The notes beneath the pieces were generated by a model. That model was not told the origin of the DNA. It worked only from the letters and a program-made list of their open reading frames with translations, and ran no database searches. The position numbers and the translations under genes are program-made. A stretch of 64,000 bases of DNA from Gelria sp. Kuro-4 (GTDB lineage Bacteria > Bacillota > DTU030 > DUMP01). This document shows positions 1 through 64,000 of the stretch, piece after piece. Position 1 is the stretch's first letter. Every line of letters starts with the position of its first letter. The stretch covers positions 867,001 to 931,000 of the forward strand of contig NZ_AP024619.1 of the NCBI RefSeq assembly GCF_019668485.1, read 5' to 3'.

Positions 1-36
1 AAGGAAGGCGCTGAGGCGCAGCAGGGGGTACGGGGT

Positions 37-309
37 TTGGTGTGGAAGACGGTGCTGACCACCTTTTCACTGGTGTTCCTGGCGGAGCTGGGGGACAAGA
101 CTCAGCTGGCCACGCTGCTTCTGGCGGCGGAAAGCCGTGCCCTGTGGTCGGTTTTCCTGGGCGCTGCCGGCGCCCTGGTGCTTTCGTCCCTCATCGGTGT
201 CCTGGCCGGCGAGGCCTTGACGCGCTTTATTCCGCCCCACTACCTGCAGCGGGGTGCGGGACTGGCCTTCATTCTTCTCGGGGTGCTCCTCCTCATGCGG
301 AAGGGGTGA
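37..309 (+). CDS. GDT1/TMEM165 (UPF0016) family membrane protein, half-size
   Basis: This is a short membrane protein of about 90 residues with two to three hydrophobic segments. It carries the family signature E-L-G-D-K-T at residues 17-22. GDT1/TMEM165 proteins are cation (Mn2+/Ca2+) transporters built from two such repeats, so a half-size member probably dimerises or pairs with a second half. The start is a TTG with a G-rich ribosome site (about 24-28). The frame stays open to the left window edge, so the gene could begin upstream and be longer. B. subtilis has a different Mn exporter (ywlD/mntP) at this place, next to ywlE, so the site may have a conserved role in metal export (inference). 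Confidence 0.75.
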   Translation: MVWKTVLTTFSLVFLAELGDKTQLATLLLAAESRALWSVFLGAAGALVLSSLIGVLAGEALTRFIPPHYLQRGAGLAFILLGVLLLMRKG

Positions 310-315
310 ACTTGC

Positions 316-819
316 GTGGCCAAACTGAAGGTTCTCATCCTCTGTACCGGCAATACCTGTCGTAGCCCGATGGCGGCGGCCCTGCTCGAGCAGGCGCTGG
401 CGCGCGAGCTGGGGCCGCGCGCGGGCGAGGTTGAGGTGGCCTCCGCCGGGCTGGCCGCCATACCGGGAACCTTGGCCACGCCCCAGGCGACGGCGGTTCT
501 GCGCGAAGAAGGGCTTGACCTGAGCGGCCACCGGGCACAGCAGGTAACCAAGGAGATGCTCAAACAGGCTGACCTGGTGCTCACCATGACGCGCGCCCAA
601 AAAGAACACCTGGTGGCCTGGCTTCCGGCCCTAGGCGGCAAAACCTTTGCGCTCACGGAGATGGCGGCTTTGGTGGGAGAAGACCCGGCCCGGATAGGGG
701 ACATTGAAGACCCCTTCGGCCGGCCGAAGGAGGCGTACCGCCGGGTGCGCGACCAGCTCAAAGCGGCGCTCGCTCCGGTGGTGAGCCGGATCAAGAAAAT
801 GTTGGCGGGCAGGGTATAA
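316..819 (+). CDS. ywlE: Low-molecular-weight phosphatase, probable protein-arginine phosphatase (YwlE type)
   Basis: The P-loop C-x5-R-S is at residues 10-17 (Cys10, Arg16, Ser17), and the general-acid Asp-Pro is near residue 132. The loop has Thr14 where classical low-molecular-weight tyrosine phosphatases usually carry Ile. In B. subtilis YwlE this Thr is the known determinant of phospho-arginine preference. The gene precedes rpiB and ywlG, as in the ywlE-ywlF-ywlG order, although a chemoreceptor gene intervenes here. At 167 residues it is slightly longer than YwlE (about 150). The GTG start follows the GDT1 stop by 6 bp, so the two are probably cotranscribed. Arginine-phosphatase specificity is inferred from one residue plus context; a tyrosine phosphatase is the alternative. 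Confidence 0.85.
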
Positions 820-904
820 ACAGCAGGAAAAATGTTCCTCGAGGGCGAATCTACGCGAAAAGGACGCTCTCTTTTTTTGTGCTGGAATGGAAGGAGGTAT
901 CGGC

Positions 905-2542
905 GTGGTCAACAAAACAGGGGCGGTCCTGCGCGTGTTCTTGGCTTTGGTGGTGGCTGCAGTGTGCGGCGGCGGATCTCTCTGGCTCTCTGCCGCCCGG
1001 GCGCAGCGGGGCCCGGCGCTGGCGGCAGGCCTGGCCCTGTGGTGGGTCGTGGTGGCCCTGGGGTTCCTGTGGCTGGATGCCACCTGGCAGCGCCGTTCTC
1101 TGGCGTCACTTAAGGCGTATCTCGAGGCGTTGGCGGCGGGCGACACCTTTGCCGCCTTCCCGGAGCACCTGGCGGGTGCCGCCGCTCAGCTGGGAGCACC
1201 CCTGCGTGAGCTGGCCGCCCGGCTGCAGCAGGTGCTGGGCGAGCTGCAGGTGGCGGCCGACCAGATGCGGACGGCGGCCGGGGAGCTGAAGACGGGCAGC
1301 GACCAGGCGCGCACTGCCACGGAGCAGATCACGCAGGCGGTGCAGGAGATGGCCCAGCAGGCCGGCACGCAGGCAGAGTCGGCGCGCGGCACGCTGGAGG
1401 CGACCCAGGCCATGCACGAGGGTGCCGCCGCCATCGCCGCGCGGGCCCAGGCCACCGGGCAGGCCATGAGCCAGGTGGGCGCGAATGTGAGCAGCAGCCG
1501 CACGGCGCTGGAGGCGTTGCTGCAGGCGGTGGATCAGGCGGCGCAAAAGAGCCGGGCTTTGGCCGAGCAGGTGCGCACGCATACCGAGGGGACGCGCCAG
1601 GTGGGGGCCATTGTGGACAGCGTGACCCAGATAAGCGAGCAGACCAACCTCCTGGCCCTTAACGCGGCGATTGAAGCAGCCCGGGCCGGGGAACAGGGAC
1701 GCGGTTTTGCAGTGGTGGCGGCGGAAATCCGCAAACTGGCCGAAGAGGCCGCGGCGGCCGCCAAGGAGATTACAACGATCTTGGAGCGGATTCACAGCGA
1801 GGACACGGCCCTGGCCCAGGCGATGGACGAGCAGGCCGGCCGGGCCCAGCGGGCATTGGCGGAATCGCAGGCAGCGCGTTCGGCGCTCGAGAGCATGACG
1901 GCGGTTCTGGGCGAGGCGCAGGGCCAGGTGGACGAGATCACCCGGTACATCGAGGACCAGGCGCAAAAGGTGGCCCAGGTGCGGCAGCTTATGGGCGGCG
2001 TCAACACGAGCGCCCAGCAAACGGCGGCCGGGACCGAAGAAGCCGCCGCTGCGGCCGAGGAGCAGGCGGCTTCGGTGGAGGAGATGGCCCACGCCGCCGG
2101 ACGCCTCAGCGAGATGGCGGAGCGGCTGTACGGCCTGAGCCGGAAGTTCGGCGGCGTGAAGGTGGCTCCGGAGGTGCTTAAGGCGCGCGTGCAGGAAGGT
2201 AGGGAGATCCTGCGCCGCCTGGCGGTTGACGGGCGGCTGGCGGCGCTCGACGGGGCCGGACAACTCAAGGCGTTTAAGGAAGCGCTGGCGCGCCACCCCC
2301 TCTTTGAGCTCCTTTTCGCCGCCGACGCTCAGGGCAAGACCACCGCCATTACCAAAACCGAACTCGGTACCCTCGATGTCAGCCACCGTCCCTGGTATCA
2401 GGAGGCGCGCCAAGGCAAGGAGTACGTCTCGGAGGTGTACATCTCGGCGGCCACGTATCGCCCCTGCCTCACCCTTTCCTGCCCGCTCCGGGACAAGGAC
2501 GGCGACATCGTGGGGGTACTGGGCGGGGATATCCGGCTGTGA
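905..2542 (+). CDS. Methyl-accepting chemotaxis protein with C-terminal Cache-like domain
   Basis: Two N-terminal hydrophobic segments (about residues 8-30 and 40-60) are followed by a long Ala/Gln/Glu-rich coiled coil. The highly conserved receptor hairpin tip ([18 protein letters not shown]) lies near the middle. After the signalling domain comes a separate globular C-terminal domain of about 120 residues. Its motifs, S-H-R-P-W-Y-Q and a final V-G-V-L-G-G-D-I, are those of a Cache/PDC sensor module. Cache domains normally sit outside the membrane and ahead of the signalling domain, so this order is inverted and the sensor would be cytoplasmic. The GTG at 905 is chosen because AAGGAGGT (891-898) lies 6 bp ahead of it; an upstream in-frame ATG at 887 would overlap that site. 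Confidence 0.88.
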
Positions 2543-2643
2543 GGCGCTACGGCGCCTCAAATATTTTTCGGCCCGGGCAGGAAATGGGCACCGGAAGGAA
2601 GAAGTACAGCCCTTTAGGGAATGAATATCGTGAGGTGAGGTTT

Positions 2644-3096
2644 ATGCGGCTGGCCATCGGCAGCGATCACGCCGGTTACGAGCTGAAAGAAGCCATTAAG
2701 GCCTACCTGGATGAACAAGGGCTGACGTATCAGGACTTCGGTACCCACAGCACCGACTCCTGCGACTACCCCGACTTCGGCCTGGCGGTGGCCGAGGCGG
2801 TGGCCCGCGGGGACTTCCCCCTGGGGATCCTCGTCTGCGGCACCGGCCTCGGCATGTCCATGGTGGCCAACAAGGTGCCTGGGGTGCGGGCCGCGCTCTG
2901 CGGTGACACCTTCTCCGCCCACTCCAGCCGGGAACACAACCATGCCAACATTCTGGTGCTGGGCGCCCGGGTGGTGGGTACGGGCCTGGCCTTGGACATC
3001 GTGCGAACCTGGTTGGCTGCCGGCCCCCTGGGCGGGCGCCACGCCCGGCGCGTGGAGAAAATCACGGCCATCGAGAAGAAGTACGGGAGGGAGTAG
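2644..3096 (+). CDS. rpiB: Ribose-5-phosphate isomerase B
   Basis: RpiB interconverts ribose 5-phosphate and ribulose 5-phosphate in the pentose phosphate pathway. The N-terminal G-S-D-H-A-G-Y-E motif, the active-site Cys65 in V-C-G-T-G-L-G, and the S-R-E-H-N-H-A-N segment are all typical of RpiB. At 150 residues it has the usual length. The ATG at 2644 is preceded by GAGGTGAGG (2632-2640); the longer open frame from 2539 has no such signal and overlaps the receptor gene. The next gene starts 2 bp after the stop, indicating an operon with ywlG and probably glyA, as in Bacillus. Confidence 0.95.
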   Translation: MRLAIGSDHAGYELKEAIKAYLDEQGLTYQDFGTHSTDSCDYPDFGLAVAEAVARGDFPLGILVCGTGLGMSMVANKVPGVRAALCGDTFSAHSSREHNHANILVLGARVVGTGLALDIVRTWLAAGPLGGRHARRVEKITAIEKKYGRE

Positions 3097-3098
3097 GC

Positions 3099-3671
3099 TT
3101 GCTGGAGGAGATCGCCCGGGCCACAGAGCAGGCGGCCCGGGAACTCTTGACGCGCGCGCAGCTCGAGCCGGGCAGCATCCTGGTGGTGGGCTGCAGCACC
3201 AGCGAGGTACAGGGCAAAAAGATCGGCTCGAGCGGCAGCTGTGAGGTAGCGGCGGCCATCCTGGAACCGCTCCTTAGAGTGACCGGGGAAGCGGGGATTC
3301 ACCTTGCGGTGCAGTGCTGTGAGCACCTCAACCGGGCGCTGGTGGTGGAACGCCCGGTCCTTAAAGAGTACCACCTGCAGCAGGTAGCCGTTTACCCGGT
3401 GCCCCATGCCGGCGGCTCGCTTGCCGCCCTGGCCATGGACGCCTTCAAGGACCCGGTGCTGGTGGAGTGCATCCAGGCCCATGCCGGGCTCGACATCGGC
3501 CATACCTTGATCGGCATGCACCTGCGGCCCGTGGCGGTACCCACCCGCCTCAGCGTGGACCACATCGGGGCCGCCCCGCTGGTGGCCGCCCGGACGCGGC
3601 CCAAGCTCATCGGCGGGGCGCGGGCCGTGTATGTGAAACCGGGCCGGCCGGCGCCGCCGGACGAAAAGTAG
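3099..3671 (+). CDS. ywlG: YwlG / UPF0340 family protein
   Basis: The 190-residue protein belongs to the UPF0340 (TIGR01440) family of unknown function. Recognisable features are the V-V-G-C-S-T-S-E-V-Q-G segment near residue 30, a Cys-Cys-Glu-His motif near residue 75, and the length. It starts at a TTG two bases after the rpiB stop, with GGGAGGGAG as ribosome site inside the end of rpiB, so translation is probably coupled. The conserved order rpiB-ywlG-glyA is a strong family marker. No enzymatic role can be read from the sequence. Confidence 0.88.
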   Translation: MLEEIARATEQAARELLTRAQLEPGSILVVGCSTSEVQGKKIGSSGSCEVAAAILEPLLRVTGEAGIHLAVQCCEHLNRALVVERPVLKEYHLQQVAVYPVPHAGGSLAALAMDAFKDPVLVECIQAHAGLDIGHTLIGMHLRPVAVPTRLSVDHIGAAPLVAARTRPKLIGGARAVYVKPGRPAPPDEK

Positions 3672-3748
3672 GCGTGTGGGGCGCCGGGTTTGATCCCTGA
3701 GGGAGATGAAAAGCTACTAGGGTCTTCTTATGAGGGGGTTAGTGTTCT

Positions 3749-4996
3749 ATGGGGTCTTTGCGAGCGGTTGATCCCGAGATTGCGGATGCGATTTCTTTGG
3801 AGCTCAAGCGGCAACAGGAACGCCTGGAGCTTATCGCCTCGGAAAACTTCGTGAGCCGGGCGGTGTTGGAGGCGCAGGGTTCAGTCCTCACCAACAAGTA
3901 CGCTGAAGGCTACCCCGGCCGGCGCTACTACGGCGGCTGCGAATTCGTTGACATCGCCGAGCGCCTGGCCCAGGAGCGGGTCTGCAGGCTGTTCGGGGCG
4001 GAGCACGCCAACGTCCAGCCCCACTCCGGCGCCCAGGCCAACACGGCCGTTTATTTTGCCGCCTTGAACCCGGGCGACACCATCCTGGGCATGCGCCTCA
4101 GCCACGGCGGCCACCTGACGCACGGGCACCCCATCAACCTTTCCGGCCAGTGGTTTCACATTGTGGATTACGGGGTGGACAAGGAGAGCGGTCGCATCGA
4201 CTATGAGGAGGTACGGGCCATCGCCCGGCGCGAGCGCCCGCGCCTGATCATAGCCGGGGCGAGCGCGTATCCGCGCATCATCGATTTTGACGCCTTCCGG
4301 TCCATCGCCGACGAGGTGGGCGCCCTCCTGATGGTGGACATGGCCCACATCGCCGGCCTGGTGGCCGCGGGGCTGCACCCGAGTCCGGTGCCGGTGGCGG
4401 ATTACGTGACCAGCACCACCCACAAGACCCTGCGCGGGCCGCGCGGGGGCCTCATCCTGTGCCCGGAAAGGAACGCCGCCGCCATCGACAAGGCCGTTTT
4501 TCCCGGCATCCAGGGCGGGCCCCTCATGCACGTCATCGCCGCCAAGGCCGTGGCCTTCAAGGAGGCGCTCACGCCGGAGTTTAAGGCCTATCAGGAGCGC
4601 ATCGTGAAAAACGCCCGGGCCCTGGCCCAGGGGCTGATGGAGCGTGGGTTCAGCCTGGTTTCGGGCGGCACCGACAACCACCTTATGCTGGTCGACCTGC
4701 GCCCGCAGGGCCTCACCGGCAAGGAGGCCGAGGCCATCCTGGACGAGGTGGGCATCACGGCCAACAAGAACGCCGTTCCCTTCGACCCGGAGAGCCCCTT
4801 TGTCACCAGCGGCCTGCGCCTGGGGACGCCGGCGGTCACAACGCGCGGGCTCACGGAGAAGGATATGGTTGAGGTGGCCGACATCATCGCCCTGGCCCTG
4901 ACCCGGGGCAGGGAGCCCGGCGTGAAGGAAAAACTGCGCGCCCGCGTGCGCGACCTCTGCGCCGCCTACCCGCTGTACGCGGATCCTGGCGTTTAG
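3749..4996 (+). CDS. glyA: Serine hydroxymethyltransferase
   Basis: GlyA is the PLP enzyme that converts serine and tetrahydrofolate to glycine and methylene-tetrahydrofolate. The 415-residue protein has the conserved N-terminal L-I-A-S-E-N-F and [13 protein letters not shown] blocks. The PLP-binding Lys226 is in [14 protein letters not shown]. The length is normal. The ATG at 3749 has GAGGGGG 10 bp upstream. The 77-bp gap after ywlG leaves room for a weak promoter (TTGATC near 3690 and TACTAG near 3715, 19-bp spacer), which I would not rely on. The gene links to the serine operon at 27 kb, which feeds the same one-carbon branch. Confidence 0.97.
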
Positions 4997-5122
4997 GCAC
5001 GATGGTCCCAGGGTTCAACGAACGAACAGGGCGAGCCCCAGCTGAACCCACAGGGAGGGGCGCATTTAGGGTACCCACCGGTTCTTGGCGAATTGGCAAC
5101 TAACACCGGGGAGGAAGGTACA
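4997..5122 (+). other. glyA-upp intergenic leader, no gene
   Basis: This 126-bp gap contains no convincing open frame. It ends in the upp ribosome site GGGGAGGAAGG (5108-5118). No clear sigma-A promoter, T-run terminator or known riboswitch motif was found, so the function is left open. Confidence 0.4.
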
Positions 5123-5752
5123 GTGTCAACGGTGCATATCCTGGATCACCCCATGATCCAGCATAAACTCAGCCTCATCCGCGACAAAAACACCGGTCCC
5201 AAAGAGTTCCGCGAACTCCTGGAAGAGGTGGCCATGCTCATGGCCTACGAGGTGACGCGCGACCTGCCGCTGGAGGATACCGAGGTTGAAACCCCCATCG
5301 GCCTGGCCCACACCAAAGTGATCGCCGGCAAAAAGCTGGCCGTGGTGCCCATCCTGCGGGCGGGCCTGGGCATGGTGGGCGGCATCCTACGCCTGATCCC
5401 GGCGGCCAAGGTGGGTCACATCGGCCTCTACCGTGACCCGGAGAGCTTGGCGCCTGTGGAATACTTCTGCAAGCTCCCGGCCGACATCGAGGAGCGCGAC
5501 ATCATCCTGGTGGATCCCATGCTGGCCACCGGCGGGTCCGCCGTGGCGGGGGTTAACTTCCTCAAGCAGCGCGGGGCGCGCAGCATCAAGCTGATGTGCC
5601 TCATCGCCGCTCCGGAAGGGATCAAAGCGCTTCAGGCGGCGCACACGGATGTGGACATTTTTACCGCCGCGGTGGACGAACGGCTCAACGAACACGCGTA
5701 CATTGTACCCGGCTTGGGGGACGCCGGGGACCGTCTCTATGGCACCCGCTGA
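5123..5752 (+). CDS. upp: Uracil phosphoribosyltransferase
   Basis: Upp salvages uracil by joining it to PRPP to form UMP. The PRPP loop [10 protein letters not shown] is present, and the C-terminal [12 protein letters not shown] block is diagnostic. From the GTG at 5123 the protein has 209 residues, the normal length. The start is set by GGGGAGGAAGG just upstream; the frame extends to an ATG at 5093, but that would add residues not seen in the family. The stop overlaps the start of the dCMP deaminase gene by 14 bp, forming a pyrimidine salvage pair. Confidence 0.96.
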
Positions 5753-6293
5753 CGCCCGCCCGGACTGGGATACCTACTTTATGGACATCGCCCGGGTGGT
5801 GGCCCGCCGCTCCACCTGCCTGCGCCGCCGGGTGGGAGCAATTATTGTTAAGGAACGACGGGTGCTCACCACGGGGTACAACGGGGCGCCGGCCGGGCTG
5901 GCCCACTGCGCCGAGGTGGGCTGCGAGCGCCGGCGGCGCGGCATCCCCTCCGGCGAGCGGCACGAACTCTGCCGGGGGCTGCACGCGGAGCAGAACGCCA
6001 TTATCCAGGCGGCCGTACACGGCGTGAGCATCCGGGGCGGTACGCTCTACTCCACCGACTATCCGTGCTCCGTCTGCGCCAAGATGCTGGTCAACGCCGG
6101 CATTCAGCGCGTGGTTTACGCCGGCTCCTACCCGGACGAGCTTTCCGTGCGCATCCTGGCCGAAGCCGGCGTCAAGGTTGAGAAACTGGGAGGAGAAACC
6201 TATGGAGGAGAAGGGGATCCTGCTTCCCAAGCTGGACCGGCTGAGCCCCACCCTGGAGTCGACCCTGCTCAAGCTCCTGGAGGAGGCCGGTGA
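5739..6293 (+). CDS. comEB: dCMP / deoxycytidylate deaminase (ComEB family)
   Basis: This zinc deaminase converts dCMP to dUMP. The zinc site H-A-E (in L-H-A-E-Q-N-A-I) and P-C-x-x-C (P-C-S-V-C-A-K) are both intact. The start at 5739 lies inside the end of upp; a later ATG at 5781 is possible. The catalytic domain ends near residue 155, and the remaining tail of about 30 residues is Gly/Pro/Ala-rich and lies entirely over the next gene, an overlap of 92 bp. The tail may be meaningless read-through rather than a conserved part. Placement next to upp and a nucleotide pyrophosphohydrolase-like gene supports a role in nucleotide salvage. Confidence 0.9.
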
Positions 6294-6528
6294 GCTGGCG
6301 CAGGCGGTGGGCAAGTTCCGGGGGATGAACGGCGAGCGGGTGACGCTTACCCAGGAGCAGGCGCTGCAGATCATCACCCGGGAACTCCTGGACGTGGCCC
6401 AAACCACCGTCTCCATGATGTTCGTCTTGGAAGAACAGTACGGTGTGGATTTAAAAGAGGCCCTGCGCGACCATCTGGCCAAGCTGGAAGCCAAAGGCTA
6501 CCTTTCCCCGCGTCCGCCGGTGAATTGA
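6202..6528 (+). CDS. MazG-like nucleotide pyrophosphohydrolase family protein
   Basis: The 108-residue, all-helical protein has the acidic motif E-E-A-G-E-L-A-Q-A followed later by E-L-L-D-V-A-Q. These match the metal-binding E-x2-E ... E-x3-D pattern of the MazG/all-alpha NTP pyrophosphatase superfamily. The ATG at 6202 has GGGAGGAG upstream (6188-6195), which overrides the longer frame from 6178. The gene begins 92 bp before the end of the dCMP deaminase frame. A house-cleaning role (hydrolysing unwanted dNTPs) is inferred from family and context. Confidence 0.78.
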
Positions 6529-6554
6529 CAAGCGGCAGAGGTGAAGGGTAAAAT
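6525..6554 (+). promoter_or_regulatory. Sigma-A promoter for wecA
   Basis: A perfect -35 TTGACA (6525-6530) and a -10 TAAAAT (6549-6554) are separated by 18 bp and overlap the stop codon of the MazG-like gene. This starts a new transcription unit for the undecaprenyl-phosphate sugar transferase gene. Confidence 0.75.
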
Positions 6555-6590
6555 GAAACGAGTGTTAGTAAGGGACAGAGGTGTTGCGCA

Positions 6591-7667
6591 GTGCCTGCGG
6601 TAATCGGCAGTTTTGTCGTGGCTGCCCTGGTGGCGTATCTGGCTACACCGGCCGTACGGCGCCTGGCGGTGGGTACGGGAGCGTTGGACAAGCCCGATTC
6701 CGGACCCGGGGCCCGGCATATTCACACCCGGCCGACCCCGCGGCTGGGGGGCTTGGCCATCTTTGCCGGCTTCACCGCCGCAGCAGGCGTAGGCGTGTTT
6801 TGGGCTCACCTGGTGGCCTGGCCGCAGCTTGTGAGCCTCTGGCTGGGGGCTTTTTTGGTGGCGGCGGTAGGAGTGGTGGACGACTACGTGAACCTGCCGG
6901 CCAAGGTGAAGTTGGCCGGACAGGTGCTGGCGGCGTGCGTGTTTGTGTTCTTCGGCAACAGCGTCGAGTGGGTAACCAACCCGTGGGCGGCCGGCCCCTT
7001 CCCCGGTATGACCTACATCGGCGGGTGGGGGATACTCCTTACCATCCTTTGGTTGGTCGGTGTGACCAACACCCTGAACCTCATCGACGGCCTGGATGGC
7101 CTCGCGGCCGGCGTGGCCAGCATTGCCTCGGTTACCCTGCTCCTGGTGGCCCTGCAGGAGGGGCAGCCCTACGTGGTAGTGGTGACGGCGGCTCTGGCCG
7201 GCGCCGCGCTCGGCTTTCTTCCCTACAACTTCCACCCCGCCCAGATCTTCATGGGCGACACGGGTTCCATGTTTTTGGGCTTTACCCTGGCCGGCGTCGC
7301 CGTGCAGGGCACGCTGAAGAGCGCCACCACCATTGCCCTGGCGGTACCGCTTTTGGCCTTGGGACTTCCCATCCTCGACACCACCCTGGCCATCGTGCGC
7401 CGCTTTGTCCACGGCCGGCCCATCTTCCAGGCCGACCGTGGTCACCTGCATCACCGCCTCTTGGCCCTCGGTTTGAACCAGCGCCAGGCGGTGCTCATCC
7501 TCTACTTTGTCAGCGGCTGTTTTGGCCTCAGTGCCGTGGCCCTGGCGGACGTCAGCTCCCAGCTGGTGGCGGCCACGCTGCTGCTGGTGGGGCTGGGGCT
7601 CACCTTGGCCATCGGTCGCGCCGGAGCGCCGGCGACGCGCCACAGCGGCAAGCACCTGCACGGCTAG
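6591..7667 (+). CDS. Undecaprenyl-phosphate N-acetylglucosaminyl 1-phosphate transferase (WecA/TagO family)
   Basis: This polytopic membrane enzyme of the MraY/WecA superfamily has about ten to eleven hydrophobic segments. It transfers GlcNAc-1-phosphate (or a related sugar phosphate) to undecaprenyl phosphate to start teichoic acid or other wall polymers. The superfamily Asp motifs V-V-D-D-Y near residue 97, N-L-I-D-G-L-D-G-L-A near 160 and F-M-G-D-T-G-S near 220 are present, as is the His-rich D-R-G-H-L-H-H-R loop near 283 typical of WecA/TagO. The GTG start at 6591 follows AGAGGTG. The neighbouring UDP-GlcNAc 2-epimerase gene supports a teichoic-acid-like linkage pathway. Confidence 0.93.
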   Translation: MPAVIGSFVVAALVAYLATPAVRRLAVGTGALDKPDSGPGARHIHTRPTPRLGGLAIFAGFTAAAGVGVFWAHLVAWPQLVSLWLGAFLVAAVGVVDDYVNLPAKVKLAGQVLAACVFVFFGNSVEWVTNPWAAGPFPGMTYIGGWGILLTILWLVGVTNTLNLIDGLDGLAAGVASIASVTLLLVALQEGQPYVVVVTAALAGAALGFLPYNFHPAQIFMGDTGSMFLGFTLAGVAVQGTLKSATTIALAVPLLALGLPILDTTLAIVRRFVHGRPIFQADRGHLHHRLLALGLNQRQAVLILYFVSGCFGLSAVALADVSSQLVAATLLLVGLGLTLAIGRAGAPATRHSGKHLHG

Positions 7668-7689
7668 GCAGCCAGGGAAGAAAATACGG

Positions 7690-7721
7690 AGCGGAGGCCC
7701 GCCGCGGGTACCTCCGCTTTT
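7690..7721 (+). terminator. Hairpin with short T-run between wecA and wecB
   Basis: The arms GCGGAGG (7691-7697) and CCTCCGC (7711-7717) flank a 13-nt loop and are followed by TTTT. This is a modest intrinsic terminator or attenuator within the wall-precursor pair. Confidence 0.55.
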
Positions 7722-7740
7722 CTACGAAGAGAGGGATAGC

Positions 7741-8895
7741 GTGGAGCGGCCGGTAAAGATCCTTTCTGTCTTCGGAACCCGCCCCGAGGCCATCAAGATG
7801 GCGCCGGTGGTAAAAACCTTGGCGGCGGCGCCGCGGTTTTGCGCCCGCGTGGTGGTCACCGCCCAGCACCGGGAGATGCTGGACCAGGTGCTGAACCTCT
7901 TCGGCATACAGGCCGATTACGATCTCAATGTCATGCAGGAGGCGCAGAGCCTTAGCCAGATCACCACGCGCGTGCTGACGCGCCTGGAGGAGGTGCTGGT
8001 GGCGGAAGAGCCGGACATGATCCTGGTGCACGGCGACACCACCACCACCTTCGCCGCCGCCCTGGCCGCTTTTTATCACCAGGTGGCGGTGGGGCACGTG
8101 GAGGCGGGGCTCCGTACCCACGAAAAGTACTTTCCCTTTCCGGAAGAGCTGAACCGGCGCCTCACCGGGGCCTTGGCCGACTTGCACTTTGCCCCTACGG
8201 CGGCGGCACGCGCCAACCTCCTGGCGGAGGGGGTGAAGCCGGAGCGGATTCAGGTGACGGGCAACACGGCCATCGACGCCCTGCTCCTTACTGTTAAACC
8301 TGTCTACCGGTTCAGTGTGCCGCTCCTTAACGCATTGGACCACGAGCGGAATAGAATAATAGTGGTGGAGGCGCACCGGCGCGAGAACCTGGGCCGGCCG
8401 CTGGAGGAGATCTGCCGGGCCGTGGCCGCCCTGGTCGAGCGGCACAGCGACCTTCAGGTGGTGTTTCCCGTCCACCTCAATCCCAAGGTACGGGAGCCGG
8501 TTTACCGCCTCCTGGGCGGGCACGAGCGCATTCACCTCCTCGACCCGCTTGGCTACGGCGACTTTGCCAACCTGCTGGCGCGTTCGTATCTTATCCTCAG
8601 CGACTCCGGCGGCATCCAAGAGGAGGCCCCGGCCCTGGGCCGGCCGGTGTTGGTGCTGCGGTCCGTCACGGAGCGGCCGGAGGCGGTGGCGGCCGGGACG
8701 GTACAGGTAGTGGGGACGGAGGCGCCGGACATTGTGGCGGCGGCCGAACGGCTCCTTACCGACCGTGGCGCTTATGAGCGCATGGCCCGGGCGGCCAACC
8801 CCTATGGTGACGGCCGCGCGGCCCGGCGGATCCGCACCGGGCTCGAGCACTGGTTTGGACTGCGCCCGGAGCCGCCGGAGGAACTCGGCGCGTAG
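7741..8895 (+). CDS. wecB: UDP-N-acetylglucosamine 2-epimerase (non-hydrolysing)
   Basis: WecB interconverts UDP-GlcNAc and UDP-ManNAc, which supplies ManNAc for wall polymer linkage units. The family motifs are present: F-G-T-R-P-E-A-I-K-M-A-P near the N-terminus, V-H-G-D-T-T-T, H-V-E-A-G-L-R-T, H-R-R-E-N and S-D-S-G-G-I-Q-E-E. The protein has 384 residues, the normal length. The GTG at 7741 is chosen from GAGAGGG just upstream and from the conserved N-terminus; the open frame reaches back to 7507 inside wecA. It is the functional partner of the upstream WecA-type transferase. Confidence 0.95.
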   Translation: MERPVKILSVFGTRPEAIKMAPVVKTLAAAPRFCARVVVTAQHREMLDQVLNLFGIQADYDLNVMQEAQSLSQITTRVLTRLEEVLVAEEPDMILVHGDTTTTFAAALAAFYHQVAVGHVEAGLRTHEKYFPFPEELNRRLTGALADLHFAPTAAARANLLAEGVKPERIQVTGNTAIDALLLTVKPVYRFSVPLLNALDHERNRIIVVEAHRRENLGRPLEEICRAVAALVERHSDLQVVFPVHLNPKVREPVYRLLGGHERIHLLDPLGYGDFANLLARSYLILSDSGGIQEEAPALGRPVLVLRSVTERPEAVAAGTVQVVGTEAPDIVAAAERLLTDRGAYERMARAANPYGDGRAARRIRTGLEHWFGLRPEPPEELGA

Positions 8896-8927
8896 GCTCC
8901 AGTCCCTCCCGGAAAGGAGGAAGAAGT

Positions 8928-9134
8928 ATGGCCCCGCCGCGGCGTATTCAGTGGATTTTTGCGGCCAGTACCTTCACCCTGGGCCTGGCAATTGCCGTGG
9001 TCTTCGCCTACTATGTCGGCAGCTGGCTGGATGAGCGTTTCGCTTCGGGAAGCATCTTCTCCAGCGGGCTGGTGCTCCTGGCTATTGCCGGCGGCTTCTA
9101 CAATCTTTACCGGCACATCCGCGACTCCAGGTAG
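8928..9134 (+). CDS. atpZ: AtpZ/AtpI-type small membrane protein
   Basis: The 68-residue protein has two hydrophobic segments joined by a short loop (W-L-D-E-R-F near residue 34). This is the layout of the AtpZ/AtpI proteins encoded at the head of F-type ATP synthase operons, where they help Mg2+/Ca2+ handling or c-ring assembly. AAAGGAGGAAG lies upstream of the ATG. The expected atpB-atpE-atpF genes do not follow; murA starts about 100 bp downstream. It is therefore an orphan copy at the ancestral ATP-synthase site, or an unrelated two-helix protein. Confidence 0.7.
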   Translation: MAPPRRIQWIFAASTFTLGLAIAVVFAYYVGSWLDERFASGSIFSSGLVLLAIAGGFYNLYRHIRDSR

Positions 9135-9144
9135 GATTTACCAC

Positions 9145-9174
9145 TTGCTCCGCTGTAAAGCCCAGTGGTACACT
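9145..9174 (+). promoter_or_regulatory. Probable sigma-A promoter for murA
   Basis: The -35 TTGCTC (9145-9150) and -10 TACACT (9169-9174) are 18 bp apart, with a TGG extension before the -10. The site lies in the gap between atpZ and murA and would make murA a separate unit. Confidence 0.5.
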
Positions 9175-9236
9175 GGGCGCGGAGACAACAAACCGGTTGG
9201 CACCCAGAATAAGCGGGAAAAGCGAGGATTATACGG

Positions 9237-10514
9237 GTGGAGAAACTGGTGATCACAGGCGGTCATCCCCTGGCGGGCAGAGTACGGGTGGCAGGAGCCA
9301 AGAATGCTGTTTTGCCGCTGATGGCCGCTGCCCTCATGGTGGAAGGCGAAACGGTGCTGGAAGATGTTCCGGCGCTGGAAGATGTAAGCACCATGCTCCA
9401 GGTGCTGGCGCACCTGGGTACTGAAACCCATTACGGCGCTCCGGGCCGGCTGCACCTTACCTCTCCTGCGAAAGGGGAGGGCGAGGTGGCCGCACCGTAC
9501 GACGTGGTCCGGCGCATGCGGGCTTCTTTTCTTGTGCTGGGGCCCCTCTTGGCCTGCCGCGGCCGGGCGGAGGTGCCGCTGCCGGGTGGTTGTGCCATCG
9601 GCGGGCGGCCGGTGGACCTGCACCTCAAGGGCCTGGCGGCTCTGGGCGCCGAGGTCAGCCTGACGCAGGGTATGATCCGGGCGCGCGCCAAGCGCCTCAC
9701 TGGTGCCCACATCTACCTGGACTTCCCGAGCGTCGGGGCCACCGAGAACATCCTTATGGCGGCCAGCCTGGCCCACGGCGAAACCGTCATTGAAAACGCC
9801 GCCAGCGAACCGGAAGTGGTGGACCTGGCCAACTTCCTCTGTGCCGCCGGCGCCCGCATCAGGGGGGCCGGCACAGGCGTCATCCGCGTGAATGGAGTGA
9901 GCGGGCTCCGGGGGCTGCGCCACACGGTGATCCCCGACCGCATCGAGGCCGGCACGTTCATGGCGGCCGCCGCCATCACCGGCGGGAGCGTCACGGTGGA
10001 AAACATCGTCTACGAGCACTTAAAGCCGGTGGCGGCCAAGCTTACGGAGATGGGCTGCGCGGTGGAGCTTTCCGACGCCGGCGACGCCATCCGGGTGACG
10101 GCGACCGGTACCCTGAAGGCCACGGATGTAAAGACGCTGCCTTACCCAGGCTTCCCCACCGACATGCAGTCGCCCTTTCTCGCGCTCCTCACGCAGGCCC
10201 GCGGAACAGGCGTGGTGACGGAAACCGTGTTTGAAAACCGCTTCCTGGCGGTGCCGGAACTGAAGCGCCTGGGTGCCAACATCCGCGCTGAGGGACGTAC
10301 GGCCGTGGTGGAAGGCAGGACGCCCCTCGCAGGCGCCGAGGTCACCGCTCCCGACCTGCGGGGCGGAGCAGCCCTGGTGCTGGCCGGCCTGGCGGCGGAG
10401 GGAGAAACCAGCGTTACGCGGCTAGAGCACCTCGACCGTGGCTATGAACGCCTGGCCGAGAAGCTGGTAGGACTGGGAGCGCAGGTTAAGCGAGTAAACG
10501 TCACAAATGTATAG
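9237..10514 (+). CDS. murA: UDP-N-acetylglucosamine 1-carboxyvinyltransferase
   Basis: MurA performs the first committed step of peptidoglycan synthesis, adding enolpyruvate from PEP to UDP-GlcNAc. Lys22 and Asn23 (A-K-N-A-V-L-P) and the fosfomycin-sensitive Cys119 ([10 protein letters not shown]) are present. At 425 residues the length is normal. The GTG at 9237 has only a weak ribosome site (GCGAGGAT). The neighbour spoIID downstream matches the Bacillus order murAA-spoIID. Confidence 0.97.
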
Positions 10515-10525
10515 CGGGAGAGAAG

Positions 10526-10580
10526 GCGCCCGGGCTGCGGCCCGGGCGTTGGCATACCGCTCCGCGGCTTCTCATATAGA
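10526..10580 (+). promoter_or_regulatory. Hairpin after murA and sigma-E-like promoter for spoIID
   Basis: A strong GC hairpin (GCGCCCGGGC / GCCCGGGCG, about 10526-10548) follows murA, with only a TT run, so it is a weak terminator. Next come GCATA (ATA at 10554-10556) and CATATAGA (from 10573), 16 bp apart. They resemble the sigma-E pattern (ATA, then CATA-A-T). spoIID is a sigma-E gene in B. subtilis. The fit is partial. Confidence 0.45.
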
Positions 10581-10630
10581 TTAAGAAGCACGAGCTTTAG
10601 CTGGGCGGGGTCCAGGGGGAGGAGAAGCGC

Positions 10631-11647
10631 TTGCGGAGCTTTTGGGCGGGTGTGATCATCTTTGTGCTGCTGGCCGTGTTGGTGCTGCCGGCGGCGGTTA
10701 TCGGCCTCATGGGGGGAGCGCGTGGACCGGCGCCGGAGGCGCTGGAGGCGGCGCGCGCCGACGAGGGGCCCCTCCTTAAGGTGTTTGTGGCGGCCCGGGG
10801 CGAGGTGGAGGAGATGCCGCTCGAACGCTACCTGGTGGGCGTCACCGCGGCGGAGATGCCGGCGGAGTTTCACCCCGAGGCCCTTAAGGCCCAGGCGGTG
10901 GCGGCCCGCACCTATGCCCTGCGGCGCCTCAAGTCTTTCGGCGGCGCCGGTTGCCCGAAGCACCCCGAGGCGGACATCTGCACCGATCCGGCGTGCTGCC
11001 AGGGCTGGCTGAGCGAGAGCGAGCTTAGGCAGCGCTGGGGGCTCTTTTCTTATCCGCGCTACCACGAAAAGATCGCCGAGGCCGTGGCGGCCACCGCCGG
11101 CCTGGTGATCACCTACGACCATGAACTCATCGATCCGGTGTACCACGCCAGCTGCGGCGGCTTAGGCACCGAAGACGCCGCAGCGGTGTGGGGGAGTTCC
11201 GTGCCTTACCTGCGCCACGTGGAGTGCAACTTCGACGGCAACCCGCCCCACATGGGCGACGAGGTCACCTTCACCCTGGCCGAGCTGGGGGAGCGCCTTG
11301 GGCTTGAGGTGGCGGTGCCGGCCAGCCAGGGCCTGGACCTGGCGGTGCTGAGCCGCACCGCCGCCGGCCGGGTTAAGGAGCTGCGCGCCGGCCGGATGAC
11401 CCTCTCCGGGCCCGAGGTGCGAAAGCGGCTGGGGCTCAACTCCACCAACTTCAGCTGGCGCCTGGCTGAGGGCGGCAAAGTCGTCTTTACCACCTCCGGC
11501 AACGGCCACGCCGTAGGCCTCTGCCAGTACGGTGCCGACGGCCTGGCCAAAGCGGGCCGTGACTTCCGCGCCATCCTCCAGCACTACTACACCGGCACCA
11601 CCGTCTCCCCACCCCCCGGCTCCTCGGGGTCAGGTATCAACTTTTAA
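10631..11647 (+). CDS. spoIID: Stage II sporulation protein D
   Basis: SpoIID is a membrane-anchored lytic transglycosylase that removes septal peptidoglycan during engulfment. A single N-terminal membrane segment (about residues 5-27) precedes the SpoIID/LytB domain. The domain contains L-V-G-V-T-A-A-E-M-P-A-E-F, A-R-T-Y-A-L, H-A-S-C-G-G and the C-terminal G-H-A-V-G-L-C-Q-Y-G-A block. The TTG at 10631 follows GGGGGAGGAG. The last residues (about S-S-G-S-G-I-N-F) are encoded by the left arm of an inverted repeat that overlaps the stop codon, so the natural C-terminus has probably been replaced by a repeat insertion. spoIIQ, the usual neighbour, lies 11 kb further on. Confidence 0.95.
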   Translation: MRSFWAGVIIFVLLAVLVLPAAVIGLMGGARGPAPEALEAARADEGPLLKVFVAARGEVEEMPLERYLVGVTAAEMPAEFHPEALKAQAVAARTYALRRLKSFGGAGCPKHPEADICTDPACCQGWLSESELRQRWGLFSYPRYHEKIAEAVAATAGLVITYDHELIDPVYHASCGGLGTEDAAAVWGSSVPYLRHVECNFDGNPPHMGDEVTFTLAELGERLGLEVAVPASQGLDLAVLSRTAAGRVKELRAGRMTLSGPEVRKRLGLNSTNFSWRLAEGGKVVFTTSGNGHAVGLCQYGADGLAKAGRDFRAILQHYYTGTTVSPPPGSSGSGINF

Positions 11648-11701
11648 AAGTTCTTCTCAAACCTGCAAAATACTTTAAAAAGTTGATACCTGACCCCGAG
11701 G
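11622..11701. repeat. REP/MITE-like inverted repeat at the end of spoIID
   Basis: The arms 11622-11650 and 11673-11701 are almost perfect inverted copies of about 29 bp, each containing GGGGTCAGGTATCAACTTTT, around a 22-bp centre. Both ends carry CCTCGGGG. The structure resembles REP-type palindromes mobilised by REP-associated transposases, or a small MITE. The RNA form would be a long hairpin that could also serve as a bidirectional terminator. It lies exactly at the left border of the segment that separates spoIID from spoIIQ. Confidence 0.75.
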
Positions 11702-11714
11702 AAGCAAGCAGGAA

Positions 11715-11762
11715 TTTGAGCGGCGGGCGCGAATATATACACTACTGCAGGAACTCCTGCAG
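11715..11762 (+). promoter_or_regulatory. Candidate promoter and operator of the RpiR-type regulator gene
   Basis: TTTGAG (11715-11720) and TATACA (11736-11741) form a loose promoter with a 15-bp spacer. Immediately downstream is an 18-bp palindrome, CTGCAGGA-AC-TCCTGCAG (11745-11762). A palindrome over the start of transcription is a natural site for autoregulation by the downstream SIS-domain repressor. This is inference only. Confidence 0.4.
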
Positions 11763-11810
11763 CAAACCTGACACAAGGCAGCAAGAAATGATGCAAGGCG
11801 GGTTGAAAAG

Positions 11811-12701
11811 GTGACAAACGCAGGTATCAGCCTCGAAGCACGCATAAAGAAGGCCTTCGGAGAGCTCTCCGGCGCGCAGCGCGCCCTGGCTGAGTTTATC
11901 CTGAGCAACTACGAGCAGGCCGCCTTCCTCACGGCGGCCCGGCTGGGGGCGCTGGTGGGTGTGAGCGAGTCCACGGTGGTGCGCTTCGCCTACACCCTGG
12001 GCTACCAGGGTTGGCCGGAGCTGCAGGGGGTCCTGCAGGAAATGGTGAAGAACCGCCTCAGCACAGCGGCCCGCCTGCGCCTTTCGGCGGCTCCGGTGGC
12101 GGGCGAGAAGGAATCGGTGGCACGCGAGATTCTCACCACGGATCTGGAGAACCTGCGGCGCACGCTCCAGGAGCTGAAGGAGGAGGACTTCGACGCCGCC
12201 GTAGACGCCGTCATCGCCGCGCGCGACATCTACGTGCTGGGCTCGCGCAGCGCCCACTCCCTGGCCCTCTTTCTGGCCTTTTACCTGCAGATGATCGGCA
12301 AGCGCGTGCGCGTGGTGCCCCAGGGGGTGAGCAGCATCTTCGAGGAGCTGGCCACGGTGCGCCCGGAGGACCTGGTGATCGGGATCAGCTTTCCCCGCTA
12401 CACCCGCCTCACCGTACAGGGGTTTGAGTACGCCCGCGCCCGGGGCGCGCGGATGCTGGCCCTCACCGATAGCATTCTCTCACCGCTCGCCCCGCTGGCG
12501 GACATTACACTCACGGCGCAGAGCAACCTGGGTTCCTTTATCGAGTCCTTCGCGGCCCCGCTTTCGGTGATCAATGCGCTGGTGACGGCGGTGGGCCGGC
12601 GGGATAAGGAAAAAACCCTGGCCTGCCTGGACGAGTTGGAGGAGGTGGCTGCCCGGCACAGCATCTTTTACCAACCGGGAGGGGGTGGAAATGGCGTGTA
12701 A
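11811..12701 (+). CDS. MurR/RpiR family transcriptional regulator (HTH + SIS)
   Basis: The N-terminal RpiR-type helix-turn-helix covers about residues 10-85, with the family block V-G-V-S-E-S-T-V-V-R-F-A near residue 45. It is followed by a SIS phosphosugar-binding domain, with G-S-R-S-A-H-S-L near residue 143 and a second half around S-F-P-R-Y-T-R. Proteins of this family sense sugar phosphates. Here the neighbour is an amino acid mutase, so the ligand is open. The GTG at 11811 is preceded by a poor ribosome site. The stop codon overlaps the T-run of the minus-strand RNA terminator of the eam leader, so the two transcripts converge. Confidence 0.85.
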   Translation: MTNAGISLEARIKKAFGELSGAQRALAEFILSNYEQAAFLTAARLGALVGVSESTVVRFAYTLGYQGWPELQGVLQEMVKNRLSTAARLRLSAAPVAGEKESVAREILTTDLENLRRTLQELKEEDFDAAVDAVIAARDIYVLGSRSAHSLALFLAFYLQMIGKRVRVVPQGVSSIFEELATVRPEDLVIGISFPRYTRLTVQGFEYARARGARMLALTDSILSPLAPLADITLTAQSNLGSFIESFAAPLSVINALVTAVGRRDKEKTLACLDELEEVAARHSIFYQPGGGGNGV

Positions 12702-12815
12702 AAAAGAGACCGCACACGTGGTGCGGTCTCTGCAGCCGGTCACGGTCCGGCCCGGTTTTGTGGCAGCAAAACCGGTGCCAAAGGTTCCTTTTACCTTCCG
12801 GAGGACCGTATACCT
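12700..12815 (-). ncRNA. Candidate small RNA, divergent from eam (copy 1)
   Basis: On the minus strand a good sigma-A promoter (see the 12822-12851 entry) would start an RNA of about 116 nt near 12815. It ends at an intrinsic terminator: stem GAGACCGCAC / GTGCGGTCTC (12706-12730) followed by six Us (12705-12700). Between start and terminator the RNA can fold into a three-way junction. The closing stem is ACGGTCC / GGACCGT, with inner hairpins AAGGT / ACCTT and CCGGTTTTG / CAAAACCGG. It has no open frame. A 116-nt second copy lies at 17286-17401. It matches no family I recognise. Its transcript would be antisense to the leader of eam. Confidence 0.6.
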
Positions 12816-14033
12816 GGTCTCATTGTAGCACCAGGGTGGCCCTCCTGTAAAGACTACTGGAGGTGCAACCATGGCTCTTACAGAAGAAGAGAAACGGCGG
12901 ATAGCCATCGAGCGAACGGCGGAACTGCGCGGGCGCATTGCGCCGTACCTAAAAGCCTCAGAGGAGATTGAGACGGGCTTTAAGCTGGCGGAGCGCTTTG
13001 CCCGGCGTAAGGAGGAACTGAAGAAGTTCTTCGGCGCCGGCGAGGAAGAGTGGAACGACTGGCACTGGCAGATCCGAAACCGCATCAGCGATGTGGAGAC
13101 CTTGGCCGAGCTGGTTAACCTGACGCCGCAGGAGGCCGACGAGGTCGCCCGGGTGGGGGCCAGGTACCGCTGGGCCATCTCGCCCTACTATGCCTCGCTC
13201 ATGGACCCGGACAACCCGCGCTGCCCCATCCGCCTGCGGGCGGTGCCCAGCATCAATGAAATTACCGATGTCTACGGCGTGCCGGATCCGATGGCGGAAG
13301 AGTACACCTCCCCGGCGCCGCGCATCACGCGCCGCTACCCGGACCGGCTCATCATCAACGTGACCAACCAGTGCGGCATGTTCTGCCGCCACTGCCAGCG
13401 GCGCCGTAACATCGGCGAGGTGGACCAGCCGGCGCGCGACGAGGAGATCCAGGCCGCCCTGGATTACATCCGCGCCAATCCGGAGATCCGGGACGTTCTG
13501 ATCACCGGCGGCGACCCCTTCACCTTGGAGGACGACAAGATCGACTGGATCCTCACTGAGCTCGACAGCATGCCGCATGTGGAGATAAAGCGCATCGGGA
13601 GCGCCACCCCGGTGACGCTGCCCCAGCGCATCACCCAAAAGCTGTGCGACATGCTGGGCCGGCACCTGCCGCTCTACTTAAACGCCCACTTCAACCACCC
13701 GAAAGAAGTCACTCCCGCGGCGCAGGAGGCCTGCCTGCGCCTGGCGCGGGCCGGGGTGGGCCTGGGCAACCAAGCGGTGCTGCTCAGGGGCATCAACAAC
13801 GATCCTTATGTGATGAAAAAGCTGAACCACGAGCTCTTAAGGATCATGGTGCGGCCGTACTACATCTTCCACGCCAAATCCGTGCAGGGGACGACGCACT
13901 TCGTCACCACCGTGCAGGACGGCCTGGAGATCATGGAGAACCTGCGCGGTTACACCTCGGGTCTCGCCATCCCGTGGTACATCATCAACGCGCCGGAGGG
14001 CCACGGCAAGACCCCAATCGTGCCGCAGTACCT
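12702..14033 (+). repeat. Direct repeat, left copy (1.33 kb, about 99% identical)
   Basis: The sequence from 12702 to 14033 recurs at 17288-18619 with a constant offset of 4586 bp and no gaps. I count about eight substitutions. It covers the small-RNA gene, the eam leader and all but the last 73 bp of eam. Identity stops sharply at both ends. Confidence 0.95.
12822..12851 (-). promoter_or_regulatory. Minus-strand sigma-A promoter of the small RNA (copy 1)
   Basis: Read on the minus strand, the -35 TTTACA (12851-12846) and -10 TACAAT (12827-12822) are separated by 18 bp. Both hexamers are one mismatch from consensus. The identical promoter recurs at 17408-17437. Confidence 0.65.
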
Positions 14034-14106
14034 TGTTTCTATGGGCAGAGATTATGTGCTAATCCGTAACTGGGAAGGTAAGGTCTTTCGTTATCCGAAC
14101 CGCTAG
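12871..14106 (+). CDS. eam: Glutamate 2,3-aminomutase (radical SAM/PLP), copy 1
   Basis: This enzyme of the lysine 2,3-aminomutase family moves the amino group of glutamate from C2 to C3, giving beta-glutamate, a known compatible solute. The radical-SAM cluster motif is Cys168-x3-Cys172-x2-Cys175, and the PLP lysine is Lys380 (G-H-G-K-T-P). The two aspartates that bind the lysine side chain in lysine 2,3-aminomutases are replaced by Lys336 (H-A-K-S-V) and Asn373 (I-I-N-A-P). These are the substitutions that define glutamate 2,3-aminomutase. GGAGGTG precedes the ATG. The last 73 bp are AT-richer and differ from copy 2 by many synonymous changes, and the protein ends 4 residues earlier, so the gene is a mosaic. 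Confidence 0.9.
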   Translation: MALTEEEKRRIAIERTAELRGRIAPYLKASEEIETGFKLAERFARRKEELKKFFGAGEEEWNDWHWQIRNRISDVETLAELVNLTPQEADEVARVGARYRWAISPYYASLMDPDNPRCPIRLRAVPSINEITDVYGVPDPMAEEYTSPAPRITRRYPDRLIINVTNQCGMFCRHCQRRRNIGEVDQPARDEEIQAALDYIRANPEIRDVLITGGDPFTLEDDKIDWILTELDSMPHVEIKRIGSATPVTLPQRITQKLCDMLGRHLPLYLNAHFNHPKEVTPAAQEACLRLARAGVGLGNQAVLLRGINNDPYVMKKLNHELLRIMVRPYYIFHAKSVQGTTHFVTTVQDGLEIMENLRGYTSGLAIPWYIINAPEGHGKTPIVPQYLVSMGRDYVLIRNWEGKVFRYPNR

Positions 14107-14175
14107 CGGAGCAGTATACAGGTGTTTACCCATTCGGTCAACGCTGTTTAATTCGAGACTATAGGAGGGTCGCTA

Positions 14176-14274
14176 ATGGATAGGGTGCCAACCTCAACCT
14201 GGTTGTTTATCGTTGTTCCTAGTTTCTTAACCTACATCGCGGCCATCTACTACTATCTTAAATTCAATCAGTAA
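14176..14274 (+). CDS. Symporter small accessory micro-protein (32 residues)
   Basis: A 32-residue frame starts at the ATG at 14176 with a good ribosome site, GGAGGGT, 5 bp ahead. The protein is one hydrophobic helix (W-L-F-I-V-V-P-S-F-L-T-Y-I-A-A-I) ending in a short polar tail. Single-helix proteins of this size are often encoded directly ahead of sodium:solute symporters and act as small subunits. The symporter gene starts 18 bp after this stop. The assignment rests on position, size and hydrophobicity. Confidence 0.7.
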   Translation: MDRVPTSTWLFIVVPSFLTYIAAIYYYLKFNQ

Positions 14275-14292
14275 AAGAAGGAGTGAACAGGT

Positions 14293-15801
14293 GTGCTTGT
14301 GGGCTTAGCCCTTCCAATCTTCCTTTTCTTATATCTTGTTTTCCTTGTCGGGGTAGGATACACAGCTTCAAAGTACATGAAGAGCCTGGAAGACTATGTC
14401 TTGGCTGGGCGTCGAGTGGGGTCTTGGGCTCTGGCTTTTACTTTTAGTGCTACGGGAATGAGCGGCTGGCTTGGACTAGGGTTTGCTGGATATACGTATC
14501 GATCTGGATTCGAGGGCGTCTGGACTATGGTGCCAAGTGCGACGATCGGCATTTTTCTCAGCTTTGTGCTAATTAGTAAGCTCATTCGTCGTTACTCTGA
14601 GGACGTCAACGCCTTAACGGTGCCTGATGTCCTTGAGATCCGGTACTATGATCGAAAAAAAGTTCTGCGAATCATTGGAAGTATTGTTATCTTAGCCGCA
14701 GCTATTGCCTACATTAACGGGCAATTAGTTGCATGCGGTAAGCTTTTTGCCACGGTGTTAGGATGGAATTACAACGTAACCATTGTTATTGCCGCAATTA
14801 CATTCGTAGCCTGGACGACACTAGGTGGGCTTCTTGCTGTCTCTTGGACCGACCTCGTTCAGGGAATTCTAATGGTATGTGGAAGTGCCATGGCAGGCGC
14901 TTTTGCCATTGCGTTGTCGGGTGGAATAGAAGAGTTGTCTGTCGGATTAGCCAAAGTGGCGAAAACTGACCCGGCCTTTATCATCTCCCCATTTGCCACA
15001 GTGCCTATTGTTATTTACGGGATTTCCCTCTTTCTTGGCGATGGGATTATGAGTTGGGCTGGACAGCCTACCTTGATGATGCGCTACATGTCAGCGAAAG
15101 ATACTAAGACATTAACCTTGTCTGCCGTACTAGCTGTGTTTATCCAAAGCATACTATTCTTTGGGGTCTTCTTGGCCGCTTTGTATATGCGCGCGAAGTT
15201 TCCAAGTGCTGAGCTTCTCCCTGTAAGTAACGATAGCGAGACAGTTCTACTGCAGTTCTTTTCCACGATGACACATCCGATTTTTGCGGGCGTTTTCGTT
15301 GGCAGTATACTTGCGGGCATACTCTCCACGGCTGATTCCATGCTGCTTATCGGCGCCTCGACTCTTGTTAACGACATCTACATTAAGATTTTCAACCCCA
15401 GCGTGAATCCTCGCCAGGCCTTAACCTACTCCCGCATAGCCACCGTTCTGTTGGGTGTTCTGGGTGTAATTCTTAGCCTTAGGGGTGGATCAGTGCTGTG
15501 GATCTCCTGGTTCGGATGGAACACTCTGGGATTGTTTGGGGGCCCTGTGATTCTAGGCTTGCTATGGCCGCGAACCAGCCGTGAGGGTGCGATCGCCGGG
15601 CTCGCCACAGGTTTCATACTCATGGCAATTTGGGGTCCCCTTAACCTGGAAGCGAAACTCAACTTGTTCCAGGCCTTTGGTGGATGTCTTGCCACCTATG
15701 TTGTCACCTGGGTGGTAAGCTTGTTTACGCCGGCACCGCCGACCGAGATCCAGTCTCAGATTCGAGAACTGAGAAGCAAACCGTTGGCAGCACGAGGGTG
15801 A
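14293..15801 (+). CDS. Sodium:solute symporter family (SSS) permease
   Basis: The 502-residue protein has about 13 hydrophobic segments and SSS-family features. These include the N-terminal G-R-R-V-G-S-W-A-L-A-F-T-F-S-A-T-G-M-S-G-W block near residue 40 and the S-T-A-D-S-M-L-L-I-G-A-S-T-L segment near residue 350, typical of the PutP/PanF branch. It would use Na+ to import a small organic solute. The substrate is not readable; its place between two eam genes suggests an amino acid or compatible solute. The GTG start has AAGGAG about 9 bp upstream. Codon use is clearly AT-richer than in the flanking eam genes, which points to transfer. Confidence 0.9.
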   Translation: MLVGLALPIFLFLYLVFLVGVGYTASKYMKSLEDYVLAGRRVGSWALAFTFSATGMSGWLGLGFAGYTYRSGFEGVWTMVPSATIGIFLSFVLISKLIRRYSEDVNALTVPDVLEIRYYDRKKVLRIIGSIVILAAAIAYINGQLVACGKLFATVLGWNYNVTIVIAAITFVAWTTLGGLLAVSWTDLVQGILMVCGSAMAGAFAIALSGGIEELSVGLAKVAKTDPAFIISPFATVPIVIYGISLFLGDGIMSWAGQPTLMMRYMSAKDTKTLTLSAVLAVFIQSILFFGVFLAALYMRAKFPSAELLPVSNDSETVLLQFFSTMTHPIFAGVFVGSILAGILSTADSMLLIGASTLVNDIYIKIFNPSVNPRQALTYSRIATVLLGVLGVILSLRGGSVLWISWFGWNTLGLFGGPVILGLLWPRTSREGAIAGLATGFILMAIWGPLNLEAKLNLFQAFGGCLATYVVTWVVSLFTPAPPTEIQSQIRELRSKPLAARG

Positions 15802-15845
15802 CGGACGGTTTTTGCGCGATGGATCAAGGAAGGAGAGAGAGCCCT

Positions 15846-16667
15846 GTGCCAAGAAACATAACTATAGCTGCCATTCAAATGGCTTCTCAATTGGCTAATA
15901 AAGCAGCGAATTGGGCGAAAGCCAAGGAACTCTTGGCTGTTGCTGCACGTCAAGGAGCGCAAATTGCTTGCCTTCCAGAACTGTTTCTCCAGGGTTATCA
16001 CTTATCCCGGGAAGAGTTTGTTGCCCTAGCCGAAACGCAAGACCAGGTTGTTCAGCGTGTCCAACCAGTTGCACGCGAATTGGGCCTGTACATCGTTGCT
16101 CCGTATGCAGAGCAAAGTAAGATCCCCGGGATAATCTATAATTCTGCGTTATTATGCAGCCCTGAAGGCCATGCCGTAGGCAATATGCGAAAAGTTTATC
16201 TTTGGGGAGAAGAAAAACTGAAATTCCGTTCTGGCTCCACTTTTCCTGTGTTCGATACACCACTAGGGCGACTTGCTATTCTAATCTGCTACGACGCTGA
16301 GTTCTCGGAGCCCCCGCGGATTGTGGCTTTGCAGGGTGCGGAACTGGTCTTTATCCCTTCGGTTTGGAGCGTGCGCGCAAGTAATCGATGGAGTGTAGAA
16401 CTGGCGGCGGCAGCTCTTTATAATCAGTACTTTGTAGTCGGCGTAAACACAATTGGGGAGGGGATATGCGGGGCAAGCAAAGTAGTGAATCCACGCGGAG
16501 AAACTGTAATTGAAGCCCTGAGGGAATCAGAGCAAGTCATCTGTGCAACGATTGACCTCGAGGATGTAGCAGCATATCGTAGCGAAGTTCCCTACTTCTC
16601 CGATCTTAAAGTGGACACGTTCAGGAGACTAGTATCGCTCGGAAAAACGCATGAAAGGAGGCAATGA
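15846..16667 (+). CDS. Carbon-nitrogen hydrolase (nitrilase superfamily)
   Basis: The 273-residue amidase-type protein carries the Glu-Lys-Cys catalytic triad positions of the superfamily. They are Glu in C-L-P-E-L-F near residue 45, Lys in the R-K-V-Y-L-W region near 117, and Cys in I-C-Y-D-A-E-F near 147. Family members hydrolyse amides, carbamoyl compounds or nitriles. The GTG at 15846 has AAGGAGAGAG upstream; the frame stays open back to 15684 but that part overlaps the symporter. It probably forms an operon with the symporter (44-bp gap) and the next gene (3-bp gap). It shares the AT-rich composition of the cargo block. An omega-amidase-like role on a glutamate-related amide is only a guess. 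Confidence 0.88.
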   Translation: MPRNITIAAIQMASQLANKAANWAKAKELLAVAARQGAQIACLPELFLQGYHLSREEFVALAETQDQVVQRVQPVARELGLYIVAPYAEQSKIPGIIYNSALLCSPEGHAVGNMRKVYLWGEEKLKFRSGSTFPVFDTPLGRLAILICYDAEFSEPPRIVALQGAELVFIPSVWSVRASNRWSVELAAAALYNQYFVVGVNTIGEGICGASKVVNPRGETVIEALRESEQVICATIDLEDVAAYRSEVPYFSDLKVDTFRRLVSLGKTHERRQ

Positions 16668-16670
16668 TCT

Positions 16671-17225
16671 GTGTTCAGCCCGGTTGTCGCGTCCCCGATA
16701 ACGCCGGAATTGGCAGCCAGACTTCTTGCCGACTTTGTGAACCAAAGAAAACTTGGATGCGCGTCAACACTTGATGTCCGCCCTAAACTGGCACTCCGGC
16801 CGTTCTACCTTTTCACAGTAATAGTAACCATAAGACGCGGCTTTGGTCTGAAACCTCGGCTGTTAACTTTTTACCTCTGGGTGAACGCACTTACCGGGCA
16901 GGTTTTGCGGACAGCTGACTTGCCGGAATTGATCAATGCAACCTATATAGTTGACGAATCTAACGCTCCATCACTAAATAAGAAGGAAGCCGAAACCGTA
17001 GCTCATTATACAGCATTGCAGCATACACTGCGGTTTTACCGCAGCTTTTGGACACCCGAGGTCACTACAAAGGAATGCAGAGCTGTTCAATTGCCTTACT
17101 GGTTAGCCGAGATAAACTTCCCGAATGGTGCGGTGCTGTTAGAACTCAACGCCTTTAGCGGAGAAATTCATCGTGGCCAAGAGCAGGACAGAGGGGTTCA
17201 AACTACAGAAGCCAAAATGCGCTAG
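16671..17225 (+). CDS. Hypothetical protein, 184 residues
   Basis: I do not recognise this family. The GTG start lies 3 bp after the nitrilase stop, with AAAGGAGGC ahead, so it is translated with it. The protein has no clear membrane segment apart from a weakly hydrophobic stretch near residue 45 (F-Y-L-F-T-V-I-V-T-I). The C-terminal part (L-P-Y-W-L-A-E-I-N-F-P-N-G) has the alternating aromatic/hydrophobic pattern of small beta-rich domains such as PepSY, but this is weak. It belongs to the AT-rich cargo between the eam copies. Confidence 0.75.
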   Translation: MFSPVVASPITPELAARLLADFVNQRKLGCASTLDVRPKLALRPFYLFTVIVTIRRGFGLKPRLLTFYLWVNALTGQVLRTADLPELINATYIVDESNAPSLNKKEAETVAHYTALQHTLRFYRSFWTPEVTTKECRAVQLPYWLAEINFPNGAVLLELNAFSGEIHRGQEQDRGVQTTEAKMR

Positions 17226-17285
17226 CCAGTTTGGCTGCACAGGGGCGCTAAGTGCTTGGCTTAAGGAGTGCATCAAGTATAAAAC

Positions 17286-17401
17286 GCAAAAGAGACCGCA
17301 CACGTGGTGCGGTCTCTGCAGCCGGTCACGGTCCGGCCCGGTTTTGTGGCAGCAAAACCGGTGCCAAAGGTTCCTTTTACCTTCCGGAGGACCGTATACC
17401 T
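17286..17401 (-). ncRNA. Candidate small RNA, divergent from eam (copy 2)
   Basis: This is the second copy of the minus-strand RNA. The promoter -35 is at 17437-17432 and the -10 at 17413-17408; the predicted start is near 17401 and the terminator stem is 17292-17316. The U-run is UUUUGCGUUUU (17291-17281) rather than six continuous Us, so termination may be weaker than in copy 1. The RNA body is identical as far as I can see. Confidence 0.58.
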
Positions 17402-18619
17402 GGTCTCATTGTAGCACCAGGGTGGCCCTCCTGTAAAGACTACTGGAGGTGCAACCATGGCTCTTACAGAAGAAGAGAAACGGCGGATAGCCATCGAGCG
17501 AACGGCGGAACTGCGCGGGCGCATTGCGCCGTACCTAAAAGCCTCGGAGGAAATTGAGACGGGCTTTAAGCTGGCGGAGCGCTTTGCCCGGCGTAAGGAG
17601 GAACTGAAGAAGTTCTTCGGCGCCGGCGAGGAAGAGTGGAACGACTGGCACTGGCAGATCCGAAACCGCATCAGCGATGTGGAGACCTTGGCCGAGCTGG
17701 TTAACCTGACGCCGCAGGAGGCCGACGAGGTCGCCCGGGTGGGGGCCAGGTACCGCTGGGCCATCTCGCCCTACTATGCCTCGCTCATGGACCCGGACAA
17801 CCCGCGCTGCCCCATCCGCCTGCGGGCGGTGCCCAGCATCAATGAAATTACCGATGTCTACGGCGTGCCGGATCCGATGGCGGAAGAGTACACCTCCCCG
17901 GCGCCGCGCATCACGCGCCGCTACCCGGACCGGCTCATCATCAACGTGACCAACCAGTGCGGCATGTTCTGCCGCCACTGCCAGCGGCGCCGTAACATCG
18001 GCGAGGTGGACCAGCCGGCGCGCGACGAAGAGATCCAGGCCGCCCTGGATTACATCCGCGCCAATCCGGAGATCCGGGACGTTCTGATTACCGGCGGGGA
18101 CCCCTTCACCTTGGAGGACGACAAGATCGACTGGATCCTCACTGAGCTCGACAGCATGCCGCATGTGGAGATAAAGCGCATCGGGAGCGCCACCCCGGTG
18201 ACGCTGCCCCAGCGCATCACCCAAAGGCTGTGCGACATGCTGGGCCGGCACCTGCCGCTCTACTTAAACGCCCACTTCAACCACCCGAAAGAAGTCACTC
18301 CCGCGGCGCAGGAGGCCTGCCTGCGCCTGGCGCGGGCCGGGGTGGGCCTGGGCAACCAAGCGGTGCTGCTCAGGGGCATCAACAACGATCCTTATGTGAT
18401 GAAAAAGCTGAACCACGAGCTCTTAAGGATCATGGTGCGGCCGTACTACATCTTCCACGCCAAATCCGTGCAGGGAACGACGCACTTTGTCACCACCGTG
18501 CAGGACGGCCTGGAGATCATGGAGAACCTGCGCGGTTACACCTCGGGTCTCGCCATCCCGTGGTACATCATCAACGCGCCGGAGGGCCACGGCAAGACCC
18601 CAATCGTGCCGCAGTACCT
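17288..18619 (+). repeat. Direct repeat, right copy
   Basis: This is the partner of 12702-14033. The sequence left of it belongs to the AT-rich cargo and the sequence right of it to the GC-rich chromosome, the reverse of the left copy. Confidence 0.95.
17408..17437 (-). promoter_or_regulatory. Minus-strand sigma-A promoter of the small RNA (copy 2)
   Basis: Read on the minus strand, TTTACA (17437-17432) and TACAAT (17413-17408) have an 18-bp spacer. On the plus strand a possible promoter for eam copy 2 lies just outside the repeat: TTGGCT (17256-17261) and TATAAA (17278-17283), 16 bp apart. Confidence 0.6.
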
Positions 18620-18704
18620 CATCTCCATGGGCCGCGACTACGTTCTCATCCGCAACTGGGAGGGCAAGGTGTTCAAGTACCCGAACGGCTACGTGCAGCC
18701 CTAA
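17457..18704 (+). CDS. eam: Glutamate 2,3-aminomutase (radical SAM/PLP), copy 2
   Basis: This protein has the same cluster cysteines (168, 172, 175), substrate-defining Lys336 and Asn373, and PLP Lys380 as copy 1. It differs by a Lys/Arg change at 257, Val/Ile near 389, and a different C-terminus (K-Y-P-N-G-Y-V-Q-P). The whole gene, including its 3' end, has the GC-rich codon use of the chromosome, so this is the likely resident version. Two identical catalytic cores in one genome would raise dosage; the different ends and different upstream sequences may give different expression. A TAXI-type importer follows. Confidence 0.9.
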   Translation: MALTEEEKRRIAIERTAELRGRIAPYLKASEEIETGFKLAERFARRKEELKKFFGAGEEEWNDWHWQIRNRISDVETLAELVNLTPQEADEVARVGARYRWAISPYYASLMDPDNPRCPIRLRAVPSINEITDVYGVPDPMAEEYTSPAPRITRRYPDRLIINVTNQCGMFCRHCQRRRNIGEVDQPARDEEIQAALDYIRANPEIRDVLITGGDPFTLEDDKIDWILTELDSMPHVEIKRIGSATPVTLPQRITQRLCDMLGRHLPLYLNAHFNHPKEVTPAAQEACLRLARAGVGLGNQAVLLRGINNDPYVMKKLNHELLRIMVRPYYIFHAKSVQGTTHFVTTVQDGLEIMENLRGYTSGLAIPWYIINAPEGHGKTPIVPQYLISMGRDYVLIRNWEGKVFKYPNGYVQP

Positions 18705-18878
18705 GGATGACCGGCTGCAGGCCGGGCGGCCTGCCGGGGCCGTCCGGCCGGTGGCCTTGACCTCTTACCTTGTGTTTCCCTGGCGCGCGAGATGTGTTTC
18801 CCCGGGCCTGCCCGGCCCTGGCTGCAAAGGAATCAGGAGAGGAAGTATTCAGAAGATTACCGGGAGGTGTAAGAAGCG
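18705..18878 (+). other. Intergenic region with GC hairpin, eam2 to TAXI
   Basis: A 12-bp hairpin (GGCCGGGCGGCC at 18720-18731 pairing with 18738-18749, one G-T pair) follows eam2 but has no T-run, so it is a weak terminator at best. TTGACC occurs near 18757 without a good -10. The ribosome site GGGAGGTG for the next gene is at the end. No gene is seen. Confidence 0.4.
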
Positions 18879-19877
18879 ATGAGGAAGGCTGGCTGGCAAC
18901 TGGGAACGGTGCTTTGTGTGGCGCTGCTGCTCCTGCTGACGGCAGGAGGGTGTGCGCCGAAACCGGCCGCCGAAGGGGAGAAACCGGCGGAAGGCGAAAA
19001 GCAGGAGACCACGTACCTTACCTTCGCCTCGGGCAGCGTGGGCGGTGCCTATTACCCGCTGGGCGGCGGTATCGCCGATGTCTTGAGCGAGCTTCCGGGC
19101 ATCCAGTGCGTTTCGGAATCCACCGGGGCTTCCATTGAGAACGGCCGCCTGGTGGCCTCCGGCGAGTCGCAGATGGGCTTTATGATGGGCGACGCCGCCT
19201 TCAAAGCCGTGCAGGGCATCGACCCCTTCAAGGAAAAGCTGCCGCTCAAGGCTCTCTTTTCCATGTATCCCGCCCCCGAACACATCGTCACCTTGAAGAA
19301 CTCCGGCATCAACTCGGTTGAAGACCTGAAAGGGAAGCGGGTTTCGGTGGACGCGCCCGGCAGTGGCTGCGAGGCCATGGCCAAGGAGATCCTCAAGGCC
19401 TACGGCATGACCTACGACGACATTGAAGAGGCCTTCCTCTCCCAGCCCGAGGCGGCGACGGCGCTTAAAGACGGCACGGTGGACGCTGTCTTCTGGAACT
19501 TCGCCTACCCAGGTGCGGTGGTCATGGACGTAGCTTCGGCGCGCGACATCAAGATGATCCCCATAAAGGATGAAATCCTGGATAAACTCACCCAGGAGTT
19601 CCCGTACTACGTCAAGGGCAAGATCCCGGCCGGGACCTACAAAGGGGTGGACGAGGACATCGCCGCCCTGGAAGTGGGGAACGCCGTGGTGGTGCGCGAA
19701 GACATGCCGGAAGACCTGGCCTACACCATCACCAAAACCCTCTATGAAAACGTGAAGCGGTTGGCGGAAATCCACCCCGTGGCCGCGCAGATGACACCGG
19801 AGTCGGGCTGGCAGACGCCCATTGAACTTCACCCGGGCGCGGCCAAGTATTTCCGGGAGGTTGGCGTCCTCAAGTAA
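18879..19877 (+). CDS. TAXI-type TRAP transporter solute-binding lipoprotein
   Basis: A signal peptide with a lipobox (T-A-G-G-C at about residues 21-25) is followed by a charged linker and then the TAXI-family domain. The domain opens with F-A-S-G-S-V-G-G-A-Y-Y-P-L-G-G. TAXI proteins capture organic acids or amino acids such as glutamate and hand them to a fused TRAP permease. The start ATG has GGGAGGTG ahead. It is the first gene of a TAXI-DUF1850-permease set. Location just after a glutamate mutase makes glutamate or a related acid a plausible ligand (inference). Confidence 0.92.
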   Translation: MRKAGWQLGTVLCVALLLLLTAGGCAPKPAAEGEKPAEGEKQETTYLTFASGSVGGAYYPLGGGIADVLSELPGIQCVSESTGASIENGRLVASGESQMGFMMGDAAFKAVQGIDPFKEKLPLKALFSMYPAPEHIVTLKNSGINSVEDLKGKRVSVDAPGSGCEAMAKEILKAYGMTYDDIEEAFLSQPEAATALKDGTVDAVFWNFAYPGAVVMDVASARDIKMIPIKDEILDKLTQEFPYYVKGKIPAGTYKGVDEDIAALEVGNAVVVREDMPEDLAYTITKTLYENVKRLAEIHPVAAQMTPESGWQTPIELHPGAAKYFREVGVLK

Positions 19878-19948
19878 CGAGCGAAAAAGCGCCGGGAGGC
19901 GCAGAGAGAGGCGAGGGCCGGGCGTTTCTTTGGAAGGGAGGGGCCTGC

Positions 19949-20440
19949 GTGCGGCGAAAGGTGCGGGCGGCGGCAGCCCTGGCCGTCGTGGTGGCCGGCT
20001 GCCTTCTCTCCCGTCCGGTGTATTTCCTGGAGGTGCGGGCACTGCCGGGCGGTCAGCTTCTCCTTCGTGTGCCCCTTCCTCCTACACGGCGGTTCGAGCT
20101 GCGCTACACGCACTCGTGGGACAAAACCCCAGTGTGGGAGGTTTTCACCGTCGACGGGCAGGGCGGTCTGGTTCTTTTGGAAGAGGATTATCTCTGGATG
20201 GGGGCGGGTTTGGATTTCCAGCCCGCCGCCGACTTCGATTTCAGCGGGGGGCGGGTGCGGGTACGGCGGAACCGGACCATCGGCGAGTTGCGCCTGGCAG
20301 TGGGAACAGTGGCCGGCCACCGCCTGGCGCTGGGGGAGGTGGAGGTTCCCTTGAGCCGCTTTGCCCCTCCCGGAAGCCGCGTGCTTTTTACGGCGCAGCG
20401 CCTGCCCTGGATTGCCTCCCTGTTCGGGCCGGGCCCTTGA
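19949..20440 (+). CDS. DUF1850 domain protein, TRAP-associated
   Basis: The 163-residue protein has an N-terminal hydrophobic segment (about residues 5-25) and a mainly beta domain. The recognisable element is the DUF1850 pattern R-Y-T-H-S-W-D-K-T-P-V-W-E-V-F. DUF1850 genes are regularly found between TAXI proteins and fused TRAP permeases, as here, and are thought to be accessory components. The GTG at 19949 follows GGAAGGGAGGGG. The domain probably faces outward. Confidence 0.82.
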   Translation: MRRKVRAAAALAVVVAGCLLSRPVYFLEVRALPGGQLLLRVPLPPTRRFELRYTHSWDKTPVWEVFTVDGQGGLVLLEEDYLWMGAGLDFQPAADFDFSGGRVRVRRNRTIGELRLAVGTVAGHRLALGEVEVPLSRFAPPGSRVLFTAQRLPWIASLFGPGP

Positions 20441-20460
20441 CTTAGGAAGGAAGTGAGAGC

Positions 20461-22440
20461 ATGTCTGAAACAGGAGCCGGCAGTGCCGGGGGGTTGAAGC
20501 AGACCGCTGCCCTCCAGATTGACGTTGAACAGCTGGGGCCGAGGACGCGGAGCTTCCGGGGCGTTCCGGCCGTGATCATCAGCCTGATCGCCATTGCCGC
20601 TTCACTCTTTCACCTGTACACGGCCCAGTTCGGTCTCTTTTTCGCCCTTACCCAGCGCGATATTCACTGGATGTTCATGTCGGTGCTTATTTTCCTGCTC
20701 TACCCCGCGACCAAGGACGCGGCCCGTAACCGCCTGCCCTGGTACGATGTCATCATGATCGTGCTGGCCCTAACCGGCGGGCTGTATATTCTCATCGACA
20801 TGGAGAACATTGTGGCCCGGGCCGGGGCGCCGACCCGGGCGGACGTGATCCTAGGCCTGATCATGGTGCTCCTGGTCCTGGAGGCCGCCCGCCGTACCAT
20901 CGGTTGGGCCCTGCCGGTGGTGGCTGTCGCCGCGCTGGCTTATGCCTACTTCGGCCGCTACATGCCGGGCCTCCTGGCGCACAAGGGCTACTCGCTGCAG
21001 CGCATCTTCCCCTACCAGTTCCTCACCACCGAAGGGATTTACGGTGTGCCGCTTGGGGTTTCGGCCACCTTTGTCTACCTCTTTATCCTTTTCGGATCCT
21101 TCCTGGAAAAAACAGGGGCCGGCAAGTTCTTCATTGACCTGGCCTTTGCCCTTACGGGCTCTTCCCAGGGCGGCCCGGCCAAGGCTGCGGTGGTCTCCAG
21201 CGGCCTCATGGGCTCCGTGTCCGGCAGTTCGGTCGCCAACGTGGTGACCACCGGCTCCTTCACCATACCGCTGATGAAAAAGGTGGGGTACGAACCCTAC
21301 TTCGCCGGGGCTGTGGAGGCGGCCTCCTCCACGGGCGGGCAGATCATGCCCCCGGTGATGGGTGCGGCGGCCTTCATCATGGCCGAGGTCCTGGGCGTAG
21401 CCTACATCAAGGTGGCGGCGGCCGCGGCCATCCCCGCCATTCTCTACTACATTTCCCTCTTCGCCCAGGTGCACTTCCGTGCCGGGCGGCTGGGACTGCG
21501 CGGCCTTACGCGCGACCAATTACCGGGCCTGAAAGAGACGATCAGCCGCGGCTGGCACCTGCTGGTACCGCTGGCGGCGCTGATTGTGGTGCTGGTGCGC
21601 GGCTACTCGCCTATGAAGGCGGTGTTCTGGACCATTGTCCTCACTGTGGGTCTCAGCTTCCTTAAACGGGAGACCCGGATGACACCCCGGCGCTTCGTCG
21701 CGGCCCTGGAGGATGGCGCCCGCTCAGCGGTGGAGGTGGCGGCGGCCTGCGCCTGCGCCGGCATCGTCGTCGGGGTGGTTACCATGACCGGCCTGGGGCT
21801 GAAACTGGCCGGGCTGATTGTCACCTGGTCGCAGGGCCTTCTGGCCCTGGCCCTGCCCCTTACCATGCTGGCTTCCATTCTCTTGGGCATGGCCCTTCCC
21901 ACCACCGCCAAGTACGTGGTGCTCTCCACCCTGGCGGCGCCGGCGCTGGTACGCCTGGGCGTACCGCCCATGGCGGCCCATATGTTCATTCTCTACTTCG
22001 GCGTGGTGGCCGACATCACCCCGCCGGTGGCCTTGGCGGCGTACGCCGGCGCCGGTGTGGCCGGGGCCAACGCTATGAAGACGGGTTGGGCGGCGGTGCA
22101 GATCGGCCTAGCGGCGTTCATCGTCCCCTTCATGTTCGCCTACAGCCCCTCGCTGGTGCTCATCGGCAGTGCCGGCGAGATCATCCTGGCTTCCCTCACC
22201 GCCACGGTGGGGGTGATCAGCCTGGCGGCCGGCATCCAGGGCTGGATTCTTACCCGGACCCGCTTGTGGGAGAGGGTAGTCTGCCTGGGTGCAGCGCTGC
22301 TTTTGATCCGGCCCGGTCTCGTTACCGATCTCGTGGGGCTGGTGGGACTCTCCGCCGTGCTGGTGCGCCAGTTTGCGGCGACGCGTTCCGCCGCCGGCCG
22401 GGAGGTGCGGGCGCGGGAAGATGCCGTCACCAGCGAGTAA
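20461..22440 (+). CDS. TRAP transporter permease, fused 4TM/12TM subunits
   Basis: The 659-residue membrane protein combines the small (DctQ-like) and large (DctM-like) TRAP subunits. The N-terminal four-helix part covers about residues 35-170. The large subunit follows, with V-S-G-S-S-V-A-N-V near residue 255, S-S-T-G-G-Q-I-M-P-P-V-M-G-A-A-A near 287 and L-G-M-A-L-P-T-T-A near 475. It uses a Na+ or H+ gradient to import the ligand carried by the TAXI protein. It ends a three-gene operon; the spoIIQ promoter begins 25 bp after its stop. Confidence 0.94.
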   Translation: MSETGAGSAGGLKQTAALQIDVEQLGPRTRSFRGVPAVIISLIAIAASLFHLYTAQFGLFFALTQRDIHWMFMSVLIFLLYPATKDAARNRLPWYDVIMIVLALTGGLYILIDMENIVARAGAPTRADVILGLIMVLLVLEAARRTIGWALPVVAVAALAYAYFGRYMPGLLAHKGYSLQRIFPYQFLTTEGIYGVPLGVSATFVYLFILFGSFLEKTGAGKFFIDLAFALTGSSQGGPAKAAVVSSGLMGSVSGSSVANVVTTGSFTIPLMKKVGYEPYFAGAVEAASSTGGQIMPPVMGAAAFIMAEVLGVAYIKVAAAAAIPAILYYISLFAQVHFRAGRLGLRGLTRDQLPGLKETISRGWHLLVPLAALIVVLVRGYSPMKAVFWTIVLTVGLSFLKRETRMTPRRFVAALEDGARSAVEVAAACACAGIVVGVVTMTGLGLKLAGLIVTWSQGLLALALPLTMLASILLGMALPTTAKYVVLSTLAAPALVRLGVPPMAAHMFILYFGVVADITPPVALAAYAGAGVAGANAMKTGWAAVQIGLAAFIVPFMFAYSPSLVLIGSAGEIILASLTATVGVISLAAGIQGWILTRTRLWERVVCLGAALLLIRPGLVTDLVGLVGLSAVLVRQFAATRSAAGREVRAREDAVTSE

Positions 22441-22465
22441 GTTGATAAGTTAACACCCGATGCCG

Positions 22466-22495
22466 GTATAGCTCACCCCTGCTCTGGTAAGACTA
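22466..22495 (+). promoter_or_regulatory. Sigma-F promoter of spoIIQ
   Basis: The -35 GTATA (22466-22470), a 15-bp spacer and the -10 GGTAAGACTA (22486-22495) match the forespore sigma-F consensus (GYATA, 15 bp, GGnnAnAHTR) at every defined position. spoIIQ is a classic sigma-F gene. The predicted start of transcription is near 22502, which leaves a leader of only about 10 nt. Confidence 0.8.
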
Positions 22496-22512
22496 GAGTA
22501 GGGGTGAAGAAT

Positions 22513-23355
22513 ATGGAAAAGGAAAAGAAAGAACGACGTTCCGGCCTCTTCGCTAGTTTGAGGGCAGGCTGGAAGAGCCTGCTGCGGCGGCAGATGGCGC
22601 TGGCGTCCCTTGTCCTGATGGTAGTTGTTACGGTGGCCGGCCTCTTTTACCTGGCCGGCGACTGGAGCAGCCCGCGCTACGACGAAGGCGAGGACTTCTT
22701 CTGGCAGGAGCCTGCTCCGCCTGCGGAACCCGCTCCGGCGGAGGAGGCGGCCGCGCCGGAGGAGGCGCCCGCGGCGCCCAAGCCGGCCGCTCCCGCTCCG
22801 GCGAGGGAGGGGACCGCCAAGCCTGCTGAGCCGGTCGCCGCCCGGCCCGGCCCGGAAGAGGGCACCGGAGAACCCGGCCCGGAGCCTAAGGAGCCGCTGC
22901 AGCCGGTACTGGCGCCCGGGCAGGCCTTCCACGACCTGGCCCTCCCCGTGCTGGCCCAGGTTTCCTCGCCCTTTGGCTGGCGTAAACACCCGGTGTTTGC
23001 CGACTGGCGCTTCCATCCCGGCGTGGATCTGGCTGCTCCGCTCGGCACCGAGGTAAAGGCAGTGCTGCCTGGTACGGTGGCCGAGGTCAAGGACGACGCG
23101 GTGCTGGGTAAGGTGGTCAGTATCGACCACGGCGAAAAGCGGCGCAGCACGTACGGGCACCTGGAAAGGGTGGACGTCGAGGTGGGCCAGGCGGTGGAGC
23201 GCGGGCAGGCCATCGGCACCGTCGGCCAAACGGGCCTGGCCGGCGAGCCGCACCTGCACCTGGAACTCAGGCTCGATAAGGAGGCCGTGGACCCGGTTCC
23301 CTACCTGCCGGCGGTACCCGGCGGAGCGGGTACCGCGGTCAATAGCGGGCACTAG
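22513..23355 (+). CDS. spoIIQ: Stage II sporulation protein Q, M23/LytM peptidase with intact active site
   Basis: SpoIIQ sits in the forespore membrane and forms the channel across the two membranes with SpoIIIAH. One membrane segment (about residues 28-48) is followed by a long Pro/Ala/Glu linker (60-140) and a LytM/M23 domain. The zinc ligands are complete: His168 and Asp172 in H-P-G-V-D, and His247/His249 in H-L-H-L-E. B. subtilis SpoIIQ has lost a key His, whereas clostridial versions keep it, so this one is probably catalytically active. I prefer the ATG at 22513 (AGGGGTGA upstream) over the GTG at 22504. spoIIID and mbl follow as in Bacillus. Confidence 0.93.
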   Translation: MEKEKKERRSGLFASLRAGWKSLLRRQMALASLVLMVVVTVAGLFYLAGDWSSPRYDEGEDFFWQEPAPPAEPAPAEEAAAPEEAPAAPKPAAPAPAREGTAKPAEPVAARPGPEEGTGEPGPEPKEPLQPVLAPGQAFHDLALPVLAQVSSPFGWRKHPVFADWRFHPGVDLAAPLGTEVKAVLPGTVAEVKDDAVLGKVVSIDHGEKRRSTYGHLERVDVEVGQAVERGQAIGTVGQTGLAGEPHLHLELRLDKEAVDPVPYLPAVPGGAGTAVNSGH

Positions 23356-23412
23356 GCGCCGGTTGACGGCACTTGACCGCGCCCCATTGAAACCAACGAC
23401 CGACAGCGTGAC

Positions 23413-23449
23413 GAGAAGGGGTCACCTCCCGCGGAGGTGGCCCCTTCTC
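23413..23449 (+). terminator. Hairpin terminator after spoIIQ
   Basis: The arms of about 16 bp, GAGAAGGGGTCACCTC and GAGGTGGCCCCTTCTC, form a very stable hairpin with one G-T pair and a short loop. No long T-run follows, so it may mainly stabilise the mRNA end. A sigma-E-like -10 (CATATACA, from 23480) lies just downstream, ahead of spoIIID. Confidence 0.6.
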
Positions 23450-23520
23450 GCTTCCGAGCGCATTTTTTGCCCGTCCGGGCATATACATTTACTGCATTCA
23501 AGCTCAGAGGGGGGACGGGC

Positions 23521-23769
23521 GTGCGCGACCACATTTACGAACGGGTTCTTAAGATAAGCCAGTTCATCGCCGAAACTGGCGCGACGGTCCGCCAGGCGGC
23601 CCAGGAGTTTCAGGTGAGCAAGAGCACCGTCCACAAGGACATGGCCGAGCGTTTACCCAAAATCAATCCACACCTGGCGGAGAAGGTGCGGGCCATTCTC
23701 GACCAGAACAAGGCCGAACGGCACCTAAGGGGCGGCGCCGCCACCCGCAAAAAATACCTGGGAGCATGA
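23521..23769 (+). CDS. spoIIID: Sporulation transcription regulator SpoIIID
   Basis: SpoIIID is the mother-cell DNA-binding regulator of sporulation. The 82-residue protein has the helix-turn-helix block V-R-Q-A-A-Q-E-F-Q-V-S-K-S-T-V-H-K-D near residues 22-40, and the basic C-terminus R-K-K-Y-L-G needed for binding. The GTG at 23521 gives the normal length; the open frame from 23437 would add about 28 unrelated residues. It is followed by mbl, the conserved Firmicute order. Confidence 0.96.
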   Translation: MRDHIYERVLKISQFIAETGATVRQAAQEFQVSKSTVHKDMAERLPKINPHLAEKVRAILDQNKAERHLRGGAATRKKYLGA

Positions 23770-23844
23770 CCAAAAAAGAGGATATTTGTGGAAGCATGTA
23801 GAAATACATCCTAAAGAAGGAAGGGAGCGAAAGGGGCTAGGTAC

Positions 23845-24873
23845 ATGTTCTGGGGTGCGGACATCGGTATTGATCTCGGCACGGCCACGGTGCTCATCTA
23901 CATGCGCGGCCGTGGCATTGTCCTGCAGGAACCCTCCGTGGTGGCGATCGAGCGGGACAGCGGACAGCTCCTGGCTGTGGGCGAAGAGGCCCGACGTATG
24001 CTCGGCCGTACCCCAGGCAACATCGTTGCCATCCGTCCCCTGCGCGACGGTGTTATCGCCGATTACGACGTTACCGAAAGGATGCTGAAGTACTTTATCA
24101 CCAAGGTTTGCGGGCAGCACCTCTTCTTCCGTCCCCGCATCATGGTCTGTATCCCGGCGGTGGTGACCACCGTGGAGAAACGGGCGGTGCTGGAGGCGGC
24201 CATGCAGGCGGGCGCACGCCGCACGTACCTTATCGAAGAGCCCCTCGCTGCGGCCCTGGGCGCCGGGCTGGAGATCGCCGAGCCGAGCGGCAGCATGGTG
24301 GTGGACATCGGCGGCGGGACCACCGATGTCGCCGTGCTCTCCCTGGGGGGTATCGTCCTCGGGGAGTCGCTGCGCGTGGCCGGGGACAAGTTCGATGACG
24401 CCATTGTGCGCTATGTGCGCCGCGTCTACAACATGATGATCGGCGAGCGTTCGGCCGAGGAGCTCAAGATCAACATCGGCACCGCCTTTCCGGCCGGCCG
24501 CAAGGAGAGCATGGACGTGCGCGGGCGGGACCTGGTGACAGGCCTGCCCAAAACCATCCGTATCACCTCCGAGGAAACCCTGGAGGCGCTCATGGAGCCG
24601 GTGCAGGCCATTGTGCAGTGCGTGAAGTCGGTGCTGGAGAAAACCCCACCGGAGCTGGCCGCCGATATAGTGGATAAAGGCGTTGTGCTCACCGGGGGCG
24701 GCGCTTTGCTGCACGGATTGGACAAGCTTTTGGCCCAGGAGACGGAGATGCCGGTGTATGTCTCCGAGAACGCCGTGACGGCGGTTGCCCTCGGCACGGG
24801 CCGCGCCCTGGAGTACCTGGACAAGCTCCGGAGCAAAAACACCTTTGTTTCCGAGCTTCTGCTTAAAAAGTAG
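23845..24873 (+). CDS. mbl: MreB-family actin-like protein Mbl
   Basis: Mbl is a bacterial actin homologue that guides lateral wall synthesis. The 342-residue protein has the phosphate-1 motif G-I-D-L-G-T-A near residue 8, the adenosine/phosphate-2 motif V-V-D-I-G-G-G-T-T-D near 153, and V-L-T-G-G-G-A-L-L near 283. Position between spoIIID and the flagellar rod pair identifies it as the mbl paralogue rather than mreB. GGAAGGGAG lies 15-20 bp ahead of the ATG. The 75-bp gap before it contains a partial palindrome but no clear promoter. Confidence 0.95.
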   Translation: MFWGADIGIDLGTATVLIYMRGRGIVLQEPSVVAIERDSGQLLAVGEEARRMLGRTPGNIVAIRPLRDGVIADYDVTERMLKYFITKVCGQHLFFRPRIMVCIPAVVTTVEKRAVLEAAMQAGARRTYLIEEPLAAALGAGLEIAEPSGSMVVDIGGGTTDVAVLSLGGIVLGESLRVAGDKFDDAIVRYVRRVYNMMIGERSAEELKINIGTAFPAGRKESMDVRGRDLVTGLPKTIRITSEETLEALMEPVQAIVQCVKSVLEKTPPELAADIVDKGVVLTGGGALLHGLDKLLAQETEMPVYVSENAVTAVALGTGRALEYLDKLRSKNTFVSELLLKK

Positions 24874-24885
24874 GGAGGTGATGCT

Positions 24886-25611
24886 GTGCTGCGCGGACTT
24901 TACTCTTCCGCCGCCGGAATGGTCGCCCAGCAGGTGCGCCTGGACGTGCTGGCCAACAACCTGGCCAATGCCGCCACGGCCGGTTACCGGGCCGACACGG
25001 CGGTTACGGCGGCCCTGCCCGATCTCTTCCTCTACCGCTTCAACGACGCCCTGGCGGCTTTCCCCGGCGCTCCGGCCGGCGGCCCGGCACCGGTGGGCTT
25101 TCTTGGCACCGGGGCGGCGGTGGCTCAGGTGGCCACGCTCCAGCGCCCGGGGCCGTATCGGGAAACCGGCAATCCCCACGATTTCGCCCTGCGCGGCCCC
25201 GGCTACTTTGTGGTGAACACCCCCCAGGGGCTGCGCTACACGCGAAACGGCGCCTTCGAGGTGAACCAGAACGGGGAGCTGGTGACCGGCGAGGGCGACC
25301 CGGTGCTGACGCGCGCGGGCGCTGTGGCGCGGGCAGACGACCCGAACCTGGCCGCGAACTTGGCGGTGGTGGACGCGCCGCCGGGCGTTGTGCTCACCAA
25401 GGTGGGAGACAGCCTCTACGCCGCCCCGCAGGCGCTGCCACCGGCGGCTGCTCCCGTGGTGCAGGGTGGGCTGGAAGGGGCCAACGTGGAGCCGGTGGAG
25501 GCCATGGTGGAGCTTATCAGCGCCATGCGCACCTACGAGGCCGGCCAGAAGGCCATCCAAACCCAGGACCAGACCCTGGACAAGCTCCTTAACGAAGTGG
25601 CCAAGGTTTAG
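24886..25611 (+). CDS. Flagellar basal-body rod protein (FlgF/FlhO type)
   Basis: The 241-residue protein begins with the flagellar rod signature [12 protein letters not shown] ... [14 protein letters not shown]. It ends with the conserved helical block [21 protein letters not shown], which packs into the rod. It builds the rod/hook axial structure. The gene starts 12 bp after mbl with GGGAGGTGATG, as in the B. subtilis mbl-flhO-flhP order. FlgF/FlgG assignment within the family is by order. Confidence 0.9.
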
Positions 25612-25709
25612 TGTATCCAGGGGCCGGACTGCTTGGCAGGGGCCCCGGGCCGTGGACTGACGGAAGCGGCCCATCTTTCCCACAATGCCTTCAGAAGGAG
25701 GAAGATGCG

Positions 25710-26489
25710 ATGATCCGGGCCCTGTGGACGGCCAGCACGGGCATGCTGGCCCAGCAGCTCAACATCGATGTTATTTCCCACAACCTGGCGAATGTGAACA
25801 CCGCCGGCTTTAAGAAAAGCCGGGTGGAGTTTCAGGATCTCATCTATGAAAACATCCGGGGCGCGGCGCCGACGGCACTGGGCGGCTACACCCCCACCGG
25901 CCTGGCGGTGGGCCACGGGGTGCGCCCGGCGGCCACCCAGCGCCTCTTCAGCATGGGTAACATCCAGCCTACGCAGAACCCGCTGGACGTGGCGATTGAG
26001 GGCGACGGCTTCTTCGAGGTGCAGCTGCCAGACGGTACCATGGCCTATACCCGCGACGGCTCGTTTAAGCTCGATGCCGACGGTAACTTGGTGACCACCG
26101 ATGGCTACCTGGTGCAACCGCCCATCACCATCCCCCCGGATGCGACGGACGTCGCCATCGCCGAGGACGGCACGGTTTCCTACAAAGTAAATGGGATCGA
26201 GACCACCGATGGCCCCATCACCCTGGCGCTCTTTCCCAACCCGGCCGGCCTGGAGGCTATGGGGCGCAACCTCTTTCGGGCCACGGCGGCCGCCGGCCAG
26301 GTAACCGCCGGGCTCACCCCCGGGCAGGGCTGCGGCAGCCTTGCCTCCGGCTACCTGGAGATGTCCAACGTGCAGGTGGTGGAGGAGATGGTGAACATGA
26401 TCACCGCCCAAAGGGCGTATGAGATCGGCGCCAAGGCCATCACCGCCGCCGACGAGATGCTGGGCGTGGCCAACAACCTGCGGCGCTGA
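25710..26489 (+). CDS. Flagellar basal-body rod protein (FlgG/FlhP type)
   Basis: The 259-residue protein has the same N-terminal rod motif ([16 protein letters not shown]) and C-terminal motif ([16 protein letters not shown]) as the gene before it. It has FlgG-like internal blocks such as G-H-G-V-R near residue 70 and [12 protein letters not shown] near 90. The ATG at 25710 is set by AAGGAGGA; the frame runs open to 25611. It forms the distal rod with the FlgF-like protein. Confidence 0.92.
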
Positions 26490-26530
26490 GTGCCGCCTTC
26501 GGCCCGGCCGACCTGTAGGAGTGAAGAACA

Positions 26531-26821
26531 ATGCGAGCTGAGCTTACCACTGCGCCCTCTGCCCCGGCTGCCCCGGCGCGCGGCCGGGACAAAGAGCAGG
26601 CCCTCAAGGAAGCGTGCGAGGAGTTCGCCGCCCTCTTCTGGGAACAGGCCGTGCGGGCCATGCGGCGCACGGTGCCCAAGACAGGGCTCCTCGACGGCGG
26701 GGCGGGCGAAGAGGTTTTTCAGGGGCTCCTCGATGGCGAGTACGCGCGCCAGGTGGCACGCGCCGAAGGGAGCCTGGCCGCGGTTCTCTTCCGGCAGCTC
26801 AAGCCCTTAACGAAAAATTAA
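26531..26821 (+). CDS. Rod-binding protein (FlgJ N-terminal domain)
   Basis: The 96-residue protein matches the rod-capping half of FlgJ: A-C-E-E-F-A-A-L-F-W-E-Q, a segment around T-G-L-L-D-G-G-A-G-E-E-V-F, and L-D-G-E-Y-A. The muramidase half found in proteobacterial FlgJ is absent, as is usual in Firmicutes. It helps rod assembly through the wall. TAGGAGTGAAG precedes the ATG. It closes the mbl-flagellar unit, and the T-box promoter begins 22 bp after its stop. Confidence 0.85.
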   Translation: MRAELTTAPSAPAAPARGRDKEQALKEACEEFAALFWEQAVRAMRRTVPKTGLLDGGAGEEVFQGLLDGEYARQVARAEGSLAAVLFRQLKPLTKN

Positions 26822-26842
26822 AGTTTCTGATCCGAGAAACGC

Positions 26843-26871
26843 TTGCCAGCGGCGGGAAGTTGTATTACAAT
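26843..26871 (+). promoter_or_regulatory. Sigma-A promoter of the serine operon
   Basis: TTGCCA (26843-26848) and TACAAT (26866-26871) with an optimal 17-bp spacer stand just ahead of the T-box leader. Confidence 0.75.
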
Positions 26872-26877
26872 AAGTCA

Positions 26878-27117
26878 CAATACCAAGAGCGATGCGGGGA
26901 ACAGTAGGAGGGTTTTCCTTCCAAGAGAGCCGGTGGTTGGTGCAAACCGGCGAAGCGAAGCCCTTCGAATCCATCCCCAAGCGGGCGGCCGAAGCCTAGT
27001 AGGCCGGTACGGTTGATACCCGTTACCGTATCCAAAGAAGGTGCCCACGTGCGGCACCAAGCTGGGTGGCACCGCGGGAAGGCCTCTCGCCCCATATCAG
27101 GGGGCGGGGGCTTTTTA
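26878..27117 (+). promoter_or_regulatory. T-box riboswitch, probably serine-specific
   Basis: The leader has the Stem I distal signature AGAGAGCCGGTGGTTGGTG ... CCGGC and the antiterminator T-box core CTGGGTGGCACCGCGGG (27061-27078). An intrinsic terminator follows (GCCCC ... GGGGCGGGGGC, then TTTTT, about 27088-27116). The specifier loop segment GAATCCATCC on the 3' side of Stem I places UCC, a serine codon, in the reading position. The bulge UGGC would pair with a tRNA ending in GCCA, fitting the G discriminator of tRNA-Ser. Uncharged tRNA-Ser would open expression of the downstream serine genes. Confidence 0.9.
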
Positions 27118-27157
27118 ATTTACCCAGAGATCAGCGCAAGGAAGGAGAGAGATTCTA

Positions 27158-28315
27158 ATGCAGGGAAAGCAGCACCTATTCATTCCAGGGCCGACGCCCG
27201 TTCCGCCCGAGGTGGCGGCAGCCATGACGCGGCCGCTCATCGGCCACCGAAGTTCAGAGTTCGCTTCTCTGCAGCGATCTCTCGTGGCGCAGGTGAAACA
27301 GGTTTTCCAGACGGAAAACGACCTCTTTATCTTTTCTTCCTCCGGCACAGGAGCCATGGAGGCGGCGGTGGCCGCCGGCGTGCAGCCGGGCGAGCGGGTG
27401 CTCGCCCTGGTGACCGGCCACTTCGGCAACCGCTTTGCCGCCGTCGCCGAGCGCTGGGGGGCCCGGGTGGAGCGCCTGGAGTCCACCTGGGGTGAGCCCT
27501 TCGACCTCGAGGCCGTCAAGGAGGCGCTGGCGCGCGGGCCGCTGCCGAAGGCCGTCCTGGCCACCCACAACGAAACCTCCACCGGCGTGGTGAACGACAT
27601 CGCCGGCCTGGGCGCCCTGCTTAGGGATACGCCCGCCCTCCTCATGGTGGATGCCGTGAGCAGCATGGGCGCCATGGACATCCGGACCGATGAGTGGGGC
27701 GTGGACTTCATGCTCACCAGTTCCCAGAAGGCCTTCATGCTGCCGCCGGGCCTGGCCTTCCTGAGCGTCAGCCCCAAGGCCTGGCAGGCCGTCGAGGCGG
27801 CGGCGCCCCGCAGCTTCTACTTCGACCTTCTGGCCTGGCGCCAAAGCGGGGCCAAGGGCTTCTCGCCCTGGACGCCCAGCATCGCCCTGCTCTACGGCCT
27901 GGAGGCGGCGCTGGCCCGGCTCTTCGCCGAGGGCCTGCCCGAGGTGTGGGCGCGCCACCGCCGCTACGCCCGCCTGGTGCGGGCCGGCCTTAAGGGCATG
28001 GGCCTCGAGCTTTTGGCCGCCGACGCGTGCGCCTCGGCCACGGTCACGGCGGCGCGCACCCCGGGCGTCCCGGCCGACGAGGTGCGTGCCCTGGCGCGGC
28101 GCGAGTACGGCCTCAGCCTGGCCGGCGGCAAGGGGAAACTCGCAGGGGAGATCCTGCGCTTCAGCCACATGGGCTACGTGGATGAGCTGGAGCTTCTCGG
28201 GGCGCTGGCGGTACTGGAGCTGGCATTTGCCCGGCTCGGCTTTCCAGTGAAGCCGGGGGCCGCCGTGGCGGCGGCCGAAGAAGAACTCCTTACGGGAGGT
28301 GGCGGGCGTGGCTAA
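27158..28315 (+). CDS. Class V aminotransferase, probable phosphoserine/serine-pyruvate aminotransferase
   Basis: The 385-residue PLP enzyme has the class V fold signatures: F-I-P-G-P-T-P-V-P near the N-terminus, S-S-S-G-T-G-A-M-E-A near residue 65, and the PLP lysine in T-S-S-Q-K-A-F-M near residue 190. Related proteins are annotated serine-pyruvate or serine-glyoxylate aminotransferases. Control by a serine T-box and the neighbouring serA indicate that it makes phosphoserine from 3-phosphohydroxypyruvate. GGAAGGAGAG lies ahead of the ATG. Its stop overlaps the serA start by 8 bp. Confidence 0.9.
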   Translation: MQGKQHLFIPGPTPVPPEVAAAMTRPLIGHRSSEFASLQRSLVAQVKQVFQTENDLFIFSSSGTGAMEAAVAAGVQPGERVLALVTGHFGNRFAAVAERWGARVERLESTWGEPFDLEAVKEALARGPLPKAVLATHNETSTGVVNDIAGLGALLRDTPALLMVDAVSSMGAMDIRTDEWGVDFMLTSSQKAFMLPPGLAFLSVSPKAWQAVEAAAPRSFYFDLLAWRQSGAKGFSPWTPSIALLYGLEAALARLFAEGLPEVWARHRRYARLVRAGLKGMGLELLAADACASATVTAARTPGVPADEVRALARREYGLSLAGGKGKLAGEILRFSHMGYVDELELLGALAVLELAFARLGFPVKPGAAVAAAEEELLTGGGGRG

Positions 28316-29288
28316 GGTTCTCTTACTCGATAACGTCGCCCGTGAAGGGGCGGAGGTCCTGGAGCGGGCCGGTCATACAGTGGAGGTGCGCAGCGGGCGC
28401 CTGACGCCCGAAGAGCTGGCGCGGCGCCTGGAGGGCTGCGCGGGGCTCATCGTGCGCAGCGCCACCCGGGTGACGGCGGACGTTCTCGCCGGCGCGCACA
28501 CGCTGGCCGTGGTCGGCCGGGCGGGGGTGGGCGTGGACAACATCGATGTGGCGGCGGCCAGCCGCCATGGCGTACTGGTGGTTAACGCCCCCGAGGGCAA
28601 CACCACGGCGGCGGCGGAGCATACCATTGCCCTTATGCTGGCGCTGGCCCGCCACATCCCCCAGGCGGTTGCCGCCCTGCGCGCCGGCCGCTGGGAGCGG
28701 CAGGCCTTCCTGGGAGTGGAGCTGGCCGGGAAAACCCTGGGCATTCTGGGGCTGGGCCGCGTCGGCACCAAGGTGGCGGCCCGCGCCCGGGCGCTGGAGA
28801 TGCGCGTTCTAGCATATGATCCCTATGTTTCCCCCGAGGAGGCCGGCCGCCGGGGAGTGGAACTCACCGGGCTCGAGCGCGTGATTAAAAACGCCGACTT
28901 TCTCACGATTCACCTGCCCCTTACCGCCGAGACGCGTGGGCTCATCTCAGCGACGGCCTTGGCGGCCATGAAACCGGGGGTACGCATTATCAATGCCGCC
29001 CGCGGCGGGATTGTGGATGAAGCCGCCCTGGCGGCGGCGGTGAAAGCGGGACGGGTGGCCGGCGCCGCCCTGGACGTGCTGGCCCACGAGCCCTGCACCG
29101 ACAGCCCGCTCCTGGGCCTGGACAACATCATCATCACCCCGCACCTGGGGGCCTCCACGCGCGAGGCCCAGGTGCATGTGGCCGTCCAGGCGGCGGAGCA
29201 GGTGGCGGCTGCCCTGGCCGGCGGCCGCCCGCGGTACGCCCTCAACTGGGATGAGGTTAGGGGCTGCCGGGCGGCCCGCGCCATCTAG
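28308..29288 (+). CDS. serA: D-3-phosphoglycerate dehydrogenase, short form
   Basis: SerA oxidises 3-phosphoglycerate to 3-phosphohydroxypyruvate, the first step of serine synthesis. The NAD-binding motif G-L-G-R-V-G-T-K-V near residue 147, N-A-A-R-G-G-I-V-D-E near 230 and the catalytic His in I-T-P-H-L-G-A-S-T near 280 are present. At 326 residues it lacks the C-terminal ACT or intervening domain, so it should not be feedback-inhibited by serine through an ACT site; control may rest on the T-box. The GTG at 28308 is chosen from GGGAGG (28294-28299); the in-frame GTG at 28299 overlaps that site. Confidence 0.93.
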   Translation: MAKVLLLDNVAREGAEVLERAGHTVEVRSGRLTPEELARRLEGCAGLIVRSATRVTADVLAGAHTLAVVGRAGVGVDNIDVAAASRHGVLVVNAPEGNTTAAAEHTIALMLALARHIPQAVAALRAGRWERQAFLGVELAGKTLGILGLGRVGTKVAARARALEMRVLAYDPYVSPEEAGRRGVELTGLERVIKNADFLTIHLPLTAETRGLISATALAAMKPGVRIINAARGGIVDEAALAAAVKAGRVAGAALDVLAHEPCTDSPLLGLDNIIITPHLGASTREAQVHVAVQAAEQVAAALAGGRPRYALNWDEVRGCRAARAI

Positions 29289-29302
29289 CGGGGAGGGAAA
29301 GC

Positions 29303-29944
29303 ATGGGTACACGGGTAATCCTGGCGCGCCACGGGGAAACCAGGTGGAACCTGGAGGGCCGTTTTCAGGGGCAGCAGGACACAGAGCTCTCGCCCCGCGG
29401 TTGGGAGCAGGCCCACCGCCTGGCCGCGGCTCTGGCGCCTGTATCCCTGGCCGCCGTTTATGCCAGCCCGCTGGCGCGGGCGCGGGAGACGGCGGCGCTG
29501 GCGGCGGGAGCGCACGGGCTCAAGGTGGAGCTTATCCCGGCCTTCCGGGAGATCAGCCACGGCAGCTGGGAAGGCAGGCGGCATGAAGAGGTGGCAGCGG
29601 CGGACGGCGAGCGCCTGCGGCTCTGGAAGACCCGGCCGGAACGCGTGACCATGCCGGGCGGGGAAAGCCTCAAGGAGGTAAGGGAGCGGGCCTGGCCCGC
29701 CCTGGCCGCCCTGGCCGCGCGGCACGCCGGAGAGACCATCCTGGTGGTGGCGCACGACGCGGTGAACAAGGTACTCCTGGCTGCCGCACTGGGGCTGGGG
29801 GAAGAGGCCTTCTGGCGCATCAAGCAGGACAACGCCTGCCTCAACGTGCTGGAAGAGGCGGCAGGCGGCTTCCGGGTGGCGCTCCTTAACAGCACGGCGC
29901 ATCTGGGGTACCTGGTGTCGGAGCTGGAGCAAAAGGCGTTGTAG
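29303..29944 (+). CDS. Histidine phosphatase family protein, probable phosphoserine phosphatase
   Basis: The 213-residue protein has the phosphoglycerate-mutase/histidine phosphatase signature A-R-H-G-E-T-R-W-N with His10 as phospho-acceptor, and a second active-site His in V-V-A-H-D-A-V-N near residue 150. The family includes cofactor-dependent mutases, cobalamin phosphatases and the metal-independent phosphoserine phosphatase known from Hydrogenobacter. Its place directly after the aminotransferase and serA, under a serine T-box, makes phosphoserine phosphatase the most economical reading, because it completes the three-step pathway. GGGGAGGGAAAG lies upstream. Confidence 0.82.
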   Translation: MGTRVILARHGETRWNLEGRFQGQQDTELSPRGWEQAHRLAAALAPVSLAAVYASPLARARETAALAAGAHGLKVELIPAFREISHGSWEGRRHEEVAAADGERLRLWKTRPERVTMPGGESLKEVRERAWPALAALAARHAGETILVVAHDAVNKVLLAAALGLGEEAFWRIKQDNACLNVLEEAAGGFRVALLNSTAHLGYLVSELEQKAL

Positions 29945-30011
29945 TGGAAAAGGGGACACGCCTGTAGTGGGGTAAGAATTGATGGCCGGGTAAGTCCCCA
30001 TTAGGTGAAAC

Positions 30012-30033
30012 GGGGTACCGCAAGGGCCCCTTT
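30012..30033 (+). terminator. Candidate terminator after the serine operon
   Basis: GGGGTACC-GCAA-GGGCCCC forms an imperfect hairpin followed by TTTCTTTGTTT. It lies in the 211-bp gap between the phosphatase gene and fabZ, which otherwise holds no gene I can support. A further loose hairpin GGGGAC ... GTCCCC spans about 29953-30000. Confidence 0.5.
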
Positions 30034-30155
30034 CTTTGTTTATCCGGGAGGAAAAAAGGCAAAGATGGCGAATGACTGGGGATGAAAGGTAAAGCTTACA
30101 TCCTGGCATCTTGCGTTGCAGCCAGGGATAGAGTAATAATGAAAGGCGGGTAACC

Positions 30156-30584
30156 ATGCTGGACATCCAGGCCATCCAGGCCATCCTGCCCCACCGTTAC
30201 CCCTTCCTGCTGCTCGACCGGGTGCTGGAGCTCGAGCCCGGCAGGCGGGCGGTAGGCTTGAAGAACGTGAGCGCCGACGAAGCTTTTTTCCAAGGCCATT
30301 TTCCCGGACAACCGGTGATGCCGGGGGTACTCATCGTTGAGGCCCTCGCTCAAACCGGGGCCGTGGCGCTGCTCAGCCTGCCCGAGTTCAAGGGCCAGCT
30401 GGCCTATTTTGCCGGCATCGATAAGTGCCGTTTCCGGCGCCCGGTGGTGCCCGGCGACCAGCTGCGGCTGGAGGTGGAGCTCACCAAGCTGCGCGGCACG
30501 GTGGGCAAGGGCGTCGGGCACGCCTACGTGGGTGAGGAGCTGGCGGCGGAGGGAGAGTTCACCTTTGCACTGGCCAAGGATTAG
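30156..30584 (+). CDS. fabZ: 3-hydroxyacyl-ACP dehydratase
   Basis: FabZ dehydrates beta-hydroxyacyl-ACP in fatty acid synthesis. The catalytic His48 ([11 protein letters not shown]) and Glu62 (V-E-A-L-A-Q-T-G) are in place, and [12 protein letters not shown] is diagnostic. The 142-residue length is normal. AAAGGCGGG precedes the ATG. In B. subtilis fabZ (ywpB) directly follows flhP; here the serine operon has come between them. Confidence 0.96.
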
Positions 30585-30587
30585 CCA

Positions 30588-30615
30588 TTGCCGGCGGCAG
30601 CGTATATAGTATACT
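30588..30615 (+). promoter_or_regulatory. Probable sigma-A promoter of the 30660 gene
   Basis: TTGCCG (30588-30593) and TATACT (30610-30615) are 16 bp apart. The site is in the fabZ-30660 gap and is probably shared with recD2. Confidence 0.6.
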
Positions 30616-30659
30616 GGTAGGGTAAGGTGCCCGATCCTTTGGGAAAGGAAGCGATCGCT

Positions 30660-32081
30660 ATGACGACAACTAAAGAGCAGCGCCAGGCGCGGGCGCCAGT
30701 GGCCGGTTCCCCGCGCGTCTACGACTTCCTGCGGCCCAAACTGGAGCGGGTAGCCCAGGACCTGCACGATTCCCTGGTGGACTTTGCGGAGGACGAGCGT
30801 TTTGCGGCCGACCTCGACCGCGCCTTCCATATCTTTTTCTCTGAAGAGGCGGCCGAAATTCTCGACCCCGAGGAAGAAGCGGCCTTCATCTCCTTCATTG
30901 AGTGGTTTGTCTACGACTACCGTCTGGCACCCCAGGGGGAGCGCCTCATCGAGGTTTTCCAGCGCGAAGAGGCGGCCTACCTGGGCGAGCTGGAGCGCCA
31001 GGTGCTGGCCGCGTGGCAGGATACCAACATCTCCCTCTTTGAAGTGAACCGCATCGACGAGGAAGGGGTCTGGGCCGAGGACCTCTTCACCGGCGAGCGC
31101 ATCCGCATCGCCGACCAGAACATGGCGGCGGGCGTCACTCTCTGGTCGCTGCTTCTCTGCCGGGTGCTCCCGGTGGGCGAGACCTACCAGCCCTCCGGTG
31201 CGGCCCTGGAGGTGCCCCCCATGTTCAAGCGCGACATCCTGCGCCAGGCCCAGGCCGACTTCCGGCGCTGGCAGCGCCAGCGCCGGGGCGGCGGTGGTTG
31301 GCGCGCCTACCTCAGGGAGCGCGGCTACAGCTTAAACATCACCGTGGCCCGCCTCTTTGTCACCGGCCAGGAAGAGCTCAGCCGCGAGGAGGAGCTGCTC
31401 TGGCGCGACGAGGGGAAATCCCCGCGGGCACCCCTGGGGCTGTCGCCGGAGCTCAAGGAGAAGCTCCTGCGCCAGTACTACGAGGAGTACTTCCGGCAGT
31501 GGCCGGATACCCCCCATCCCAGCCTGCGCGGCTCCACGCCCCGGCAGTACTGCCAGAGCCCGGCGGGGCGGCGGCGGGTGCGGGAGATGCTGAAGGAACT
31601 GGAGTTTATCGAGGAACGCAAGAAGCAGGCGGGAGAGATACACTACGACATCAGCCGCCTGCGCCAGGCTTTGAACCTGCCCCCGGAGGACGGCGCCTGC
31701 GTGGAGCGCCCCAGCATCAAGTGGTCGCACCCGGTGTACAGCAACGTGGCCGAGGAGCTCCGGCGGCGCCTGGCGGAGGCGGGTTACCTCAAGCCGCAGG
31801 TGGAAAACGCCGTCCAGCTGTGGGCGGACTACTGCCGCACGGCGCGCCCCGAGGTGAAAAAGCGTGAGACCTGGCTGGCGGCGCTGGAATACACGATGGC
31901 TCGGCTGGAGTTTATGAGCGGTGTCACGCAAAAAGAACTGAGCCGCAAGTATCGTGTGGCGGCCACCAGCATCTCCAGCAATTTCCGCAGCATCTGGCAG
32001 ACGCTCAAGCTGGAGAACTTCGACCAGCGTTACACCACGCAAGAAGACCCGTACAGCAAGCTGCTCCGCTTCTTGCGCTAG
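30660..32081 (+). CDS. Uncharacterised 473-residue protein, helical, with ParS/Xre-like and HTH-like segments
   Basis: I recognise no named family with confidence. The N-terminal half (about residues 20-190) is acidic and helical, with the pattern F-x-E-D-E-R-F ... A-F-x-x-F-F ... W-F-V-Y-D-Y-R-L seen in uncharacterised Firmicute proteins. Near residue 300 is S-T-P-R-Q-Y-C-Q-S-P-A-G-R-R-R-V-R, which resembles the C-terminal segment of ParS/MbcA/Xre antitoxins. The C-terminus (about 425-455) looks like a helix-turn-helix, G-V-T-Q-K-E-L-S-R-K-Y-R-V-A-A-T-S-I. The ATG at 30660 follows GGAAAGGAAG. It is 14 bp from recD2, so a role linked to DNA or its regulation is possible. Confidence 0.75.
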   Translation: MTTTKEQRQARAPVAGSPRVYDFLRPKLERVAQDLHDSLVDFAEDERFAADLDRAFHIFFSEEAAEILDPEEEAAFISFIEWFVYDYRLAPQGERLIEVFQREEAAYLGELERQVLAAWQDTNISLFEVNRIDEEGVWAEDLFTGERIRIADQNMAAGVTLWSLLLCRVLPVGETYQPSGAALEVPPMFKRDILRQAQADFRRWQRQRRGGGGWRAYLRERGYSLNITVARLFVTGQEELSREEELLWRDEGKSPRAPLGLSPELKEKLLRQYYEEYFRQWPDTPHPSLRGSTPRQYCQSPAGRRRVREMLKELEFIEERKKQAGEIHYDISRLRQALNLPPEDGACVERPSIKWSHPVYSNVAEELRRRLAEAGYLKPQVENAVQLWADYCRTARPEVKKRETWLAALEYTMARLEFMSGVTQKELSRKYRVAATSISSNFRSIWQTLKLENFDQRYTTQEDPYSKLLRFLR

Positions 32082-32095
32082 CGGGGGGTGAGACG

Positions 32096-34318
32096 ATGCA
32101 GGAGACGGCCGGCCAACCAGCCGGCGAGGCCACCCTAACCGGCGAGGTCAAGGCGATTGTTTTCCGCAACCCTACCTCGGGCTACACGGTGGCGGCGCTC
32201 AAGTGCCCGCAGGGGGAAGTACGCGTAACCGGTCACCTGGCCACGGTGCGCGCAGGTGGCCGCTACGTTTTTTACGGCGACTGGGTGTGCCACCCCAAGT
32301 ACGGGCAGCAGTTCGCCGCCGGCGCGCTGGAGGAGATTGTGCCGGCGGAGGAGGAAGGGATTGTCGGGTATCTCGCCAGCGGGCTCATCCCCGGGGTGGG
32401 TGAGCGCCTGGCCCGGCGGCTGGTGGAACACTTTGGCACGGATACCCTCAAGGTGATCAGCGAGGAGCCGGCGCGGCTGGTGCAGGTACCGGGGGTGGGG
32501 AAAAAGCTCGCCGGCAAGATTGCCCGCTCCGTGAATGAACATAAAGACGTAGAGCGCCTCATGGTCTTTTTGCGCCACCACCACGTCAGCACCAGCCTGG
32601 CCCTCAAGATCCACCGCCGTTACGGGCGGGAGGCCATTGCCCGCCTGAAGGACAACCCCTACGCCTTAACCGACGACATCTTTGGGGTGGGGTTTCTTAC
32701 CGCCGACCGCCTGGCCTGCGAGCTGGGCCTGCGCCGGCACGCACCGGAGCGCCTCACCGCGGCCGCCCTATATGCCCTGCGCCAGGCGGCGACCCGTGCC
32801 GGGCACTGCTACCTGCCGGCGCAGGAACTGGTGGCGGAGACGCTGAAGCTGGTGAACGCGCCCGGCGAGGAGGAGCCAGTGGAGGAAGACGAGGTGCAGG
32901 CCGCCTTGGCCGGTTTAAGCCAGCGCTCACCCGAGGTGGTGGTGGAAGGCGACCGCTTCTGGCTGCCCTACCTCTACCAGGCGGAGCGGGGCGTGGCCCG
33001 GGAACTGCAGCGGCTGCTGAAGGCCGAGCGGCGGGTGCCGCCTGCCAAGCTGGAGGCGGCCATCCGCCGGGCGGCGGCCGAACTGGGGCTCACCTTTGCC
33101 CCGGCCCAGGAGCTGGCGCTGCGCCAGGGGGTGCTCCAGGGGGTGACCGTGCTCACCGGCGGCCCCGGCACCGGCAAATCCACCATTGTCAGCGGCCTCA
33201 TCCGCGTGCTCTCCGAGCTGGAGCCGGGCGTGCGCATTCTCCTGGCGGCGCCCACCGGGCGGGCGGCGCAGCGGCTGACCGACCTTACCGGCTGTGAGGC
33301 CAGCACCATCCATCGTCTCCTGGGTTACACCCTGGCCGAGGGCGAGCCCACCTTTACGTATAACAGCGAAAACCAGCTGAAGGCCGACCTCGTCATCGTC
33401 GATGAGTTCTCCATGGTGGATGTCCTTTTGGCCTACCAGCTTTTCCAGGCCGTGCCCACCGCCTGCCGGCTGGTGCTGGTGGGGGACAAGGATCAGCTGC
33501 CGAGCGTCGGGGCGGGCAGCGTCCTTAGGGACATCATCGCCAGCGACTTGGTGCCCACCGTGCGCCTCACCCAGATCTTCCGGCAGGCCGAGCAGTCGCT
33601 CATCACCGTGAACGCCCACCGCATCAACCAGGGGCAGGGTTTGGTGCTGAAGCCGGCCTCCGACTTTTACTTCCTGCGCTCTGAGGACCCCGAAGAAACG
33701 GTGCGCACTGTGCTCGATCTGGCCGGCCGCATGGTGGGTACCTTCGGGCTCGAGAACGTCCAGGTGCTGGCCCCGATGCATAAGTACGTCACCGGCGTGC
33801 AAAACCTGAACAAACTGCTTCAGGAGAAGCTCAACCCGGCTGCGCCGGGCAAGAAAGAGTACCCCTTCCGCGATGGCTTCTTTCGCACCGGCGACAAGGT
33901 GATGGCCGTGCGCAACAACTACGACAAAGGGGTCTTCAACGGCAACCAGGGCCGCGTGGTGGACGTGATCCTGGCGCGTGAAGACGAGGACGTGGAGGAG
34001 GACACCCTGCTCGTTGACTTTGACGGGCTGCTTGTCCCTTACGGCCGCTCCGAACTGGACGAGCTCACCTTGGCCTACGCCGCCACCGTGCACAAGGCAC
34101 AGGGGAGCGAGTTTTCCTGCTGCATTTTTGTCCTCAGCACCCAGCACTGGTACATGCTGCAGAGGAACCTCCTCTACACCGGGGTGACGCGCGGCAAGGA
34201 GCTGGTCATGCTGGTCGGCAGTCGCCGCGCCCTCGTGCGCGCCGTGGCCAACAGCACCGTGCAGGAACGCTACACCGCCCTGGACGAGCGCCTGCGCGGA
34301 GCCGGTGTCGCACAATAA
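32096..34318 (+). CDS. recD2: RecD2 DNA helicase (SF1B, RecBCD-independent)
   Basis: The 740-residue protein has the RecD2 layout. An N-terminal OB-like region (T-G-E-V-K-A-I-V-F-R-N-P) and tandem helix-hairpin-helix segments (G-I-V-G-Y-L-A-S-G-L-I-P-G-V-G, about 90-175) are followed by the helicase core. The core has Walker A G-G-P-G-T-G-K-S-T near residue 358, Walker B V-I-V-D-E-F-S-M near 435, and the C-terminal motif T-V-H-K-A-Q-G-S-E-F near 665. It is a 5'-3' helicase acting in mismatch and damage repair in bacteria without RecBC. The ATG follows GGGGGGTGAG. Confidence 0.95.
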   Translation: MQETAGQPAGEATLTGEVKAIVFRNPTSGYTVAALKCPQGEVRVTGHLATVRAGGRYVFYGDWVCHPKYGQQFAAGALEEIVPAEEEGIVGYLASGLIPGVGERLARRLVEHFGTDTLKVISEEPARLVQVPGVGKKLAGKIARSVNEHKDVERLMVFLRHHHVSTSLALKIHRRYGREAIARLKDNPYALTDDIFGVGFLTADRLACELGLRRHAPERLTAAALYALRQAATRAGHCYLPAQELVAETLKLVNAPGEEEPVEEDEVQAALAGLSQRSPEVVVEGDRFWLPYLYQAERGVARELQRLLKAERRVPPAKLEAAIRRAAAELGLTFAPAQELALRQGVLQGVTVLTGGPGTGKSTIVSGLIRVLSELEPGVRILLAAPTGRAAQRLTDLTGCEASTIHRLLGYTLAEGEPTFTYNSENQLKADLVIVDEFSMVDVLLAYQLFQAVPTACRLVLVGDKDQLPSVGAGSVLRDIIASDLVPTVRLTQIFRQAEQSLITVNAHRINQGQGLVLKPASDFYFLRSEDPEETVRTVLDLAGRMVGTFGLENVQVLAPMHKYVTGVQNLNKLLQEKLNPAAPGKKEYPFRDGFFRTGDKVMAVRNNYDKGVFNGNQGRVVDVILAREDEDVEEDTLLVDFDGLLVPYGRSELDELTLAYAATVHKAQGSEFSCCIFVLSTQHWYMLQRNLLYTGVTRGKELVMLVGSRRALVRAVANSTVQERYTALDERLRGAGVAQ

Positions 34319-34329
34319 AAACTTCTTCC

Positions 34330-34355
34330 CGCCGGCAGGAAAACCCTTGCCGGCG
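34330..34355 (+). terminator. Hairpin after recD2
   Basis: CGCCGGCAGG and CTTGCCGGCG form a stable stem with a short loop; only TCTAAT follows. The rest of the 148-bp gap up to 34466 is AT-rich and holds no gene. TAAAAT at 34441-34446 could be a -10 for the next gene but lacks a good -35. Confidence 0.55.
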
Positions 34356-34466
34356 TCTAATATACGTAAATAGCATAGCACATTTACCTTACAGCATATC
34401 ATATTACACCCAGATAAAAGCACTAAGACATACCAATGGGTAAAATGTTTAAGGGGAGAGGAAAAC

Positions 34467-35573
34467 ATGGAAACCAAACCGGTAACCTTAAGCGTGATTA
34501 AGGCCGACGTAGGTAGCCTGGTCGGCCACGTGCAGGCCCATCCCGATATGCTGACTGTGGTGAAGGAGCACCTGGCCCGGGCCACGGAGGACCAGCTCCT
34601 GGCCGATTACCATGTGGCCAATGTGGGCGACGACATCGAGCTCATTATGACCCACTACCGGGGTAGCGACAGCGAGAAAATCCATGGCCTGGCGTGGGAC
34701 GCCTTCATGGCCGCGGCGGAGGTGGCGCGGCGGCTTAAGCTCTATGCGGCCGGGCAGGACCTTTTGTCCGATGCCTTCTCCGGCAACGTCAAGGGCATGG
34801 GCCCCGGGGTGGCGGAGATCACCTTTAACGAACGGCCCAGTGAGCCGGTGGTGGTCTTCATGGCCGATAAAACCGATCCCGGCGCCTGGAACCTGCCCCT
34901 TTACAAGATGTTCGCCGACCCCTTCACCACCATCGGCCTGGTGATCGACCCCAAGATGCACGACGGCTTCATCTTTGAGGTCCACGACCTGGTGGAGCAC
35001 AAGAAGGTTACTTTCTCCCTGCCGGAGGAGCTTTACGACCTCCTGGTCTTCATCGGGTCCCCGGGCCGCTACTGCATCAAACGCGTCTACAGCAAGAAAA
35101 ACGGCGAACTCGCCGCCGCCACCAGCACCCAGCGCCTGAACCAGATCGCCGGCCGCTACGTAGGAAAGGACGATCCGGTGTGCATCGTGCGCTGCCAGAA
35201 CGGCCTGCCGGCGGTGGGTGAGGTGCTCGAGGCCTTTGCCGAGCCGCACCTGGTGGCGGGCTGGATGCGTGGTTCGCACTACGGCCCGCTCCTTCCCGTG
35301 GCCGAGGCGGACAGCCGGCCGACGCGCTTTGACGGGCCGGCGCGCGTGGTGGCGCTGGGCTTCCAGCTCTGCAATGGCCGCCTGGTGGGGCCGGTGGACT
35401 TCTTCGCCGACAAGGGCTTCGACCGGGCGCGCGAAAAGGCGCTGGAACTGGCCGATTACCTGCGGCGCCTCGGCCCCTTCGAGCCCCACCGGCTGGCCCT
35501 GGACCACCTGGAATACACCACGCTGCCTCTGGTGGCGGAGAAGCTCAAGGGCCGCTTCCAGCCCATCGAGTAG
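34467..35573 (+). CDS. fbp: Fructose-1,6-bisphosphate aldolase/phosphatase (bifunctional, archaeal type)
   Basis: The enzyme condenses the two triose phosphates and dephosphorylates the product to fructose 6-phosphate, making gluconeogenesis one-directional. The 368-residue protein matches the FBPA/P (class V FBPase) family of archaea and some deep or thermophilic bacteria including Moorella. Evidence is the N-terminal L-S-V-I-K-A-D-V-G-S-L-V-G-H, the metal-binding D-D ... D-L-L-S-D-A-F-S-G-N-V-K-G-M-G-P-G segment near 100-120, and a Y-F/Y-G-rich C-terminal half. GGGGAGAGG lies upstream. Presence of this enzyme suggests an autotrophic or gluconeogenic life style. Confidence 0.93.
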   Translation: METKPVTLSVIKADVGSLVGHVQAHPDMLTVVKEHLARATEDQLLADYHVANVGDDIELIMTHYRGSDSEKIHGLAWDAFMAAAEVARRLKLYAAGQDLLSDAFSGNVKGMGPGVAEITFNERPSEPVVVFMADKTDPGAWNLPLYKMFADPFTTIGLVIDPKMHDGFIFEVHDLVEHKKVTFSLPEELYDLLVFIGSPGRYCIKRVYSKKNGELAAATSTQRLNQIAGRYVGKDDPVCIVRCQNGLPAVGEVLEAFAEPHLVAGWMRGSHYGPLLPVAEADSRPTRFDGPARVVALGFQLCNGRLVGPVDFFADKGFDRAREKALELADYLRRLGPFEPHRLALDHLEYTTLPLVAEKLKGRFQPIE

Positions 35574-35612
35574 CCTCAAGCCGACAACGTTTCCCCTGGC
35601 GGGATTGCTCCT

Positions 35613-35636
35613 GGCGGGCAGCCCGCCTTTTTTTTA
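35613..35636 (+). terminator. Intrinsic terminator after fbp
   Basis: GGCGG-GCAGC-CCGCC (35613-35627) is followed by nine Ts (35628-35636). Confidence 0.85.
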
Positions 35637-35641
35637 TCGTT

Positions 35642-35753
35642 GGGGACAGGTCGGGCCCTCGTCTATGCTCTGGATTGCCGACCTGTCCCCATACATCTAT
35701 CCCCGAATTGCCGACCTGTTCCCATACATCTATCCCCGGATTGCCGACCTGTC
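35642..35753. repeat. REP-like array: three 33-bp direct repeats with an inverted partner
   Basis: The core TTGCCGACCTGTCCCC occurs at about 35675, 35708 and 35741, exactly 33 bp apart. Between cores is the spacer-like string ATACATCTATCCCCG. The inverted form GGGGACAGGTCGG stands at 35642-35654 and can pair with the first core (13-bp stem). The G/C-rich GGGGACAGG / CCTGTCCCC core resembles REP elements linked to REP-associated transposases. The array lies just upstream of the spoIIR promoter. Confidence 0.8.
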
Positions 35754-35769
35754 CCCGTACCGCGCTTAT

Positions 35770-35799
35770 GTATGCCTTTCCCCCTTATTGGTAATAATA
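35770..35799 (+). promoter_or_regulatory. Sigma-F/G promoter of spoIIR
   Basis: GTATG (35770-35774), a 15-bp spacer and GGTAATAATA (35790-35799) fit the sigma-F consensus, with the -10 perfect and one mismatch in the -35. spoIIR is a forespore sigma-F gene in B. subtilis. The leader to the start codon is about 70 nt. Confidence 0.7.
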
Positions 35800-35876
35800 C
35801 GTACTGGAACTTCTTTCCCGGCGGGCCGGACGGCGAGGGCCCGGCCTGCCGGGGAGCTATTAAGGGGGAAAAACAG

Positions 35877-36524
35877 GTGCTTAAGGCGGCCCGCAGCGCG
35901 CTTTTCGTCACCGCTCTGGCAGTAGCGGCTTTATTTGTCTACCACGCCCATTCCCCGGCCCTGGCGCTCAGCCCGGCGGGGCGGGATCTCATCCGCCTGC
36001 ACGTCGTCGCCAACAGCGACAGCCCCGCCGATCAAGCTGTAAAGCTCAAGGTGCGCGACCGCATCGTCGCCGAGACCGGGGCGCTTTTCCGGGGTGCCGA
36101 GAGCGAACCGGAAGCCGAGCTTCTTCTTACCACCCATCTGAGCGAAATCCAGCAGGTAGCCGACCGGGTGCTGCAGGCGGAGGGAGTAAGCTACCGCAGC
36201 CACACCGAGGTGGGTGTCTATGAATTTCCCGAGCGCAGCTACGGCACCCTTAGCCTCCCGGCCGGCCGCTACCGTGCCCTGCGCGTGGTCCTGGGCGCCG
36301 GTAAAGGCGCCAACTGGTGGTGCGTCCTCTTCCCGCCGCTTTGCTTCGTGGACGCCAGCGTCGGTCAGGGCGTCGCTCCCGTAACTTCCCCGGCGCTGGG
36401 TACCGCCGGCGGCACCACCGCCCCAACAGAGTCGCGGCCGGTGGCCGTCCGCTTCAAGTTGGCCGAGCTCTGGCAACGCTTTACACACCGCCACACCCTG
36501 GCTTCTACCAGCCGCACAAATTAA
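35877..36524 (+). CDS. spoIIR: Stage II sporulation protein R
   Basis: SpoIIR is the forespore-secreted signal that triggers SpoIIGA-dependent activation of sigma-E in the mother cell. A signal sequence (about residues 5-30) is followed by the hallmark I-R-L-H-V-V-A-N-S-D-S-P-A-D-Q-A-V-K-L-K-V-R-D and the W-W-C-V-L-F-P-P-L-C-F-V-D motif. The 215-residue length is normal. The GTG at 35877 has AAGGGGG 8 bp upstream; the frame stays open back through the repeat array to 35640, but that part is not protein-like. Confidence 0.95.
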   Translation: MLKAARSALFVTALAVAALFVYHAHSPALALSPAGRDLIRLHVVANSDSPADQAVKLKVRDRIVAETGALFRGAESEPEAELLLTTHLSEIQQVADRVLQAEGVSYRSHTEVGVYEFPERSYGTLSLPAGRYRALRVVLGAGKGANWWCVLFPPLCFVDASVGQGVAPVTSPALGTAGGTTAPTESRPVAVRFKLAELWQRFTHRHTLASTSRTN

Positions 36525-36558
36525 TTGACGTCGATGAGATCCTAGCGGATCCTTCTCC

Positions 36559-36580
36559 AGCCCCTTCGGGGGCTCTTTTA
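36559..36580 (+). terminator. Intrinsic terminator after spoIIR
   Basis: AGCCCC-TTCG-GGGGCT (36559-36574) carries a stable UUCG-type loop and is followed by CTTTTATT. The remaining gap to 36769 is AT-rich with no gene. It contains GAACGTTAAAC near 36678, a possible LacI-type half-site. Confidence 0.8.
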
Positions 36581-36769
36581 TTGCCTTCTAGGTTGGTTAT
36601 TTCCCGAAGAAAAATATCTTTTGCTGGGAAGCAGGATTTTACCACTACATGTCGAATTCCCTTACTTGGAATTAGGTGAACGTTAAACCAAGAGACTCCA
36701 GCAGAAGAATCGCGGCAATACATAAAGCAACACTACTATCTCTGTCCTCAACAGGAGAAAGGTGAGAAC

Positions 36770-37768
36770 GTGCGTATTGGCGTTTTAACCAGCGGCGGTG
36801 ATGCACCGGGAATGAATGCCGCCATTCGGGCGGTAGTACTCCGAGCAAGCCAGCGGGGAACAGAAGTGGTAGGAATTCGCCGTGGATACGAGGGTTTGTT
36901 GGCAGGCGAGTTTTGCCCGCTTGGCCCGGCTGACGTTCGAGACATTATCGGGAAAGCGGGTACTGTCTTACAGTGCACTCGTTCTCCCCGATTCGCGACA
37001 AAACCGGGGCTGGATGAGGCTTATGCACAGTTACAAAGAGAAGGCATCGGTGCTCTGGTAGTCATCGGCGGTGACGGTTCTTTCCGTGGCGCCGCACGCC
37101 TGGCGGCCTTGGGCGTTCAAGTCGCCGGGATTCCCGGCACCATCGACAACGATATTCCTGGGACCGAAAGCACGGTCGGCTTTGACACGGCGGTCAGTAT
37201 AGTGGTGGAAACGGTGGACCGCGTCAAGGACACTGCCACTTCCCTTGTTACTGCCGAACCGCGAGTTTTCGTGGTGGAGGTAATGGGGCGGGATCTGGGG
37301 GCAATCGCGGTGTATTCGGGACTGGCCAGCGGAGCAGACTGGGCCATCATCCCTGAGGTACCTTATGACTTAGATGCCATCTGCGCCAGTATTGTAAGGA
37401 GCCGGTACAGCGTCCTCCTCGTGGCCGAGGGGGCCGGCGGGGCATGCGCTATTGCTCAAGAGATCAAGGCCAGACTTAGTATTGAACCTCGTGTCGCCAT
37501 CCTTGGACACCTACAGCGGGGAGGCGTGCCCACACCGGCGGACCGGATTCTTGCCACTCGGTTGGGCGTGGCTGCAGTGGATTTTCTTCTCGATGGCGGC
37601 AGCGGTAAGTACATGGGCATCGTGCACGGAGAAGTCCGGCCGATAGCTTTTCCTGGCGAAGGTGTAAGGAAAGACACAGATCTAGACCTCTACTGGCTGG
37701 TCACTCACTTTGCCAATGCCGAGCTGGCCGAGCACACGTTAACGTATCCCCTTAACGTACCGGCCTGA
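36770..37768 (+). CDS. pfkA: ATP-dependent 6-phosphofructokinase
   Basis: PfkA phosphorylates fructose 6-phosphate. The 332-residue protein has T-S-G-G-D-A-P-G-M-N-A near residue 7, the nucleotide-selecting G-G-D-G-S near 102 (Gly rather than Asp, which indicates ATP instead of pyrophosphate), and the catalytic P-G-T-I-D-N-D near 123. The GTG at 36770 has AAAGGTGAG ahead. Instead of the usual pyruvate kinase neighbour, it is followed by a LacI regulator and a split transketolase, which suggests a dedicated catabolic role, possibly on another ketose phosphate. Its GC content is lower than that of the backbone genes. Confidence 0.93.
   Translation: MRIGVLTSGGDAPGMNAAIRAVVLRASQRGTEVVGIRRGYEGLLAGEFCPLGPADVRDIIGKAGTVLQCTRSPRFATKPGLDEAYAQLQREGIGALVVIGGDGSFRGAARLAALGVQVAGIPGTIDNDIPGTESTVGFDTAVSIVVETVDRVKDTATSLVTAEPRVFVVEVMGRDLGAIAVYSGLASGADWAIIPEVPYDLDAICASIVRSRYSVLLVAEGAGGACAIAQEIKARLSIEPRVAILGHLQRGGVPTPADRILATRLGVAAVDFLLDGGSGKYMGIVHGEVRPIAFPGEGVRKDTDLDLYWLVTHFANAELAEHTLTYPLNVPA
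37736..37745. promoter_or_regulatory. Palindromic candidate LacI-type operator
   Basis: ACGTTAACGT is a perfect 10-bp palindrome inside the 3' end of pfkA, 60 bp ahead of the LacI-family gene. AACGTT also occurs near 36679 (before pfkA) and at the first codons of the regulator (about 37809). The recurring core could be the binding site of this regulator. Weak evidence. Confidence 0.3.
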
Positions 37769-37805
37769 GTAGATAGATAGAAAAGCGGGAAGGGGGGGAG
37801 GCCTG

Positions 37806-38879
37806 TTGAACGTTACCATCAAAGATATTGCCCGCCTGGCGGGGGTTTCGCACACCACCGTGGCGCGCGCCTTGAACGGACAGCCGGGAGTGAGCCAAGA
37901 AACCCGGGCGCGCATCCTGGAGCTGGCCCGACGGCTCCGCTACAGCTCCAACGCCCTCGCCCGAGGGCTGGTGACCCGCCGGAGCCAGAGCATAGGTCTC
38001 CTGGTGCCCGATATGGCCAACCCGTTCTATGTGCAGGTGGCCAAGGGAATCGAAAAGGTGGCCGTCGACGCTCACTGCAGCCTGGTTGTCTGTAACTCGG
38101 ACCACCGGCAGGAAAAAGAGATCGAATACGTCCGCTTCCTCCGCGAAAAGCAGGTGGACGGTATGCTGGTGGTACCGCTGCAAAAAGAAAAGCAGCATTT
38201 CGTTGACCTGTGGTTGGACAAGTTCCCTTTGGTTTTCATCGACCGCTTTTTCCCGGATCTCCCCGTAGAGTGCGTAGTAAGCGACAACTACGGCGGCGCC
38301 AAGCAGGCGGTGGAACATCTTGTCCAGCTCGGCTACCGGCGCATCGCCTTCCTCGTGGGAACCCGCGGCGGCTACGCGGCAGAGGAACGCCTCCGAGCTT
38401 ACCACGATGTACTTCAGGCGGCCGGCCTGCCGCTGCACGAAGAATACGTGCTTGAGACGCGCGGCGGCTACGCAGATGGTTACCGGCGGGCTCAGGACCT
38501 GCTGCGGCTTGACCCGCTCCCGGATGCTGTGCTGGCTGCCAACGACGTGGTGGCTCTCGGGGTGATGCGGTACTTTACAGAACAAAGGGTGCGCATCCCG
38601 GCCGATATCGCCCTGGTTGGTTTCGACGACATCGACTTTGCCGGCATGCTTCCCGTCCCTTTGACCACCGTGCGCCAGCATCCCTTGGAGATTGGGGAAA
38701 AAGCGGCGCAAATCCTTTTGGATCTTATTGAAGGCCGGCGGGAGCGACAGCTCACCGTGCAACCCGTTGTCTTCGCTGCCGAGCTGGTTGTACGCCAATC
38801 CTGTGGGGCTGCCGGAAAAGTGAAAAACCACCGAGCTTTAGCACCGTGTACACCAGGGAGGGAAGAACATGACAGCTGA
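37806..38879 (+). CDS. LacI family transcriptional regulator
   Basis: The 357-residue protein has the N-terminal LacI helix-turn-helix I-K-D-I-A-R-L-A-G-V-S-H-T-T-V-A-R-A-L-N (residues 4-24), the hinge R-S-Q-S-I-G-L-L-V-P near 60, and a periplasmic-binding-protein-like effector domain. It probably controls the surrounding pfk-transketolase-dehydrogenase-TRAP cluster in response to a sugar or sugar phosphate. The TTG start has AAGGGGGGGAGG upstream. The end overlaps the transketolase N-subunit gene by 11 bp. Confidence 0.92.
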   Translation: MNVTIKDIARLAGVSHTTVARALNGQPGVSQETRARILELARRLRYSSNALARGLVTRRSQSIGLLVPDMANPFYVQVAKGIEKVAVDAHCSLVVCNSDHRQEKEIEYVRFLREKQVDGMLVVPLQKEKQHFVDLWLDKFPLVFIDRFFPDLPVECVVSDNYGGAKQAVEHLVQLGYRRIAFLVGTRGGYAAEERLRAYHDVLQAAGLPLHEEYVLETRGGYADGYRRAQDLLRLDPLPDAVLAANDVVALGVMRYFTEQRVRIPADIALVGFDDIDFAGMLPVPLTTVRQHPLEIGEKAAQILLDLIEGRRERQLTVQPVVFAAELVVRQSCGAAGKVKNHRALAPCTPGREEHDS

Positions 38880-39699
38880 TGAGAATCTTGTGCAAAGGCT
38901 GGAGGCGCGGGCCAGGCAAATAAGGGTGGATGTCCTGAAGATGATCCATGCTGCGAACTCAGGCCATCCGGGCGGGTCGCTTTCTGCAGCGGACATCGTC
39001 ACTACCCTCTACTTTCACGAACTGCGTATTGACCCGCTTAACCCGAAGTGGCCGGATAGGGATCGTTTTATCCTCTCGAAAGGCCATGCCTGTCCAGTCT
39101 GGTATGCCTGCTTGGCCGAGCGCGGCTTCTTTCCGGTGGAGACTCTTGCGACGTTGCGCCGCATCGACGGTATCCTGCAGGGCCATCCCGATATGAAGAA
39201 AACACCCGGGCTGGACATGACCACCGGCTCTTTGGGCCAGGGCCTGTCCTGCGGTGTCGGCATGGCGCTCGGCGGCAAACTGGCGAAGAAGGACTTCCGT
39301 GTGTATGTACTCTTGGGCGACGGTGAGCTGGACGAAGGCCAGGTTTGGGAAGCGGCCATGGCTGCGGCCAAGTATAAGCTGGACAACCTGGTGGCCATTG
39401 TGGATTACAATCGCCTGCAGGTTGACGGCTTTGTTGACCAGGTGATGCCGCTCGATCCCCTCAGTGCCAAGTGGAAGGCTTTCAACTGGCACGTGCTGGA
39501 GATCAACGGGCACGACATCGCCCAAATCCTCAGGGCGCTGTCCGAAGCTCGTGCGACCGCCAACTGGCCCACCTGCATAATAGCTCACACAGTAAAAGGC
39601 AAAGGTGTTTCCTTCATGGAAAACAAGGCGGAATGGCACGGCATGGCGCCGGATGACGCCCAGCTTGAACAGGCGTTGGCGGAACTGGGGGTGAAATAG
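38869..39699 (+). CDS. Transketolase, N-terminal (TPP-binding) subunit
   Basis: This is the first half of a split transketolase, 276 residues. The TPP/Mg motif G-D-G-E-L-D-E-G-Q ... N-L-V-A-I-V-D-Y-N-R-L-Q-V-D-G is at about 147-180. The substrate-phosphate and His residues of the family appear in A-N-S-G-H-P-G-G-S near residue 26 and S-K-G-H-A near 66. Split transketolases occur in archaea and many Firmicutes. The overlap with the LacI gene indicates coupled expression. Within a catabolic cluster such pairs often act on a specific ketose phosphate rather than as the housekeeping enzyme (family knowledge plus inference). Confidence 0.93.
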   Translation: MTADENLVQRLEARARQIRVDVLKMIHAANSGHPGGSLSAADIVTTLYFHELRIDPLNPKWPDRDRFILSKGHACPVWYACLAERGFFPVETLATLRRIDGILQGHPDMKKTPGLDMTTGSLGQGLSCGVGMALGGKLAKKDFRVYVLLGDGELDEGQVWEAAMAAAKYKLDNLVAIVDYNRLQVDGFVDQVMPLDPLSAKWKAFNWHVLEINGHDIAQILRALSEARATANWPTCIIAHTVKGKGVSFMENKAEWHGMAPDDAQLEQALAELGVK

Positions 39700-39702
39700 C
39701 CA

Positions 39703-40644
39703 ATGGAACGAATTCCAACACGCGAGGCTTGTGCCCGCACCCTAGTGGAGCTGGGACGAGAGAATCCGGACGTGGTAGTGTTTGAGGCCGATATAGCTAA
39801 GTCCACCAAGACGCTCTACTTTGCCAAAGAGTTTCCGGACCGGTTCTTTGAAATGGGCATAGCAGAACAAAACATGCTGGGCGCTGCGGCCGGCATGGCG
39901 ACAACGGGTAAGCTGCCCTTTGTAAGCACCTACGCGGTTTTCGCCAGCATGCGCGCGTGCGAACAGATAAGAACCTTCATCTGCTACCCGAACCTCAATG
40001 TCAAAATAGTCGCCAGCCATGGCGGTTTAACTCCAGGCAACGACGGGCCGACGCACCAGGCGATTGAAGACCTGGCAATCATGCGCAGCATCCCCAACAT
40101 GACCGTGCTGATGCCGGCGGATGCCGTGGCCACTCGTTCCCTGGTGCGCTCGGCGGCGCAAATGCACGGCCCGGTCTATGTGCGCCTGACGCGTGATCCA
40201 GTGCCTGTCATCTATCCGGAAGACACAGTGTTCAGCATCGGCAAAGCGGTAGAGTTTCGCCCCGGCTCCGATGTCACCTTGATCGCCATCGGTGATATGG
40301 TGGCATGGGCAGCGGAAGCTGCAGAAGAATTGGCCAAGGAAGGAATCTCCGCGCGCGTGCTGGACATGCACACCTTAAAACCGCTGGATAAGGAAGCAGT
40401 GGTCAAGGCCGCGCAAGAAACCGGCGCGCTGGTTACCGTTGAGGATCACAACATCTACGGTGGCCTGGGCAGCGCCGTGGCGGAAGTAGTGGCCGAGGAA
40501 TGCCTTGTCCCGCTGAAACGCGTCGGTATCCCCGATACCTTTGCGGAATCCGGGGAATATGAGTTGCTCCTAGAGAAGTACGGCTTGGGGATAAAAGATA
40601 TCAAGCGGGCGGCTGAGGCTGCACTTAGCAAGAAAGTGTCATAG
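39703..40644 (+). CDS. Transketolase, C-terminal subunit
   Basis: The 313-residue second half carries the pyrimidine-binding domain, with the catalytic Glu in F-E-M-G-I-A-E-Q-N-M near residue 50, and the C-terminal transketolase domain with L-D-M-H-T-L-K-P-L-D near 223. The start is 3 bp after the stop of the N-subunit, so the two subunits are made together. Composition is intermediate between the backbone and the AT-rich genes that follow. Confidence 0.93.
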   Translation: MERIPTREACARTLVELGRENPDVVVFEADIAKSTKTLYFAKEFPDRFFEMGIAEQNMLGAAAGMATTGKLPFVSTYAVFASMRACEQIRTFICYPNLNVKIVASHGGLTPGNDGPTHQAIEDLAIMRSIPNMTVLMPADAVATRSLVRSAAQMHGPVYVRLTRDPVPVIYPEDTVFSIGKAVEFRPGSDVTLIAIGDMVAWAAEAAEELAKEGISARVLDMHTLKPLDKEAVVKAAQETGALVTVEDHNIYGGLGSAVAEVVAEECLVPLKRVGIPDTFAESGEYELLLEKYGLGIKDIKRAAEAALSKKVS

Positions 40645-40704
40645 AAAGCCGTACTGCAAGAGTCTCTCGTGCAAGTCGTGACAGCCCCAGTGAGGGAGGT
40701 GAAA

Positions 40705-40737
40705 TTGGAAAAACGTTGCATCGGCATTTCAACGTAG
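40705..40737 (+). pseudogene. Ribosome site with a 10-codon remnant
   Basis: A strong ribosome site GAGGGAGGTG (40693-40702) precedes a TTG and ten codons (M-E-K-R-C-I-G-I-S-T) that end at TAG (40735-40737). The site is much better than needed for so short a frame. It may be the head of a gene deleted when the dehydrogenase-TRAP block arrived, or a leader peptide. The next gene starts 13 bp later. Confidence 0.35.
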
Positions 40738-40750
40738 GGGGGGACTATTT

Positions 40751-41776
40751 TTGAAGGCTGCTGTGATACCGGAACCTTATAAAATTGAGCTTCAAGAAGT
40801 GCCTGACCCTGGCCTGCCTGCAGAAGATGAAGTCTTGATAAAAGTGTCGGTCACAGGTATCTGTGGTTCGGAAGTGCATGCCTTCAGGGGCACACACCCG
40901 TGGCGCGTTCCACCAGTCATCTCAGGGCATGAAATGGCTGGCCAGGTTGTTCAAGTGGGGGCCAAGGTGACGTCTGTCAGCGTCGGTGACAGGGTTACGG
41001 TAGAACCACACGTGGGTTGTGGCACTTGTTACTACTGCAAGGCAGGTTTGTACAATCTTTGCCTTAAGAAAAGGATTCTCGGTACCCCAGAGTGGGTAGG
41101 GTCGTTTGCGGAGTACATTAAGGTTCCTGAGAAAACAGTCCTTAAGTTGCCTGATCAAGTGGACAATGAACTGGGCGCGCTTACGGAGCCTCTAGCGGTT
41201 GGCATGCATGCCATACGTGTAGCTAACCTACAGCCTGGTGAGACAATTGTAGTCTTGGGCGCTGGACCAATCGGCTTGGCTGTGGTGTTGGCGGCACGCT
41301 TGGCCAGAGCTGGGACCATTGTCGTAACGGACGCGATGGATTTCAACCTTCAAGTTGCTAGACTATTAGGAGCCGACCGCGCTCTTAATATTAAGACAGA
41401 GGACATCGCAGGCACGGTAAAGGGCGACACTGGCGGGCTTGGAGCAGATTGTGTTGCTATTGCTGTTGGATTAGAGCCAGTTCTTAAGCAAGCTTTGCAG
41501 TTGGTAAGGCGAGGAGGGCGCATTGTAGAGATCGGGTTGTTTGATACTGCACCTCGAATTGAGATTAGCAAGCTACAAGTGGGTGAAATTGGGCTTCTAG
41601 GCTGTAATATGTACACGCGAATGGATTTTGAGCAGGTCCTGAATGCTCTGCGCACTGGATCCGTGGACGCCCGCCCATTGATTACTCATGTCCTACCGAT
41701 TGAACGCGTTGCTGAAGGAATTGAGATGGTCGAGAAAAAACTTGATAATTCCATTAAGGTCCTCTTACAATTCTAA
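40751..41776 (+). CDS. Zinc-dependent alcohol/polyol dehydrogenase (MDR family)
   Basis: The 341-residue medium-chain dehydrogenase has the catalytic zinc region G-H-E-M-A-G-Q-V near residue 58, a structural zinc lobe G-C-G-T-C-Y-Y-C-K-A-G-L-Y-N-L-C near 90, and a Rossmann motif V-L-G-A-G-P-I-G near 170. It most resembles sorbitol/threonine-type dehydrogenases that oxidise a secondary hydroxyl. It sits between the transketolase genes and a TRAP importer, and so could oxidise the imported solute. TTG start with AGGGGGGGAC ahead. Clearly AT-richer than the transketolase genes. Confidence 0.9.
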   Translation: MKAAVIPEPYKIELQEVPDPGLPAEDEVLIKVSVTGICGSEVHAFRGTHPWRVPPVISGHEMAGQVVQVGAKVTSVSVGDRVTVEPHVGCGTCYYCKAGLYNLCLKKRILGTPEWVGSFAEYIKVPEKTVLKLPDQVDNELGALTEPLAVGMHAIRVANLQPGETIVVLGAGPIGLAVVLAARLARAGTIVVTDAMDFNLQVARLLGADRALNIKTEDIAGTVKGDTGGLGADCVAIAVGLEPVLKQALQLVRRGGRIVEIGLFDTAPRIEISKLQVGEIGLLGCNMYTRMDFEQVLNALRTGSVDARPLITHVLPIERVAEGIEMVEKKLDNSIKVLLQF

Positions 41777-41794
41777 CGCTAGGAGGTTAGTTAC

Positions 41795-42823
41795 GTGAGA
41801 CGTTGCTTCTATGTCAAGGCCTTTGCGTTATTGGTTACAATGGCTTTTGTGATCACTGGCTGTTCGGGATCCAAGCCGGCAGGACAAGGAACTGCGGATA
41901 AACAGCAAGAATCTGGGAAACCAATTGTACTGCGTGTGGGTCATGTGCTTTCAGAAGAGCATCCTTATCATCTTGGACTTCTGAAATTCAAAGAGCTGGT
42001 GGAGCAGAAGACGAATGGTAAAGTGGAAGTGCAGGTCTTCCCGTCGTCCCAGCTCGGGAATGAACGTGACATGCTGGAAGGACTCAAACTTGGTACACTA
42101 GAGATGGCTCTAACTGGCACTGGCGTTACGCAAAACTATCAAAAGAAGCTATCACTTTTCAGTCTACCATATATCTTCCGCGATTCAGAACATGCCTATA
42201 AAGTTGCCGATGGGCCGATTGGTCAAGAGCTCTATGGGCTGTTGGAACAAAACGGGATAAAAGTATTGGCAGCTTACGAAAATGGTTTTCGTCAAGTATC
42301 GAACAACAAACGCCCGATCAACTCTCCAGCCGACCTTAAAGGGCTGAAGATCCGCACACCGGAAGCCGAAATATACCTAGATACGCTGAAAGCTATGGGA
42401 GCCAACTCTTTTCCCATGGCGTCTGGTGAAGTTTATACTGCGCTTCAACAAGGTACCATGGATGGTCAGGAGAATGCTTTGATCCACATCTGGTACTCGA
42501 AGGTGTGGGAAGTGCAGAAGTATATTGCTATAACCAATCATATCTATGACCCGGCCCCGCTATCAATAAGCCTAAAAACGTGGAACAGCCTTCCTAAGGA
42601 CATTCAGGAAGCCGTGGCAGCGGCGGCTACAGAATCTAGGGACTATCAACGCCAAGTGTATCAAGAGCAGAGCAAGGACGCTGAAAACAAGCTTCGTGAG
42701 AAAGGCATCGAGATTACTAAGCCTGATTTGGCGCCATTCCGGGAAGCTGTGCAGCAGGTCTGGCAGAAATACGAGCCAGTTATTGGTAAGGATTTGATTG
42801 ATAAGGCCGTTAACACCAAGTAG
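41795..42823 (+). CDS. dctP: TRAP transporter DctP-type solute-binding lipoprotein
   Basis: The 342-residue protein has a signal peptide with lipobox (V-I-T-G-C-S, Cys at about 24) and the DctP fold. The fold is marked by E-E-H-P-Y-H-L-G near residue 55, the segment Q-V-F-P-S-S-Q-L-G-N-E-R-D near 85, and the ligand-binding G-L-K-I-R-T-P-E near 185. DctP proteins bind organic acids or polyols outside the membrane. The start is set by GGAGG 10 bp ahead of the GTG. It is the first gene of a DctP-Q-M set. Confidence 0.94.
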   Translation: MRRCFYVKAFALLVTMAFVITGCSGSKPAGQGTADKQQESGKPIVLRVGHVLSEEHPYHLGLLKFKELVEQKTNGKVEVQVFPSSQLGNERDMLEGLKLGTLEMALTGTGVTQNYQKKLSLFSLPYIFRDSEHAYKVADGPIGQELYGLLEQNGIKVLAAYENGFRQVSNNKRPINSPADLKGLKIRTPEAEIYLDTLKAMGANSFPMASGEVYTALQQGTMDGQENALIHIWYSKVWEVQKYIAITNHIYDPAPLSISLKTWNSLPKDIQEAVAAAATESRDYQRQVYQEQSKDAENKLREKGIEITKPDLAPFREAVQQVWQKYEPVIGKDLIDKAVNTK

Positions 42824-42848
42824 AAGGCCAGACAATCGTCTGGAACCG

Positions 42849-42882
42849 TGCGGCCCTGGGATGCCCTTTTCCCAGGGCCGCA
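42849..42882 (+). other. Intra-operon hairpin between dctP and dctQ
   Basis: A perfect 12-bp stem, TGCGGCCCTGGG and CCCAGGGCCGCA, has a 10-nt loop and no T-run. Such hairpins protect upstream mRNA from 3' decay and allow more binding protein than permease. A similar one lies at 60747-60780. Confidence 0.7.
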
Positions 42883-42908
42883 TCACAAGTCGAAAGAAGG
42901 GGACGTAG

Positions 42909-43385
42909 ATGAAGCAAGAGAAACCAGGTACTTTCTTGAGCGCCTGTCTGAATACAGGTGCGATAGTGACTTTGACTCTGATGGTGACCATCGTAACCGC
43001 CCAAGTGGTAATGAGATACGTGTTTCATCATTCGTTGAGCTGGGCCGAAGAAGCTGCGCGGTTCTTGCTCGTTTGGGTGGCGTTCTTGGGGACCATAATT
43101 GGACTTCAAAGGAAAGAACACATCAGCGTGGATGCTTTTGTAAGCATGCTACCACATACAATACGCGGCGTGGTTACTGCTATTTCGATTGTGATAACGG
43201 CGCTGTTTTGGACATTTCTTGGCTGGGGCGGACTGGGGCTTTGGCGCTCAGCGGCAGACCAGGTTTCTCCTGCCATGCAGCTTCCGATGTCATGGGTTTA
43301 CGCCATTATCCCTATTAGCGGGCTGGTGCTGCTCCTGATTTCTTTAGACCATCTCCGGCAACTATTCCGTCCTAAGGGTAAATAG
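42909..43385 (+). CDS. dctQ: TRAP transporter small permease (DctQ)
   Basis: The 158-residue protein has four hydrophobic segments and DctQ signatures: V-V-M-R-Y-V-F-H-H-S-L-S-W-A-E-E near residue 33 and R-K-E-H-I-S-V-D near 68. It joins DctM to form the membrane unit. GAAGGGGACG lies ahead of the ATG. Confidence 0.92.
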   Translation: MKQEKPGTFLSACLNTGAIVTLTLMVTIVTAQVVMRYVFHHSLSWAEEAARFLLVWVAFLGTIIGLQRKEHISVDAFVSMLPHTIRGVVTAISIVITALFWTFLGWGGLGLWRSAADQVSPAMQLPMSWVYAIIPISGLVLLLISLDHLRQLFRPKGK

Positions 43386-43441
43386 CCACTATGCCCCACT
43401 AAAGGGCAGGCTTTGACAAGCAGAGATGAGGTGAGAGCCCT

Positions 43442-44719
43442 ATGATAGGAGTTCTGTTTGGTGCACTGGTCCTCCTGATTATTCTCAACGTACCTGTTGG
43501 GGTTGCCCTGGGTATGGCGTCTACTGCTGCGCTCTTGTTTGCGGGCACCATGCCTATTGCCTTAATCTCTCAACGCATGTATAGCGCCATGGATTCTTTT
43601 CCCTTGTTGGCACTGCCGTTCTTTCTTCTGGCAGGTAAATTAATGGAGCACGGAGGCATTTCTACCCGGTTGGTTCGTTTTGCTAGCTCATTAGTAGGAC
43701 ACATCCGCGCGGGTATAGCCATGGTCTCTGTCGTGACGAGTATGTTTTTTGCCGGTATATCCGGCTCTGCCGTTGCTGATACGGCGGCAGTTGGTGGGGT
43801 ACTAATCCCAGCCATGTTGGGTAAGGGTTACGACAAGGATTATGCTGCCGCAGTCCAGGCCACAGCCGGATCCATTGGCGTAATTATTCCGCCGAGTGTT
43901 CCTATGGTCATATATGGGGTCACGGCTGGTGTATCAATCGGCAATCTTTTCTTGGGTGGGTTCATTCCCGGAGTACTGGTCGGCCTTTCCTTGATGGCTG
44001 TAGCGTATTTTATCGGCGGACAACGGGGATACGCAGGAGATCCACGGGCAACCTTGGCTCAGGTGTGGCAGTCGTTCAAAGAGTCAGTATGGGCACTTGT
44101 CATGCCTGTGATAATCCTTGGCGGGATTCTCGGCGGGATATTTACTCCAACGGAAGCAGCCGCCATTGCTGTTGTGTATGCAGCATTTGTGGGTTTCTTC
44201 GTTTATAAAGGCCTGACACTGGAAAAACTTCCAGATATCCTTATCGAAACAGTGGTTGGTACTGGTACTATCATGTTGATCATAGGAACGGCATCCCTTT
44301 TCGCCTGGATACTTACCAGCGCTCGGGTACCTCAGATGATTGGTGAGGCCTTTCTTGGTATATCAAGAAGCAGCACAGTCATTCTTATGTTAATCAACGT
44401 CTTGCTGTTGATCGTGGGCACGTTTATAGAGACTAATGCTGCCATTATTATGCTGGCTCCGATCCTGCTTCCATTGGTGAAGACAATGGGAGTGGATCCG
44501 GTTTTCTTTGGCGTGATGATGGTAGTAAACTTGGCTATTGGCATGGCCACACCGCCTGTGGGGGTTACACTCTTTGTCGTCTGTAGTATCACGAAACGTA
44601 CAATCCGCGAGATTTTTCCAACGGTCCTTCCTTTCTTGGGGGCTATGATAGCTATCCTTATTCTGATTACGGTTTTCCCAAGCCTTGTTACGTTCATGCC
44701 CAGTGTTTTTGGCGTGTAA
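43442..44719 (+). CDS. dctM: TRAP transporter large permease (DctM)
   Basis: The 425-residue protein has about 11-12 membrane segments and DctM signatures: I-L-N-V-P-V-G-V-A-L-G near residue 14, A-G-I-S-G-S-A-V-A-D near 103, and I-P-P-S-V-P-M-V-I-Y-G near 150. It couples ion flow to import of the DctP ligand. GATGAGGTGAG precedes the ATG. Last gene of the AT-rich catabolic block. Confidence 0.95.
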   Translation: MIGVLFGALVLLIILNVPVGVALGMASTAALLFAGTMPIALISQRMYSAMDSFPLLALPFFLLAGKLMEHGGISTRLVRFASSLVGHIRAGIAMVSVVTSMFFAGISGSAVADTAAVGGVLIPAMLGKGYDKDYAAAVQATAGSIGVIIPPSVPMVIYGVTAGVSIGNLFLGGFIPGVLVGLSLMAVAYFIGGQRGYAGDPRATLAQVWQSFKESVWALVMPVIILGGILGGIFTPTEAAAIAVVYAAFVGFFVYKGLTLEKLPDILIETVVGTGTIMLIIGTASLFAWILTSARVPQMIGEAFLGISRSSTVILMLINVLLLIVGTFIETNAAIIMLAPILLPLVKTMGVDPVFFGVMMVVNLAIGMATPPVGVTLFVVCSITKRTIREIFPTVLPFLGAMIAILILITVFPSLVTFMPSVFGV

Positions 44720-44742
44720 ATGTCTCCTTTAATCACAGTAGT

Positions 44743-44771
44743 TTGGTGAATCCTCCCCCGTGTGGTAGAAT
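44743..44771 (+). promoter_or_regulatory. Sigma-A promoter with extended -10
   Basis: TTGGTG (44743-44748), a 17-bp spacer and TAGAAT (44766-44771) preceded by TGG. It drives the B3/B4-domain gene that starts at 44806. Confidence 0.7.
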
Positions 44772-44805
44772 AAAGGCAATACTTTTCGGAGGAGGGGCAG
44801 CACGG

Positions 44806-45513
44806 GTGACGAGGTTTACGGTGGCGCGGGAGATATTTGAGCTCTTTCCGGAGGCGTGCTTTGGCGTGGTGGTGGCCCAGAACGTGGACAACCAGGGGGA
44901 GAGCACCGAGATTACGAACCTGGTGCGTACTGAGGCGCTGGCCCTGGCCCAGGAGTTGGGCGGGACGGACGTGCGTGAGCACCCGCATGTTAAGGTGTGG
45001 CGCGAGGCCTTCCGCAAGCTGGGGCTCAACCCGAACAAGTACCCCAGCTCCATCGAGGCCCTGGCCAAGCGCACGGCGAAAAAGCCGGAACTGCCCGTGA
45101 TCAACAAAGTGGTGGACCTGGTGAACGCTCTCTCCTTAAAGTACATTCTCCCCATGGGCGCCCACGACATGGCAATCCTGCCGGGCGACATCGAGATCCG
45201 CCCGGCCCGGCCGGGTGACATCTTCGTCCCCTTCGGGTCCACCGAACCGGAGCCGGTGGACGAGGGTGAGGTGGTGTACGCCACCGGCAACCAGATTCGC
45301 ACGCGCAAGTGGGTGTGGCGCCAGGGGGAGAAGGCCAAGGTGGTGCCGGAGAGCCGCACGCTGTTCTTCCCCATCGACGCCTTCTACGGTGTCACGGACA
45401 AGGCGGCGCAGGCGGCCCGGGCGGAACTTGCGGCGCTTCTTGAGCAGCACTGCGGTGCCACAACGCGCGTGCTCTGGGTGGACAAAGCGACGCCCAGCGT
45501 CGATCTGCTCTAA
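44806..45513 (+). CDS. B3/B4 tRNA-binding domain protein
   Basis: The 235-residue protein is a stand-alone version of the B3/B4 domain of phenylalanyl-tRNA synthetase beta subunits. It is recognised by N-P-N-K-Y-P-S-S-I-E-A-L near residue 80, P-V-I-N-K-V-V-D-L-V-N-A-L-S near 104 and L-P-M-G-A-H-D near 122. In the synthetase this domain edits Tyr-tRNA(Phe); free versions may hydrolyse misacylated or D-aminoacyl tRNAs, but this is unproven. The GTG at 44806 has GGAGGAGGGG upstream. It regains the GC-rich composition of the backbone. Confidence 0.85.
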   Translation: MTRFTVAREIFELFPEACFGVVVAQNVDNQGESTEITNLVRTEALALAQELGGTDVREHPHVKVWREAFRKLGLNPNKYPSSIEALAKRTAKKPELPVINKVVDLVNALSLKYILPMGAHDMAILPGDIEIRPARPGDIFVPFGSTEPEPVDEGEVVYATGNQIRTRKWVWRQGEKAKVVPESRTLFFPIDAFYGVTDKAAQAARAELAALLEQHCGATTRVLWVDKATPSVDLL

Positions 45514-45584
45514 CCGCTGTCACAAGAACACTGCGGCCCGGTCACCGGTTGAAAGGCCGGATACACCTCCGGGCTGAAAAGCAA

Positions 45585-45611
45585 AGAGGCGGCAGGCGCC
45601 GTCTCTTTTTT
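45585..45611 (+). terminator. Intrinsic terminator, target of the group II intron
   Basis: AGAGGCGGC-AGGC-GCCGTCTCT (45585-45606, one G-T pair) is followed by a run of six Ts. The intron begins 3 bp after the T-run. Confidence 0.85.
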
Positions 45612-46135
45612 CATGTGCGCCCGGCATGGGCGCTGTCTCTAGGGTGCAAGTCCCGAACGGCGAGGGTAGCAGTAGCCGTAGCTTAAGGCAAGGGTGTCCA
45701 CCGCGAGGTCGGGTACCCACCGAAGGTGGGTGCTGAAGGAAGCCGGCGGCAAACCTCCGGCCCGAGGACCACGAACCCCAGGCGAGGCTAGTGGCAGCCG
45801 GATGAGCGTGCATGACAACGCAAAGTCGCGGCTCTCGAAGGCTGCCAAGAGTATATGGGGCGGGTAGATGGAGGGAAAGACAGCGTCCTTACCCGGGGCG
45901 GGGACCCACCGGAGGTGGGTGCTGTCGGTACGCCAGGGGTACTGGCAAGCCGGGTCGAGAGGCCCGGTTGAACCGGCAGGAGTCAGCAGAGGGCATAGTA
46001 CCTGGAACGAAGAGCGATGCACGGCCCGGCTAGTGAGGCACTGCCAGACGAAAGAGGCAGCAAACGGATAGGCCGGACCTAAACAGCGCACACCCGGCCA
46101 GGAAAGGCCCGAACATCAAGTCAGAGGTGAACCCG

Positions 46136-47545
46136 ATGAGTTCGCACGGAAGGCAAAGAAAGCAGAAAACCCAAGAGAGGGCCTGTCTGCGGGAGGAAGC
46201 GGTGAATACGCGGGGGACCGCAGAAGGGCGGAGCCTTTCGTCGGCACGAAGCGGAAGATCACCTCGCGAGGACCAAGGTGACGGCCTGATGGAGAAGGTG
46301 GTGGCCCGGGAGAACATGCGGGCCGCACTGAAGCAGGTCGAGGAGAACAAGGGAGCAGGCGGAATCGACGGAGTCCAAGTAGATGAACTACGCGACCTCC
46401 TGCGAGAAGTCTGGCCCCAAGTTCGAGAACAGCTCCTCCAAGGGACCTACCAGCCAAAGCCGGTCCGCCGAGTCGAAATCCCGAAACCAGGCGGAGGCAC
46501 GCGGCTTCTAGGGATTCCCACCGTTTTAGACCGCCTGATCCAACAGGCACTTCTGCAAGTACTTACGCCCATCTTTGACCCGACATTTTCCGAGGCGAGC
46601 TACGGGTTCAGACCCGGTAGACGAGCCCACGATGCGGTCAGAGTGGCGCGTCGGTACGTAGAAGCCGGATACGACTGGGTCGTGGACATGGACATCGAGA
46701 AATTCTTCGACAGAGTGAACCACGACATCCTCATGGCCCGGGTGGCCAGGAAGGTGAAGGACAAGAGAGTCCTAAAGCTAATCCGCCGCTTCCTGCAGGC
46801 CGGGGTCATGCTTGGCGGAGTGGTCGTACGGACAGAAGAGGGCACCCCTCAAGGAGGTCCCTTAAGCCCGTTACTGGCCAACATCTACCTCGACGACCTC
46901 GACAAAGAGCTTGAGAAGCGGGGCCACAAGTTCGTCCGCTACGCCGATGACTGCAACATTTATGTCCGAAGCCGGCGGGCGGCCGAGCGGGTCATGCAGA
47001 GTATCCGCGACTTCCTGCAGAAACGGTTAAAACTCAAGGTCAACGAAGAAAAGAGCAGCGTGGACCGGCCGTGGAAGCTAAAGTACCTGGGATTCAGCAT
47101 GTACAAGAGCAAGGAGAGAATCCTCATCCGCCTGGCTCCGCAGACCACCCAACGGATCAAGAACAAGATCCGGGAATTCACCTCCCGCAGCAAACCCGTG
47201 AGCATGGCCGACCGGATCCGGCGCATCAATGCCTACCTGGGCGGATGGCTCGGATACTTTGCCTTGGCTGAAACTCCCAGCGTCTTTCAGAACCTCGACG
47301 AGTGGCTGAGACGCCGCCTTCGCATGTGCCTCTGGAAGCAGTGGAAACGGGTTCGGACGCGCTACCGCGAACTTCGCGCACTGGGTCTACCAGAACGGGT
47401 TGTTCACCAGCTTGCCAATGCCCGCAAAGGACCCTGGCGCATGGCCCATGGGCCAATGAACAGGGTCCTGGGCATCACCTATTGGGAAGCCCAGGGCCTC
47501 ATGAGTTTAACCGCACGTTACCAAAGCATTCGTCAAGCTTGGTGA
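46136..47545 (+). CDS. ltrA: Group II intron reverse transcriptase/maturase
   Basis: The 469-residue protein has the retroviral-type polymerase blocks. They are K-G-A-G-G-I-D-G-V near residue 73, S-Y-G-F-R-P-G-R near 155, the catalytic Y-A-D-D near 262 and G-T-P-Q-G-G-P-L-S-P-L-L-A-N near 232. A maturase X domain and the G-W-L-G-Y-F segment near 368 follow. It assists splicing and retrohoming of the surrounding intron. The ATG at 46136 is favoured by AGAGGTG 6 bp ahead; the in-frame GTG at 46127 overlaps that site. The gene appears intact and its stop abuts domain V. Confidence 0.93.
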   Translation: MSSHGRQRKQKTQERACLREEAVNTRGTAEGRSLSSARSGRSPREDQGDGLMEKVVARENMRAALKQVEENKGAGGIDGVQVDELRDLLREVWPQVREQLLQGTYQPKPVRRVEIPKPGGGTRLLGIPTVLDRLIQQALLQVLTPIFDPTFSEASYGFRPGRRAHDAVRVARRYVEAGYDWVVDMDIEKFFDRVNHDILMARVARKVKDKRVLKLIRRFLQAGVMLGGVVVRTEEGTPQGGPLSPLLANIYLDDLDKELEKRGHKFVRYADDCNIYVRSRRAAERVMQSIRDFLQKRLKLKVNEEKSSVDRPWKLKYLGFSMYKSKERILIRLAPQTTQRIKNKIREFTSRSKPVSMADRIRRINAYLGGWLGYFALAETPSVFQNLDEWLRRRLRMCLWKQWKRVRTRYRELRALGLPERVVHQLANARKGPWRMAHGPMNRVLGITYWEAQGLMSLTARYQSIRQAW

Positions 47546-47613
47546 ACCGCCGTATACCGAACGGTACGTACGGTGGTGTGAGAGGACGGGGGCTAGCCGC
47601 CCCCTCCTAATAC
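47546..47613 (+). ncRNA. Group II intron domains V and VI
   Basis: Domain V (47546-47577) pairs ACCGCCGTAT with the complementary ACGTACGGTGGT around an ACC-GAAC-GGT tip and a two-base bulge. Domain VI (about 47578-47613) pairs GAGGACGGGGG with CCCCCTCCT and keeps an unpaired A close to the 3' splice site. Confidence 0.78.
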
Positions 47614-47682
47614 GTTAAACTAACTTAGGAGAACTAGCAGGGTATCGGAAAGCATAGCAGAACTTTTAACTGAGACTTGGTT

Positions 47683-47850
47683 TTCCGGGGAAAGGCTACC
47701 CCTCCTTGACGGCTCGACCGCTTCGAGTAGACCGTCCTTCCCCGGAACATTATTCGGGTATCACGGGTTATAGAGGGTCGCGCTGTGAGCGCCGGTGTAT
47801 TAGGCCATGCCGTGCCCCGAAGCCAAGCCCAAAGAGAGGCGGGAGGTTGA
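47683..47850 (+). ncRNA. Candidate IS110 bridge RNA in the left non-coding end
   Basis: The left end can form a large stem-loop. The outer stem TTCCGGGGAA (47683-47692) pairs with TTCCCCGGAA (47738-47747), and the inner stem GACGGCTCGA (47708-47717) pairs with TCGAG-TAGA-CCGTC (47723-47736), leaving unpaired internal loops. A second hairpin GCGCT-GTG-AGCGC follows at 47780-47792. IS110 elements of the IS621 type encode a bridge RNA between the left end and the transposase gene whose internal loops pair with target and donor DNA. Position and shape fit; the exact ends do not follow from the sequence. Confidence 0.55.
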
Positions 47851-47855
47851 TAGGT

Positions 47856-49064
47856 GTGTTTTTCGCCGGCATCGATTGGGCCGACGACCACCACGACGTG
47901 GTCATTTTGGGTCCCACGGGATCTCTAGAAGCCGGCTTTCGCGTGACGCACTCTCTGGCCGGCCTCAAGGAACTCATAATTCGGCTTAGGGGTTTGACCG
48001 GGCGTCCAGAGGATGTTGCCTGTATCATTGAAACCCGTCACGGTCTTCTGGTTACTACCTTGCTGGAAGCGGGCTTCCCAGTCTATCCAGTCAACCCTAA
48101 GACTGTAGATCGGCACCGCAAGCCATCTCGGGCTAAGACAGATGCCATTGATGCTGCCATCCTCGCCCGGCATGGCCTGAAGGGACTCGATGAGCTGCGA
48201 CTTCTTAAGCCGGACAACCCCATGATCCAAGAACTCAAGGTTTTGACTCAGGATCAGATGGCCTTAATCCAACAGCAAACCCGTTTGGTTAATCAGCTAA
48301 CAGCCTGCCTAAAAGCCTATTACCCAGTAGCCCTAGAGTTCTTCACTAAGCTCCAGCAACCGGTTACGTTAGCTTTTTTGCAGGCCTACCCTACACTGGA
48401 GGCAGTTAGGGCGGCTCACACGGATGAGATCGCTGCCCTTCTGAAGAAGTTCCGGCATCCACGCCCCAATGAAACCGCGCAGCACATCGCCGTTAAGGCC
48501 CATGAGCCCCAGCTTCATGCAGATCCGGTGACTAAGCGGGCTAAGTCTAGGCTCATGCTAGCCATCGTCGCCCAGTTGGCCCCGCTTGTTGACGCTATTC
48601 GGGAATACGACAAGGCGATTGACAAGGTTTTTACCGCTCATCCTGACAACGAGATCTTCCAGAGCCTTCCTGGGGCCGGGAAGCGCCTGGCGCCAAGACT
48701 CTTGGCAGAATGGGGCGATGATCGTAACCGCTACGCCTCATATGAGAGCGTGGCTGCCCTTGCAGGGACTTCTCCTGTTCCCTTCCAGAGTGGGCGCTAC
48801 AGCCGAGCCCACAAACGCTATGCCTGTGTGAAGCCTTTTCGCGCTGCTCTCCACAGCTTCGCTTGGCAGTCGACACGTACCGAGTTGTGGGCCAAAGACT
48901 ACTACCTGCGCAAAAGACGTGAGGGCAAAAGTCACAGTGTTGCTGTCCGTGCTTTGTCAAATATCTGGGTTCGAATTATCCACGCCATGTGGCTTAAGCA
49001 TGAACAGTACAACCCGACCGAGTTCTTGAACGCTAGGGCAGCCCACCAAGCTCGTGCAGCCTAG
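47856..49064 (+). CDS. IS110 family transposase
   Basis: The 402-residue recombinase has the N-terminal RuvC-like DEDD domain (Asp7 in G-I-D-W-A-D-D-H-H, Glu in I-I-E-T-R-H-G near 60, and the Asp pair in K-T-D-A-I-D-A near 95). The C-terminal Transposase_20 domain has L-P-G-A-G-K-R-L-A near residue 270 and S-V-A-A-L-A-G-T-S-P-V-P-F-Q-S-G near 300. The catalytic serine region is therefore kept and the gene looks intact. The GTG at 47856 follows GGGAGG; the frame runs open upstream to 47706, but that part overlaps the structured left end. Confidence 0.93.
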   Translation: MFFAGIDWADDHHDVVILGPTGSLEAGFRVTHSLAGLKELIIRLRGLTGRPEDVACIIETRHGLLVTTLLEAGFPVYPVNPKTVDRHRKPSRAKTDAIDAAILARHGLKGLDELRLLKPDNPMIQELKVLTQDQMALIQQQTRLVNQLTACLKAYYPVALEFFTKLQQPVTLAFLQAYPTLEAVRAAHTDEIAALLKKFRHPRPNETAQHIAVKAHEPQLHADPVTKRAKSRLMLAIVAQLAPLVDAIREYDKAIDKVFTAHPDNEIFQSLPGAGKRLAPRLLAEWGDDRNRYASYESVAALAGTSPVPFQSGRYSRAHKRYACVKPFRAALHSFAWQSTRTELWAKDYYLRKRREGKSHSVAVRALSNIWVRIIHAMWLKHEQYNPTEFLNARAAHQARAA

Positions 49065-49249
49065 CATAAACAACTTTGCGCCACCACCTATTGACATAGA
49101 GGGTCTACTCGATACCCTTTTCCACACCGACTATGCCGGGCTCTCTTGGCTTGGGCATGGTCGCGAGAACTTAGGAATCACCGCTCGGGATGAACGGTGC
49201 CGAGACAGGGTAGGATGCCAACGCACAATGGTACGGCTGGGAGCGGCTG

Positions 49250-50506
49250 CTAGCGGCCGGAGGGCGGTGACGAGTGGGCGGCGGCCGCCTGCCCACGCTG
49301 CTTTTTCGGTATGCCCAGCGGGGAAAGCCCAGCGGCCCGGACGGCGCGCCGTACCCAGAAGGCGTCCACAACCAGCAGCAGTCCGGTGGCCAGAAAGATG
49401 GAGCGCAGGCCGAAGAGAGAGGCCAGCGCCCCGCCGGCCAGCGGGCCGATCAGGTTCCCCAACGCCACGGCGCTCGAGGTGACACCGTAGGCACGCCCGC
49501 GCAGCTCCGGCGCCACCAAGGTGCCGGTGAGGGCGTTGGCACAGGGGATGATGCCGCCCATGAAAACGCCGAGCAAAGCGCGCAGAGCGAGGAGCTGCCA
49601 GGGCGAGCGCACCAGGGCCTGCGGCAGGTAGAAGATGCCGGCCCCGAGCAGCGTGAAGAAAAGAATGCGCGTGTGCCCCACGCAGTCCCCCCGCCGGCCG
49701 AGAAAGGGTGAAGCCGCGACGTTGGCCAAGCCGGTGGCGGCGAAGATGATGCCCACCACCAGAGTCAGGTGCTCTTCGCTGCCCTGCAGGGACTTTACGT
49801 AAACCGTGAGGATCGGCTCGACGATCTGGATGGAGAACTGGGCCAGGAGCAGTACCACGAACATCTGCAGCAGCCCCGGGTTCGTTCCCACCAGCTTCAT
49901 ATCGGCCAAGAGCCCGCCGGAGCTGGTGCGGGAGGAGCGGACGAAGGTTTCTTTGACCAGAAAGAGGGCGAGGAGGAAAGAGAGGAAAACCATGCCTCCG
50001 GCCACGCGGAAGACCATGCGAAAGCTCAGGAATTCGCCCAAAAAACCGCCCACCAGAGGCCCCACCACGGTGCCGGCCACCTGACCCGTCTGGAGAAACC
50101 CCAAGGCGTAGCCCAGGTGCTCATCCGGCGTGCCGGTGGCCACGATGGCCACCGACGCGGCGATAAAGCCGCTCAGGCTCCCCATGAGCACGCGCGCCAC
50201 AAGGAGCTGTCCCACCGTGGCGGTGTAGCTCATCAAGTAGTTAAAGATGGCAACGGCAAGAAAAGAACGCAGGGCCATCAGTTTGCGGCCGTAACGGTCG
50301 GCCAGCGAGCCCCAGAGGGGTGAGAAAAGGGCCTGCGTGAGGAAGTTGCCGGAAAAAAGAAGGGCCGACCACATAGCTACGGCATCCTGGTCGGTGACCC
50401 CCAGTTCCTCCACGTAAAGAGGAAGAAAAGGAAGGATCAAGGTGGTGGCCAGCATGCCGAAAAAGAGCGCCGTCCAGAGCACATAAAGGTTGCGCCGCCA
50501 GAACAT
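49250..50506 (-). CDS. MFS drug/metabolite efflux transporter
   Basis: The 418-residue protein has 12 predicted membrane segments and DHA1-type signatures: the loop 2-3 motif W-G-S-L-A-D-R-Y-G-R-K near residue 65 and a motif-C-like G-P-L-V-G-G-F-L-G near 150. It probably exports drugs or metabolites by proton antiport. The second-half loop reads L-G-R-R-G-D, a weak repeat of the first. The ATG at 50506 has a ribosome site AGGAGTG just upstream on the minus strand. YbaK is the next gene upstream on the same strand (13-bp gap), so they are cotranscribed. The 73 bp between the IS110 end and this gene hold nothing clear. Confidence 0.88.
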   Translation of the reverse strand: MFWRRNLYVLWTALFFGMLATTLILPFLPLYVEELGVTDQDAVAMWSALLFSGNFLTQALFSPLWGSLADRYGRKLMALRSFLAVAIFNYLMSYTATVGQLLVARVLMGSLSGFIAASVAIVATGTPDEHLGYALGFLQTGQVAGTVVGPLVGGFLGEFLSFRMVFRVAGGMVFLSFLLALFLVKETFVRSSRTSSGGLLADMKLVGTNPGLLQMFVVLLLAQFSIQIVEPILTVYVKSLQGSEEHLTLVVGIIFAATGLANVAASPFLGRRGDCVGHTRILFFTLLGAGIFYLPQALVRSPWQLLALRALLGVFMGGIIPCANALTGTLVAPELRGRAYGVTSSAVALGNLIGPLAGGALASLFGLRSIFLATGLLLVVDAFWVRRAVRAAGLSPLGIPKKQRGQAAAAHSSPPSGR

Positions 50507-50519
50507 GTCCTACACTCCT

Positions 50520-50981
50520 TTAGGCCGTAACCTGGACGATTTCGCCGCCGGTAAGCTTCTGGAGCTGCTCCAGCGTTACAGGTACGGCCGAGTGGGGCGT
50601 GCCGGCGGCGGCATAAACCACCGGAAAACGGGCCAAGCTCCGGTCCAGGAGCACCCTCAGGGGGTGCGGCAGCGCAAACGGGCAGACACCGCCCACGGGG
50701 TAGCCGGTAACCCGCTCCACTTCCGCCGGCGTTGCAAGGCGGGGTTTGCCGCCGGCCACGGCCTTGAGCGCTCCGGCTTTGATCTTCACGTCGCCGGCGG
50801 CCACCACCATGATATACTGGTCTCCGACGCGAAAGAGGAGCGACTTGGCGATCTGGCCCACCTCCTTGCCCAGGGCTGCGGCCGCCGCTTCGGCGGTGGC
50901 GGTGTCGGCGGGGGTGGCGATCACCTTAAGCCCGAGCCCGAAGCTATCGAGCCAGGTCTGAATGCGTTCGTGGGGATCCAT
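50520..50981 (-). CDS. YbaK/EbsC family aminoacyl-tRNA deacylase
   Basis: The 153-residue protein resembles the prolyl-tRNA editing family, with the conserved Lys in Q-I-A-K-S-L-L-F near residue 45 and the G-G-V-C-P-F-A-L-P segment near 98. Members hydrolyse mischarged Cys- or Ala-tRNA(Pro). Specificity cannot be set from the sequence. The ATG is preceded by GGGAGG on the minus strand. The divergent 170-bp gap to the next plus-strand gene holds promoters for both directions but no other gene I can support. Confidence 0.9.
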   Translation of the reverse strand: MDPHERIQTWLDSFGLGLKVIATPADTATAEAAAAALGKEVGQIAKSLLFRVGDQYIMVVAAGDVKIKAGALKAVAGGKPRLATPAEVERVTGYPVGGVCPFALPHPLRVLLDRSLARFPVVYAAAGTPHSAVPVTLEQLQKLTGGEIVQVTA

Positions 50982-51151
50982 TCTGGGCGAACCTCCCTGC
51001 TTGTCTTTACTTAATCTTAACCCTGGCGATGAGAAAAAGCAACGGTGCCGCGGTGCGGGCGGAGGACTTGAACCAGGGGCTGCCAGGATAGGATTTACTC
51101 CTCCGGCAACGAAATGTATTACAGATAAAGTGTGCTAGGGGAGGAAAAGAA

Positions 51152-53947
51152 TTGTCATTGCGTAAAGTGTTTCCGTTACTGGCGGCCGTTTTAACCCTGC
51201 TGGCGGTCGCCGCTTCCGCCCTGGCGGCGCCGGGCACTGTGATCTACCAGGAAAACCGAGTCGAACCGGTGGCGCCGGGGATCACTTATGAACAGTCTTG
51301 GGAGTTTACCCCGGCCGGGTGGCTGAAGCTCCATGTGCTGCGGGCGGATCTTAGCCGCAGCGATGTCCGGGTGGACCTGATGCTTCCCAGCGCCGGCCTG
51401 GCCGCCGGCGAGCGCCTGAGCCAGATGGCCCAGCGCGCCGGGGCGGTGGCGGCCATCAACGGCGACTTCTTTTTCGGGCGCGGCTTCGGGACGCCCATCG
51501 GCCCGGTGGTGAAAGCGGGCGAACTTCTTTCCAGCCCCTCCAGGCGCCACGACCTGGCCGCCTTCGGCCTGCGGCGCGACGGGAGCGCCCTGCTGGCGCA
51601 CTGGAGCTTTCAAGGAAGCGTGGTGGCACCGGACGGGACCAGTTTTTCCGTAGCCGGTTTCAACAAGCCGGGGGAAAGCTACCGTGAACTTTATGCCTAC
51701 GACGGCCGCTGGGGTCCCACCACGCCGGCGGGCGTCACCCAGGACGGCCTGGCGGCGGTGGTGAGCGGCGGGCGGGTAACGCAGCTGCTGCCCGCCAACG
51801 GCGGCGTGGCCATCCCGGCCGGGGCGATGGTGCTGGTGGGCGCCGGGCCGGCGGCGGAGTTTCTCTCCGCCCACCTACCTGTGGGGTCCCCGGTTGAGCT
51901 GCACCTTAGCACCACACCTTCCTGGCAGGACCTGGCCTGGGCCCTGGGTGGAGGCAGCGTGCTGGTGCAGGATGGGCGCATTGTTCCTTTCACCCACGAG
52001 GTGAAGGGCACAAGTCCCCGCAGCGCCGTGGCGCTCAGCCGGGATGGACGGGAGCTCCTTTTGGTGGCGGTGGACGGCCGGCAGGAGGAAAGCCGCGGCC
52101 TCACCCAGGCGGAGTTTGCGGCCCTCCTGCTCAAGCTCGGGGCCTACCAGGCCCTAAACCTGGACGGGGGTGGTTCCACCACCGTGCTGGCCCGGCTGCC
52201 CGGCGAGGCGGCGGCGGGCTTGGTGAATCGTCCTTCCGATGGTGTAGAACGGCCGGTAGGCGACGGCATCGGCCTCTTTACCGCAGCGCCCCAGGGGGAG
52301 CTGGCCGGCCTCACCCTCAAGGCAGCCGACACGCGCGTGGTGCTGCAGGGTAGACGCAGCCTCACCGTTAAGGGCTTCGATGCCAACTACAACCCTGTGC
52401 CGGTGGATGTGGCTGAGCTCAAGTGGCAGGTCGAGCCGGCCGGCCTGGGGACGGTGAAGGACGGCGTGTTCACCGCTGCGCGGAGCGGCCGGGGCAAGAT
52501 TGTGGCCAGACTGGGCGGTGCCAGCGGCGAACTGCCTATTCAGGTGATCGGCCCGGCCTACCGCCTGGAAGTGGCGCCGGCGCAGCTGACGCTGGCGCCC
52601 GGCCAAGCGGCGCCGCTTACGGTTTACGCCCGCGACGGGCAGGGCTTTCGCGCCCTTTTGGACCCGGCCGATGTAACCTGGCGGGTGCTGGGCGAGGTGG
52701 GCACGGTGGCCGGCGGCAGGCTTACCGCCGCCGGCACGCCTGCCAGCGGGGCACTTGAGGCCCGCTTTGCCAACCTCAGCGCCCGCACCCTGGTGAGCGT
52801 GGGCGCGAGCGAGAAGCCACTGCTTTACTTTGAACTCCTGCAGGGCATCTCCTTTGCCGGCTACCCGCAGGAGGTCAAGGGGGGCATCGCCCTGGCCACC
52901 TTCCCTGAACCCTTCCACGGGCACAACCATTCCCTGCGCCTGGAGTACGATTTCACCGCCGGCAGCGGGACGCGGGCGGCCTACGTGGTGTTCGACAAGG
53001 GCCTGGCTCTGCCCCAGTACACGGAAAAGCTGGCGCTTTGGGTGTACGGCGACGGCCGGGAGCACTGGCTCCGCGCCCTGGTGGCGGACGGCAGCGGGCG
53101 CGAGTTCCCGGTGGACCTGGCCCGGAGCGTGGACTGGAGCGGCTGGGAGCGGGTGGAAGGGGTGCTGCCGGCGGGGACGGGCCCCTACGTGTTGAAACGC
53201 ATCTACCTGGTGGAGCCGGATGCCGGCAAGAAGGACGCCGGGCGCATCTACCTGGACGATCTCACCGCGATTACAGCCTTGCCCTTCAAGGGCGACCTGG
53301 CGCGCCCGCAGCGCCCCCTGCCCGATCCTCACTACACCAAGGCGCCGGCTGCCGGCAGCCAGCGCTTCCTGGTGGCCGCCGCCCTGCCGGCGCAGCCGGA
53401 AGGGCTGAAGTGGCTGCCGGGTCTGAAGACGGCGCTGAAGAAAAACCAGGTGGCCTTCCTGGTAAGCCTCAGCCCGCTGACGGAAGCGGCGCGCTCCAGC
53501 TGGGAGAAAGCCCTGGGCATCCCCATTAAGACCACCGGCGCGGCGGCACGCTGGGAGGCAGGCGCGGCCACCTTTTACACCCTCAAGGCTGCCGGGGGCT
53601 CGCTGGTCCAGGGCGACGGCAGCCAGTGGCAGTGGCTGCAGAGCGACCTGGCCGCGCTTAAGGGCAGGCGGCAGGTGTTTGTCTTCCTGGACCGTTACCC
53701 CTTCCCCGGCGAAGACGGCTTCAGCAGCCGGCCGGAAGCCGAGCTCCTGCGGCAGCGGCTCGCCGAGAGCAGGGAGCGGCTGGGGGCCACCGTCTGGACC
53801 TTTAGTCCCGGTGCCGCCAGCGGCACGGCCTGGGAGGATGGGGTGCGCTACCAGCGTCTAGGTGCGGCCGCACCACCGGCGGCACCGCACCTCGCGCTGG
53901 TGACCCTAAGCGGCAACAAGGCGACCTACACCGGGCTCAAGCTGTGA
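51152..53947 (+). CDS. Secreted phosphodiester glycosidase-domain protein, 931 residues
   Basis: A signal peptide (about residues 1-25, A-S-A-L-A-A) is followed by a NAGPA/phosphodiester glycosidase domain (about 50-375). Its motifs are A-I-N-G-D-F-F near 100, A-L-N-L-D-G-G-G-S-T-T near 335 and N-R-P-S-D-G-V-E-R-P-V-G-D-G near 360. Next come two Ig-like/BIG-type beta domains (about 385-550), a carbohydrate-binding-like beta domain (about 555-715), and a C-terminal domain of about 190 residues that I do not recognise. NAGPA domains cleave GlcNAc-phosphodiester bonds, as in wall teichoic acid-type polymers. TTG start with GGGGAGG. The size suggests a wall-anchored enzyme. Confidence 0.88.
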   Translation: MSLRKVFPLLAAVLTLLAVAASALAAPGTVIYQENRVEPVAPGITYEQSWEFTPAGWLKLHVLRADLSRSDVRVDLMLPSAGLAAGERLSQMAQRAGAVAAINGDFFFGRGFGTPIGPVVKAGELLSSPSRRHDLAAFGLRRDGSALLAHWSFQGSVVAPDGTSFSVAGFNKPGESYRELYAYDGRWGPTTPAGVTQDGLAAVVSGGRVTQLLPANGGVAIPAGAMVLVGAGPAAEFLSAHLPVGSPVELHLSTTPSWQDLAWALGGGSVLVQDGRIVPFTHEVKGTSPRSAVALSRDGRELLLVAVDGRQEESRGLTQAEFAALLLKLGAYQALNLDGGGSTTVLARLPGEAAAGLVNRPSDGVERPVGDGIGLFTAAPQGELAGLTLKAADTRVVLQGRRSLTVKGFDANYNPVPVDVAELKWQVEPAGLGTVKDGVFTAARSGRGKIVARLGGASGELPIQVIGPAYRLEVAPAQLTLAPGQAAPLTVYARDGQGFRALLDPADVTWRVLGEVGTVAGGRLTAAGTPASGALEARFANLSARTLVSVGASEKPLLYFELLQGISFAGYPQEVKGGIALATFPEPFHGHNHSLRLEYDFTAGSGTRAAYVVFDKGLALPQYTEKLALWVYGDGREHWLRALVADGSGREFPVDLARSVDWSGWERVEGVLPAGTGPYVLKRIYLVEPDAGKKDAGRIYLDDLTAITALPFKGDLARPQRPLPDPHYTKAPAAGSQRFLVAAALPAQPEGLKWLPGLKTALKKNQVAFLVSLSPLTEAARSSWEKALGIPIKTTGAAARWEAGAATFYTLKAAGGSLVQGDGSQWQWLQSDLAALKGRRQVFVFLDRYPFPGEDGFSSRPEAELLRQRLAESRERLGATVWTFSPGAASGTAWEDGVRYQRLGAAAPPAAPHLALVTLSGNKATYTGLKL

Positions 53948-53972
53948 CTGTTCACCTTCTTTGTCCCACCCC

Positions 53973-54001
53973 CTGTAAAGTCGCCGGGGCTGATGTATAA
54001 T
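53973..54001 (+). promoter_or_regulatory. Probable promoter of amj
   Basis: A perfect -10 TATAAT (53996-54001) is preceded by TG. The -35 position (about 53973-53978, CTGTAA) is poor. Confidence 0.5.
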
Positions 54002-54033
54002 AAGGGGGTACAGGTACAAGGAGGGGTTCTACC

Positions 54034-54855
54034 TTGGCAGTGCTCTCGGAGCGCGTCCTGGCCATCTTCTTTCTCACCGCCGTTATCCACGCCGTGGACA
54101 CGCTCTCTTATTCGGTGCGTATCTCAGGCATCCGGACCAAGCGCCTGGCTCTCGCGCTTTCTCTCTTTAACATCATCGTTCTGGTTTCACGCACAGCCAA
54201 CATGGTGCAGGCGCCGCTTCTGGGCTCGGTGGTGGACCGCGCCATCAACACCCACGAGCTCGGGCCCCTGCCCTGGGTTTTCCGCTTTATCATCTTCGCG
54301 GCCACCACGGGGAGCCTGGTGGGGGCGGCGCTCATCCCGACCTTTGTCAACGTTTTTGTGCGCGCCATCCGTCACCTGGAGAACGCCGGTTCGGTGCCGC
54401 GCCTCCTCTACCACGGTATTTCCCGTCACGGCATGCGCACGCTCAAAGAAAGCGTCACCGTCCCGCACGTGGCCCAGGCCAGGCGCCACCTGGACGTGGG
54501 CAACCTGCCGCGCCTCTTCCTTATCCTGAACGTGTTCATCACCTCCGTTTACACCATCGGCGTGCTGGCCTCCATTTACGGCGGGGTTCTCCTGCCGGCC
54601 TACCGGCTGACGGCCAGCCAGCTGTCGGGGCTGATTAACGGGGTGGCCACCATCCTCTACGCCCTGCTGGTGGACCCGCAGGCGGCGCTGATCACCGACC
54701 AGGCCCTGCAGAACCTGCGGCCGGCCCGGGATGTAACGAACATGGTGGTCTTCCTGGTCCTAGGCAAGGTGACGGGAACGCTCCTCGGACAGGTGCTCTT
54801 TTTCCCGGCGGCGCACCTGGTGGTCCTGGCGACGCGCGCGCTGGCCGCGCATTAG
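54034..54855 (+). CDS. amj: Lipid II flippase Amj (YdaH family)
   Basis: The 273-residue membrane protein has about six hydrophobic segments and the Amj signature. It starts A-V-I-H-A-V-D-T-L-S-Y-S-V-R-I-S-G-I-R-T near residue 15, then N-M-V-Q-A-P-L-L-G near 57, and L-V-D-P-Q-A-A-L-I-T-D near 212. Amj is the alternative lipid II flippase that backs up MurJ. TTG start with AAGGAGGGG. The upstream phosphodiester glycosidase and downstream wall-related genes fit a cell-envelope cluster. Confidence 0.92.
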   Translation: MAVLSERVLAIFFLTAVIHAVDTLSYSVRISGIRTKRLALALSLFNIIVLVSRTANMVQAPLLGSVVDRAINTHELGPLPWVFRFIIFAATTGSLVGAALIPTFVNVFVRAIRHLENAGSVPRLLYHGISRHGMRTLKESVTVPHVAQARRHLDVGNLPRLFLILNVFITSVYTIGVLASIYGGVLLPAYRLTASQLSGLINGVATILYALLVDPQAALITDQALQNLRPARDVTNMVVFLVLGKVTGTLLGQVLFFPAAHLVVLATRALAAH

Positions 54856-54917
54856 GTTAAGGCCGTTCCTTTTTGGTGATACTTCCTGGTGGGAAGACCA
54901 AAAGGGGGAAGAATAAG

Positions 54918-55019
54918 GTGCGCGGGCTCACCGTCAAGCAGATGGCCGCCCGGCTGCGGCTCTACCGGCGCTGCCGCGAGGTGACGGCGGCGTTGCAGAA
55001 GACGAAACGGGCGCAGTGA
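54918..55019 (+). CDS. Small basic hypothetical protein, 33 residues
   Basis: The GTG at 54918 is preceded by AAAGGGGGAAG and opens a frame of 33 codons rich in Arg/Lys (L-R-L-Y-R-R-C-R-E-V). It is followed directly by a good terminator. No family is recognised and short GC-rich frames can occur by chance, so support is moderate. Confidence 0.4.
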   Translation: MRGLTVKQMAARLRLYRRCREVTAALQKTKRAQ

Positions 55020-55032
55020 TGCAGGCAACATT

Positions 55033-55052
55033 AGGCCGAAAGGCCTTTTTTC
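55033..55052 (+). terminator. Intrinsic terminator
   Basis: AGGCC-GAAA-GGCCT followed by TTTTT closes the amj unit. Confidence 0.8.
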
Positions 55053-55115
55053 CTTGCCAAAATTAGCTAGGAATTAGCCCTGCCCAGGGCGAATACTATG
55101 AGCGGAGGCGAGTGT

Positions 55116-55361
55116 ATGCAGGCCGCAGAGCTGGCCCAGGCCATCAAGGCAGTCCTTATGGTGGGGGATACCATCGGCTTCGAACCGGACGCCGCCGTAA
55201 ACCCGGCGCACCGCTACCGGATCATCGGCACTACGGGCAACATCATCAAGTTCTTTGATGATGGGGGGCAGTTTCACCTGCTGTCTTTTGCCCAACTGGC
55301 GGAGTTTGCCCAGGAAGGCCGTCTCCTGCTCAATGGGAAGCCGTATACACCCAGGGGGTAG
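55116..55361 (+). CDS. Hypothetical protein, 81 residues
   Basis: The ATG at 55116 is set by GGAGG (55104-55108); an in-frame ATG at 55098 overlaps that site. The protein is soluble. Its core (R-Y-R-I-I-G-T-T-G-N-I-I-K-F-F-D-D-G-G-Q) looks like a small beta-barrel followed by a helix. I do not recognise the family. It stands alone between two terminators or gaps. Confidence 0.7.
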   Translation: MQAAELAQAIKAVLMVGDTIGFEPDAAVNPAHRYRIIGTTGNIIKFFDDGGQFHLLSFAQLAEFAQEGRLLLNGKPYTPRG

Positions 55362-55490
55362 CTAAAAACCAGGTACCAGGGAGGCTGGTTGCAGTTCTAG
55401 CCGGCCTAAAGTCCCAGACGGGCGTTGACTTGCGTCACGCTTTTGTGTATGGTGTAAGCAGGTTGGCAAAGCTCACGAGGAGGTGCGGAT

Positions 55491-56198
55491 ATGCCACTTT
55501 TCTTTCCTTACTACTACGACCCGTATATCATCATCGTACTGCCGGCCATTCTCCTGGCCATGTATGCCCAGTTCAAGGTGCAGGGCACCTTCCAGCGCTA
55601 CCTCAGGGTGCGTTCCGCCAGCGGCATGACCGGGGCCGAGGTGGCCCGCGAGCTCCTCAGGAAGCGGGGGCTGGAGACGGTGCGGGTGGAGGCCATTCCC
55701 GGCACCTTAACCGACCATTATGACCCGCGCGACCGTACCCTGAGGCTGTCACAGCAGGTTTTCTACGGCGACTCGCTGGCGGCCCTGGGAGTGGCCGCCC
55801 ACGAGACAGGGCACGCCATCCAGCACGCCACCGACTACGTGCCGCTGAGTGTGCGCAGCAGCCTGGTGCCGGCCGCTAATATCGGCTCACAGCTGGGCCT
55901 GCCGCTGGCGCTCTTCGGCTTCTTCTTCCAGAGCGGCTTCATGCTCCAGCTGGGCATTGTCCTCTTCAGCGCCGCGGTGCTCTTTCAGCTGGTGACGCTC
56001 CCTGTGGAGTTTAACGCCAGCTCGCGCGCCCTGGCGCTGCTCGAAGGACAGGGTATCCTGGCCCGGCAGGAAATGGCGGGGGCACGGGCTGTGCTCAGCG
56101 CGGCGGCGCTCACCTACGTGGCCGCCACCCTGGCGGCGGTGCTGCAGCTGGTCCGCCTGCTGCTCTTGGCCGGTTTTCTCGGACGGCGCAACGACTGA
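55491..56198 (+). CDS. Membrane zinc metallopeptidase (YugP/DUF2268-like Zn_peptidase_2)
   Basis: The 235-residue protein has an N-terminal membrane segment (about 12-28), then the zinc motif H-E-T-G-H (His104-His108) in A-A-H-E-T-G-H-A-I-Q-H-A, and three further hydrophobic segments (about 137-175 and 205-230). This is the layout of the neutral zinc metallopeptidase family typified by B. subtilis YugP. Its substrate is unknown. GAGGAGGTG lies ahead of the ATG. The 129-bp gap upstream holds TTGACT near 55425 and a possible TATGGT near 55448. Confidence 0.9.
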   Translation: MPLFFPYYYDPYIIIVLPAILLAMYAQFKVQGTFQRYLRVRSASGMTGAEVARELLRKRGLETVRVEAIPGTLTDHYDPRDRTLRLSQQVFYGDSLAALGVAAHETGHAIQHATDYVPLSVRSSLVPAANIGSQLGLPLALFGFFFQSGFMLQLGIVLFSAAVLFQLVTLPVEFNASSRALALLEGQGILARQEMAGARAVLSAAALTYVAATLAAVLQLVRLLLLAGFLGRRND

Positions 56199-56236
56199 CA
56201 GGGTGCTGGAAATGGAGTTAAGTTGGCAGGAACGGG

Positions 56237-56265
56237 AAAGGGTCACCCTTTGGTGACCCTTTCTC
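56237..56265. terminator. Bidirectional terminator
   Basis: AAAGGGTCACC-CTTT-GGTGACCCTTT is a perfect 11-bp stem with T-rich flanks on both strands. It separates the convergent peptidase and zinc-ribbon genes. Confidence 0.8.
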
Positions 56266-56295
56266 TGTGTGGGACTGGCCCGCTTTTTTCGGCGG

Positions 56296-56454
56296 TCAGC
56301 TGCGGACCATCTGCTGGCCGCAGCAGACGCCCGGCGTGCTGGAAGTGGCGCCGCAGTTGGGACAGGTGTAGGTGCTTTGGACGCTCATGGGCTGGCCGTG
56401 GCAGTAGTCGGGCAGGCGGGATTGACGGCCGCAGACGCTGCAGACGTAAGTCAC
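56296..56454 (-). CDS. Small zinc-ribbon protein, 52 residues
   Basis: The protein has four pairs of Cys/His ligands: C-S-V-C, Y-C-H, C-P-N-C and V-C-C. They suggest two small zinc knuckles of rubredoxin/zinc-ribbon type. The GTG at 56454 (minus strand) has GGAGGTG at the right distance; a longer frame from 56487 overlaps the ribosome site. Function unknown; it may be an RNA- or metal-binding accessory protein. Confidence 0.7.
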   Translation of the reverse strand: MTYVCSVCGRQSRLPDYCHGQPMSVQSTYTCPNCGATSSTPGVCCGQQMVRS

Positions 56455-56631
56455 GCTTTCACCTCCAAAGAATCCTTCTTCTTCCATAGCATGCCCGAAA
56501 CAGGCAATAATCAGCCATCGGAAGGAAGATTTATCACCGGCCTTGCCGGAAGCAGGTGTTGCCGGGAAAAGTGGAGAACATGAAGGCGAGGGACGTGAGC
56601 AGACCGGCTATGTAGGGAGGAAGGTGGGGTT

Positions 56632-57357
56632 GTGCTCAAGGTATTAACCTGTGATTACTGGAATACCCTGGTGCGCGAGAAGGGGTCCGAAACCACCGGC
56701 CGGGTGGTGATGGAGCGGCTTACGCGGATTTTGCGCGCGTACGGCCAGGAAAGGCCGCGGGCGGTGGTGGCGGAGGCCACCGGCGCCTGCCGCGACCTGG
56801 TGATGGCGGGCCAGGTTAAGGAGGGGCGGGAGACGCCCCCGGAAGAGCAGGTAGCCTGGATACTGGCGCGGCTGGGCGTTGAGCTCACGCCGGACCTCGT
56901 ACAGGCGGTCCATGCGGCGTACATAACAGCGGCCTTGGAGGAGATGCCGGAACCTGTGCCGGGGGTCACGGCGGTGCTGCCGGAGCTGAGCCGGCGGCTG
57001 CGGCTGGCCGTTATCTGCAACACCGGGCGCACGCCGGGGAGCACCGCCCGGATCATTCTCGAACGGCTGGGGCTGGCCGGGTATTTTACGCACCTCACCT
57101 TTTCCAATGAGGAGGGGGTGGCCAAGCCGCACCCAGCGATCTTCCAGCGCACGCTGGCGGCCCTGGGGGTTGAGCCGCAGGAGGCCGCGCACATCGGTGA
57201 CGATCCGCGGACCGATGTTAAAGGAGCCCGAGCGGTGGGGATGCACGCCCTCTGGTTCAATCCGCACGGGCGCACGGATGCGGTGCCCTGTGATTTGGAA
57301 CTGCACTGCTGGGAGGACATTCTGCCCTGGGTGCGGGAAGAGCTGGGACGCGCTTAA
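56632..57357 (+). CDS. HAD-superfamily hydrolase
   Basis: The 241-residue protein has all four HAD motifs, with one change. Motif I is D-Y-W-N-T (Asp8), so the second Asp of the phosphatase pattern D-x-D is Trp. Motif II is C-N-T-G-R, motif III is A-K-P-H-P and motif IV is G-D-D-P-R-T-D. Loss of the second Asp is seen in haloacid dehalogenase-type members and some unusual phosphatases. The GTG has GGGAGGAAGG upstream. It stands alone ahead of the aminotransferase gene. Confidence 0.85.
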   Translation: MLKVLTCDYWNTLVREKGSETTGRVVMERLTRILRAYGQERPRAVVAEATGACRDLVMAGQVKEGRETPPEEQVAWILARLGVELTPDLVQAVHAAYITAALEEMPEPVPGVTAVLPELSRRLRLAVICNTGRTPGSTARIILERLGLAGYFTHLTFSNEEGVAKPHPAIFQRTLAALGVEPQEAAHIGDDPRTDVKGARAVGMHALWFNPHGRTDAVPCDLELHCWEDILPWVREELGRA

Positions 57358-57463
57358 GGAGGACAGGAAAAAATCGGTGGGGCGGAAGGAACACTGCGGG
57401 TGACGACGAATATGGTTTATAGACATGAAATCCAATTTCAATATATGAAAGGAGTGTGTCGAG

Positions 57464-58660
<1,197 letters not shown>

Positions 58661-58687
58661 GGGCCGGCCGGAAACCGCTCAGGACAA

Positions 58688-58722
58688 AAGAGGGACGAAA
58701 GCGCATGGCTTCCGTCCCTCTT
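58688..58722. terminator. Bidirectional terminator between convergent genes
   Basis: The 15-bp arms AAGAGGGACGAAAGC and GCTTCCGTCCCTCTT (one mismatch) have T-rich ends on both sides. Confidence 0.75.
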
Positions 58723-58739
58723 GGCGTTTCTTTCCGGTA

Positions 58740-60692
58740 CTAGGCCGACTTGGCGGGGAGGCCGCGCCGGGAGCGCAGCACCTGGCTGGCCACGGCCAGA
58801 GCAACCAGCACCAGGCCGGCCAGGTCGGTGTAGGCGCCCGGGATCATCAGGCCGAAGGCGCCGGCGAAGAAGAGCGCCCTCTCCACAAGGGTGGTAAGGT
58901 GCAGGAAGTAGCCCTCGGCGCCGATCCCCAGGGCAGTCACCCCTAAGATGGCGGTGACGATTGCCTGCACCAGTGCCGGGGTGTTGCGCGTTTGAAGGAG
59001 AAGGATAGGCGAGTAAACGAAGAGGAAGGGGATGATGAACCCGGCGATGGCCAGGCGCACCGCCGTCCAACCCGTCTTCGAGGGATTCGCCCCCGCGATC
59101 CCGGCGCCGGCATAGGCCGCCAGGGCCACCGGTGGGGTAAGGTTGGCCAGGCAGGCGTAATAGAAGACGAACATGTGGGCCGCCAGGTCGGGTACGCCGA
59201 TCTTGATAAGGGCCGGTGCCGCCACAGTAGCCGCTACGATGTAGCAGGCGGTGGTGGGAAGACCCATGCCCAGAATAATCGACAGAACCATGGTCAGGAA
59301 CATGGTAGCCAGGAGGTTGCCGCCGGCCAGCGCCAGGATGTTGTCGCCGATGGTCAGGCCGATACCCGTTAAGGTGACGATCCCTACGATAAACCCGACC
59401 ACGGCGCAGGCGATGGCCACGGTGATGGCCTCGCGCGCACCGGACTCCATGGCCCGCAGCAGGCCGGCCAGGCTCAGGCGCGTCTCCTTCTTGAACCAGC
59501 TGGCGACGATGGTGATGAGGGTGCCGTAGAAGGCAGCAAAGAGCGGCGTTTTGCCGGTTAGCAGCAGGTAGACGATGGCCAGGAGGGGAATGGCAAGGTG
59601 CCAGCGCGTGCGCAGCACCTGGCGCAGGCTGGGAAGCTCACTGCGCGGCAGGCCGCGCAGGCCGATCTTCACCGCTTCGAAGTGCACCTGCACAAAATCG
59701 GCCAGGTAGTAGAGCAGGGCGGGCAGAATGGCGGCGATCATGATCTTGGCGTAGGGCATGCCGAGAAACTCGGCCATCACGAAGGCGGCGGCCCCCATAA
59801 CCGGTGGCATGATCTGCCCGCCGGTGGAAGAAACGGCTTCCACCGCCCCGGCAAAGTGGGGCTTGTAGCCGATGCTTTTCATAAGGGGGATGGTAAAGGC
59901 GCCGGTGGTGGCCACGTTGGCCACGGCGCTGCCGTTGATGGTACCCAGGAGAGCACTGGCGAAGATGGCCACCTTGGCCGGCCCGCCGGCGGAGCCGCCC
60001 GCCAGGGCCATGGAGATGTCGTTGATGAACTTGGCCATGCCGGTCTCACCCAGGAAGGCCCCGAAAAGGATGAACATGAAGATGTACGTTGCCGAAACGC
60101 TGAGGGCGACGCCGAAAATACCCTCGGTCGAGAAGTAAAGGTGGTAGACGATCCGGTCCCAGGTAAAGCCGGTGTGGCCGAAGATACCGGGAATCCTGTT
60201 GCCGAAAAGGCCGTAAGCGACGAAGACGAGCGAAAGGAGCGGCAGCTCCTTGCCGATGCAGCGCCGCGCGGCCTCCAGGATAAGGAGCAACGTGACGACG
60301 CCCCAGAAGTAGTCGAAGTTATTGGCTATGCCGCCGCGCATGGCCATGGTGTCGAAGTAAAGAAAGTTATAGAGGCCGCCGATGATGCCGAGGACGGCGA
60401 AGAGGATATCGAGCCAGGTAGGCTTGTTGCGGCGTGCTGTTTTTCTGCTGGCTGGATAGAGCAGGAAAATGAGGCCGAGGACAAAGGCCAGGTGTACGGA
60501 ACGCTGCTTCATCGCCTGCAGGGTGCCGAAGCCGGCCGTGTAGAGATGAAAAGCCGACATGACGATGGCGATGACGCTGATCACCTTGGCCCACACGCCG
60601 GTGTAGCGCCTGAAGCGTGACTCGGCCTGGAACTCCTCCACAATTTTACTGGTGTCCACCAGGCTGTACTCGTCCTGGTTAACGCTGTCCAT
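58740..60692 (-). CDS. TRAP transporter permease, fused 4TM/12TM (second system)
   Basis: The 650-residue membrane protein is homologous to the permease at 20461, with the same order of small and large subunits. Shared blocks include S-S-T-G-G-Q-I-M-P-P-V-M-G-A-A-A near residue 290 and I-L-G-M-G-L-P-T-T-A near 475. It lies downstream of its own TAXI protein on the minus strand. No DUF1850 gene is present in this set. The ATG at 60692 follows GGGATGAACG weakly. Confidence 0.93.
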   Translation of the reverse strand: MDSVNQDEYSLVDTSKIVEEFQAESRFRRYTGVWAKVISVIAIVMSAFHLYTAGFGTLQAMKQRSVHLAFVLGLIFLLYPASRKTARRNKPTWLDILFAVLGIIGGLYNFLYFDTMAMRGGIANNFDYFWGVVTLLLILEAARRCIGKELPLLSLVFVAYGLFGNRIPGIFGHTGFTWDRIVYHLYFSTEGIFGVALSVSATYIFMFILFGAFLGETGMAKFINDISMALAGGSAGGPAKVAIFASALLGTINGSAVANVATTGAFTIPLMKSIGYKPHFAGAVEAVSSTGGQIMPPVMGAAAFVMAEFLGMPYAKIMIAAILPALLYYLADFVQVHFEAVKIGLRGLPRSELPSLRQVLRTRWHLAIPLLAIVYLLLTGKTPLFAAFYGTLITIVASWFKKETRLSLAGLLRAMESGAREAITVAIACAVVGFIVGIVTLTGIGLTIGDNILALAGGNLLATMFLTMVLSIILGMGLPTTACYIVAATVAAPALIKIGVPDLAAHMFVFYYACLANLTPPVALAAYAGAGIAGANPSKTGWTAVRLAIAGFIIPFLFVYSPILLLQTRNTPALVQAIVTAILGVTALGIGAEGYFLHLTTLVERALFFAGAFGLMIPGAYTDLAGLVLVALAVASQVLRSRRGLPAKSA

Positions 60693-60746
60693 CGTTCATC
60701 CCACCTTGTAAGTCATTTCACGCAAGACGGAAAGGTGGCGAATACT

Positions 60747-60780
60747 CGAGTTGCCTGGGACGGGTGCCCCAGGCAACTCG
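60747..60780 (-). other. Intra-operon hairpin between TAXI and permease genes
   Basis: A perfect 13-bp stem, CGAGTTGCCTGGG with CCCAGGCAACTCG, and an 8-nt loop. It has no T-run in the transcribed direction. It probably stabilises the binding-protein mRNA or partly terminates, as with the dctP-dctQ hairpin. Confidence 0.7.
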
Positions 60781-60833
60781 GGTTTGGCCAAAACTACGGC
60801 AGGCTTCCTTTCTCTCTTCTATACACCTGCACC

Positions 60834-61877
60834 TTATTTGACCGAAACGTCTACGTTCAGCCCTTGTTCTTTCAGGTATTTGGCTGCGCCGGGGTGAAGG
60901 GGAACCGTCATGCCGTTGAGGGCGTTCTGGATGGTCATCTCTTTAGCGGCCTTGTGGGCGGCCACCAGTTCATCATGGTGATCGTAAAGGGCTTTGGTCA
61001 GGTTGTAAACCAGATCATCGGGCAGGTCGGCCCGGCAAAGCAGCAGGTTGGAGACGGCCACGGTGTGCACGTCCTTGTCTTGGCCCTTGTAGGTGCCGGC
61101 CGGAATGACCACCTCGAAATACCAGGGGAATTTCTCGGTAATCTCTTTAATCTTCTCGGGTTCGAGAGAAATCACCTCAACGTCCGCCGAGGCACAGGTA
61201 TCCATGACCGCCGCCGTCGGCAGTCCGCCGGCGATCAGGTAGGCATCGCCCTGGCCGTTCTTCAAGAGGTCGGAGGCGGCGTTGTAGTCGACGAAATCGG
61301 CCTTTACGTTAACCTCACCCTTGTCCTTCATGTAGTTCAGGCCGTAGACGCTGAGGATCTCGCGGCTGTTGATTTCCGTCGCGCTGGCCACGGCACCGGG
61401 GGCGAAGCGCTTGCCCTTCAGGTCGGCCACGGACTTGATGCCGGCGCCCTTGCGGGCCACAATCTGCATTACGTTGGAGTAGAGGGCCGTCATGGCGCGA
61501 AGCTCCGGATAGGCCTTCCCCTGGAACTGCTCTGTGCCCTTGTAACCGTAATAGGAAACGCCGTTCTGCCCGAAGGCGATCTCGGCCTGTTTGGCCCGCA
61601 TCAGCTCGATGTTCTGCGGTGTGCCGGCTGTGGCCTGAGCGGAGGCTTTAACACCCGGTACGTACTTGTTCCAGACCTGCGCGAACGCACCGCCCAGCGG
61701 GTAGTACACGCCGCCGGTCGTTGCGGTGGCGATGTTAAGCGTGATTTCCTTCTGCCCGGCACTCTGCTGCCCCTGGTCGCCCTTGGCTTCCTGCTTGGGC
61801 GCGCTGCTGCACCCGGCGAGGAGGGCGACCAAAACGATGAGAACAAGGCTGATCTTCAGCCATTTGGACCTAAACAT
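60834..61877 (-). CDS. TAXI-type TRAP solute-binding lipoprotein (second system)
   Basis: The 347-residue protein has a lipoprotein signal (L-L-A-G-C-S-S, Cys near 23) and the TAXI opening T-A-T-T-G-G-V-Y-Y-P-L-G-G near residue 52. It differs strongly from the protein at 18879, so the ligands probably differ. It is divergent from an Ldh2-type dehydrogenase gene, which points to a 2-hydroxy acid or similar as ligand. GAGGGGGTAAG precedes the ATG on the minus strand. Confidence 0.92.
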   Translation of the reverse strand: MFRSKWLKISLVLIVLVALLAGCSSAPKQEAKGDQGQQSAGQKEITLNIATATTGGVYYPLGGAFAQVWNKYVPGVKASAQATAGTPQNIELMRAKQAEIAFGQNGVSYYGYKGTEQFQGKAYPELRAMTALYSNVMQIVARKGAGIKSVADLKGKRFAPGAVASATEINSREILSVYGLNYMKDKGEVNVKADFVDYNAASDLLKNGQGDAYLIAGGLPTAAVMDTCASADVEVISLEPEKIKEITEKFPWYFEVVIPAGTYKGQDKDVHTVAVSNLLLCRADLPDDLVYNLTKALYDHHDELVAAHKAAKEMTIQNALNGMTVPLHPGAAKYLKEQGLNVDVSVK

Positions 61878-62193
61878 GCTGACTTACCCCCTCACTTTAA
61901 CTGAATTAAATACAAGATTATGCTTTACTTCATAATCACCCCCCTTGAGCCACCTTTACCAACACACAGACAAACAGCCCCTGACAATAAAGTGACAATT
62001 TATTGGATAATATCTCTTGTATTCGCCGTAAAATGCCTAATTCCTCCTTCCCGGGTAGGTGGAGTAATCCCGCGCAAAAGTTCTCCTTTCCTTTTGGGGT
62101 GGCAGGGTGCACAAAAATTGGAACCCCGGGAGGAAAAATGAAGAAAAGGGAGAAACTATGCCTGTTCGATATTTTATCTGGGAGGTATGGGCA
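61878..62193. promoter_or_regulatory. Divergent control region with candidate GntR-type operator
   Basis: This 316-bp region separates the minus-strand TAXI operon from the plus-strand dehydrogenase. At 61916-61937, GATTATG and CATAATC form an inverted repeat with an 8-bp centre, in an AT-rich stretch typical of GntR-family operators. Three ribosome-site-like strings precede the dehydrogenase (about 62128, 62148, 62180). No gene is seen. Confidence 0.45.
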
Positions 62194-63261
62194 GTGGCGC
62201 ATGTCACGGGCGAACAGCTTAAGAGCTTTGCGGTGAAGGTGTTTGAGAGCCTTGGGATTCCGGCCACAGATGCTGAGACGACGGCAGAAATCCTGGTGCA
62301 GGCCGATCTGAGGGGCATCGATTCCCACGGCGTGGCCCGGCTGCCGATTTACGTTAAGCGGCTCAAACTCGGCCTCATCAACAAGCGGCCTGACATCAAG
62401 GTGGTGCGGGACCGTCCCGGCGCGGCCGTCGTGGACGGTGACAACGGCCTGGGCCAGGTGGTGGGCCATAGGGCCATGACGCTCTGCCTGGAAAAGGCCC
62501 GGCAGCACGGCGTGGCTGTGGTCGGGGTGAAAAACTCCAACCACTTCGGCATCGGCGCGTACTATGCCATGATGGCCCTCAAAGAGGACATGATCGGCAT
62601 GGTAGGCACCAACACTTCACCGCTCATGGCACCTTTCGGCGGTAAGCAGCCGCTCCTCGGCACCAACCCCCTGGCCATTGCCATCCCGGCCGGCAGCCAG
62701 CGTCCGGTGGTTCTGGACATGGCCACCAGCTTGGTACCGCGCGGTAAAATTGAGATCGCCGCCCGCAAAGGCGAAAAGATTCCCGTGGGCTGGGCCATCG
62801 ACAAGGACGGCCGGCCCACCCAGGAACCGGAAGAGGCTCTCAAGGGCACCCTGCTTCCCATGGGCGGGCCCAAGGGCTACGGCCTGGCGCTGGTGCTGGA
62901 CATCCTCTGCGGGGTGCTCAGCGGGGCGGCCTTCGGGGCTCATACCGGATCCCTGTTCGGCGATCTGGATCGGCCTCAGAACATCGGGCACTTCATGCTC
63001 GCCCTGGACGTCAACAGCTTCCGGCCCCTCAGCGAGTTCAAGAATACCATGGACAGCCTTATCCTGAGCATCAAGAACTCGGAGCCGGCGGAAGGCTTTA
63101 AAGAGCTCTTCCTCCCGGGCGAGATCGAGTACACCAAGACAGAGGAGCGGGCCCAAAAGGGTATCGACCTGAACCCTGTGGTGGCCCAGAACCTCCTCAA
63201 CCTGGCGCGCGACCTGGGCCTCGTCGGCGGTGAAGCCACCGTGGACACCCTTTTCGCCTAA
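62194..63261 (+). CDS. Malate/L-lactate/ureidoglycolate dehydrogenase family (Ldh2)
   Basis: The 355-residue NAD(P)-dependent oxidoreductase belongs to the Ldh2/MDH2 family, with R-G-I-D-S-H-G-V-A-R-L near residue 42 (catalytic His), N-S-N-H-F-G-I-G-A-Y-Y near 115 and G-G-P-K-G-Y-G-L-A near 225. It oxidises or reduces 2-hydroxy acids such as malate, sulfolactate or ureidoglycolate. I choose the GTG at 62194, which has GGGAGGT 7 bp upstream and gives the family N-terminus; an ATG at 62158 is possible. Divergent pairing with a TAXI importer suggests that it uses the imported acid. Confidence 0.88.
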   Translation: MAHVTGEQLKSFAVKVFESLGIPATDAETTAEILVQADLRGIDSHGVARLPIYVKRLKLGLINKRPDIKVVRDRPGAAVVDGDNGLGQVVGHRAMTLCLEKARQHGVAVVGVKNSNHFGIGAYYAMMALKEDMIGMVGTNTSPLMAPFGGKQPLLGTNPLAIAIPAGSQRPVVLDMATSLVPRGKIEIAARKGEKIPVGWAIDKDGRPTQEPEEALKGTLLPMGGPKGYGLALVLDILCGVLSGAAFGAHTGSLFGDLDRPQNIGHFMLALDVNSFRPLSEFKNTMDSLILSIKNSEPAEGFKELFLPGEIEYTKTEERAQKGIDLNPVVAQNLLNLARDLGLVGGEATVDTLFA

Positions 63262-63298
63262 GCCTCCCGGACTTCGATCTGCCGGACCTTCTTCCGGG

Positions 63299-63655
63299 CG
63301 CGCCTACGAAGAAGACCTGGCCGAGCTGGCGGAGACACTGGAAGGCCAGGGACAGGCCATTAAAGACAGGGATTATGCCGGCTATTTGCAGCTCGATTGC
63401 GACTTCCACCGCCGGGTGGCCGTGGCTACGGGAAATGAGCTCCTGGCCGACATCATAACCAACCTGAACACACAGGTGCAGCGGTTTCTGATCCTTGCCC
63501 GCAACCTACCCGAAAAGGCGCCAAAAGGATTCCATTACCTGGCTGACTGCGTTCGGCTAATGAGGTTGTCACCGGTGCTGCTCTTAAAGGCCTCTTCAAT
63601 GTCTCGCGTGGAAAGGCCGCGCGCGTACAGAACTTATTGAGTTGGTCACTTCTAA
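63299..63655 (+). pseudogene. Decayed GntR-family regulator, FCD domain fragment
   Basis: The frame encodes the FCD ligand-binding part of a FadR-type regulator: E-E-D-L-A-E-L, D-F-H-R-R-V-A-V-A-T-G-N near the middle, and L-L-A-D-I-I. The N-terminal winged-helix DNA-binding domain is missing. After about 63540 the match moves to another frame (A-N-E-V-V-T-G-A-A-L-K-G-L), showing a frameshift. It lies immediately after the dehydrogenase gene and was probably the regulator of the TAXI/dehydrogenase pair. Confidence 0.75.
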
Positions 63656-63886
63656 GTTAGCTCAGGTCTCTCAATTTTGGCCAGCATCGTCAGGACATTA
63701 CCCAGGCTGTTTCGCTTGGATCAAACTCGGAGTGCCTGTCTTGGTTAGTACATGTACAGTGTTTGAGCAGCTCTCTTCCAGAAGCAACATTCTTATGTCT
63801 GCCTCCTTTCGCTCTCACTCCTGGAGGTGCGGCGAAAGGAGCTTTTTTTGCCCGCAAGAGGGACAGCGAAAGGAAGAGGTGATCGT
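63656..63886 (+). other. Intergenic region with terminator and short palindrome
   Basis: The region holds a palindrome GTACATGTAC (63748-63757), which could be an operator, and ends with a strong terminator (listed separately). The open frame on the minus strand here is not convincing. Confidence 0.4.
63803..63849 (+). terminator. Intrinsic terminator
   Basis: CTCCTTTCGC (63803-63812) and GCGAAAGGAG (63832-63841) form a 10-bp stem, followed by seven Ts. Confidence 0.85.
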
Positions 63887-64000
63887 ATGTCAAGGCTCAT
63901 TGTCCCGCGGTCGGAGGATTCGGGCTACGGAGATTGGAACTGGTTGGTTCCGCTGGGGAAGTCTGGTATTCGTTCAGTTGCGGGGAACCTGTCGAGCTTT
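63887..64000 (+). CDS. Partial hypothetical protein, runs off the window
   Basis: The ATG at 63887 has GAAGAGGTG upstream and starts a frame of 38 codons open to the right edge. The visible part (S-R-L-I-V-P-R-S-E-D-S-G-Y-G-D-W) matches nothing I recognise. It follows a strong terminator, so the short gap (37 bp) leaves it either weakly expressed by read-through or served by a promoter inside the hairpin region. Confidence 0.5.
   Translation, partial: MSRLIVPRSEDSGYGDWNWLVPLGKSGIRSVAGNLSSF

Follow-up and report, generated by a model that had tools for sequence, protein, structure and literature searches.

Positions 26,843 to 29,944 of the window, the whole 64,000-nucleotide stretch of Gelria sp. 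Kuro-4 DNA analyzed here, very probably hold a serine biosynthesis operon (serC-serA-psp) that is switched by antitermination and ends in a PspA/SerB2-type phosphatase. The contents and coordinates that the preliminary description gave for this segment are correct. Pfam domains and gene order place a class V aminotransferase, a serA without an ACT domain, and a histidine phosphatase in one operon that fits the three-step serine pathway, as had been proposed. Each part is already known (a serine T-box on serA, SerC3, SerB2/PspA, and type III D-3-phosphoglycerate dehydrogenase (PGDH)), and the same arrangement is found in some other families of the phylum. The GTG start of serA at 28308 was picked by inspection and overlaps the serC stop. 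The parts of the operon are as follows.

26843..26871, + strand: sigma-A-like promoter TTGCCA-17-TACAAT (10 of 12 consensus matches; 1 found against 0.3 expected in shuffles)
26883..27097, + strand: T-box leader (RF00230), Stem I to antiterminator (cmscan 114.3 bits, E 1.6e-24)
26970..26972, + strand: specifier codon UCC (Ser), within GAA-UCC-A
27067..27070, + strand: antiterminator bulge UGGC, complementary to the GCCA of a tRNA-Ser with G73
27084..27120, + strand: intrinsic terminator, a 10-pair stem (27084-27110) plus T run, which uses the 3' part of the antiterminator
27158..28315, + strand: class V aminotransferase of SerC3 type, predicted phosphoserine aminotransferase (PF00266, 1.7e-32)
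28308..29288, + strand: serA, D-3-phosphoglycerate dehydrogenase without ASB and ACT (type III build)
29303..29944, + strand: histidine phosphatase, predicted PspA/SerB2-type phosphoserine phosphatase (PF00300, His_Phos_1, 5.4e-66)
29558..29560, + strand: codon of His86, at the position of PspA His85 (motif EISHGSWEG)

The T-box match spans the full RF00230 model (1-219), exceeds the gathering score of 93 bits, and is the top scorer among the 23 T-box matches found across the 2.88 Mb genome. The T-box sequence, the specifier loop, and the terminator are all present. Four terminator-like sites were found against 2.4 expected, and the terminator region (27066-27125) has an MFE of -28.4 kcal/mol. 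To check the specifier register, other T-boxes of the genome were compared with the genes behind them, identified by eye from the translations; examples are ileS (AUC), alaS (GCC), pheS (UUC), metS (AUG), and serS (UCC). The specifier-reading script, whose counts are rough, ranked the expected codon top in 15 of the 23. As far as these 23 are readable, the only other serine-specific T-box in the genome is that of serS. Scanning the gap before fabZ against Rfam at a low threshold gave nothing near a gathering score. Orthologous serC genes are preceded by a UCC-reading T-box in all seven genomes of the order that have this serC, the window's included, and the bulge is UGGC in six of them and UGGU in one (L070). 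G73 is present in 8/8 tRNA-Ser genes read, all of which come from other genomes of the phylum and none from this one. These data support the earlier assignment of the UCC specifier and the UGGC bulge to tRNA-Ser, a pairing that includes G73.

The T-box is predicted to respond to tRNA-Ser charging. At low serine, the Stem I specifier (UCC) would pair with uncharged tRNA-Ser, probably the GGA isoacceptor, and the UGGC bulge with the GCCA at the 3' end of this tRNA. The antiterminator would thereby be stabilized, and RNA polymerase would go on to transcribe the three genes; with charged tRNA-Ser, the terminator (27084-27120) would form instead.

SerA consists of catalytic domains, and the ASB and ACT domains that are likewise absent from type III PGDH are missing. 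Only two 2-hydroxyacid dehydrogenase domains pass the Pfam cut-offs, and a TIGR01327 comparison run from 28329 matched only positions 6-314 of 525 (414.1 bits). The nearest solved relative is the catalytic part of human PHGDH, and SerA is the best PGDH match in its own genome. The loci of the phylum were surveyed for the combination of T-box and SerA length. Of the 107 loci, four have no serA downstream and a contig end truncates one SerA (L290); the 100 loci used represent the better-scoring genera. A T-box at these 100 loci was defined as a 14-base core with at most two mismatches within 900 bases, cmscan being applied to a subset, and a full-length SerA was defined by a reading frame of about 517-540 residues rather than by a domain search. 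The T-box core is present at 69 of the 92 loci with a full-length SerA, among the better-scoring genera of the matches listed. All nine loci read in the window's class combine a T-box (seven by covariance model, two by core sequence) with a SerA about 320-340 residues long. One genome outside that class, G089, has the same combination of T-box and short SerA.

The usual state among the loci examined is a T-box combined with ACT. The window's class has lost ACT, and this apparently happened one further time elsewhere, with G089 a possible second independent loss. On the evidence of the 69 loci, the idea that T-boxes generally replace ACT feedback was rejected. The preliminary description had proposed control by tRNA charging rather than by feedback inhibition; this idea agrees with the ACT loss in the window's class and does not hold as a general rule. 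Most relatives in T-box operons keep the ASB/ACT region that SerA has lost, so regulation of transcription through tRNA charging is probably the chief serine-dependent control that remains. SerA is predicted to be free of serine feedback inhibition, and serine flux would then be set by tRNA-Ser charging, with serine itself not acting on the first enzyme. It is about as likely as not that an ancestral two-tier control (T-box plus ACT feedback) collapsed to tRNA charging alone in the window's class. With ACT lost from within a T-box operon, nature provides a case in which control by transcription alone can be compared with two-tier control of the same pathway.

The third gene most likely encodes a PspA/SerB2-type phosphoserine phosphatase, judging from its sequence, fold, and operon linkage. 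The nearest solved sequence is Hydrogenobacter thermophilus phosphoserine phosphatase 1 (4ij5, 2.4e-33), with PhoE (1h2e) close at 1.3e-32. The nearest fold is the H. thermophilus phosphoserine phosphatase 4ij6 (Z 32.6, rmsd 1.3, 202 residues), and further fold matches are YhfR/PhoE (Z 30.8) and the Entamoeba phosphoserine phosphatase (Z 28.1). R9, H10, G11, R59, E83, and H151, the core of histidine phosphatase branch 1, are invariant in a four-sequence alignment, and His86 occupies PspA position 85. PspA is metal-independent, and Chiba is said to have reported in 2013 that the His at this position is important. The window enzyme, with catalytic His10 and substrate-side His86, would release serine from phosphoserine, probably without a metal. 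NCBIfam models hardly separate it: it scores 148.6 bits with the PspA equivalog (cut-off 350), 146.7 bits with CobC (TIGR03162, cut-off 162.9), and 150.3 bits with the RNase H/acid phosphatase model (cut-off 326). We predict that it works like PspA, yet we do not assign it to the PspA equivalog. In a tree a long branch separates it from H. thermophilus PspA; the His label needs two changes and may have a single origin.

A profile made from five operon-borne phosphatase copies was scanned over 398 genomes. Thirteen genomes score at least 256 bits, followed by 240 and lower; five of the 13 are in the profile and eight are not, and the G062 gene is identical to that of G016. Every one of the 13 carries His at position 85 of PspA. 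The phosphatase gene lies directly 3' of serA in all 12 top scorers with visible upstream DNA, serS follows it at eight of these loci, and the operon linkage is seen in six families. A T-box match was obtained at each of the 11 top-scorer loci given to cmscan, with eight over the gathering score and three under it at 83.0-85.6 bits. At the marker position, the 12 lower scorers fetched, out of many, carry Y, F, or C; the DNA examined around them contains neither serA nor serC3 nor serS. Two of two lower-scoring homologues of the Phe type that were tested pass the NCBIfam alpha-ribazole phosphatase cut-off. A His at PspA position 85, combined with operon linkage, could serve as a simple rule for annotating the histidine-type enzyme and separating it from CobC-like homologues. 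In a wider collection of named genomes, 46 of the 80 nearest relatives have the His marker, yet none of the 80 has serA or serC3 in the flanks covered, which were at most 5 kb and in many cases shorter; away from these operons, the marker therefore shows no link to serine genes.

Three other explanations were weighed, and the most serious concerns the phosphatase. It could be CobC, or a general sugar-phosphate or riboflavin-pathway enzyme that merely sits in the operon, while a HAD protein of the YsaA kind acts on phosphoserine. The cobC score is near the PspA score, nine HAD-domain matches in the genome exceed the Pfam cut-off, and a related fold is used in riboflavin synthesis in Aquifex according to PMC12051542. 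The same T-box serC-serA is present in four sister genomes (G003, G004, G005, and G007), where that place lacks a phosphatase gene. Although MAG genomes are incomplete, no PF00300 match was found in G004 and G007 (95 and 93% complete), so another phosphoserine phosphatase is probably there and could exist in the window's genome. We nevertheless consider this explanation unlikely. The genome's second His_Phos_1 protein has Phe at the marker and fits cobC slightly better (151.5 bits, also under the cut-off), and both Phe-type homologues tested pass that cut-off, whereas the window type is serA-linked with His in the 398-genome scan. These data reject CobC as the best reading. Canonical SerB was not found in the window's genome, where the best TIGR00338 match has 40.3 bits against a cut-off of 144.15, and none of the eight genomes of the order, this one included, has a SerB over that cut-off. 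The search for serB elsewhere in the genome supports the earlier proposal that a histidine phosphatase replaces the HAD-type SerB. The same proposal called the enzyme an unusual phosphoserine phosphatase: linkage, His, and fold support the phosphoserine reading, but the kind is not novel, being represented by PspA in Hydrogenobacter and by SerB2 in PMC9026213.

A non-phosphorylated (glyoxylate/hydroxypyruvate) route, with SerA as hydroxypyruvate reductase and the first gene as serine-glyoxylate aminotransferase, is improbable to a somewhat greater degree. The nearest solved relative of the aminotransferase, 6pk1, is annotated as serine-glyoxylate aminotransferase, and its best NCBIfam match is BhcA, below the BhcA cut-off. 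It is also far below the canonical SerC cut-offs (PRK05355, 20.2 against 253 bits; TIGR01366, 28.7 against 401.65 bits). Against this route, SerA is nearest to PGDH catalytic domains, and the serine T-box points toward synthesis. In 3/3 tested related operons without SerC3, the opening gene encodes a SerC that exceeds the TIGR01364 cut-off, which marks this slot as phosphoserine synthesis. Family and gene order suggest that the window aminotransferase is the SerC3 of PMC9026213, which proposes that SerC3 is a phosphoserine aminotransferase. In the preferred phosphorylated pathway, SerA would oxidize 3-phosphoglycerate, and the SerC3-type enzyme would then make phosphoserine. Least probable of all, and very much so, is that feedback inhibition is kept in trans by a separate ACT protein, which would leave the ACT loss from SerA without regulatory meaning. 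Two separate reading frames do resemble the C-terminal portion of the PGDH model. By eye, from sequence and neighbors, one is the L-serine dehydratase beta subunit, beside the alpha subunit, and the other is an MgtC-like membrane protein; both were rejected as a free ACT subunit for SerA.

Many Firmicutes are without a recognized phosphoserine phosphatase, and PMC9026213 reports 450 gut genomes in which none of its four alternatives is present. Literature searches, covering some papers in part, found no paper that joins a T-box with a histidine-type phosphoserine phosphatase. The operon resembles the SerC3/SerB2 systems of PMC9026213 in the class V aminotransferase adjoining serA and in the PF00300 protein as the proposed phosphoserine phosphatase. 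That SerB2 is 32% identical to the H. thermophilus enzyme and is co-located with serA in Peptoniphilus. The difference is that the passages on SerB2 give only the serA neighborhood as its context, and the term T-box is absent from the main text. H. thermophilus PspA/iPSP1 (4ij5, 4ij6) is the best sequence and fold match of the window phosphatase and shares with it the His85 equivalent and the C-terminal motif LN.T.HLG; it differs in its 38% identity in the fold alignment, its separate long branch, and the NCBIfam equivalog cut-off that the window enzyme misses. Type III PGDHs are free of serine feedback regulation according to the review PMC6300728, and window SerA is like them in having substrate- and nucleotide-binding domains only. 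It differs in its operon setting: in most related operons the enzyme is full-length, with the length of type I, and window SerA therefore looks as if it arose by loss from type I. In Paenibacillus polymyxa WLY78, serA has a Ser T-box and an intrinsic terminator upstream, as the serine biosynthesis genes of the window do, and regulation was demonstrated there by mutants and lacZ fusions (PMC8002221). The P. polymyxa specifier is AGC and serC lies elsewhere, whereas in the window the specifier is UCC and serC, serA, and the phosphatase gene stand together.

The window covers positions 867001–931000 of a single-contig genome of 2.88 Mb. The operon in it has its own leader and is flanked by a flgJ-like rod-binding gene on one side and by fabZ on the other. 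Its features, in window coordinates, are:

26843–26871, promoter-like TTGCCA-17-TACAAT upstream of the T-box leader
26883–27097, T-box leader (114.3 bits; gathering score 93)
27158–28315, class V aminotransferase (SerC3-type) scoring far under the SerC cut-offs
28308–29288, PGDH-like SerA, which covers positions 6–314 of the 525-position PGDH model and ends there
29303–29944, histidine phosphatase, branch 1

The specifier loop of the leader reads GAA-UCC-A, its T-box sequence contains UGGC, and the terminator (a 10-pair stem and T run) shares the 3′ part of the antiterminator. The specifier register was checked on other T-boxes of the genome, whose downstream genes were recognized by eye from translations. 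It agrees with ileS (AUC), alaS (GCC), pheS (UUC) and metS (AUG), among others, and supports the serine specificity proposed in the preliminary description. The serS T-box has the same UCC specifier and UGGC bulge, and these two are the serine T-boxes among the genome's 23, as far as readable.

Among the serC3 loci examined across the phylum, 80 show a T-box core (14 bases, at most two mismatches), and in eight of these (L224, L227, L230, L236, L241, L244, L261 and L282) the specifier is the Gly codon GGC but the bulge stays Ser-type UGGC. The context is GAAA-GGC-A in five and has another prefix in three. G73 is present in all eight tRNA-Ser genes read and U73 in both tRNA-Gly genes read, the GCC one coming only from a different genome. 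Either tRNA-Ser(GCU) could read GGC via a G-U pair, or the GGC-specifier leader may sense both tRNAs. There is no second T-box core before serS in L227, L230, L236, L261 and L282, so the leader there may govern serS as well.

Other RNA elements were noted. The leuS T-box leader (L061:298–557; G000:C1:1360897–1361156; specifier CUC; gene recognized by eye), in the same genome beyond the window, encloses an entire tRNA-Ala(GGC) gene, which lies after Stem I and before the T-box sequence and is bracketed by the inverted repeat AAAGATG/CATCTTT. Processing of this tRNA would split the leader in two. Group II intron domains match at window 45716–46026 on the + strand (RF02001, 107.4 bits; RF01998, 54.7 bits).

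The nearest PDB relative of the operon aminotransferase is serine-glyoxylate aminotransferase. A second class V aminotransferase (window 57515–58642) is 35% identical to it, and a third (G000:C1:2526307–2527413) adjoins two tandem T-boxes on the opposite strand that stand before a leuA-like gene. The operon SerA is the genome's top match to the PGDH model, and its truncated match bears out the lack of ACT noted earlier. Two stand-alone ACT-like matches were considered as a free ACT subunit and rejected: judged by eye from sequence and neighbors, one is the beta subunit of serine dehydratase and the other is MgtC-like. The PGDH model gives 17 match rows in the genome, a few of which are pieces of a single gene; two neighboring PGDH-like 2-hydroxyacid dehydrogenases (G000:C1:953596–955966; L020, L023) lie behind a metallo-beta-lactamase-like gene. 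Type III PGDH enzymes, built like the operon SerA, are described as free of feedback regulation (PMC6300728).

The relation between T-box and ACT was examined in 107 serC3 loci: one per genus from 100 phylum genera among the matches listed, six order relatives and the window. SerA is downstream of serC3 in 103, one of these being cut by a contig end. A T-box core occurs within 900 bases in 69 of the 92 loci with full-length SerA (about 517–540 residues) and in all ten with complete but short SerA; nine of the ten belong to the window's class, and the tenth (genome G089) is from another family. T-box plus full-length SerA is thus the common state among the examined loci, and ACT was most likely lost within a T-box operon. 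The proposal that tRNA charging replaces feedback may hold for this operon, whose SerA lacks ACT, but not in general, because most full-length SerA loci examined also have the T-box core.

A histidine phosphatase had been proposed in place of SerB, and the genome search is in line with this: the best SerB (TIGR00338) score is 40.3 bits against a cut-off of 144.15, which is reached in none of the seven other genomes of the order. Nine matches to HAD-domain proteins other than SerB exceed the Pfam cut-off in the genome. The nearest solved chain by sequence is H. thermophilus PspA (2.4e-33), with PhoE a close second (1.3e-32). The predicted fold (pLDDT 95.3) is also nearest to PspA (Z 32.6, 202 residues, rmsd 1.3), followed by YhfR/PhoE (Z 30.8), an Aquifex riboflavin-pathway phosphatase (28.5), an Entamoeba phosphoserine phosphatase (28.1) and a CobC (25.8). 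His86 aligns with PspA His85, a residue of importance in PspA. The NCBIfam scores (PspA, 148.6 of 350; cobC, 146.7 of 162.9) do not by themselves settle PspA versus cobC, and genomic context weighs more.

A profile built from five operon-borne phosphatases was run on 398 phylum genomes. Thirteen genomes, spanning six families, score at least 256 bits (in G006 the gene is cut short by the end of the contig), and the next score is 240. The independent support is smaller than this count because the profile contains five of the 13 and the G062 gene is identical to that of G016. All 13 have the marker His at PspA position 85, and the gene is directly 3′ of serA in all 12 with visible upstream DNA. 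It is followed by serS in eight and by fabZ in the window's genus (three genomes) and G006; in G327 the contig ends after it. All 11 such loci tested have a cmscan T-box match, eight above the gathering score and three (L328–L330) below it at 83.0–85.6 bits. The first gene in G100, G379 and G327 is canonical SerC above the TIGR01364 cut-off, so the set is T-box, SerC or SerC3, SerA, phosphatase, and SerS or FabZ. In L194/L332 (G016/G062) and L327 (G100) the serine T-box is itself immediately preceded by a glycine riboswitch aptamer (RF00504), which places two RNA sensors in series before serC, serA, phosphatase and serS.

Twelve of the lower-scoring homologues were examined and have Tyr, Phe or Cys at the marker position; serA, serC3 and serS are absent from their available flanking DNA, and both of the two tested pass the cobC NCBIfam cut-off. 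Counting against linkage, neither serA nor serC3 occurs in the available flanks of any of the 80 closest relatives from named genomes. The marker is His in 46 of these, 44 of them cyanobacterial, and PMC12077085 describes Synechocystis Slr1124 as a mutase-annotated phosphoserine phosphatase. Four sister genomes have the operon without the phosphatase gene, and two of these lack a His_Phos_1 match.

Type III PGDH and PspA are established kinds of enzyme. PMC8002221 reports experimentally shown regulation by a serine T-box on serA, and PMC9026213 predicts SerC3 and SerB2 with serA neighborhoods. A T-box joined to a histidine-type phosphoserine phosphatase was not found in a literature search of partial coverage. 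Against these systems, the worth of the finding lies in the marker and linkage test for the phosphatase and in the loss of ACT.
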